A program made the translations under genes and the position numbers. 28,430 bases of DNA from a virus, in IMG/VR virus record IMGVR_UViG_3300020195_000133, positions 1 to 28,430 of that record; one strand, 5' to 3'. This document shows, in pieces, positions 1 to 28,430 of this stretch; position 1 is the stretch's first letter, and every line of letters begins with the position of its first letter. The notes beneath the pieces were generated by a model, which worked only from the letters and a program-made list of their open reading frames with translations, was not told where the DNA came from and did no database searches.

Positions 1-1
1 G

Positions 2-76
2 CTGCCGCTGCCAAAAACCCTGCCAGCCGAGATTGCGACGCTCAAGAAACCGCGCGGCAAGAAAGGGGCCAAGTAG
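2..76 (+). CDS. 3' end of an unidentified gene (partial)
   Basis: Frame 2 is open from the window edge to a TAG at 74-76. It encodes a C-terminal tail ending PAEIATLKKPRGKKGAK, which is rich in Lys. The next gene starts two bases after the stop, as expected for a translationally coupled operon on this strand. Too little is present to name a function. A basic tail is compatible with nucleic-acid binding, but that is only a guess. Confidence 0.45.
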   Translation: MPLPKTLPAEIATLKKPRGKKGAK

Positions 77-78
77 TC

Positions 79-315
79 ATGTCCGTTTTTCCCGAGGGGA
101 TTGCCGAATACATGCGATACCATCCGCGATTCATGCGCGCAGTGGCGGAAATTGTCGCTCTATCGGAAGACGAAAAACTACCGCGGCACGAGCGGCTCCG
201 TAGTCTGCGACGAATTCGCGATGTCGTGCAACAGGAAATCGACGACACGCTGTTGGCCATCGGTCAGGCCAATGGCGAACTACAAGCCAAGCGACAGGAG
301 CAAACGCCGTCATGA
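79..315 (+). CDS. Small hypothetical protein, 78 aa
   Basis: The ATG follows the upstream stop by two bases. The product is highly charged and looks helical throughout, with many Glu and Arg residues, no Cys, no signal peptide and no membrane segment. The stop overlaps the next start (ATGA at 312-315), so the two are probably translated together. I do not recognise the family. The tight spacing on both sides is the main reason to accept it as a real gene. It could be a small phage or prophage accessory protein acting beside the ATPase downstream. Confidence 0.6.
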   Translation: MSVFPEGIAEYMRYHPRFMRAVAEIVALSEDEKLPRHERLRSLRRIRDVVQQEIDDTLLAIGQANGELQAKRQEQTPS

Positions 316-602
316 AATGGTACTTGCCAAAACCGATGGAGCGGTACATCGCCGCCTACCAGCCGATCTCCAGTCCGCTGGACGACGCCCAGTTGCGATT
401 CGATGTACTACAAAAAGTCCCCGGTCCCACGACCGCCATTTACGAGATCCTGCAACGCGGACCGCGGACGGATGCGGAAGAAGAATTGTGCAATCAGTAC
501 TTGCTGGCCAAGCGCCAGGAAATGAAATCGATGCACCACGAACTGCGCGTGGAAAGATTCGGCCAGCGCGTCGTGTGTCCCAAATCGAACCACCAAAACT
601 GA
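312..602 (+). CDS. Small hypothetical protein, 96 aa
   Basis: The start overlaps the previous stop in an ATGA junction, and an AGGAG about 12 bases upstream could serve ribosome binding. The protein begins MKWYLPKPMERYIAAYQP and has a helical, charged middle (DAEEELCNQYLLAKRQEMKS). No catalytic motif or membrane segment is visible. It ends directly before two copies of the GCCGGTACTCCGGC-type repeat, which separate it from the ATPase gene. Function is unknown; its position suggests a partner of the coupled 78-aa gene. Confidence 0.6.
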   Translation: MKWYLPKPMERYIAAYQPISSPLDDAQLRFDVLQKVPGPTTAIYEILQRGPRTDAEEELCNQYLLAKRQEMKSMHHELRVERFGQRVVCPKSNHQN

Positions 603-653
603 ACGCCGGTAATCCGGCCAATAAACACCAACGCCGGTACTCCGGCAATTAAA
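603..653 (+). repeat. Two tandem copies of the GCCGGTACTCCGGC repeat
   Basis: Copy one is at 603-626 and copy two at 631-653. Each has a palindromic core (GCCGGTAATCCGGC or GCCGGTACTCCGGC) followed by an AT-rich tail (AATAAA or AATTAAA). The same unit recurs in many intergenic gaps of the window. The second copy ends only about five bases before the ATPase start codon, and no Shine-Dalgarno sequence lies between them. Confidence 0.85.
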
Positions 654-658
654 TCCTC

Positions 659-2407
659 ATGCTGCACCTGGCTCCCAATCTGAAACTTCCCGTCGAGGCG
701 GTCACACAGACCTTCGCGCTGTTGGCGCGCCGCGGTGCCGGCAAGACGCACACCGCCAGTGTGATGGCCGAAGAAATGCTGCAGGCCGGTTTCCCGATTG
801 TTTGGCTGGACCCGCTCGGCGTGGCCTGGGGACTGCGGACCAAGTATCCGATCATCATTTTTGGTGGCAAGAAGGCGGACATCCCCTTGGAGCCGACGGC
901 TGGCGCAGTCGTCGCCGATTTCCTGGTGGCCAAACGGGTGTCCGCCATTCTGGATGTTTCAGCGTTCGGCGAAAACGAGATGCGGCGGTTCGTCGGAGAA
1001 TTTGCCGATCGCTTCTATCGCACCAATACCGAATCGGTCCACTGGTTTGTGGATGAGGCCGACGAGTTCGCTCCGCAACAAGCGGCTGGCGGCCCGATGT
1101 TCAAATGCCTGGGTGCGATGCAGAACATCGTTCGCCGCGGACGTGCCCGTGGCATCGGCGTCACGCTGATCACGCAGCGCAGCGCCGTCTTGAACAAGAG
1201 CGTCCTGACGCAGACCGAGTGCCTGATCGCGATGCAAACCACTTCGCCGCAAGATAAGAAGGTGATCGACGATTGGGTCAAGGATCACGGCGATGGTGAA
1301 GATCGCGACAAAATTATGAAGTCCCTGCCGACCTTGCAGCAAGGCGAAGCCTGGGTCTATTCCCCCGGCTGGCTGAAAACCTTGCAGCGCGTCAAGTTCC
1401 GCGCGCGGCATTCGTTCGACAGCAGCTCCACACCCAAGCCTGGTGAAACAAAAAAGGCCCCCAAGACACTGGCCGAGATTGACGTCTCGTCGCTCACCAA
1501 AGAAATGCAGGCCACGATCGAACGGGTGAAGGCCGAAGACCCCAAACTGCTGCAACGAAAAATCGCCGACTTGGAAAAGCAGTTGAAATCGAAGCAGCCG
1601 GCCCCGTCGAATTCTATCCAGGCGGATCCAGCAGCCACGCAGCGCGCGATTGCCACGGCGGTCGAGCGCGCCGTCAGTGCGGCCAACCGGGACTCGGCCA
1701 ACACGATCAAGCAGCTCGAACGAAAACTGGCGACCATCCGCACCGGCCTGGAAAAGCTAATCGCGGGGATCGGCACCACCGACCTGGCCAGGCAGGTCCA
1801 ACCGGCCACCGCCCCAGCTTTTGGCCCGATTCCGACCAGGTCTCCTGCCGCACCGATCGCACCACGTGCCCCTGTTTCGCCCGTGTCGCGGCCTCGGCCC
1901 GTTTCCGGCCAATCAGGCGACAGTGGCGAATTGTCGCTAGGAAAGGCCGAACGTGCGATCCTGACGGCCTGTTATTGGATCCGCGAAGATCGCGAGATTA
2001 CGCCGGCCAAGGTGGCCTTTTACTCGGGCTACGCCAAAGGGAGCGGCGGTTTCAACAACGCCCTCGGTCGGCTCCGTTCCAACTGGCAGATTGCCGGTCT
2101 GGCCATCACAGAATCGGGCATAGACACCGTGCAAGACCTGGGCGTCGACGATCGGCCCACTGGCCCCGAGCTGCGTGAGTGGCTTCGCAAGCGAAAGGGG
2201 ATTGGCAAAGCGGAGAACGGGCTGCTCGACGCCTTGATCGCCGCTTATCCCAATCGCCTCAGCAACGAAGAGTTATCCGCGGCCAGCGGCTACGCGGCCG
2301 GCAGCGGCGGGTTTAACAACGCGCTGGGCAAGCTGCGCAGCATCGAAGCGGCCGAAGGTTATGCCCAGCAGGGCGGCACCAAAGCCTCAGATATCTTTTT
2401 TGAATAG
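659..2407 (+). CDS. HerA/FtsK-like ATPase with duplicated C-terminal winged-helix-like repeats
   Basis: A 582-aa P-loop NTPase. Seen: Walker A LARRGAGKT at residues 22-30, Walker B VHWFVDEADEF at 127-137, a candidate arginine-finger stretch RRGRARGIGV at 159-168, and the sensor-like ITQRSAVLNKSVLTQ at 171-185, typical of HerA/DUF87-type translocases. A coiled-coil-prone segment follows at about 280-312, then a Pro/Ala-rich linker (about 380-420). Two repeats end the protein, each with SGYA-GSGGFNNALG-LRS (456-474 and 543-561), and resemble winged-helix units. Family members are hexameric motors that move DNA. The repeats may bind DNA or a partner. The start follows a repeat without a Shine-Dalgarno sequence. 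A role in phage DNA handling or host defence is inference. Confidence 0.8.
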   Translation: MLHLAPNLKLPVEAVTQTFALLARRGAGKTHTASVMAEEMLQAGFPIVWLDPLGVAWGLRTKYPIIIFGGKKADIPLEPTAGAVVADFLVAKRVSAILDVSAFGENEMRRFVGEFADRFYRTNTESVHWFVDEADEFAPQQAAGGPMFKCLGAMQNIVRRGRARGIGVTLITQRSAVLNKSVLTQTECLIAMQTTSPQDKKVIDDWVKDHGDGEDRDKIMKSLPTLQQGEAWVYSPGWLKTLQRVKFRARHSFDSSSTPKPGETKKAPKTLAEIDVSSLTKEMQATIERVKAEDPKLLQRKIADLEKQLKSKQPAPSNSIQADPAATQRAIATAVERAVSAANRDSANTIKQLERKLATIRTGLEKLIAGIGTTDLARQVQPATAPAFGPIPTRSPAAPIAPRAPVSPVSRPRPVSGQSGDSGELSLGKAERAILTACYWIREDREITPAKVAFYSGYAKGSGGFNNALGRLRSNWQIAGLAITESGIDTVQDLGVDDRPTGPELREWLRKRKGIGKAENGLLDALIAAYPNRLSNEELSAASGYAAGSGGFNNALGKLRSIEAAEGYAQQGGTKASDIFFE

Positions 2408-2420
2408 GACTGAAACGACC

Positions 2421-2783
2421 ATGAACGAATCCAACCACGACGCCTTGGAGCGCAAGCTGCGCGAGCAAGCGTACACCGCGGCCAACAGCGTGCTCAAAAC
2501 GCTGCTGAACTATCTGTGCGCGCCGGACATGCTGCCCCCCGGTTATGGCATCCACTTCGTTTGCATGCAGGGGAAGAGCGACCTACTTCTGTTTGACGAA
2601 AATGGAGCGATCGACCTGCCGAGGCAGACGATTGCCGACAACATGCCACCGCCGACGGTCCTCGACGATCTGCTGGAAATGGCGGATGTGGCCCGCGAGC
2701 GCAGCGGCCTGCCGAAGCTAGACCATTTCTTCCGCAAGCCGTCAGACGCAGGAACCAACGGAAGCGAGGTGCCCGGTGGCTGA
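2421..2783 (+). CDS. Hypothetical protein, 120 aa
   Basis: I chose the internal ATG at 2421 (MNESNHDALERKLREQ) because an earlier in-frame ATG lies inside the ATPase gene. It sits 13 bases after the ATPase stop, with only a weak AGGA upstream. The protein has a helical N-terminus and a middle stretch CAPDMLPPGYGIHFVCMQGK followed by acidic residues. No enzyme motif is visible. Its 3' end overlaps the next gene's GTG start by eight bases, so it belongs to the same operon. The family is not recognised. Confidence 0.65.
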   Translation: MNESNHDALERKLREQAYTAANSVLKTLLNYLCAPDMLPPGYGIHFVCMQGKSDLLLFDENGAIDLPRQTIADNMPPPTVLDDLLEMADVARERSGLPKLDHFFRKPSDAGTNGSEVPGG

Positions 2784-4062
2784 AAACAGCAAAATCGAAT
2801 GGACAGACCACACCTTCAATCCGTGGCGAGGTTGCAGCAAGGTTCACGCCGGCTGCGCGCACTGCTACGCCGAAAGCCTGAGCGGCAGAAACCCCGGCAC
2901 GCTCGGGGTCTGGGGACCAAACGGAACGCGAGTCGTGGCGGCGGAGAGTGCTTGGAAGCAGCCCGTGAAATGGAATCGCCAGGCCATTTTGCGTTGTTTG
3001 GAGTGTGGTTCAACTTCACTGCCTGAACCGATGTCGCGAGGTGCCTTGATCGGTGACCACGGTTGGGAGTTTGAATGCCAGTGCGGTGCCAGCAAATACT
3101 CGGTGCAACGGCAAAAGGTGTTTTGCGCGTCGCTGGCCGATGTGTTTGAAGATTGGCCAGGGCCGATGATGGTCTCGGGAAAACAACCGATCTATTTGGG
3201 CAAAGACTTCCGCGCTTCTAGCGGAGAGCGCCTGACGATGGCCGACGTTCGCGCTCGTTTGTTCGCCTTAATCGACGCGACGCCGAATCTCGATTGGATC
3301 ATTCTTACGAAGCGGCCGGAAAACGTGCTGCGGATGTGGCCGGCGCTCGTATGTGAACACTGCGCAGAAAACCGCTGCGGATTTCATCGAGCGAACGCCG
3401 CGATGGGCGGAAACTCGGAGACGTTTCGCGACAACGTCTGGCTGTTGACCAGTGTCAGTGACCAGGCGACGGCCGACGTGATGATTCCCGAGCTGCTCAA
3501 GTGCCGCGACCTGGTGCCAGTGTTGGGTGTGTCTGCCGAGCCTCTGCTGGGGCCGGTGGATTTGCGATACCTACAGCCCCGCGACCCGGCTGTTGAGATA
3601 GACGCTCTAAATGGGACGCACGGCGTGTATCGTCCACACCAAGGGAAATCGGCTCGGCTCGACTGGGTGATCTGCGGCGGCGAATCGGGATACCAGGCAC
3701 GGCCGCTGCACCCGGACTGGGCACGGGCCTTGCGCGATCAGTGCTCTGCCGCCGGCGTACCATACTTTTTCAAGCAGTGGGGAGAATGGGCGTCACAGTT
3801 GGCGACCGGAGACTTGGGGACGTTACAACCCAGGGAGATTCAACGGATCCACCAGCAGTCGGAATCGAGTGGTCGCGTGATGTTCATGTGCAGCAACGGC
3901 GCGACCAATCCGTTTGACGGCGGAAAGAATCGCGAAACGTTCTTTCGCGTCGGCAAGAAGCTCGCCGGGAACCTGCTCGACGGTCGCCAGCATTTGGAGT
4001 TTCCTAAGAGCTATCACCATGTTCAAAGAAAAGGACGGTGCGCAAATGAATCACCGAAGTAA
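2776..4062 (+). CDS. Phage Gp37/Gp68-type DUF5131 protein with extra Cys clusters
   Basis: A 428-aa protein starting at GTG 2776 with a good GAGGT five bases upstream. The N-terminus KIEWTDHTFNPWRGC followed by C-x6-C-x2-C (Cys20, Cys27, Cys30, HCYAE) is the hallmark of DUF5131 (Pfam PF07505). That family has a three-Cys motif reminiscent of radical-SAM proteins and is common in phages. Later family blocks are visible: VFCASLADVFEDW, LDWIILTKRPENV, and VICGGESGYQARPLHPDWARALRDQC with FKQWGEW. Two stretches look inserted: a four-Cys zinc-ribbon-like block (Cys74, Cys77, Cys101, Cys103) and a C-x2-C-x4-C-x2-H segment after WPALV. Function is unknown; a metal or Fe-S cluster is likely. The usual TcmP partner is not seen here. 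Confidence 0.85.
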   Translation: MAENSKIEWTDHTFNPWRGCSKVHAGCAHCYAESLSGRNPGTLGVWGPNGTRVVAAESAWKQPVKWNRQAILRCLECGSTSLPEPMSRGALIGDHGWEFECQCGASKYSVQRQKVFCASLADVFEDWPGPMMVSGKQPIYLGKDFRASSGERLTMADVRARLFALIDATPNLDWIILTKRPENVLRMWPALVCEHCAENRCGFHRANAAMGGNSETFRDNVWLLTSVSDQATADVMIPELLKCRDLVPVLGVSAEPLLGPVDLRYLQPRDPAVEIDALNGTHGVYRPHQGKSARLDWVICGGESGYQARPLHPDWARALRDQCSAAGVPYFFKQWGEWASQLATGDLGTLQPREIQRIHQQSESSGRVMFMCSNGATNPFDGGKNRETFFRVGKKLAGNLLDGRQHLEFPKSYHHVQRKGRCANESPK

Positions 4063-4241
4063 CCATCCGCGCGGCTCACCTAGAGATATCCTTGTGCGTT
4101 TAGGAAGAACCAAACGCGATGTCCAGCACCATATTGAGCGACGCCAATTTCCAGCAACAGTTCGTGGCTGTGGACCTTTAAGCAACATTGGCCCCAGCGC
4201 GGCGGGCCTGAATGCCGCGCGACCCAAGGAGGATAGTTGTA

Positions 4242-4466
4242 ATGCGAAAGATTTTATTGGCCGGGATACTGGCCTCGTGTGCGATGCTCATGGCACCCGA
4301 TTCGGTCGAGGCCGGTTGTCGCGGCGGCTGTGGTCGCGGCGGTCTATTCCGCGGCGGCGTTCGGGCGCGGATCGCCTCTCGCTGGCATGGCCGCTGTGGT
4401 CTGTTTGGTGGCCGGTTCCGCGCGGAATCGTGCCATAGTAGCTGTAATTCGGCGAACTGCCGTTGA
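4242..4466 (+). CDS. Small secreted Cys/Gly/Arg-rich peptide
   Basis: A strong AAGGAGG at 4226-4232 with nine-base spacing fixes the ATG at 4242. The 74-aa product has a clear Sec signal: a basic start MRK, a hydrophobic core LLAGILASCAMLMA, and a likely signal-peptidase I site after SVEA. The mature part is about 50 residues, rich in Gly and Arg, with seven Cys in GCRGGCGRGG, HGRCG and CHSSCNSANC. Cys this dense in an exported peptide suggests disulfides or metal binding. Small exported Cys-rich peptides are frequent in planctomycetes (from memory). The palindrome TTCCGCGCGGAA lies within the gene at 4416-4427. Confidence 0.7.
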   Translation: MRKILLAGILASCAMLMAPDSVEAGCRGGCGRGGLFRGGVRARIASRWHGRCGLFGGRFRAESCHSSCNSANCR

Positions 4467-4532
4467 GGTTTGAACGCGTGGAAAACACGCCGCGCTGTGG
4501 CTGGAGCCCTTAGCAGTGCTGCGTGCAATGTT

Positions 4533-4565
4533 CCTCGGTCGGAGCCAAGGAGGGTCCGACCGGGG
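4533..4565 (+). promoter_or_regulatory. Leader hairpin with AGGAGG in its loop
   Basis: CCTCGGTCGGA (4533-4543) pairs with TCCGACCGGGG (4555-4565) as an 11-bp stem with one G-U pair. The 11-base loop GCCAAGGAGGG contains a perfect Shine-Dalgarno core. It lies about 30 bases before the start at 4598. It could be a terminator for the secreted peptide gene, a regulatory leader, or a decayed copy of the GGTCGGAGTACCGACC repeat. No U-run follows. Confidence 0.45.
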
Positions 4566-4597
4566 CTTATAACTCACTTATATTTATCGAGGGAACC

Positions 4598-4849
4598 ATG
4601 AAAAACGGCCTGAGCCAGATCTACATGCAGGCGCTGATCGCTGCCTTCAATCGGGACTTTTCCCCCGGCTCGCCGGTCGTACTACGAACCGATAGCGGAC
4701 CGGTCGATACCATCGTCGAGTCGCACGCCTGGATCCTGGGGGGCGTGCCCGTCGCGAAGTTCCAGGGAGTCAGCGGAGCCTACGAGATCGAAGGCCGCGT
4801 ACGATTTCGCCGCGTGGCCGCCACGCAGGAGACACGCCGTGCGAGTTGA
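4598..4849 (+). CDS. Hypothetical protein, 83 aa
   Basis: The ATG at 4598 has GAGGGA just upstream; an in-frame ATG at 4523 is less likely because it sits before the hairpin. The product starts MKNGLSQIYMQALIAAFNRD and continues with short beta-like stretches (GSPVVLRTDSGPVDTIVES, AWILGGVPVAKFQGVSGAY). No known motif is seen. Its 3' end overlaps a GTG-started 48-codon reading frame at 4839. Operon context with other small prophage genes is the only functional hint. Confidence 0.6.
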   Translation: MKNGLSQIYMQALIAAFNRDFSPGSPVVLRTDSGPVDTIVESHAWILGGVPVAKFQGVSGAYEIEGRVRFRRVAATQETRRAS

Positions 4850-4985
4850 TCTGCTGACCCGCATCGCCGATTTTTTGGAGAACGTCCTGGACGATGAGCA
4901 CTATGACCACGGTCGGATCACGAACGACGAACTGCAGGAACAACAAAGGAACTCTGGTGTATTTCGCGGAACGGCGAGATTTTAA
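4839..4985 (+). CDS. Possible 48-aa protein or truncated gene
   Basis: A GTG at 4839 overlaps the end of the previous gene and opens a frame reading VDLLTRIADFLENVLDDEHYDHGR before ending at TAA 4983-4985. The first 30 residues look like genuine protein (amphipathic helix, acidic patch). The last part (QQRNSGVFRGTARF) is less convincing, so this could be the front of a longer gene broken by a frameshift or deletion. It is followed by the least coding-dense stretch of the window. Confidence 0.4.
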   Translation: MRVDLLTRIADFLENVLDDEHYDHGRITNDELQEQQRNSGVFRGTARF

Positions 4986-5098
4986 TCCGGCATTCAAGCG
5001 ATTTGACAACATTCGAAATAAGCTAAGTGAACTCGGAAAATGGAGCGACTGCGCGCGAATCTCGTAAGGTTTATTCGCTGACATGCAATTTGCAGGGC

Positions 5099-5257
5099 CT
5101 ACAATCCAGGTAGTTGAGCTTGCTCGGCTTTTGCCTTTTCTCGCGCCGCCCGCGCTCTAATCCAGGCAGCAACGGTCTGCACGGCCAGCGTTGTCGGATC
5201 ATTGCTCGGGGCAAAATGAACTCGTGTTGTGTGGAATTTGAAAGCGGCGTTCGACAT
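5099..5257 (-). CDS. Possible minus-strand remnant or small gene, 52 aa
   Basis: The gap 4986-5301 has no convincing plus-strand gene. On the minus strand a frame ending at 5099 reads MSNAAFKFHTTRVHFAPSN and then a helical Ala/Arg/Glu-rich end (AAWIRARAAREKAKAEQAQ). Its residue make-up looks like real protein, but I see no Shine-Dalgarno sequence. The frame stays open to an ATG at 5329, inside the divergent neighbour. It is opposite in direction to both flanking genes. It may be the end of a decayed gene left from an insertion or rearrangement. Low certainty. Confidence 0.3.
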   Translation of the reverse strand: MSNAAFKFHTTRVHFAPSNDPTTLAVQTVAAWIRARAAREKAKAEQAQLPGL

Positions 5258-5301
5258 ATCGTCAGCCGCAACGCCATTCGCAAAATCAAGGAAACCAAAT
5301 C

Positions 5302-6837
5302 GTGAAAACGCTTTTTCTCTGTATCGCAATATTGTTGCAGTATTGTTTGGTCGGAGTACCGACGGTGCCAGCCGCTGCGGCGGAAACCTACACCCTCACG
5401 CTCACCATGCCGGCGGTACCCGCGGGCATCGGCATCACGCATCAAACGGCCAAGTTGGGCGAGGTAACCGCTACTGTCCCTGCCAGCACAGACCAGATCA
5501 CGCTCGACATCCTGTGGCCCGGTCACCCTCCCGGCGCGCCGATCGAATCGTATACCGTGGAAACTCGCTTTGAACGGGGCGACACCAAAGGCGAATGGCT
5601 GACCCAGCGCGTCGACCCGCCCGAGGTCTACGTCCCGCCGACGATTCCCAAGCCAGCTCCCGTCGCCGCCTACACTTGGCGAAAAAAAGTCGTCACGCGA
5701 CCGCCTGTCCAGCCGCCTCCCGCTGGCACCAAAAAGCTGATCGACAGCACGTCGCTGAGACTGATTGGTGGTTGGAAAGTGCCTCAGACGCATATCGAAG
5801 GGCAACGCCTGACGATGGCGTTCACACCGGGTGGATTGGCAGTCGATGGCAAACGCATATATGCCATCCACAATGCTGGCGTCCAAGAGTTCTCCGCGCC
5901 GGCGATGGGCACCGGCGAAAACTACAACGCCTGGCCCGAGCTGACGCCGGTGAAGTTCTTTCCGGATCTGTACGCGCCAGCAGTCGAAGCGAACAAAGCT
6001 TATGCCGCGCCCGATCCGCACGGCCTGGCGATGCTGGATGGCAAGCTGCATGTGACCGGACGAACGAGGTACGGCTCGCCGCCGCCGCTGAATGGATTCA
6101 TCACGCGCGAAGGAGATAGCGCGGCTCACATGCCGGCTGGGACGACAGCGCAAAAGCATGGGGGCGGACTGTGCACGATTCCCGAAGCATTCGCGACCAA
6201 GTACTTGCAAGGCAAAACTGTGGCCGTTGGCTTTGGTGGCAGCACTTCGGGGCAAGGCTACACCGCCGGACCGTCGCTGGTCGCCGCCGCGTCGATCGAC
6301 GACCCCACGCCAATCGACTTGATTGGCTTTGGCAATTTTGACACGCAGGATCCAAATGACCGTGAACGGCGGTTTCCCGATTACGAAAAGGGGATCGAAT
6401 GGGTGCTGCCGCCCAAGGATGGTGTCGGCTATTGGGCCTTGGGGAAAGTCCGCGCTGGTCCGGTCTGGATTGATACGCCGAATCGCCAGGGCGTTTTGTA
6501 CTGGTCGACGCAGGCGACAGGTCTGTTGAGCTATGCTCCGCAGGGTGAAGCGGGCGGCGACAACCGGACCAACAAACAGCGGTTGTACATTTACGACCCG
6601 GATCAAATCGCACTGGTGGCCAGCGGGCAGAAAAAACCGAATGACATGCGTGCCAAGTTCTACGAGTGGACCGCCTGCACGCCGATTCCAAGCAAAGCGG
6701 GCGATGGCACCACGATGATCGGTGAAGTGGTGGGCGCTTGCTGGTACGCAGACCGCTTGTACCTCTTGCACCGCTGGATCACCGCCGGCAGCTTCGAGCC
6801 GTATCCGATCGTCGCGGTGTATGAGATCAAGGAGTAA
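5302..6837 (+). CDS. Large secreted protein of unknown function
   Basis: A GTG start at 5302 with AAGGA nine bases upstream gives 511 aa. The N-terminus is a Sec signal (MKTLFLCIAILLQYCLVG..., cleavage probably after PAAAAE). An N-terminal beta-like domain follows, then a Pro-rich linker (PPTIPKPAPVAAYTW, RPPVQPPPAG). The large C-terminal domain has repeated short beta blocks such as FTPGGLAVDGKRIYAIHN, PHGLAMLDGKLHVTGR and DRLYLLHRWI, which resemble beta-propeller blades. No catalytic motif or membrane anchor is recognised. The signal-peptide coding stretch contains GGTCGGAGTACCGAC, a copy of the dispersed repeat. In a prophage this would be a cargo gene exported by the host; that role is inferred. 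Confidence 0.75.
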   Translation: MKTLFLCIAILLQYCLVGVPTVPAAAAETYTLTLTMPAVPAGIGITHQTAKLGEVTATVPASTDQITLDILWPGHPPGAPIESYTVETRFERGDTKGEWLTQRVDPPEVYVPPTIPKPAPVAAYTWRKKVVTRPPVQPPPAGTKKLIDSTSLRLIGGWKVPQTHIEGQRLTMAFTPGGLAVDGKRIYAIHNAGVQEFSAPAMGTGENYNAWPELTPVKFFPDLYAPAVEANKAYAAPDPHGLAMLDGKLHVTGRTRYGSPPPLNGFITREGDSAAHMPAGTTAQKHGGGLCTIPEAFATKYLQGKTVAVGFGGSTSGQGYTAGPSLVAAASIDDPTPIDLIGFGNFDTQDPNDRERRFPDYEKGIEWVLPPKDGVGYWALGKVRAGPVWIDTPNRQGVLYWSTQATGLLSYAPQGEAGGDNRTNKQRLYIYDPDQIALVASGQKKPNDMRAKFYEWTACTPIPSKAGDGTTMIGEVVGACWYADRLYLLHRWITAGSFEPYPIVAVYEIKE

Positions 6838-6839
6838 TC

Positions 6840-7016
6840 ATGTTTCTGTGGATCTTTAAACTGTTCGCTCGGGTCTTCTGGTACCGGCCACCAGAGAGCC
6901 GGAAACATTACCGGATCTTCATCGCCAGCACGATCGACGCGGAACTGAGTCATTGGGACATGCACGACAAGGGGGACACTTACGAATCGAGTGAATGGCT
7001 GGAGTATCAGAAATGA
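6840..7016 (+). CDS. Small protein with hydrophobic N-terminus, 58 aa
   Basis: The ATG at 6840 has AAGGAG at 6828-6833, inside the end of the previous gene, and ends TGA in an ATGA overlap with the next gene. The product starts MFLWIFKLFARVFWYRPP, a short aromatic hydrophobic helix that might lie on a membrane, and continues with a polar tail ending SSEWLEYQK. Good ribosome-binding signals and coupling at both ends make it a credible gene despite its size. Family unknown. Confidence 0.6.
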   Translation: MFLWIFKLFARVFWYRPPESRKHYRIFIASTIDAELSHWDMHDKGDTYESSEWLEYQK

Positions 7017-7507
7017 CCGACCGACAAATTGGCTATCCGGCAACCTGGTCCCCCTGCAAGAGCTACCGCTACACCCTGTGGCGGCGGTGGAACAATTGGG
7101 GTGAGCGATACGTGCAGTTCATCGGATTGAATCCGTCGACGGCGACCGAATTGATCGACGACCCCACGGTCCTGCGCTGCATCAACTATGCGAAGGCCTG
7201 GGGATACGACGCCATGTGCATGACCAACCTCTTTGCCTACCGCGCGACCAATCCAAAAGTGATGAAAGCCGCGGCGGACCCGATCGGTTGGATGAATGAT
7301 CATTGGCTGAGGGAGATTGGTCAGCGTGCGGATGCGCGCCTCGCTTGCTGGGGTGCGCACGGCAAACACATCGGTCGCGCGGAGGGCGTGCTGCGAGAAT
7401 TCGCCGAACGCAACCTGCCGCTGCACTGCCTCAGCGTCACCAAAAGCGGCGAACCGGGCCACCCGCTCTACCTCCGCGGCGACCTCAGGCCGGTGCCGTA
7501 TGAGTGA
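7013..7507 (+). CDS. DUF1643 family protein
   Basis: The start at 7013 overlaps the previous stop and has GGAG eight bases upstream. The 164-aa protein has the signature blocks of DUF1643 (Pfam PF07799): YRYTLWRRWNNWGERYVQFI, GLNPSTATELIDDPTVLRC, WGYDAMCMTNLFAYRATNP, and a late LACWGAHGKH and CLSVTKSGEPGHPLYLRG. Length and block order match the family. The family is common in phages and bacteria and has no settled biochemical role. It is the last gene on this strand before the convergent junction with the virion operon. Confidence 0.9.
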   Translation: MTDRQIGYPATWSPCKSYRYTLWRRWNNWGERYVQFIGLNPSTATELIDDPTVLRCINYAKAWGYDAMCMTNLFAYRATNPKVMKAAADPIGWMNDHWLREIGQRADARLACWGAHGKHIGRAEGVLREFAERNLPLHCLSVTKSGEPGHPLYLRGDLRPVPYE

Positions 7508-7530
7508 TTCCGCGCGGAATTCTAGAATTC
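7507..7530. terminator. Overlapping palindromes at the convergent junction
   Basis: ATTCCGCGCGGAAT (7507-7520) and GAATTCTAGAATTC (7517-7530) are both perfect palindromes and overlap by four bases. They lie between the stop of the plus-strand DUF1643 gene and the end of the last minus-strand gene at 7542. The place suits a two-way terminator or a protein-binding site. The first palindrome recurs at 15878-15891 and 27631-27644. Neither has a spacer loop, so a binding site is at least as likely as a terminator. Confidence 0.4.
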
Positions 7531-7541
7531 TGGCCAATCGT

Positions 7542-7919
7542 TTACCCCTGCAATCGCTCCGGCAAATCGTTGAGCATTTCCGTGGAGAGATTCACGGCCA
7601 ACAGCGCATTGCGTAGCAATCCCTGCTGCTTTTCGTTTTCGGTCGCTACCGCCTCGGCCAGTGATCGCTCTAGAAGCTCAATGACCTTGGCATGCGCCCG
7701 CATCGCGCCGACGGCCCCTCTAAGAACGCACGGTGCACATGGCCCTTTCTTTTCCACGACGGCCGGCGCGGTGGCATCCGCCACACCTGCCGCAGATTTC
7801 TTGCCGCCGCACGACCCGCACTTCTTCCTTGCCGATGGCTCCGGTGACACCGTCCCGATCGTGGCCAGCCCGCCCGTCCGACTCGCATTTCCGGGTCGAT
7901 GTTCGATTTTCAGTGGCAT
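7542..7919 (-). CDS. Small protein with CxxC pairs, end of the virion operon
   Basis: A 125-aa protein starting three bases after the upstream stop. A basic, Gly/Ser-rich N-terminus carries KKCGSCGGKK and GPCAPC, which together could bind one zinc. The C-terminal half is a predicted helix (AHAKVIELLERSLAEAVATENEKQQGLL). No family is recognised. As the last gene of the structural operon, next to two other Cys-rich proteins, it may be a virion component or an assembly helper. This is inference from position. Confidence 0.65.
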   Translation of the reverse strand: MPLKIEHRPGNASRTGGLATIGTVSPEPSARKKCGSCGGKKSAAGVADATAPAVVEKKGPCAPCVLRGAVGAMRAHAKVIELLERSLAEAVATENEKQQGLLRNALLAVNLSTEMLNDLPERLQG

Positions 7920-7922
7920 GAT

Positions 7923-8561
7923 TTATGGTCCCGTTCCCGTTGGGTTGACAGTGCAAGTCAACTCCGACCAATCAAACCCCCAGGCGGCGTGCGAACTGAT
8001 ACTGGCCGGTACGCCGAGATTTTCAGTTGCCAGACAATCAAAAGGTGTCGCGTGCCAGGCACCGTACCAGATGATCTCAATCGGGAAAGCGTCATTGCCG
8101 GTAGTCAATGTGTTTTTCCAGCGACATCCCAGCTCCTCATCGCTCTCAACGCTGAGTATTGATGAAACTGGATCATTGGCCGGTGCCGACCCAAAATCCC
8201 ACAGCAGTAATTTTAACTGCGTAACTATCGGGTCTTCGCTGATCACGTGGTCGTGATCATCTTGGTGCGTACAACTGTCGCTATGGGCGAAATTGTTCAA
8301 GCCGACCCACAGCGTTTCCAAAGGCGGATCAAAATGCCACTGGTCGTCGCCGGTCCCGACGAATTGCAGTTCGTCGCCATACTCAATTCGTTCAATCTCC
8401 ACGGTCACCACTTCGTCGACCGTTTGCGTCCAGTTCCCGTCCCGCCAACTGCCGGAGATACAACATGGGCAGACCGCATCTGACGTATCACAGCAGCAAT
8501 CCGCGTGCATTGCTAGCGAGTCACCGATCCACAACAATTGATTGCCTAACCAGACTGGCAT
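7923..8561 (-). CDS. Cys-rich putative virion or tail-end protein
   Basis: The start at 8561 (MPVWLGNQLLWIGDSLAMHA) is set by a strong GAGGAGGTG at 8574-8566, inside the end of the upstream gene. A frame extension to 8624 exists but ignores that site. The 212-aa product has a dense Cys cluster, CCCDTSDAVCPCC, near residue 25, followed by a beta-rich body with an acidic, His-containing loop (SCTHQDDHDHV). Pattern and position match the neighbouring Cys-rich modular protein, so it is probably part of the same tail or surface structure. No homologue is named with confidence. Confidence 0.65.
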   Translation of the reverse strand: MPVWLGNQLLWIGDSLAMHADCCCDTSDAVCPCCISGSWRDGNWTQTVDEVVTVEIERIEYGDELQFVGTGDDQWHFDPPLETLWVGLNNFAHSDSCTHQDDHDHVISEDPIVTQLKLLLWDFGSAPANDPVSSILSVESDEELGCRWKNTLTTGNDAFPIEIIWYGAWHATPFDCLATENLGVPASISSHAAWGFDWSELTCTVNPTGTGP

Positions 8562-8562
8562 A

Positions 8563-10665
8563 TCACACCTCCTCGCATTCCGTACCGGCGATTGAAATTT
8601 CTTCCACGCAAACGCCAACGACATGCCCGCCCTCGCCGACGACTAGCGTATTCATCACCAAAATAAATTCATCGCCTGTGCCCTTTTTGAATTCGATACC
8701 CGGCGGAACCTTGCCGCGATATTCCGCCAATTGGCATAGCTCGCACGAATCGTATGGCCCCTGGTAGGCAATATGCGCGTTGGTTACCACTGCACTCCCT
8801 GTGGCAGTCGAGACTACCCAGCACTTCCCTTGGTACTTCACCCACTTGCCAACCGCATCGGCTAGATCGGTCGTTGTGATAATCGGGTCGGTGACAACTG
8901 GCGTGTAGCTGGTATTTTGCGAATCGTCTTTATCTGAGCAAGTATCGCACGAATTCGTCAGTTCATACTTAATCAGCAGATTGCAGCCATCGCACGAATA
9001 GTATTTTTTAGGTGGTGCCTTCGGGGTGAAAAGAACCTCTGCGCCCGTCCAGGTCGGCGTGTCGCTGGTAATCTGCCAGCAAGTATCGTCGTCGTCCCGC
9101 TTCACAAAATCGCCGACCGCGTACCCATGCCCGACCATATCGGAATACGTCACAATCACATCGGGCATCGACTCGGCACACTCGGTCAATTCCCACAAAT
9201 TGCAGCAGGCACATTCTGATTCCGTATCCTCCGCCGCTGGCACGCAATCCGTGTACACTTCCAGGACGGTGACTTCGTTACTGGTGCCGATTCCGCATTG
9301 CGTAGCTGGATCGTCTGCCTCGCTAATCCGATAACACTTTCCATCTGCAAGCCGTGCCACCTGCCCCAGATATTCCCGCAGGTCGAACGGCTCGGCCTCG
9401 GAATTCAGTGCCCGATAAGCGTAAATCACTTCTGGCGATTCGGCGGTACACTCGGTCAGCATCACACAGCCGCACAGGTCGCAATCGTTGCCGATATAGA
9501 CCATCCCCGCGCAGGCAGAGGGATTCTCCGAATCGCATTCGTCGTAGCCGGTGACTTTCCAGCATTCGCCCAAACGCCGAAAGACGGCTCCCGCTGTGAT
9601 CATTTCCGCAGCGGTCGCAGTTCCCAATGGCCCGTTGAATAGATACCGCAGGTCGCACTTCACCTCGATCGACTCGGGCGGCTCGGTTTCATCGCCGCAG
9701 CGAACCAGGGTGTAGCAATAGTTACATTTGCCGCACGCTTCTTGGGCGGAGACAATCGTGACCGTCTGCGTCCCCAGTACCTTAGGATCACTGATCGACA
9801 CCGTGTAGCAGGTGCCGTTATCCAGCTCGACAATGCGGCCGTCGTACTCGGCCAGATCCTGATTGGTGTACAGTACTGTAGAGGCACCCCCGGCACATTC
9901 GGTCAGCTTCCACTGGGCATTGCAATTCGGGCAGCTCGGATACGTCGCCACGATGACCACGCAGACCGCCGCCGTACACTCGGGATCTTCTTCTTCATTC
10001 CGCAGCCGCACGCGGTAACACTGACCATTGGCTTCCTTCACAATCAGATCGTTGTCTGCCTCGTACGACAGATCATTCTTGACATAGCGGTCGATCCATT
10101 TTTCACTGTCGGTGCAGTGCGTCAGCACGTACTCGACCGATTCGGAGTCGCTGCCGACGCCGATCCTCACAATCATCTCCTGCTCTGTCTCGCCATCCGG
10201 CGGAGACAATAGTTCGATCGGCCCCGATTCAGCACTGTTGAGATATGTCTGACCAGCGACAGGCACTGCAAAGCGATGATCTTCATTGATGACATTGACC
10301 CGCGCAATACAGACGCCGCTGACCTGTGCCACGCCAATCTTCTCGCTGGGAATTGGCTCCACTAGGATTGCGTAGCGCTGCTCTACCGGCTCGGCCACCG
10401 TGTCGGCGTCGAACCATAGATTTAGCGGATCCATTTGATCCAGCAGCAGTTCGCCGAGTTGCAGCACACTGCCGCGCGCCAAGTTTCCGCCGCTGCTATT
10501 CCTGAGCTTGATCCGGTCGCTGGAAAAATGCCCTGCCTTCGTCGGCCCCGGCCTTTCCGCGCCGTATTTGTGGGCTTCCACGATGTCGACCAAGTGATTG
10601 ACAAACGCTGCGCTTTTTAACGACGCCGGTGGGTAGCCTTGCCCCTGTGCAGCTTTGTCGGACAT
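8563..10665 (-). CDS. Cys-rich modular virion protein with six tandem modules
   Basis: A 700-aa protein. Residues 1-178 look like a structural head or tail domain (LRNSSGGNLARGSVLQLGEL). Residues 179-646 form six related modules at about 179-249, 252-317, 318-400, 401-489, 491-563 and 567-646. Each starts [YWV]xLTxC or close to it, has a G-x-C-[YW] core in the middle (GQCYRV, GTCYTV, GECWKV, GKCYRI, DTCWQI, GKCWVV), and ends in a CxxC (CPNC, CGKC, CDLC, CACC, CDGC, CELC). A non-modular end contains two more Cys. The pattern suggests metal-bound or disulfide-stabilised beta modules. Its position after the tape measure suggests a tail-tip, fibre or surface protein. The Cys-rich chain is unlike the other virion proteins here. 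Confidence 0.8.
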   Translation of the reverse strand: MSDKAAQGQGYPPASLKSAAFVNHLVDIVEAHKYGAERPGPTKAGHFSSDRIKLRNSSGGNLARGSVLQLGELLLDQMDPLNLWFDADTVAEPVEQRYAILVEPIPSEKIGVAQVSGVCIARVNVINEDHRFAVPVAGQTYLNSAESGPIELLSPPDGETEQEMIVRIGVGSDSESVEYVLTHCTDSEKWIDRYVKNDLSYEADNDLIVKEANGQCYRVRLRNEEEDPECTAAVCVVIVATYPSCPNCNAQWKLTECAGGASTVLYTNQDLAEYDGRIVELDNGTCYTVSISDPKVLGTQTVTIVSAQEACGKCNYCYTLVRCGDETEPPESIEVKCDLRYLFNGPLGTATAAEMITAGAVFRRLGECWKVTGYDECDSENPSACAGMVYIGNDCDLCGCVMLTECTAESPEVIYAYRALNSEAEPFDLREYLGQVARLADGKCYRISEADDPATQCGIGTSNEVTVLEVYTDCVPAAEDTESECACCNLWELTECAESMPDVIVTYSDMVGHGYAVGDFVKRDDDDTCWQITSDTPTWTGAEVLFTPKAPPKKYYSCDGCNLLIKYELTNSCDTCSDKDDSQNTSYTPVVTDPIITTTDLADAVGKWVKYQGKCWVVSTATGSAVVTNAHIAYQGPYDSCELCQLAEYRGKVPPGIEFKKGTGDEFILVMNTLVVGEGGHVVGVCVEEISIAGTECEEV

Positions 10666-10667
10666 GA

Positions 10668-11474
10668 TCAGCTCCAGCCGAAGGTTGAAGAAAAGTCGAT
10701 CTCGTCATAGACCCGTTCGATATGCACTCGCGATGGCTCCTTCGTGGGAAACCCGGCCGCGAACGAGTCCTGGAATTCAATCCAGGCATAGTGGTGACCC
10801 TTCTTGACGATGCCGGTGATTTCACCCAGCGTCAGCGACGATTCGTTCGGAATGATGATGAACTGATAGCTGAGTTCCGCTTCCTTTTCGCTCCCGTCTC
10901 CGCCGCTCGCTCCGGCAAATAGCATTTCGCCGCCGGCCCAGACCAGAAACGGATTCAGATTCACACTGCCGGTGGCGTTCCCCAGAATTTTTACGAAATT
11001 GAGATTCACCACCCCCTCGGGATGTCGGAAATTACAGGTCAATTTCAAGGCGGGAATGATGATATCCGCCCCTTCGATTTCTCCCTCGCGCGTCACCCCG
11101 ATCGAACTCTTGAACATGTTCGCCAGGCTCGGTCCCAAGTCGGGATAACTGGCCATGTGCTGCTTGGCCGCCTTGATCTTCACAGTCGCCCCCGACGTAT
11201 CGAATGAGAAGTCGTAACTGCCGGTCTCGTGCTTTTTCGGTCCGTACGGCACCGTCACGATGTAGCGTGCATATCCGTCAGGATCGACTTGGATGTCTTG
11301 GCGATAGAGCACGCCGGAGAGCGCGTACAACGTCGACGGTGTCCCGGTTTTGGCATACAGCCGCACAATCGAATCGTTCGGCTCGCCGGCCGCCAGGTGA
11401 CGCATTGTCAGGCTCGGCGGCTCCATCGTGCTGGCCCGCGAATCGGGAATTTCGTCGAAGGTAAAGTTCGGCAT
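10668..11474 (-). CDS. Putative phage tail-side structural protein
   Basis: A 268-aa, Cys-poor, beta-rich protein (MPNFTFDEIPDSRASTMEPP...). It lies directly after the tape measure gene and two bases before the Cys-rich modular gene. In long-tailed phages this slot holds distal-tail or tail-tip proteins, so a distal-tail or baseplate-type part is likely. No signature motif is recognised. A stretch SASGGDGSEKE-like loop near residue 195 splits two beta-rich halves. No strong Shine-Dalgarno sequence is seen, so translation may be coupled to the upstream gene. Confidence 0.6.
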   Translation of the reverse strand: MPNFTFDEIPDSRASTMEPPSLTMRHLAAGEPNDSIVRLYAKTGTPSTLYALSGVLYRQDIQVDPDGYARYIVTVPYGPKKHETGSYDFSFDTSGATVKIKAAKQHMASYPDLGPSLANMFKSSIGVTREGEIEGADIIIPALKLTCNFRHPEGVVNLNFVKILGNATGSVNLNPFLVWAGGEMLFAGASGGDGSEKEAELSYQFIIIPNESSLTLGEITGIVKKGHHYAWIEFQDSFAAGFPTKEPSRVHIERVYDEIDFSSTFGWS

Positions 11475-11493
11475 GGCGCTAGTTGGTCCGGGT

Positions 11494-13665
11494 TTAGGCC
11501 CCCATGACCGGGCCTTTCTTCTGCTTGATATCCTTCAGATGTTTGTTAATCTGTTTCAATTCATTCAGTTCGGGCTTGTCGGCCCCTGCGCGCAGCGCCG
11601 CGCCACTAAAGGCTCCAAAGATGTCGTCACTGATTTCACCACTCTTCTTGGGAATAAACTTCCCCCGATTGGCGTCGTCATTGCGTGCCGCTGCGGCCGC
11701 CCGTGCGGCCTCAGCCGCCGCTTGCTCGCGTAGTTTCCGCAGCTCTTCGACGGCCGCATCGGCAGCCATTTGGGCCGCGTTCGCACCACCATCTACCTCC
11801 GCCTTAAAATCGTCTGTCGACTTATCAGTATCCGCATCGGCCTGCTGCTTCATCAGATCCAGCACGCTCAGCGCATTACCTGCCATCAAGTCAATGTCTT
11901 CCGATACGCCCCCACTGATTAACTTGCGAATGTCGTAATTGAGATTCTGCCCCGCATATTCCATCAGCCGTTCGTTTTCTTTGATGCTATCTTCGATTTC
12001 CTGTGAACTACGAACCCCGTATTCATAGTTGGGATCGTGTTGGCTACCGCCGGGCGCTAAGGTTGCGTTCACATACGTTCCCTTCCACGGACCAGAGGTA
12101 TGTTTCGTTAACGGATGACCCAGTCCGCCGGGCGCTAAGTCTGCGTTGTATTGCTTCCCACCTGGCTTGAACTCGGGATCCATGAATTTCTGACCCTTGG
12201 CCTCTGCTTCCTTTGCTTGTTTTAGGGCGACTTTATCCAGGTCTCTTTTATCTGTGTATTCCTGCACTTTTTTCACTGCTTGGTCGCGGGCCTCCTTTTG
12301 CCTTTCATCTAAATCCGTGCCGTCCCCAAATACACTCCACAACATCGGGCTATCGATAATCACACCGCTGACGTTTTTCACGGCCTGCTTCCACGTCTTG
12401 ATGACCCATTCGAGGGCGCTAGCAAATCCCTTAATGATGCCGCCGGTGAAGATGTCCCACACCATAGCCATCGCTTTCACGGCCTTTTTCCAGGCACCTT
12501 TGAAATTGCCACCGAGAATGTCTTTGCCGATTCCACCAATCATGTCACCAAACGCGCCTCCAAAAGCTTTACTGATCTTTGCAATACCTTGCAGCATGGC
12601 CACCTTGAGTCCGGTAATCGCGATCTGACCCGCCAGCGCCAGATTCCCCGCGCGCAGCGCATCCATGATGCCGCCAAACGTGGTGCTGAACGTGTTGCCC
12701 AGCTCGGCCAGCAGACTGAACATGTTGTTCGTGGCGATGCGTCCAGATTTGGTGAACTGCGACCAGGCATAGACCGAACCGATCAGCGCAGCGACAATCA
12801 GACCAATTGGGCTGAACACCAATCCCAATACCGTGGCAATGGTTGAAAGCAGTGCTGCCACACCGCCGATGGCGATGGCGATAAATTTGAAGGCCAACGC
12901 CAAACCCATCACCACTGAACCCGTCGCGACTAACACGATTCCAATCTTGGCCAGAATGCCAAACAGGTGCTGATTCTCGCGCACCCATTTGCCGACTGAA
13001 GTCGCCACGCGCTGCGCACCCTGAATCATGTCCTTCATCGCCGGCACAATGGCCGCACCCACCGTGATCGCCATAAATCGAATCGACTTGGACAGGTTCC
13101 CCAGCATGTCCCCGAATTCTTCGGCCGCCGCGGCGTCCTCACTGCTCAACACAAATCCCAGTTCGCGTGCCTCTTCACGCAGCGCCTGTAGGCTGTCCAG
13201 CATCGGTATCAACTGCGGGCCACTCTTGCCAAACAGCTCAATCGCTTTAGCCGCCTTTTTGGACGGATCTTCAATGGCAGCGATCAGAGCCGCGTACCGA
13301 TCAAAGTCTTCGATCTTCTTCCCTTGTTTGGCCAGCTTGAGCAGCGCCATTTCGACCGTTTCGATCGACGTGCCGGACTGTTCGGCGGCGTGCGATAGTT
13401 CGCTGAGCGATTCGACCGAAACACCGGTCCGGTCGCTCATGTCTTTGAGTTTGGAAGCGAAGTTCTCAAACGTCTTGACGGCATAAATAAGAGGACCAAC
13501 AATCGCCGATCCGGCTGCCGCGATGATCGCCCCGATCTCGGCGATTTCAGTGCTAAAACTTCTCAAACGTTTGCTGGCATCGGATAGACCGCGTACGAAT
13601 GCGCCATCTTTCAGCGTCAATTCGACAAAGGCCCTTCCCGCGCGGATATCGCCGGCGTCTGCCAT
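11494..13665 (-). CDS. Phage tail tape measure protein
   Basis: A 723-aa protein with the usual tape measure build: a charged, helical N-terminus (FVELTLKDGAFVRGLSDASK, then KRLRSFSTEIAEIGAIIAAA), the TP901-type segment DMSDRTGVSVESLSELSHAA, long helical stretches, and a hydrophobic middle (about residues 225-300, GIVLVATGSVVMGLALAFKF). Gly-rich amphipathic repeats, an Ala-rich coiled coil and a Lys-rich tail follow. The protein sets tail length and is ejected with DNA. At about 0.15 nm per residue it would imply a tail near 100 nm. The start has GGAG upstream. It follows the tail chaperone genes, the standard order in long-tailed phages. Confidence 0.92.
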   Translation of the reverse strand: MADAGDIRAGRAFVELTLKDGAFVRGLSDASKRLRSFSTEIAEIGAIIAAAGSAIVGPLIYAVKTFENFASKLKDMSDRTGVSVESLSELSHAAEQSGTSIETVEMALLKLAKQGKKIEDFDRYAALIAAIEDPSKKAAKAIELFGKSGPQLIPMLDSLQALREEARELGFVLSSEDAAAAEEFGDMLGNLSKSIRFMAITVGAAIVPAMKDMIQGAQRVATSVGKWVRENQHLFGILAKIGIVLVATGSVVMGLALAFKFIAIAIGGVAALLSTIATVLGLVFSPIGLIVAALIGSVYAWSQFTKSGRIATNNMFSLLAELGNTFSTTFGGIMDALRAGNLALAGQIAITGLKVAMLQGIAKISKAFGGAFGDMIGGIGKDILGGNFKGAWKKAVKAMAMVWDIFTGGIIKGFASALEWVIKTWKQAVKNVSGVIIDSPMLWSVFGDGTDLDERQKEARDQAVKKVQEYTDKRDLDKVALKQAKEAEAKGQKFMDPEFKPGGKQYNADLAPGGLGHPLTKHTSGPWKGTYVNATLAPGGSQHDPNYEYGVRSSQEIEDSIKENERLMEYAGQNLNYDIRKLISGGVSEDIDLMAGNALSVLDLMKQQADADTDKSTDDFKAEVDGGANAAQMAADAAVEELRKLREQAAAEAARAAAAARNDDANRGKFIPKKSGEISDDIFGAFSGAALRAGADKPELNELKQINKHLKDIKQKKGPVMGA

Positions 13666-13692
13666 CGTTCAGCTCCATTAAATACAGTCAGC

Positions 13693-13745
13693 GTCATTCC
13701 CGCGCAGGCGGGAATCTAGCATCGCCGGTACTCCGGCCAATCAAC
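13693..13745. repeat. Composite intergenic repeat (GTCATTCCCGC plus GCCGGTACTCCGG)
   Basis: TTCCCGCGCAGGCGGGAA forms an 8-bp hairpin core (unit 13693-13719), followed at once by TCGCCGGTACTCCGGCC and an AATCAAC tail (13722-13745). The same two units in the same order, the second one decayed, occur at 14410-14451. The TCA at 13741-13743 in the repeat tail is the stop codon of the chaperone extension on the minus strand. Confidence 0.8.
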
Positions 13746-13947
13746 ACCTCGTCAACTGCTCCAGCAGGATCGGGTTGTACGGAATCTTTTCGGCCGCCCC
13801 GGCCTGCGCAGCTCCCTGTGTCATGCCGAGCATCCGCGCCTTGCCGAGTGCCATCCAATACAGTTCACCAAGCGTCAATCCGCAGACGGAGACGCCGCAG
13901 AAACCGGCCAGCTCGTAGCACTGGATAACTGGGTCAGTATTTTCTTG
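13741..13947 (-). CDS. Tail chaperone frameshift extension (gpT-like)
   Basis: In the -1 frame relative to the tail chaperone gene, an open stretch without a plausible start reads QENTDPVIQCYELAGFCGVS and continues GLTLGELYWMALGKARMLG to a stop at 13741. This is the residue pattern of the T part of phage G/GT tail assembly chaperones. It overlaps the end of the 0-frame gene, which stops at 13875. A -1 slip before the junction would produce a fusion of about 213 residues. The only internal ATG (MALGKAR) would lose the conserved front part. I see no canonical slippery heptamer; the A-rich run AAGAAAAT at 13946-13939 is the best candidate place. Confidence 0.7.
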   Translation of the reverse strand, partial: QENTDPVIQCYELAGFCGVSVCGLTLGELYWMALGKARMLGMTQGAAQAGAAEKIPYNPILLEQLTRC

Positions 13948-14381
13948 GTTTCCGTTTGCACTCGCTGATCCATCGCCTCGAGTACTTGCCGCTCCAGTTC
14001 GGGATCGTTGATCGCTGCCATCGCCTTCAGAAATCCCGCTTCTTCGAACTTCTGATTCTGTGCGGCGATCGCGGTCAGAAGATCCCGCTTCCGCTCGGGG
14101 AAAAAATCTTTGATGGCCTCCAGCAATGCGGCCGTCGCATCGTCGATCGCGTTACCGACCAGTGCCTCCCCAAACTGCGTCTGTGTCACCTCCTTGGCGT
14201 CGTTTTCACACAACACCCAGAGCACATTGACTAGCAGGCAGGGATCGTCAGACATCTGACTGTAGGCATTCCCCTCGACATCGGTCAGATTCACGTTGCA
14301 CCTGGAGCGCACGCTCTGAATCTTGGGAGCGTCCAGCTTGACGATCCACTCGCGCTTATTGGCATCTTTAAAAACGGGCAT
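13875..14381 (-). CDS. Tail assembly chaperone (gpG-like)
   Basis: The start at 14381 (MPVFKDANKREWIVKLDAPK) has AGGAG six to seven bases upstream. An earlier ATG at 14396 is less likely. The 168-aa protein has a beta-rich front (REWIVKLD), a helical middle (CLLVNVLWVLCENDAKEVTQ), and a helical tail (FFPERKRDLLTAIAAQNQKF). This build, a position just before the tape measure gene, and the overlapping -1 frame extension match the lambda G/GT system. Such proteins coat the tape measure during tail assembly and are not in the finished virion. Confidence 0.82.
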   Translation of the reverse strand: MPVFKDANKREWIVKLDAPKIQSVRSRCNVNLTDVEGNAYSQMSDDPCLLVNVLWVLCENDAKEVTQTQFGEALVGNAIDDATAALLEAIKDFFPERKRDLLTAIAAQNQKFEEAGFLKAMAAINDPELERQVLEAMDQRVQTETKKILTQLSSATSWPVSAASPSAD

Positions 14382-14409
14382 CTTCTTCTCCTGCACTAGT
14401 TTGTGTTAT

Positions 14410-14451
14410 GTCATTCCCGCGCAGGCGGGAATCCAGTATCGTCGGCACTCC
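14410..14451. repeat. Second copy of the composite intergenic repeat
   Basis: GTCATTCCCGCGCAGGCGGG opens the unit at 14410-14436, and a decayed GTCGGCACTCC follows to 14451. It fills the gap between the tail chaperone start and the end of the upstream paralogue gene. The first unit is a widespread bacterial palindromic repeat type; the order of the two units matches 13693-13745. Confidence 0.75.
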
Positions 14452-14459
14452 AGACCGCA

Positions 14460-15077
14460 CTACACCGCCGCGTCCAACACATCCAACAACACGGTCAGCT
14501 TCAACACCGATTCGTCCGTCGTGCTGGGGTTTGAAACGGCCACGTAATTCATGGCATCGCCGCCGACGGGATTCGCCGTGCCCCCTGTCACATCCCAGAC
14601 TCGCGGCACGTTGGCCGTTAGGTCGACGGCCAGTATGTTGTTGTCCGAGATGATCTCTCGAAAATCGCAATGCGCCGATCCGCTCGACTCCAATGCCAGC
14701 AGTGACATTTTTGGGCCGTTGAAGTTGAATGGCAGCTTGCTTCGCACGCAGACCACCACCTGGGTCAGGTTGGAGGGCAATGTGCCGGTGCCTTCATCAA
14801 ACGGCACCGACGTACCCGACACCGTCCCCACCGTCACGCCGTACAACACACCTCCATCCCAATGGATGTCGACACTGGCACCGGTGGTAATGCCGTGGCC
14901 GCCCGAGGACATTGTGATTGTGCCGGTGTCGCCATCGGTTCGTGTGGTCAACTGTCCCGCTTTGCCGACGGGAATGGTGACTTCGTACTGATACAAGCCG
15001 CTATTGGTGCGCACGTTCTGCCGGCTGATTCGCGCGCCGGAACCGTCGACGATAATACTGGCATCTACTTGCGGCAT
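14460..15077 (-). CDS. Virion protein paralogue B (tail region)
   Basis: The start at 15077 (MPQVDASIIVDGSGARISRQ) has GAGGTGG seven bases upstream. An ATG at 15122 would lie in the intergenic repeat. With this start the protein (205 aa) aligns without gaps to paralogue A at residues 38-94, with 49 of 57 positions identical (GKAGQLTTRTD, TGTITMSSG, HGITTG, VDIHWDGG, VTVGTVSGTSVPFD). The flanks have diverged. The beta-rich, Gly/Thr-rich make-up suggests a virion surface or tail protein. The place between tail tube and chaperone suggests a second tail tube-like or decoration protein. No family is named with confidence. Confidence 0.7.
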   Translation of the reverse strand: MPQVDASIIVDGSGARISRQNVRTNSGLYQYEVTIPVGKAGQLTTRTDGDTGTITMSSGGHGITTGASVDIHWDGGVLYGVTVGTVSGTSVPFDEGTGTLPSNLTQVVVCVRSKLPFNFNGPKMSLLALESSGSAHCDFREIISDNNILAVDLTANVPRVWDVTGGTANPVGGDAMNYVAVSNPSTTDESVLKLTVLLDVLDAAV

Positions 15078-15101
15078 TTGTGCCACCTCGCTGGCTGTGT
15101 C

Positions 15102-15222
15102 TATTGGTCGGAGTACCGACATTGGGTGCCACTGCTGGCTTGTCCAGCAGTGCTTGTCTCTGCGCGTCCTTCGCGCTCTCTGCGTCCTCTGCGGTGCAGT
15201 ATTTATTTGTCGGAATACCGAC
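15102..15222. repeat. Cluster of four repeat types between the two paralogues
   Basis: The gap holds TATTGGTCGGAGTACCGAC (15102-15120), a perfect hairpin with a 9-bp stem CACTGCTGG and five-base loop (15130-15152), a direct-repeat-like stretch with TCTGCGCGTCC and TCTGCGTCCTCTGCGG (about 15157-15194), and ATTTGTCGGAATACCGAC (15205-15222). All are typical of dispersed chromosome repeats rather than phage genes. Part of the set recurs upstream of paralogue A. Confidence 0.85.
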
Positions 15223-15223
15223 C

Positions 15224-15853
15224 TTACGGCGTGTTGTCTGCCGCCCAGATTGTCTTGAACGTGGCCGCTTCGGTGCTGCTGCCATTGCTCACAAAAATCT
15301 TGGTGATCGGATCCCCGGTAAACGGGTTCTCGTCCCCACCCTCAATGTGAAACACCCTGGCTTCATTCGCCGTCAGTGCCAAAGCGGCAATCGAGTCATC
15401 GGCCGCGTCCTGGAATTCGCAGTGAATCTTGCTAGTCGCACCCGGCACGATATATCCCGCATCCAGCGCGATCAGCTTGAGGTTGTCCCCGTCAATGTCG
15501 GCATTGATCTGCACCCGTGGGGCCACCACGACGTTCGTCAGGTTCGTCGGCAAATCGTCCCCAATCCCCAGGTCAAACGGCACACTCGTACCGGAGACAG
15601 TGCCGACCGTCACGTCGTACTGAATGCCGCCGTCCCAATGGATGTCGACGGCCATCCCGGTGGTAATACCGTGATCGCCCGAGGACATTGTGATGGTGCC
15701 GGTATTGGCATCGGTACGCGTGGTCAGCTGTCCCGCCTTGCCGGCGGCGATCGACAGGTCCCGGTTGGAATTGCCATCGGTAACCACCAGCATGGCGCGA
15801 CTGATGGGCACGCCACTTCCACTCACGCTGGCTGAGTAATTGAGCTGAGCCAT
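15224..15853 (-). CDS. Virion protein paralogue A (tail region)
   Basis: A 209-aa protein (MAQLNYSASVSGSGVPISRA) starting at 15853 with AGAGGAT about eight bases upstream. Residues 38-94 are almost identical to paralogue B, while the first 37 and the last 115 residues differ clearly. Both proteins share a late TAN-x-x-RV segment (ALTANEARVFHIEGGDENPF) and an FVSN/VAVSN block, so they are homologous along their length, but the core has been kept or copied between them. Likely a virion tail or decoration protein; the exact role is unknown. Its upstream gap carries the ATTCCGCGCGGAAT palindrome and two repeat types. Confidence 0.72.
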   Translation of the reverse strand: MAQLNYSASVSGSGVPISRAMLVVTDGNSNRDLSIAAGKAGQLTTRTDANTGTITMSSGDHGITTGMAVDIHWDGGIQYDVTVGTVSGTSVPFDLGIGDDLPTNLTNVVVAPRVQINADIDGDNLKLIALDAGYIVPGATSKIHCEFQDAADDSIAALALTANEARVFHIEGGDENPFTGDPITKIFVSNGSSTEAATFKTIWAADNTP

Positions 15854-15877
15854 TTATGTATCCTCTTGCTGTTACGA

Positions 15878-15891
15878 TTCCGCGCGGAATT
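15878..15891. repeat. Palindrome ATTCCGCGCGGAAT (copy 2)
   Basis: A perfect 14-base palindrome about 25 bases upstream of the paralogue A start. Identical copies are at 7507-7520 and 27631-27644, and a 12-base core is at 4416-4427 inside a gene. All three full copies lie between genes, which favours a binding-site or repeat role over chance. Confidence 0.6.
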
Positions 15892-15908
15892 TTGGTTATT
15901 GCGAGTGC

Positions 15909-15931
15909 CACTGCTGGCTTGTCCAGCAGTG
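15909..15931. repeat. Hairpin repeat with CACTGCTGG stem (copy 2)
   Basis: CACTGCTGG, a CTTGT loop, then CCAGCAGTG: a perfect 9-bp hairpin identical to the one at 15130-15152, including the GTGC base context before it. The two copies flank paralogue A, so they may have taken part in its duplication, or they mark a favoured insertion region. Confidence 0.8.
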
Positions 15932-15963
15932 CTTTCTTGCATTGCGAGCTTTGCTTCGCAGTG

Positions 15964-16010
15964 TTTACTGGTCGGAGTACCGACCTTCGCCGGTACTCCG
16001 GCCAATAAAC
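15964..16010. repeat. Inverted pair of GGTCGGAGTACCGACC / GCCGGTACTCCGGC repeats
   Basis: TTTACTGGTCGGAGTACCGA at 15964 is followed by its inverted partner TCGCCGGTACTCCGGCCAAT from 15987, ending AATAAAC at 16010. Each unit is palindromic, and the pair is also an imperfect palindrome of about 47 bases. It starts directly after the tail tube stop on the minus strand (TGAGTTTATTGGCC junction). It could act as a terminator or an RNA-end stabiliser. Confidence 0.85.
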
Positions 16011-16439
16011 TCAGACGTACAACTGCGGCGGGCGGCCGTAGCCTCGGCTCGGCGTGGCGGTGAACTGGGTCGTTTGCTCACCGGCCAGTGGCATGCCGTT
16101 TTGCATGGAGAGTGAGCAATCTCCGTCAAAGCCCTTACCGGTGGCATGGTCCTTGGTCCGGATCGCCTTGGCCGATCCGGCCGCCGCCGCCACGCGCAGC
16201 GCTTCGTAGTTGGCGTCGGTGGTGTCGTTGATCATGGTCCACTCGATCGACACCGTGCGCAGGGTCGGATCCTCGGTCTTGATCGGCACCGTGGTGCTAT
16301 CGCCGCGCACCGTGGTATCTCCTTTTTCGATGTCGAGGTTGTAGGCAATATCCTTGACGTTCTCGAGCAGCGTCGCGGCAGTCGAGCCGGTACCGCCCAC
16401 GTAGATTCGACCCTCGAAACCCATCTTGGTCGTAGGCAT
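16011..16439 (-). CDS. Major tail tube protein (TP901-1-like)
   Basis: A 142-aa protein starting at 16439 with AAGGAG upstream. It has the features of small tail tube proteins: MGFEGRIYVGG start, NVKDIAYNLDIEKGDTTVRG (the usual segment before the tube loop), IEWTMINDTTDANYEALRVA, and a short C-terminal end without an Ig domain. It would form the stacked rings of a non-contractile tail. Its place before the chaperone and tape measure genes agrees. The stop codon TCA at 16011-16013 lies at the boundary of the inverted repeat pair. Confidence 0.8.
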   Translation of the reverse strand: MPTTKMGFEGRIYVGGTGSTAATLLENVKDIAYNLDIEKGDTTVRGDSTTVPIKTEDPTLRTVSIEWTMINDTTDANYEALRVAAAAGSAKAIRTKDHATGKGFDGDCSLSMQNGMPLAGEQTTQFTATPSRGYGRPPQLYV

Positions 16440-16651
16440 CGCTAGCGCTCCTTAAAAAAGCACAACCGGCCTCGCACGCGCAACGAAAAAACGGCGCGCG
16501 CAAGGGTGCAGCCCTGCACGGCCGTTTGTGTTGCATTGCATCGCGTGGATCAGACGCGGTGTCGTGCGAAGTCGGTTGTTATGGATGTGGTCTTGTTAGT
16601 GAAGCATTTCCTTGAATGTCGGTACGCCGACCAATCAACACTGCCGGCCAA
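16440..16651. other. Intergenic gap with decayed repeats
   Basis: No gene is seen in this 212-base gap on either strand. It holds GTGCAGCCCTGCAC, a short hairpin at about 16506-16519, and GTCGGTACGCCGACC with CCAATCAAC tails (about 16619-16655), which are variants of the dispersed repeat. It may contain a tail-gene promoter for the tube protein, but no clear promoter boxes can be pointed out. Confidence 0.5.
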
Positions 16652-17053
16652 TCAATCACTGCCTCCGATGCTGCCTTCCCAGCTACCGCCAAAACGTGGC
16701 GCAGCGCGTTCTAATGCCGGACCCATCGTCGGTCGTGCTGGATAAATTTCGCCCATGTAGTCGCCGCCAAATTCGTGTGCTCGACCTGCCTGGCCGATCA
16801 CACTGGCCGCAAATCCAATCACTGCCCCATCCTGCTCCGCCTTGTAGCGAATCGCTCGACGGTAGTGGTTGCGTTTCCGCGTGTGCGGCGGGCTACCGGC
16901 TGGCGAGGGATCGGGCGAACTAATGATCGAGGCTTTCGCATCTTTGCTGATGCTGGCAGCCGCGTGACCAAAGTTCTTAAAGCCGGCCTTTTTGGCGGCT
17001 TCCAATACCTTGTGCGTCGTGTCTTCGATTTTTTTGAGGACCAGACTCCACAT
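16652..17053 (-). CDS. Neck / tail-completion protein (HK97 gp10 type)
   Basis: A 133-aa basic protein whose start overlaps the previous stop by one base (TGATG). It opens with a helix (LVLKKIEDTTHKVLEAAKKA), has a long Ser/Pro stretch, and then RKRNHYRRAIRYKAEQDGAV, IGQAGRAHEFGG and YPARPTMGPALERA. The 'HEFGG ... PARPxMxPAL' end is the hallmark of HK97-gp10-like and Mu gpG-like neck proteins, which join head and tail. Gene order (just before the tail tube) agrees. Confidence 0.72.
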   Translation of the reverse strand: MWSLVLKKIEDTTHKVLEAAKKAGFKNFGHAAASISKDAKASIISSPDPSPAGSPPHTRKRNHYRRAIRYKAEQDGAVIGFAASVIGQAGRAHEFGGDYMGEIYPARPTMGPALERAAPRFGGSWEGSIGGSD

Positions 17054-17565
17054 CAGACTGCCTCTGGGATCTCGCGATCCGTGCGGAATGTCACCCGTAC
17101 AATGGCGGTAAACTGTTTCAATTCGCGCAGGTGCTTGGTGACCGGCGAGACCACGATCTTGCAGCTCTGCCAGACCATGTCGATCGTCTCGCTCTCGGCG
17201 ATCCGCTGCTGCGAGCAGGCCTCGACCACTTCTTGCACCAGCAGCGTCATCTCGTCGACGTTCGCTTTGGTGACGCGCCCCGTTTCCTCGTCGTAGTCTT
17301 TTGGTTCAAATTTGCGCCGGATCAAAATATCGACCGGGCAGAGGTAGCGCAGTTTTCCGCGCGAAGCACTCTCCACAACCTGTTCGTGGATGACACCGGT
17401 CACATCGATCCGCGGGGGATTCTCCCCCTCAATCGCGTTCTCCAACCGCTCTTCCAAGTCGGCATAGGTCCGCTCGATCGCCGGCGTGAGTGTCAACTCT
17501 TGGGCGAGCAGGTGCGTCGTCACACCCTCGGCAGCAGTCACAATCGGCGAATTCACAACCGGCAT
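17053..17565 (-). CDS. Putative tail terminator or connector protein
   Basis: A 170-aa protein (MPVVNSPIVTAAEGVTTHLL) with alternating beta stretches (GKLRYLCPVDILIRRKF, TAIVRVTFRTDREI) and a helical region (TLLVQEVVEACSQQRIAESE). It has the size and fold pattern of tail terminator or minor tail proteins that sit between the neck gene and the head genes. No decisive motif is seen. The GGAG about nine bases before the start is provided by a degenerate copy of the dispersed repeat. Its 3' end overlaps the next gene by one base. Confidence 0.6.
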   Translation of the reverse strand: MPVVNSPIVTAAEGVTTHLLAQELTLTPAIERTYADLEERLENAIEGENPPRIDVTGVIHEQVVESASRGKLRYLCPVDILIRRKFEPKDYDEETGRVTKANVDEMTLLVQEVVEACSQQRIAESETIDMVWQSCKIVVSPVTKHLRELKQFTAIVRVTFRTDREIPEAV

Positions 17566-17566
17566 A

Positions 17567-17620
17567 GCGCGGCACTCCGCAAAACAAACTCAGGCGCGGG
17601 ACTCCGCGAAATAAACTCAG
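17567..17620. repeat. Two degenerate tandem repeats (GCGCGGxACTCCGC)
   Basis: GCGCGGCACTCCGC with a CAAACTCAG-type tail (17567-17593) is followed by GCGCGGGACTCCGC with AAATAAACTCAG (17594-17620). They look like diverged copies of the GCCGGTACTCCGGC unit, whose copy at 15987-16010 ends in the same AATAAACTCAG. The TCA at 17617-17619 is the stop codon of the next upstream gene on the minus strand. Confidence 0.7.
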
Positions 17621-18000
17621 GCACCCACCTTTTTGGTATGCACCGTCAGCATCACACCACCGGCATCCAGGAACTGAACCGCCGGCTTCGTTTCGCTGAG
17701 TGGTGCCACTTCATAGCGCGTCGTCTTGCCGCAGTCCGTGTGCAAAATTTGGGCACCGCTGCGCAGTACAAAGCTGCTGTTGGCCCGCGTCAGGTCTTTG
17801 GCGACAAACGTCCAATCGTAACTTTCGACGCGCACCAGATACCCCTCTTCGCCTACCACTTCATGCTCGGCGATCACCAGTGTTGCCTTCAGGCCGCTGA
17901 TAACGGTCGTATCCTGCGTGATATCGACCCGCCAACTGCAATGCTCTTGCAGTTGCTCACCCAGCCAGGCAGCGCTAGTTTGCAGCAGGTTTCTGGACAT
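17617..18000 (-). CDS. Putative head closure / head-tail joining protein
   Basis: I chose the start at 18000 (MSRNLLQTSAAWLGEQLQEH) because the earlier in-frame ATGs lie deep inside the upstream enzyme gene; the remaining overlap with that gene is 26 bases. The 127-aa, beta-rich protein has an amphipathic helix at the start and ends AGGVMLTVHTKKVGA. A short, beta-rich protein between the capsid and neck genes usually is a head closure (connector) protein. No sequence motif clinches this. Its stop codon lies within a repeat tail. Confidence 0.6.
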   Translation of the reverse strand: MSRNLLQTSAAWLGEQLQEHCSWRVDITQDTTVISGLKATLVIAEHEVVGEEGYLVRVESYDWTFVAKDLTRANSSFVLRSGAQILHTDCGKTTRYEVAPLSETKPAVQFLDAGGVMLTVHTKKVGA

Positions 18001-19342
18001 CCGGTTCCCACTTTTCGCGGGTCGCTTCGTCATGCTCCAGGGTTCCCCAGGCATGGTCGTTTCTAAAACCCTTTTGCCCAAAATGAATCGTGCTCACGCG
18101 CCGCGTCACAAAGGTCTTGGCTCCCAGCTCGGCCATCTTCCGGGAAAAATGCCAATCCTCGCTCTCGCGCTCGTGAACGATCTCACCACTCGGCAGCACC
18201 CTGCCCCGAATCGGAAAACTCAGGTCGGCCACCAGGCAATTGTTTTCATCCACCGTCCGCCACAATGGCTTGCGTAAATCGGCCAGCCAGCAACCGGTGT
18301 TGTGCAACAAGTAACGCTGCGGATGCTCTGTTTGCGTTATGCCAAACGTTTCTGGCATCGCCATCAATTCATGCATCGTCAAGCGACGCAACGGTTGCCA
18401 CGGGTTGCTTGCTGCTCCGATCCCACAGCTTGTCAATCCTTGTTCGTTTTTCAGTGCCGCTACTGCTGAAATCAGATCACCGTCGCGAGCGTCCAGTTCA
18501 TCCGCCAGCAAATCGATCCAGCCTGGCGAAGGCGTGATGTCCGAATGCAGCATCGCAAAATGCGTGACCTTCCGCTGGTACGCCCGGTTAAGGGCATGCA
18601 CCCAGAGTCGATTCATGTCGTCCCAACCCATGCCACTCTGTTCGAGCTCGACATCGTGTGCCCCCAGCGTCGCCTGCATCAGCCCCTTGGCCGCGCCGAA
18701 GCACAGGTTGCTCCCTGGAAATGCCAGCATGATCTTGTGACGCACGCTGTTGCGCCGCTCAAACACCACAGCCGTATCGGCCCGCCAGCGGCAGCGCCAC
18801 TGCGCCGGGTTGGCAGTGATTATTTCGTCGACCGCCTGCACCACGCCGGGATCCGCTTCGTGGCAATCGTGTATCACGACGTGACCACCGAGTTGCACCT
18901 TCGGCAGATACAGCTCCAGGTCGCGACGCACACTTTCGTAATCGTGCGCGCCGTCGACAAACAGCAGTCCACAATTCGGCACATGCTTGGCCGCCACTTC
19001 GCTGGCGTGTGGTATGATCTCCACCAGCTGCAAGGCGGCCGCTTGTTCCAAGTTGGCGATCAGTAACTGCAGGCTACTTTCGTTCGACCACTTCCCTGTG
19101 CTGGTTTGCAGCACCGGTAAAAAGCTGTCGATCGCGTACACTGTCTGCTGCTGGCCCGCCTTGCTACCTAGTGATAGCGCGGCGGTTGAGCGACCCTGAT
19201 ACGATCCAATCTCGACGATCGGCCCTGGTGAATCGACGGCCAGATCGTAGAGCAAGGCCGCCTCTTGCAGAGACAACCAACCGGGGATCTTGCCGACCGC
19301 TTCGAGGGCCAACCGCTTTTGTTCGACTGCTGCACTAGTCAT
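17975..19342 (-). CDS. Methyltransferase-glycosyltransferase fusion protein
   Basis: A 455-aa protein with two enzyme-like domains. Residues 1 to about 200 are a class I SAM methyltransferase of the Methyltransf_24 type: PIVEIGSYQGRSTAALSLG (SAM loop), TVYAIDSF, GLLFVDGAHDYESVRRDLEL, GGHVVIHDC. From about residue 200 a GT-A-like glycosyltransferase follows: KIMLAFPGSNLCFGAAKGLM, THFAMLHSDITPSPGWIDLL (HSD in the DxD position), an acidic ESEDWHFSRKMAELGAKTF block, and a late VSTIHFG with a candidate metal-binding His. It lies inside the virion operon, between decoration and head closure genes. It could modify virion proteins or host surface sugars; the target is unknown. The start abuts a repeat with no Shine-Dalgarno sequence. 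Confidence 0.8.
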   Translation of the reverse strand: MTSAAVEQKRLALEAVGKIPGWLSLQEAALLYDLAVDSPGPIVEIGSYQGRSTAALSLGSKAGQQQTVYAIDSFLPVLQTSTGKWSNESSLQLLIANLEQAAALQLVEIIPHASEVAAKHVPNCGLLFVDGAHDYESVRRDLELYLPKVQLGGHVVIHDCHEADPGVVQAVDEIITANPAQWRCRWRADTAVVFERRNSVRHKIMLAFPGSNLCFGAAKGLMQATLGAHDVELEQSGMGWDDMNRLWVHALNRAYQRKVTHFAMLHSDITPSPGWIDLLADELDARDGDLISAVAALKNEQGLTSCGIGAASNPWQPLRRLTMHELMAMPETFGITQTEHPQRYLLHNTGCWLADLRKPLWRTVDENNCLVADLSFPIRGRVLPSGEIVHERESEDWHFSRKMAELGAKTFVTRRVSTIHFGQKGFRNDHAWGTLEHDEATREKWEPDVQKPAAN

Positions 19343-19365
19343 GTTTATTGGCCGGAGTACCGGCG
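19343..19365. repeat. GCCGGTACTCCGGC repeat abutting a start codon
   Basis: GTTTATTGGCCGGAGTACCG at 19343, ending GCG at 19365. Read on the minus strand it is CGCCGGTACTCCGGCC with tail AATAAAC, directly followed by the ATG of the methyltransferase-glycosyltransferase gene at 19342. The same orientation is seen just before the ATPase start at 659. Confidence 0.85.
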
Positions 19366-19380
19366 TTCGTGTTGTTTGAC

Positions 19381-19408
19381 CGGGGTGCTGGCTGATCCCA
19401 ACACCCCG
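19381..19408 (-). terminator. Hairpin after the decoration protein gene
   Basis: On the minus strand CGGGGTGTTGG and CCAGCACCCCG form an 11-bp stem with one G-U pair and a GATCAG loop. It begins nine bases after the stop of the DUF2190-like gene. There is no U-run, so full termination is uncertain. It would suit partial termination or 3'-end protection, lowering expression of the downstream enzyme gene compared with the abundant head proteins. Confidence 0.65.
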
Positions 19409-19417
19409 TTGTGAAAA

Positions 19418-20119
19418 TTACGCGATGACTTCCGGATCGGTGTGCCAAGCGACGGCGTTGTAAGCCACGTACATGCGGAAAGCGCCGTTGGTCTGGTTGT
19501 AGACGGCGTTGGCCGCGGCCCCGTTGATCGTGTCGTTCACCGCCGGAAAGACCTTGAGGATCTTATTGGTGACGCCGTTCTTCACGACGCACACCGCACC
19601 GGCAGCCGCTTCGGGCAACTTGATCGCCGCGGTGTCATCCGCGCCGGTCACCAGCGTGTAGCCGTACGAAACGGCGTTGGCATTGGCAATCGCGGTTCCG
19701 CCGACCACGATCGTGGCCACGTTCAATGGCGCAAAGCTGCCGGGAATGGTCCCGTCGATGCTGCGCAGGAACATGTCGACATCGCCGACGGTGGTTCCCG
19801 CGGCTTCCATCGCGATTCCGGCAAACGTGTTACCGCTGGTGGTCTTGGTGAAAGCACCGCTCAGGGCGGTGCCACCGACCGGGCTGCCATTAGCGTCCCA
19901 GTACAGGGGATCTCCTTTGGCCACATCACTGTTGTCCTTGGGAACGTTCCAAATGCCGCGCGCATTGACGGCACCCTTCACGCCGGAGGCAATCGCTACG
20001 GGAGCAATCGCGACAAACGTGGTGCCGATCAAAACAACCTGGCCGGCGGCCACGTCGCTGTCTGGAGTGTGATCGATGCTGTCGCCAAGTTGACGGTAAA
20101 TTGCTGCGGTCTGTGCCAT
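19418..20119 (-). CDS. DUF2190-like capsid decoration (cement) protein
   Basis: A 233-aa, Gly/Ala/Val-rich protein with no Cys in the first half. The front AAIYRQLGDSIDHTPDSDVA, GQVVLIGTTFVAIAPVAIAS, GVKGAVNARGIWNVPK and GDPLYWDANG blocks are the DUF2190 pattern (beta-rich proteins that decorate capsids). Members usually have about 110 residues; this one has an added C-terminal half (FAPLNVATIVVGGTAIANAN, then AFRMYVAYNAVAWHTDPEV) that could be a second surface domain. It lies downstream of the capsid gene, where decoration genes are expected, and is closed by a strong hairpin. Confidence 0.78.
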   Translation of the reverse strand: MAQTAAIYRQLGDSIDHTPDSDVAAGQVVLIGTTFVAIAPVAIASGVKGAVNARGIWNVPKDNSDVAKGDPLYWDANGSPVGGTALSGAFTKTTSGNTFAGIAMEAAGTTVGDVDMFLRSIDGTIPGSFAPLNVATIVVGGTAIANANAVSYGYTLVTGADDTAAIKLPEAAAGAVCVVKNGVTNKILKVFPAVNDTINGAAANAVYNQTNGAFRMYVAYNAVAWHTDPEVIA

Positions 20120-20161
20120 GATCAGGCTTCCTTATGCTGGGTGATTGGTCTGTCGGATCGT

Positions 20162-20569
20162 TTATTTAGTGGGTCGTTTGACGCCGGTCATTTTCACGGG
20201 AGGCAGGGCGACCGATTCGGCTGGCCCTTCGTCGTCCGCCTGATCGACCAGTTGCCCGGTCGTGACAGTCACTTCTGCTGCAGCAGGATCGGCCTCGGTC
20301 ACTGGTTGTTCGGCCGCTGGTTGCTCTGCCACTTCTTTGGGCGTGGCCGGCCGCAGTGCCTCGCGCAGCTTTTCCATCGCGACGGGTCTTGGTTTAGCAG
20401 GTTCTGCCGGTACGTTTTCATCAGGCAGCAACTCAACCGCCAGCCCGGTCCGAATCAGATGCGTCGCCAGTTCGCGCGATACTTCCTCACTGGGCACGTC
20501 GACAATCTGATCCTCGGCCAGGCGTGGATATCCGGCCCCCAGGTTGAGTTTGATCTTGATCTTCTTCAT
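20162..20569 (-). CDS. Small acidic head-gene-block protein
   Basis: A 135-aa protein starting MKKIKIKLNLGAGYPRLAED with AAGGTG upstream. The first 55 residues have a compact pattern ending LIRTGLAVELLPDE. The rest is a Pro/Ala/Glu-rich, likely disordered tail that ends in a basic patch (VKMTGVKRPTK). Small proteins of this build often lie between the capsid and decoration genes of prophages and have no settled role. A scaffold or assembly helper is possible but not shown. Confidence 0.6.
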   Translation of the reverse strand: MKKIKIKLNLGAGYPRLAEDQIVDVPSEEVSRELATHLIRTGLAVELLPDENVPAEPAKPRPVAMEKLREALRPATPKEVAEQPAAEQPVTEADPAAAEVTVTTGQLVDQADDEGPAESVALPPVKMTGVKRPTK

Positions 20570-20611
20570 CCGACTGCACCTTGTTCAAAACAATTAAGCG
20601 ATGATCGATCA

Positions 20612-20718
20612 ATGCCGGTAATCCGGCCAATCGTTATCTCAATTCAGCGCCGGCGAGCGAGTAGGCTCACTCGCCGGCACTGCGGAGGTTATTCACTACG
20701 CCGGTACTCCGGCCATCA
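20612..20718. repeat. Two GCCGGTA repeats flanking a long hairpin
   Basis: ATGCCGGTAATCCGGCCAAT lies at 20612 and CGCCGGTACTCCGGCC at about 20702-20717. Between them (20649-20678) a 12-bp stem with one G-U pair, GCCGGCGAGTGA and TCGCTCGCCGGC on the minus strand, closes a six-base loop. The cluster follows the capsid gene and may act as terminator or 3'-end stabiliser for the capsid message. Confidence 0.8.
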
Positions 20719-20725
20719 GATGCTA

Positions 20726-22861
20726 TTAGGTGGCACCCTTGCTGCGGACACCGGCCAGCGTCTCGGCAAAGTCGCAACCGAAGTCATGCACACCGCGGAA
20801 CAGAATTCCGAGCGTGTTGAAGTCGGCGTCGGTGCTCTCGATCGTTGGCGACTGCTGACCGTTCAAGAAGCTGACCACCACGGCGGCCAACAGCTTCGGA
20901 TCACGCAGCAAGTACCAAGCGGTCGTGCTGTTGCCGGTGAACTCGATGTCGCTCAAGTAGTCGACGACTACTGGGCGATACTTCCCCTTGTAGGTGTTGT
21001 TGTTCGGCACACTTTCGGCCGTGGCAGCGCCACCCGTGTTCACGTTCAAGCTGGTATAGAACCCATCGGCGACCGTTTCCAACTCTGGCGGCACCAGCAG
21101 AATCGATGGCTTGCCAGAAATTCGCTTGCCATCGGCACTCTTCAGCTTGCGGAAGGCCAGCACACCTTGGGCCAGACCCACACCGTTGACGCCCAGGTTG
21201 GTCGTCGCTCCTTCAATCAGGTTCGCCCTGGCTAAGGTGAAGAAGCTGGCGTTGTTCATGAACCGGGTCCAGAACACGGTCGACAACTTGCGCGAGGCAC
21301 CCCGACCCAAGCGGGTCCGGATGTCGTCGAAAGCGCCGAGGTCATCGTTGATGATGTCGGCACGAGTCAGTCCGAGCATCTTGGCATAAGTCTTTGCCTG
21401 GCGCGTGTACGACTCTTCCGAAACCGAACCATGCTTGATCTCGCCGGTTGGTCCCACCTCTTCGTATTCCAGCGAATCGTTCATCCGATAGCTGGTCACG
21501 GCGTGGAAGTTGTTGACGCTCTTGACGGCGGCCACCTCTTTCCACTCCATCGGGTCTTCGGTGAACCCGGCCAGAATCTCTTTGTTGGCCACACTCCCCA
21601 ACACGCCTGGCAGCGAGACGGTGGAAAAACCACCCGCCATCCGCGCGGTCGCAGGTGGGAAGCAGTGTTCCAAAACACTGCGAATGTTCCCGACATTGAT
21701 TCGTTCGCCGGCGACGGCGTGGTAGCCGTTGCTGCAGGCGGTTCGCAGCAACAACTGCTGCAATCCGTAACCGCGCATCTTGTGGCGATCAACCGCCTCC
21801 AATATCTTTGGTTCAAAATGCTTTTCGATATCGGGCAGACCGGCCGACATGCAGATCGCCGCCACGGTGACCGTGTCGTCGACCTTGTGATGCATGGCCG
21901 TTTGGAAGGTGCCGGTCGTCGAGCGCAGGCTACGGAGCAACTGCAGCTCGAACCGATCGATGTCCATCTTTTCGCCGATGGCATTCGAGACGGCATGCTC
22001 GATCTGGTCGATGTAGTTCGGATTATCCTTCATGGCCAAGTGGCCCATCGACTTGATCTTTTCGCAGCGCTCATTATCCCGGCGTTCGGTTTCGGCCAAC
22101 TCGGCAAACGAGTTAGCGGAGCGCGTGGCAGGCTTGGTCTTGACGGCAACCTGCGCATCAAATGCCGCTTGCAGCGTGGCCTTTTGTGCGTCCGAGGCAG
22201 TCTCTGGGTCTACACCGCAGGCGACAAGAAACTTTTCAAACTCATTCATTTCGTTTTCTCCTGCGGCAGCCGCCGCGATGGTGACCTGGTTTCCTGAGTC
22301 TGCACCGTGCGAGACAAAGGCGTAGCCGGTGAGCTTGCTCTTACCGACGATGTAGAGCGGACCGCTGACTGTGCGGACATTGATGACTTCCGTCGCGCCT
22401 GCCTTCAGCAGTCGCGGATTTTGTAACTCGGCTTCGATCGACAACTGCCAAGGGAAGCCGTCCTTCGAACTTTGCACGACCTGATCGCGATGCGGCGTCG
22501 ATGCCGACAGCACACCCTCAATCAGCACCTGCTTGCCGTCGATCTGGACGTTGTCCGCATGCCCCGTGCGCTGGTCGGCCTTGTGATCCAGATTCCCAAT
22601 CACACTCCGGTCCACGCTCATTCCCTTCAGGTCCAGCACGTAGTCGTGCTTGAGCATCGGCTTGGACGTGAGGCGACTGACGGTCTGCCCGCTGTAGGCA
22701 ATCGCTTGAAACTTCGCTGGACCTGGCTGGGACTCGCCCTCCACGGGCGCGGCAGCTTGCAGCGTGACCGGCACGGACTCGAGGGCCATCGTTCTGACAA
22801 CGGTGCTCGCCAATTTTGCTTGCAGCTGCCGAGACTTAGGCTGGCGTGGGGATCGGCTCAT
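20726..22861 (-). CDS. Prohead protease-major capsid fusion protein
   Basis: A 711-aa protein whose start overlaps the portal gene by 26 bases and has GGAG upstream. Residues 1 to about 200 resemble a prohead protease: FQAIAYSGQTVSRLTSKPML, GNLDHKADQRTGHADNVQ (candidate His93 or His101) and FPWQLSIEAEL (candidate Ser141). About 205-290 is helical and charged, like a scaffold (MNEFEKFLVACGVDPETASD). The rest is capsid-like: DAFDDIRTRLGRGASRKLST-type helices, LSTVFWTRFMNNASFFT, and PSILLVPPELETVADGFYTS with YRPVVVDYLSDIEFTG. Self-cleaving fusions of this kind are known in lambda- and Mu-like prophages. The chain would be cut to free the shell protein. The catalytic residues named are candidates only. 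Confidence 0.85.
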   Translation of the reverse strand: MSRSPRQPKSRQLQAKLASTVVRTMALESVPVTLQAAAPVEGESQPGPAKFQAIAYSGQTVSRLTSKPMLKHDYVLDLKGMSVDRSVIGNLDHKADQRTGHADNVQIDGKQVLIEGVLSASTPHRDQVVQSSKDGFPWQLSIEAELQNPRLLKAGATEVINVRTVSGPLYIVGKSKLTGYAFVSHGADSGNQVTIAAAAAGENEMNEFEKFLVACGVDPETASDAQKATLQAAFDAQVAVKTKPATRSANSFAELAETERRDNERCEKIKSMGHLAMKDNPNYIDQIEHAVSNAIGEKMDIDRFELQLLRSLRSTTGTFQTAMHHKVDDTVTVAAICMSAGLPDIEKHFEPKILEAVDRHKMRGYGLQQLLLRTACSNGYHAVAGERINVGNIRSVLEHCFPPATARMAGGFSTVSLPGVLGSVANKEILAGFTEDPMEWKEVAAVKSVNNFHAVTSYRMNDSLEYEEVGPTGEIKHGSVSEESYTRQAKTYAKMLGLTRADIINDDLGAFDDIRTRLGRGASRKLSTVFWTRFMNNASFFTLARANLIEGATTNLGVNGVGLAQGVLAFRKLKSADGKRISGKPSILLVPPELETVADGFYTSLNVNTGGAATAESVPNNNTYKGKYRPVVVDYLSDIEFTGNSTTAWYLLRDPKLLAAVVVSFLNGQQSPTIESTDADFNTLGILFRGVHDFGCDFAETLAGVRSKGAT

Positions 22862-24404
22862 CGGCCTGAACTCCTGGCGCGTTGGGTGCAGTTGAATTGG
22901 TGGGGGCCGTCGCGAGTCCGAGGATCTGCGCCACGAACGGCAGCGTGGCTTGTGGGCAGTTCTTCAGCACCAGAATCTGCCGGGCTTTGTCGATGTTTTC
23001 TTGCGTCGCTTCGCCGAAGAAGTCCTCCGCCATCACGGACAGCTCGTCTTCAAAATCCTTGCCGGCGTCGGAATAAACCTGCCGCAGCGAAGTGGAACCG
23101 TTCTTGAGCTTGGTGTCGGTGGCATTGCTTTCAGCCACGGCGTCAATCACCGGGTGCAACGGCCAATCCCACTGATGGGCTGGCGGAATGTCGCGGCGGT
23201 CGGCCACGATCGTCCACTCGGCAAACCAGGCGGCAAAGATTCGATCCAACGTTGTCTCGTTGCAATCGCAACGCTCTACGTCGAGTTCGGCCCGGTAGCA
23301 AAGTGTGTCCAGCTTGCCGCTGGCAAAACTGTAAGTGCTGCTGTCACAAGCGGCGGCGTTGAACGGCATCGAAATCGGCCGGGCCTGCTCGCTGATCAAG
23401 GAGCGATGAAAATCGTTGTATTGGGCGTTGGGGTGCTCACCCTTCATCTGCTTGGCGTCCCAACCCATCGGGGCCACCATCAGCATTCGCTTGGTGAATT
23501 GAATGCTGCTGAACGGATCCACGGGGTCCGGCTCGGAGTCGCTTCCGGAGGGCAACGTGCTCGTCAACATGGCCGCGATATCGGCGGCGGTTTCGGCCGC
23601 GGCAACAGTCGCTTCACAATGTCGCCGGCGCGAGGCTCCCAGGTTCAGCGTTGGCGTCATGTCTGGAATGCCACGGTGGGCACCAGGCCGCTTTAACTTG
23701 AACCAATGAATCACCTGCGAAGCAGGCACCGTTATCGCCTCCTGGGCAACGCTGATGGCATTACTACCCGGATGTTCCAGCAGGATGTCGTAGGCGAGAA
23801 CGTTGTTGAATTCGTCGAACCAGATGCCGTCGACCCGTCCCCGATCGGCGACTTCACCCCAGGGGGTCTGGCACTGCTCCGTCTCGATCGGCGTCACATC
23901 GAGCTGCACACGGTTTTTTGCGCGGGGATTGGTCTGCAAGATTGCAAACGTCTCGCCGTCCTGCACTCGCGCGTGGCACATCGCCCACAGCTTGCGACGC
24001 AGTCCGATGTCCAGCGTCCATTGATAGAACTCACGTTCCACCAATTGGTTGAATTCTCGATTCTGCGTCAGCATCCGCAGCGTCGGTCCCTTGCCGACGA
24101 TCATGTTGGTGTGCGTCGCCAAAATGCCGGCGTAGTAACCGTTGCTCCCTTGTTCGTAGCGCGAACGCTTGACCAGCGTCTGCCGCACCTGGCGATTGTT
24201 CGCCGAGTCGGCGTCGTTGCTGTCGGCAAACGACCAATGGGAATCGTGATCATTTCCCGATCGGGCGGCGTCGTACGACAGGTTGGAAACCCGTCGATTC
24301 GCGGTCATCGGCGCAAAGTAAGCGCTGATCGCTGGCCGCGGCTGCTGAGGTTCAGCGCGGCGTGCGACAATCGTGTCACCGGTTAATGGGTGGATTCGAG
24401 GCAC
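22836..24404 (-). CDS. Phage portal protein (lambda gpB family)
   Basis: A 522-aa protein with a GTG start that shares one base with the preceding stop (TAGTG). Family blocks seen: YDAARSGNDHDSHWSFADSN (N-terminal part), ANNRQVRQTLVKRSRYEQGS, NGYYAGILATHTNMIVGKGP, GETFAILQTNP, VIHWFKLKRPGAHRGIPDMT, and FNAAACDSSTYSFASGKLDT with LDRIFAAWFAEW. These match the lambda-type portal (PF05136). The protein forms the ring at the capsid vertex through which DNA enters and leaves. The position between the gpW-like gene and the capsid fusion fits. An acidic, Pro-rich tail ends the protein. Confidence 0.92.
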   Translation of the reverse strand: MPRIHPLTGDTIVARRAEPQQPRPAISAYFAPMTANRRVSNLSYDAARSGNDHDSHWSFADSNDADSANNRQVRQTLVKRSRYEQGSNGYYAGILATHTNMIVGKGPTLRMLTQNREFNQLVEREFYQWTLDIGLRRKLWAMCHARVQDGETFAILQTNPRAKNRVQLDVTPIETEQCQTPWGEVADRGRVDGIWFDEFNNVLAYDILLEHPGSNAISVAQEAITVPASQVIHWFKLKRPGAHRGIPDMTPTLNLGASRRRHCEATVAAAETAADIAAMLTSTLPSGSDSEPDPVDPFSSIQFTKRMLMVAPMGWDAKQMKGEHPNAQYNDFHRSLISEQARPISMPFNAAACDSSTYSFASGKLDTLCYRAELDVERCDCNETTLDRIFAAWFAEWTIVADRRDIPPAHQWDWPLHPVIDAVAESNATDTKLKNGSTSLRQVYSDAGKDFEDELSVMAEDFFGEATQENIDKARQILVLKNCPQATLPFVAQILGLATAPTNSTAPNAPGVQADEPIPTPA

Positions 24405-24604
24405 TAGCGATAGACAGGGGTGATTTGGCGAAAGCGAAGCCCAAGCCCTGGCTGAATGGCTGCCTGCGTGGCGGCCTGATGATTAGCGGCGGCGATTTGA
24501 TCGGCGACCGGATGTTGTTCAACGCTTTGATTGCCAACCTGGACCTTCTTGGGTCCGGTGGCATTGCGCGCAATCGCGTCGTTGATATCGTTCGTGCTAG
24601 ACAT
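24404..24604 (-). CDS. Head-tail joining protein (gpW-like)
   Basis: I chose the ATG at 24604 (MSSTNDINDAIARNATGPKK), giving 66 residues; a longer reading to 24766 would overlap the zinc-finger gene. The pattern NATGPKKVQVGNQSVEQHPV, a helix AADQIAAANHQAAT-like stretch, then GLRFRQITPVYR is that of small gpW-type proteins placed before lambda-type portals. Lambda gpW has 68 residues, so the length agrees. The protein would plug the portal after packaging. Its stop is coupled with the portal start. Confidence 0.75.
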   Translation of the reverse strand: MSSTNDINDAIARNATGPKKVQVGNQSVEQHPVADQIAAANHQAATQAAIQPGLGLRFRQITPVYR

Positions 24605-24704
24605 AGCTGACCTGTGTTTCTTGTCGCGAGTACGCGATTCAACGCAAGCCAGCCTTGGCGAGAGGTATGGATTCAGAATACCAAGTCGATGTAAGCGCGC
24701 TCCA
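24605..24704. other. Gap of 100 bases before the gpW-like gene
   Basis: The only gap in the packaging block that is neither repeat nor overlap. No hairpin or clear promoter is seen. The distance would allow a promoter for the portal and capsid genes, and the upstream zinc-finger gene could act on such a site; this is speculation. Confidence 0.3.
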
Positions 24705-24992
24705 TCAATCGTTTCCAGATCTGGAATCTTTTTCCCAGGAGTCCGCCGGGCTGCCATTCGCTTCACTATCGACTTCGCGAATGATCGACCGATGCTCCTG
24801 CCTAGTCAGATAGCGGGCCTCGCAGTTCGGATTGCGGCACTTTTCATAGCGCAGGATGCGTGAACTGCTCGAACTGGTTCGATAAGCCAGCAGCGGCCAG
24901 CGACATTTGGGACAGCTCGGCCCCTGCGCGCCGAGCCGGTGCGCTCGGGCCTGATAATCTTGTGGAGTTGGTCGATCGCCTGGAGGGATCAT
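24705..24992 (-). CDS. Ogr/Delta-like zinc-finger transcription activator
   Basis: A 95-aa protein whose start overlaps the terminase stop (ATGA). The four Cys are spaced C27-x2-C30-x21-C52-x4-C57, nearly the same as the C-x2-C-x22-C-x4-C finger of P2 Ogr and P4 Delta (Pfam PF04606). The context also fits: SCPKC, an RTS stretch, then RYEKCRNPNCEARYLTRQE, close to the 'CQNVNC-ATF-T-ES' part of Ogr as I recall it. Ogr proteins switch on late genes by contacting host RNA polymerase. Here the gene sits inside the packaging genes rather than at the edge of the phage. It could instead be another small zinc-ribbon protein. Confidence 0.65.
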   Translation of the reverse strand: MIPPGDRPTPQDYQARAHRLGAQGPSCPKCRWPLLAYRTSSSSSRILRYEKCRNPNCEARYLTRQEHRSIIREVDSEANGSPADSWEKDSRSGND

Positions 24993-27106
24993 CGACGCCT
25001 CTTATTTTCTGCGGCCGCCAGTAAATCCGCTGCGGTCGGTCGGGCAGCCGGCTTGGTCACCACCGGTGTGGCCAGCAATGACAGAATGAAATGCGCCGCA
25101 CAGGTCGATGCGTAGCCGGCATCCAGTTTGTGATTATTGCGGTGCATCCGTTCCCAGGTGATCACGCGACCACGCAAGGGACAGAACTTTTCGACCTGTT
25201 TTTCCGCCATCAACTGCGAGATGTATTCGGCGTGCTCGTTAGGATCACCGACGTCGTACAAACAAATCGCCCCCGGTTGTTTGTCGGGGAGCATCAATCC
25301 TTGATGCAACTTTGACTTCCAATGGTCACTGTTCATGTGTACCAGCCGCACGCCTGGCAACTTCTTGCCATTACGTTTGACAGTGCTGATATGAAACTCA
25401 TCGCCGACAAACAGGATGTCGCGGCTCCGTTGTTTCGGTGAGACGTAGCGGCCAATCTTCTGTCCCTCGCCATAACCTTTGGACGGTCGATACAACTCCG
25501 CTCCGGTGGGCAAGTCCTTGTTGGCCACCGCGCAAAAGGCGTAAATCGCGTCAGTATGCTCGTGCCAACCACTGTCGATCCAGACCTGCCGCGGTCCCAT
25601 CGTGCCCCCACCTTCGACCGCCCAGCCCCTGTCAAAATAGGCTTTCAGTTTTAGTAGTGCCTCGATCAGCGCCTTGCGAATCCCCAGCCGATCCGATTCC
25701 ACCACTTGCTCGCCATACTCAATCACACAAAGCGACTCTCCATCGGCACCGATCGCTTTAGCATCCCAATTCAGTTCCCGTTTGCCGGTGTCGATGCCAA
25801 TGGCAATTCCCAGACAGCCTACCGGTACGATGCCTCGTTTCATTCCGCTGCCGCGCTTGGCCAGCGTTTCGGGATCCAGCGGCGTCAGCTCGACGTCGGG
25901 CGATTCGTACGGGCGGACCCACACGAACTGCGTCATTTTCTTTTCGGCGTTCTCGCGGTCCTTTTCCCGCTTGGATTTCCACTCTTCGGCACCAAGGTCG
26001 GCCGCCGTCACAAACGGATTGTCGATGGGATTCCAACGGAACCCGAGCGTCTGCGTCTCCGGCGCGTCTCCCGTGATCACACCCTGCTTATCGATCTGTT
26101 GGCCCTGGTGAACCAGCACTGCCGTCTTGGCCGCGGCGATGCGCTGATCTTCGTCCCACGGTTCAGCACAAGAGGGGCATACAATCACCGCCAGTGACGC
26201 AGCCTCCTCTTCCGACTTCGCGTTCTCCCAACCAACTAGCTGCTCCCGTTCCGGTAGCACGTACTCACCGCAGTGCGGGCACTTTCGCACAATCTTGCTA
26301 GCGGTGCCTCCTTCATACTCGCGCCAGATCCGCCCTTCCGGCGTGCTGACTGTGCACTCCAAATAAATCCGTTTGCCGGTTCTACCAAAGGCCCTCGTTC
26401 GGGCTTCGATTTGTTCGATCTTGTCGGCTTCGCGGCTGCTTTCGCCGGCCACATCCATACCATCCGTTTCGGTGATCGCCACCACGCGGGTAGTAAAAGC
26501 AGAACGCTTTTTGTCATCGCCACCCGCCGTCATGAATCGCAACGTCGCGCCGTTGCGAAACTCGATCGACCGCTTCACCTGCCCCCCCTTGCTCCCTTCC
26601 CCCTTGATCGGCAAGAGATCGCGATAGCGCGAGGCCTCAATCACCGGTCGAAAATCGGCCTGCCATTTGTCGTTGGCAATTTCCAGGCTCGGCAAGCCGA
26701 TGACCACCGTCTCACCGATTTCAAACAGGTGGTACATGACTGGCAAGACGTAGCACATCAGCGTCTTACCGTTTTGCGTCGGACCCGTCGCAGCAAAACG
26801 GGACCAATTTCCCGAATCGATCGCATCGAACCACAGCTTAGAAATCGGGTGCCGATGGTGCCGGTACGGTTCACCAGCAAAGGGACCATTGGGAATAATG
26901 ATCTCTTCTTCGACCCACTGCGCTATCGGCCGCATGATCGGTGCCCGCGCTTGCGACAGGCACCACCGCAGCTCACGCGCTAGCGCCGTCGTCGGCAGTT
27001 CCCGAACCGCCTGACTTTGCGCTGCCTGGTTGTACGCCGTCGGCAGGCTGCTCAGCGCTGCCAAACCCGTCCCCATTGCTAGGTTCTTGATCGTCTCGAA
27101 GCTCAT
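24989..27106 (-). CDS. terL: Terminase large subunit (GpA family)
   Basis: A 705-aa packaging motor. Seen: Walker A GPTQNGKT (residues 108-115), Walker B VVAITETD (208-215), a zinc ribbon CPHC...CPSC in the middle, and nuclease blocks with acidic residues: IGIDTGKRELNWDAKAIG, VWIDSGWHEHTDAIYAFC and HKLDAGYASTCAAHF. Order and length fit the lambda GpA / phage T1-like group (PF05876). It cuts and pumps DNA into the prohead with the small subunit. The stated start gives a 134-base overlap with the small subunit gene, so the true start may be later (ATG at residue 11 or 58). Confidence 0.93.
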   Translation of the reverse strand: MSFETIKNLAMGTGLAALSSLPTAYNQAAQSQAVRELPTTALARELRWCLSQARAPIMRPIAQWVEEEIIIPNGPFAGEPYRHHRHPISKLWFDAIDSGNWSRFAATGPTQNGKTLMCYVLPVMYHLFEIGETVVIGLPSLEIANDKWQADFRPVIEASRYRDLLPIKGEGSKGGQVKRSIEFRNGATLRFMTAGGDDKKRSAFTTRVVAITETDGMDVAGESSREADKIEQIEARTRAFGRTGKRIYLECTVSTPEGRIWREYEGGTASKIVRKCPHCGEYVLPEREQLVGWENAKSEEEAASLAVIVCPSCAEPWDEDQRIAAAKTAVLVHQGQQIDKQGVITGDAPETQTLGFRWNPIDNPFVTAADLGAEEWKSKREKDRENAEKKMTQFVWVRPYESPDVELTPLDPETLAKRGSGMKRGIVPVGCLGIAIGIDTGKRELNWDAKAIGADGESLCVIEYGEQVVESDRLGIRKALIEALLKLKAYFDRGWAVEGGGTMGPRQVWIDSGWHEHTDAIYAFCAVANKDLPTGAELYRPSKGYGEGQKIGRYVSPKQRSRDILFVGDEFHISTVKRNGKKLPGVRLVHMNSDHWKSKLHQGLMLPDKQPGAICLYDVGDPNEHAEYISQLMAEKQVEKFCPLRGRVITWERMHRNNHKLDAGYASTCAAHFILSLLATPVVTKPAARPTAADLLAAAENKRRR

Positions 27107-27626
27107 GTTTTAGAAGGTCCTCGCACTCATCGAGTGCCGCGTTGAGCATGATCGTGGCTTCGTTGCCACAGCGTTTGCCGAGTCGTTCTCCCAGCCGCCG
27201 CAGGATCGAACCCCAGCGGCCAAACAGGCTGCGTGTTTTGGTCGTGTCGATTAGCACTTCCTTCATCAGTGCCACCTTCAGCTCCGCCTCCTCAGCCTTG
27301 GCTGCTCGCAGGCGTTCGAGTTGCGGGCTATCGCTGCTCATCCCAAGCAGCAGTTCTTCTTCGCTCAGCTTGGCGCGGCGGCTCCCTGGTCCTTCCGTGC
27401 GCAACCACTGCGCAATCAGATCCAGCGGATACTGACTCGGTTTGCCAGGCATCCCCTGCTTGGCCCAGTTCTTGATCGTGTCGAGACTGACGCCAAAAAA
27501 ATCAGCCACCTCCTTCTGGCTCTGCGCTAAAAACCGCGTCCGAAATCCCAACTGCTCATCGACCGCGGGCGGTCGATCGAGGATCGGCTTGGTGGTTTCG
27601 ATGGTCTGCTGTATTTTGGCGTCCAT
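26973..27626 (-). CDS. terS: Terminase small subunit (Nu1-like)
   Basis: A 217-aa protein. A winged helix-turn-helix is visible at about residues 34-75: AQSQKEVADFFGVSLDTIKN, WAKQGMPGKPSQYPL, IAQWLR. A long helical middle (QLERLRAAKAEEAELKVALM) is followed by a Gly/Asp/Ser-rich, likely disordered end. The front binds the packaging site in lambda Nu1; the same role is inferred. The coding part for the disordered tail overlaps the start of the large subunit by 134 bases, which is longer than usual for phage terminases. Confidence 0.85.
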   Translation of the reverse strand: MDAKIQQTIETTKPILDRPPAVDEQLGFRTRFLAQSQKEVADFFGVSLDTIKNWAKQGMPGKPSQYPLDLIAQWLRTEGPGSRRAKLSEEELLLGMSSDSPQLERLRAAKAEEAELKVALMKEVLIDTTKTRSLFGRWGSILRRLGERLGKRCGNEATIMLNAALDECEDLLKHELRDDQEPSNGDGFGSAEQPADGVQPGSAKSGGSGTADDGASA

Positions 27627-27630
27627 TAAA

Positions 27631-27644
27631 ATTCCGCGCGGAAT
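27631..27644. repeat. Palindrome ATTCCGCGCGGAAT (copy 3)
   Basis: A perfect 14-base palindrome in the 40-base gap between the small terminase start and the ParB-like stop, followed by a partial repeat TTCCGCGG. It sits where packaging-site or promoter sequences could lie. Other copies are at 7507 and 15878. Confidence 0.6.
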
Positions 27645-27666
27645 TCCGCGGCTCTCAGGTCGCCGA

Positions 27667-28281
27667 CTACAGTTTCAACAGGCGGCACGTGTAGCCCTCT
27701 TGGGTCATCAGTTCGTAGACCCGCTGTTGTTCTTCCTCGTCGACGCATTCCACGGCGACCTGGTACATCCCGGCAACTGTCGTTTCAGCCGCCTGCTCTT
27801 CTTCGGCAATGTCGTCGTCGGCCGGGTCTGCAGAGTCTTCCGCCGTTTCGCCGGCGAGCTTATCCAGCTCCTTGTACAACCCAGCATCCGCAGCCAGGTC
27901 CGCCAGCAACGTTTGAATCGACTCGTTCCCTACGTCAAGATCCCGCAACAGCGCGTCGAGTTTCAGCGCGTCGGCGTCCGCCATCGCGGCAATTGGATCG
28001 TAGGTCGCGAGGATCTTGTCTGCCTCGGCCTCGTTGACGTCGAGCACGAGGACCGGCCAGATGGCCCCCGGATCGGTGACGGCGCGCATGTGCCCATCGA
28101 TGAGCATCAGCCCGTCCGGCGTCTCTCGCGCCAGCACAGCCCCGGCGATTCCAACCTCCGCCAGAATCCCCTTCAGCGCATCCTGCTGCTGCTTGGAATG
28201 CGTCCGCCAGTTCTTGGGATTCGGAATCAACTCCGACGCCGGTACCCGCCGCAATTCCTTGATTCTGTCGCGGATTTTCAT
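27667..28281 (-). CDS. ParB/Srx-like nuclease-domain protein
   Basis: A 204-aa protein. Residues 1 to about 110 form a ParB-like domain: RVPASELIPNPKNWRTHSKQ, LAEVGIAGAVLARETPDGLM, LIDGHMRAV (the GHMR box), WPVLVLDVNEAEADKILATY. An acidic linker follows (DPADDDIAEEEQAAET) and a C-terminal beta-rich part (YQVAVECVDEEEQQRVYELM). Phage members often lie beside packaging or DNA-modification genes. The second half of the typical ParB (HTH) is missing, so chromosome segregation is unlikely. Its start overlaps the stop of the preceding gene. Confidence 0.82.
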   Translation of the reverse strand: MKIRDRIKELRRVPASELIPNPKNWRTHSKQQQDALKGILAEVGIAGAVLARETPDGLMLIDGHMRAVTDPGAIWPVLVLDVNEAEADKILATYDPIAAMADADALKLDALLRDLDVGNESIQTLLADLAADAGLYKELDKLAGETAEDSADPADDDIAEEEQAAETTVAGMYQVAVECVDEEEQQRVYELMTQEGYTCRLLKL

Positions 28282-28430
28282 AGTTCGTCACAGGTAGTAG
28301 TAAGTCCAGTTTGCATCGCTTGCGCGCAAAAGTCCCTGGCGACGGATAGGGAAGCCCGCACGTCCAACCCCCTGGAAGTACCTTCCATTTTGCCCAGCTT
28401 GACTCGCGTCGCCCGTCGCGTCGCTGCTCG
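28278..28430 (-). CDS. 3' end of an unidentified gene (partial)
   Basis: The minus-strand frame is open from the window edge to a TGA that overlaps the ParB-like start (TATGA). The last 50 residues include TRVKLGKMEGTSRGLDVRAS and LSVARDFCAQAMQTGL. The fragment is basic at the front and has two Cys. The tight overlap supports a real, coupled gene. The fragment is too short for a family call; a DNA-related helper of the ParB-like protein is a guess. Confidence 0.5.
   Translation of the reverse strand, partial: RAATRRATRVKLGKMEGTSRGLDVRASLSVARDFCAQAMQTGLTTTCDEL

Follow-up and report, generated by a model that had tools for sequence, protein, structure and literature searches.

A cysteine-rich modular protein with a conserved anchor as the probable tail-tip fibre of a planctomycete siphophage

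In a 28,430-nt IMG/VR virus sequence (the whole stretch of DNA analysed, hereafter the window), the open reading frame at 10665–8563 on the minus strand encodes a protein of 700 residues with 38 cysteines. We propose, with a probability of about 0.66, that this protein is a two-part, disulfide-stabilised tail-tip fibre or adhesin of a planctomycete siphophage. Its N-terminal part belongs to a family of anchor domains that are joined to quite different C-termini in other phages, and these swapped fibre C-termini on the same anchor are the best evidence for what the C-terminal part, an array of six homologous Cys-rich modules, would do. A preliminary description of this DNA recognised the modules and missed both the anchor and its exchangeable C-termini.

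Results

Gene setting of the Cys-rich protein

The late genes of the window lie on the minus strand and include those for the terminase, the portal, a protease–capsid fusion and the tape measure. The Cys-rich gene is encoded among the tail genes, in the order tape measure, 268-residue protein, Cys-rich protein, and owes its tail context to the tape-measure gene nearby. The main features of the region are as follows.

8563–10665, minus strand: Cys-rich modular protein, proposed tail-tip fibre or adhesin (700 aa, 38 Cys; ORF and translation)
10138–10665, minus strand: N-terminal anchor domain, residues 1–176 (19-member family alignment, genome counts, predicted fold)
8566–8730, minus strand: C-terminal tail, residues 646–700, two Cys (orthologues keep it together with the array; alignment with L055)
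10668–11474, minus strand: 268-aa protein, conserved partner gene directly upstream of the Cys-rich ORF (homologues at related loci)
11494–13665, minus strand: tail tape-measure protein, 723 aa, no Cys (phrog_8125, E 4e-26)
7923–8561, minus strand: Cys-rich protein encoded downstream, 212 aa with 10 Cys when read from MPVWLGNQLL (a start chosen by comparison with the L055 and L057 homologues)
7542–7919, minus strand: 125-aa ORF with 4 Cys as two CxxC pairs, end of the late operon
20726–22861, minus strand: fusion of protease and major capsid protein, 711 aa (phrog_4523, 4e-53)
17975–19342, minus strand: methyltransferase PF13578 extended by an additional C-terminal part, among the virion genes (Pfam match)
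20119–19418: decoration-like gene beside the capsid gene, judged by eye

The cysteines are concentrated in the C-terminal part of the protein, where 35 of the 38 lie within residues 177–645; the first count of about 26 or more had the character of the chain right and its number too low. Cysteine accounts for 5.4% of this protein, 4.7% of the next gene product and 0.96% of the rest of the late operon (50 of 5,220 residues). The early picture of an operon poor in cysteine apart from two downstream neighbours thus holds for the first neighbour, while the second (7919–7542) has 4 Cys only. The protein itself falls into no PHROG family and into no Pfam family above cut-off, matches being confined to relatives that share its N-terminus, and searches of phage and plasmid collections by tblastn with the whole protein and with a consensus gave no usable match. 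A second contig encodes an identical protein (100% identity over residues 1–700), a copy that is not independent. The initial view of the protein as modular, structural and of the virion type is supported, as is its proposed position at the tail tip, the gene following the tape measure with one gene in between.

The N-terminal anchor domain

Residues 1–178 match proteins of other phages, found via their terminase, at 30–36% identity. A profile of 19 members places the family in 41 of the 392 sampled Planctomycetota genomes (~10%) at E 1e-5. The 268-residue partner travels with it: a homologue lies immediately or closely upstream of the anchor-family gene in 68 of the 78 loci, which partly overlap and are not all independent. 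When 84,980 genomes were scanned with the partner, six loci were recovered, five titled as planctomycetes and the sixth assigned to Planctomycetota. The locus L050, titled Vicinamibacteraceae, was considered as a host outside the phylum and rejected, as its genome is assigned to the same phylum. The partner, conserved in phages and prophages of planctomycetes alike, belongs to no named family and its PDB matches are implausible (Fab, sorting nexin); we regard it as a candidate distal tail protein of this planctomycete phage group.

In the AlphaFold2 model the anchor part is confident at residues 51–70 and about 101–170 (block pLDDT 84–95). Among solved structures, the closest in fold are phage decoration proteins and the base of the phi29 head fibre, gp8.5; the top nine PDB matches in Foldseek have a probability of 0.98–1.0 and E of 5e-3 to 6e-2, the best among them having E of 5e-3 to 3e-2 and TM-scores by target of 0.50–0.58. 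Predicted viral relatives of the fold are named for collagen repeats, a tropism determinant and an intramolecular chaperone. The modelled anchor appears to resemble the decoration and fibre-base domains of the phi29 gp8.5 class. One planctomycete genome (G371) has eight anchor-domain matches at separate chromosomal sites, which suggests many related prophages in one chromosome.

Swapped C-termini behind the anchor

What follows the anchor differs widely among members of the family: collagen repeats, tail-fibre PHROGs, stalks rich in Ser, Thr or Gly/Ser (L094, L085, L044), or very little. One member (L090) matches Pfam Collagen at E 1.7e-31 and the tail-fibre family phrog_6320 at 1.3e-37, and another (L098) matches the tail-fibre family phrog_892 at 2.7e-15. 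The protein thus displays the class feature of fibres and adhesins, a conserved N-terminal attachment domain with an interchangeable C-terminus. A match to a catalogued fibre family does not define this class, and we group the protein with fibres by its likely way of working and not under any named fibre family. Because the anchor of other prophages carries fibre sequences, the module array stands where a fibre would otherwise be.

The low-complexity stalks have features of their own. In L094, L049, L062, L102, L044 and L085 they are very long, rich in Ser, Gly/Ser or Thr (up to about 47–49% Ser), and carry small Cys clusters, giving mucin-like fibres in planctomycete prophages. The fibres at L090:1141–3951 and L091:218–2698 contain repeated 'GCGL...AGxGL...' units with about 1–2 Cys per unit, and in L090 the collagen repeats follow these units. 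Sugar-modifying genes lie among the virion genes as well: in the window the PF13578 methyltransferase gene, and downstream of the anchor gene in L032, L044, L049, L052 and L112 glycosyltransferase- and FkbM-like ORFs seen by eye. In some phages they adjoin the genes for Ser/Thr-rich stalks. Glycosylated fibres are possible.

Six homologous modules

Residues 177–645 consist of six modules, 64–89 residues in length, all on the minus strand.

9913–10137, minus strand: module M1, residues 177–251
9721–9912, minus strand: module M2, residues 252–315 (AlphaFold2 module model pLDDT 82.6, pTM 0.65)
9466–9720, minus strand: module M3, residues 316–400, the most divergent copy
9199–9465, minus strand: module M4, residues 401–489
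8980–9198, minus strand: module M5, residues 490–562
8731–8979, minus strand: module M6, residues 563–645, with an extra Cys ahead of the first core Cys

The modules share the signature LTxC, GxC[YW] and a terminal CxxC, that is, four conserved cysteines on a small five-stranded beta fold. When each module was scored against a profile of the other five, M1, M2, M4 and M5 reached 25–34 bits, compared with 8–9 bits for the best among 500 composition-preserving shuffles, and M3 (6.6 bits) and M6 (9.1 bits) failed this single-sequence jackknife. We also built position-wise profiles of the modules from six orthologues and compared them by HHalign, which gave a probability of 84–99% for every pair except M1–M6 (29–66%). 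These links place all six modules in one family. The expectation that the segments would align in a profile search was therefore borne out for four modules singly and for all six, M1–M6 weakly, once the orthologues were included; the same orthologue profiles, together with a repeated order of predicted elements, bear out the original reading of six related Cys modules. A six-row profile recovers all six in the window (E 1e-19 to 5e-30, by construction) and also matches modules in an independent phage (best E 8e-14). We conclude that the six Cys modules are real and homologous. By sequence they match nothing in Pfam, PHROGs or the PDB, and the family, absent also from the phage collection searched, is new to these libraries; the role of the protein is one already known.

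A fixed array in related phages

The array occurs on the same N-terminus in L055 (664 aa), L057 (666 aa) and L112 (661 aa), and on an unrelated N-terminus in L114 (634 aa) and L115 (644 aa), near which no match to the tape measure or the partner gene was found. In each of the six proteins, the one in the window included, the count is exactly six, the module order is the same and a similar tail follows the array. For 13 of the 15 protein pairs, none of the 720 possible pairings of modules was better than the one that keeps the order; it ranked 2 and 11 in the other two, so the modules diverged before these phages did, and their number is fixed in the orthologous array. Since six copies are kept on two different N-termini, the array is inherited as one unit and is probably exchanged as one unit.

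Module number, proposed at the outset to vary, does so in looser relatives only, where it is one in L116 and L118, two in L119 and about seven, several of them weak, in L117/L120. In L120, a Phycisphaerae-side genome, the tape measure is followed by the 268-aa homologue, a stand-alone anchor gene and a separate module protein with 39 Cys; the adjacency of the two as separate genes indicates that anchor and array go together, in one chain or in two. The six-row profile matched none of the 392 Planctomycetota genomes at E 1e-3. With a broader profile of 24 rows, matches came from 3 of the 397 genomes in the class to which G013 belongs. Relatives in planctomycetes, where the preliminary description proposed to search, are supported.

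Module fold and cysteine chemistry

A single module modelled by AlphaFold2 with 18 module sequences has five strands at a pLDDT of 82.6 and a pTM of 0.65. The full-chain model, built on an alignment with only three rows across the modules, shows one and the same order of strands and turns in all six, as the module idea first put forward requires. Global confidence in the full-length model is low (pTM 0.33), which makes a straight rod tentative. The best PDB match of the module fold has an E of 2.7, which is not significant, and no solved structure in the PDB matches it.

Cys1 and Cys3 are present in 36 of 36 orthologous modules and Cys2 and Cys4 in 35 of 36. The exception, a single case, is M4 of the protein at L112:5254–7239, in which core Cys2 is replaced by Ile and Cys4 by Ala, both absent together, and Cys1 and Cys3 are kept. 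Additional cysteines between Cys2 and Cys3 and after Cys4 tend to occur jointly: 21 modules have both, 10 neither and 5 only one (Fisher p 6e-5, for 36 orthologous modules that share ancestry and are not independent). The joint absence of Cys2 and Cys4 and the arrival of extra cysteines in pairs favour disulfides over a four-ligand metal site. The modules are thus most likely disulfide-bonded, judging from the Cys pattern. Each would contain two core disulfides, Cys2–Cys4 and hence Cys1–Cys3, and M1–M4 would mostly have a further Cys pair reaching into the linker. Phage proteins fold in the reducing cytoplasm, so the bonds would need to form after lysis, which counts against them.

Cys-rich genes at the tail end

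Across 20 loci with the partner gene, the gene that follows the anchor gene has a median Cys content of 3.9% (18 genes), compared with 1.9% for the anchor gene itself and 0.36% for the upstream genes. A high Cys content in genes at the tail end thus characterises this phage group, which arrives at it through different sequences.

Discussion

In the model that we favour, residues 1–176 would form a beta-tulip-like anchor, a base that is trimeric by analogy and attaches to the virion at the tail end next to the 268-aa gene product. Residues 177–700 would form the stalk or adhesin, with six five-stranded beta modules in a row and a short C-terminal tail, and the array may reach out to contact the host envelope as a stiff and resistant extension.

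The main rival places the same protein on the head, since the fold of the anchor is best known from capsids: the N-terminal domain would sit on the capsid as in phi29 gp8.5 or phage T1, and the modules would project outwards. The closest solved folds are indeed those of capsid decoration proteins and of the phi29 head-fibre base, and gp8.5, made up of a trimeric beta-tulip base and a fibre, helps the phage to bind its host (PMC7602432, PMC6542822). The gene, however, belongs to the tail end of the operon and in those 68 of 78 loci has the 268-aa partner in front of it; a separate decoration-like gene (by eye) stands beside the capsid gene, and other members of the anchor family bear C-termini of the tail-fibre type. 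We therefore consider a head fibre or capsid decoration rather unlikely. A different objection concerns what holds the array together, which could be zinc or iron bound by the four core cysteines of each module, as the preliminary description had allowed alongside disulfides. Four conserved cysteines including a CxxC knuckle would suit such a site, but the first two core cysteines are not knuckles, the module alignments have no conserved His column, and no known zinc domain in Pfam or the PDB matches. The one module of L112 that keeps only Cys1 and Cys3 (again, a single case) shows the four not retained as one set, and with additional cysteines tending to come in pairs, it makes a metal-binding rod improbable and leaves disulfides as the part of that early suggestion that stands.

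Two further ideas turn on the host. Planctomycete cell walls have been described as made of protein and containing Cys-rich YTV proteins (PMC8567305), and a link of the array to the host surface would be an attractive possibility. In its strongest form, the array would be a covalently locked disulfide rod, a six-module cassette moving between unrelated phages, whose exposed cysteines exchange thiols and disulfides with the wall and so attach the phage covalently; we hold this to be very improbable. That the modules are phage copies of the YTV repeats, integrating into the host wall, is suggested by the 'CYTV' common to both and by the protein walls of these hosts (PMC8567305), yet the Pfam YTV family (PF07639) has no match in the window, HHalign gives 1.3% probability over 7 columns, and the YTV repeat unit is about 32 aa (by eye) against 64–89 aa for the modules. 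An identity of the modules with YTV repeats is rejected at the sequence level, and host mimicry as a whole appears extremely improbable.

A limited literature search found no study of phage attachment to planctomycetes and nothing direct on the tail proteins of their phages. If the tail-tip fibre reading is correct, the C-terminus of each anchor-family protein marks the part likely to contact the host, so that candidate receptor-binding proteins can be picked out throughout the phylum. To the phage fibre, a known kind of protein, the module family contributes a small beta domain rich in Cys. These results should be of use mainly to phage structural biologists and planctomycete researchers.

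Among known systems, the planctomycete YTV wall repeats (PF07639) share with the modules the tandem Cys-rich layout and a CYTV strand, but they are not homologous by profile comparison and are not a phage virion family. The phi29 gp8.5 head fibre and the decoration proteins of the beta-tulip type (gpD, T1, Sf11) may share the predicted N-terminal fold, and the layout of base plus fibre is alike (PMC7602432; PMC6542822); no sequence similarity to the anchor domain was detected, and here the gene stands behind the tape measure rather than beside the capsid gene and the protein lacks the coiled-coil spike. The Agrobacterium phage Milano, with a Cys-rich, disulfide-locked tail and 2.1% Cys in its structural proteins, provides a precedent for a phage tail held by disulfides (PMC10811340). 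The disulfides described for it join subunits of the sheath, tube and baseplate (PMC10811340), whereas those proposed here would lie mostly within the modules of one chain with 5.4% Cys, and the comparison implies no homology. Anchored tail fibres are like the protein in their conserved N-terminus, variable C-terminus, tail-end gene and collagen-like or tail-fibre relatives; where such fibres have collagen, a beta-helix or a coiled-coil trimer, the C-terminus here is built of six small Cys-rich beta modules.
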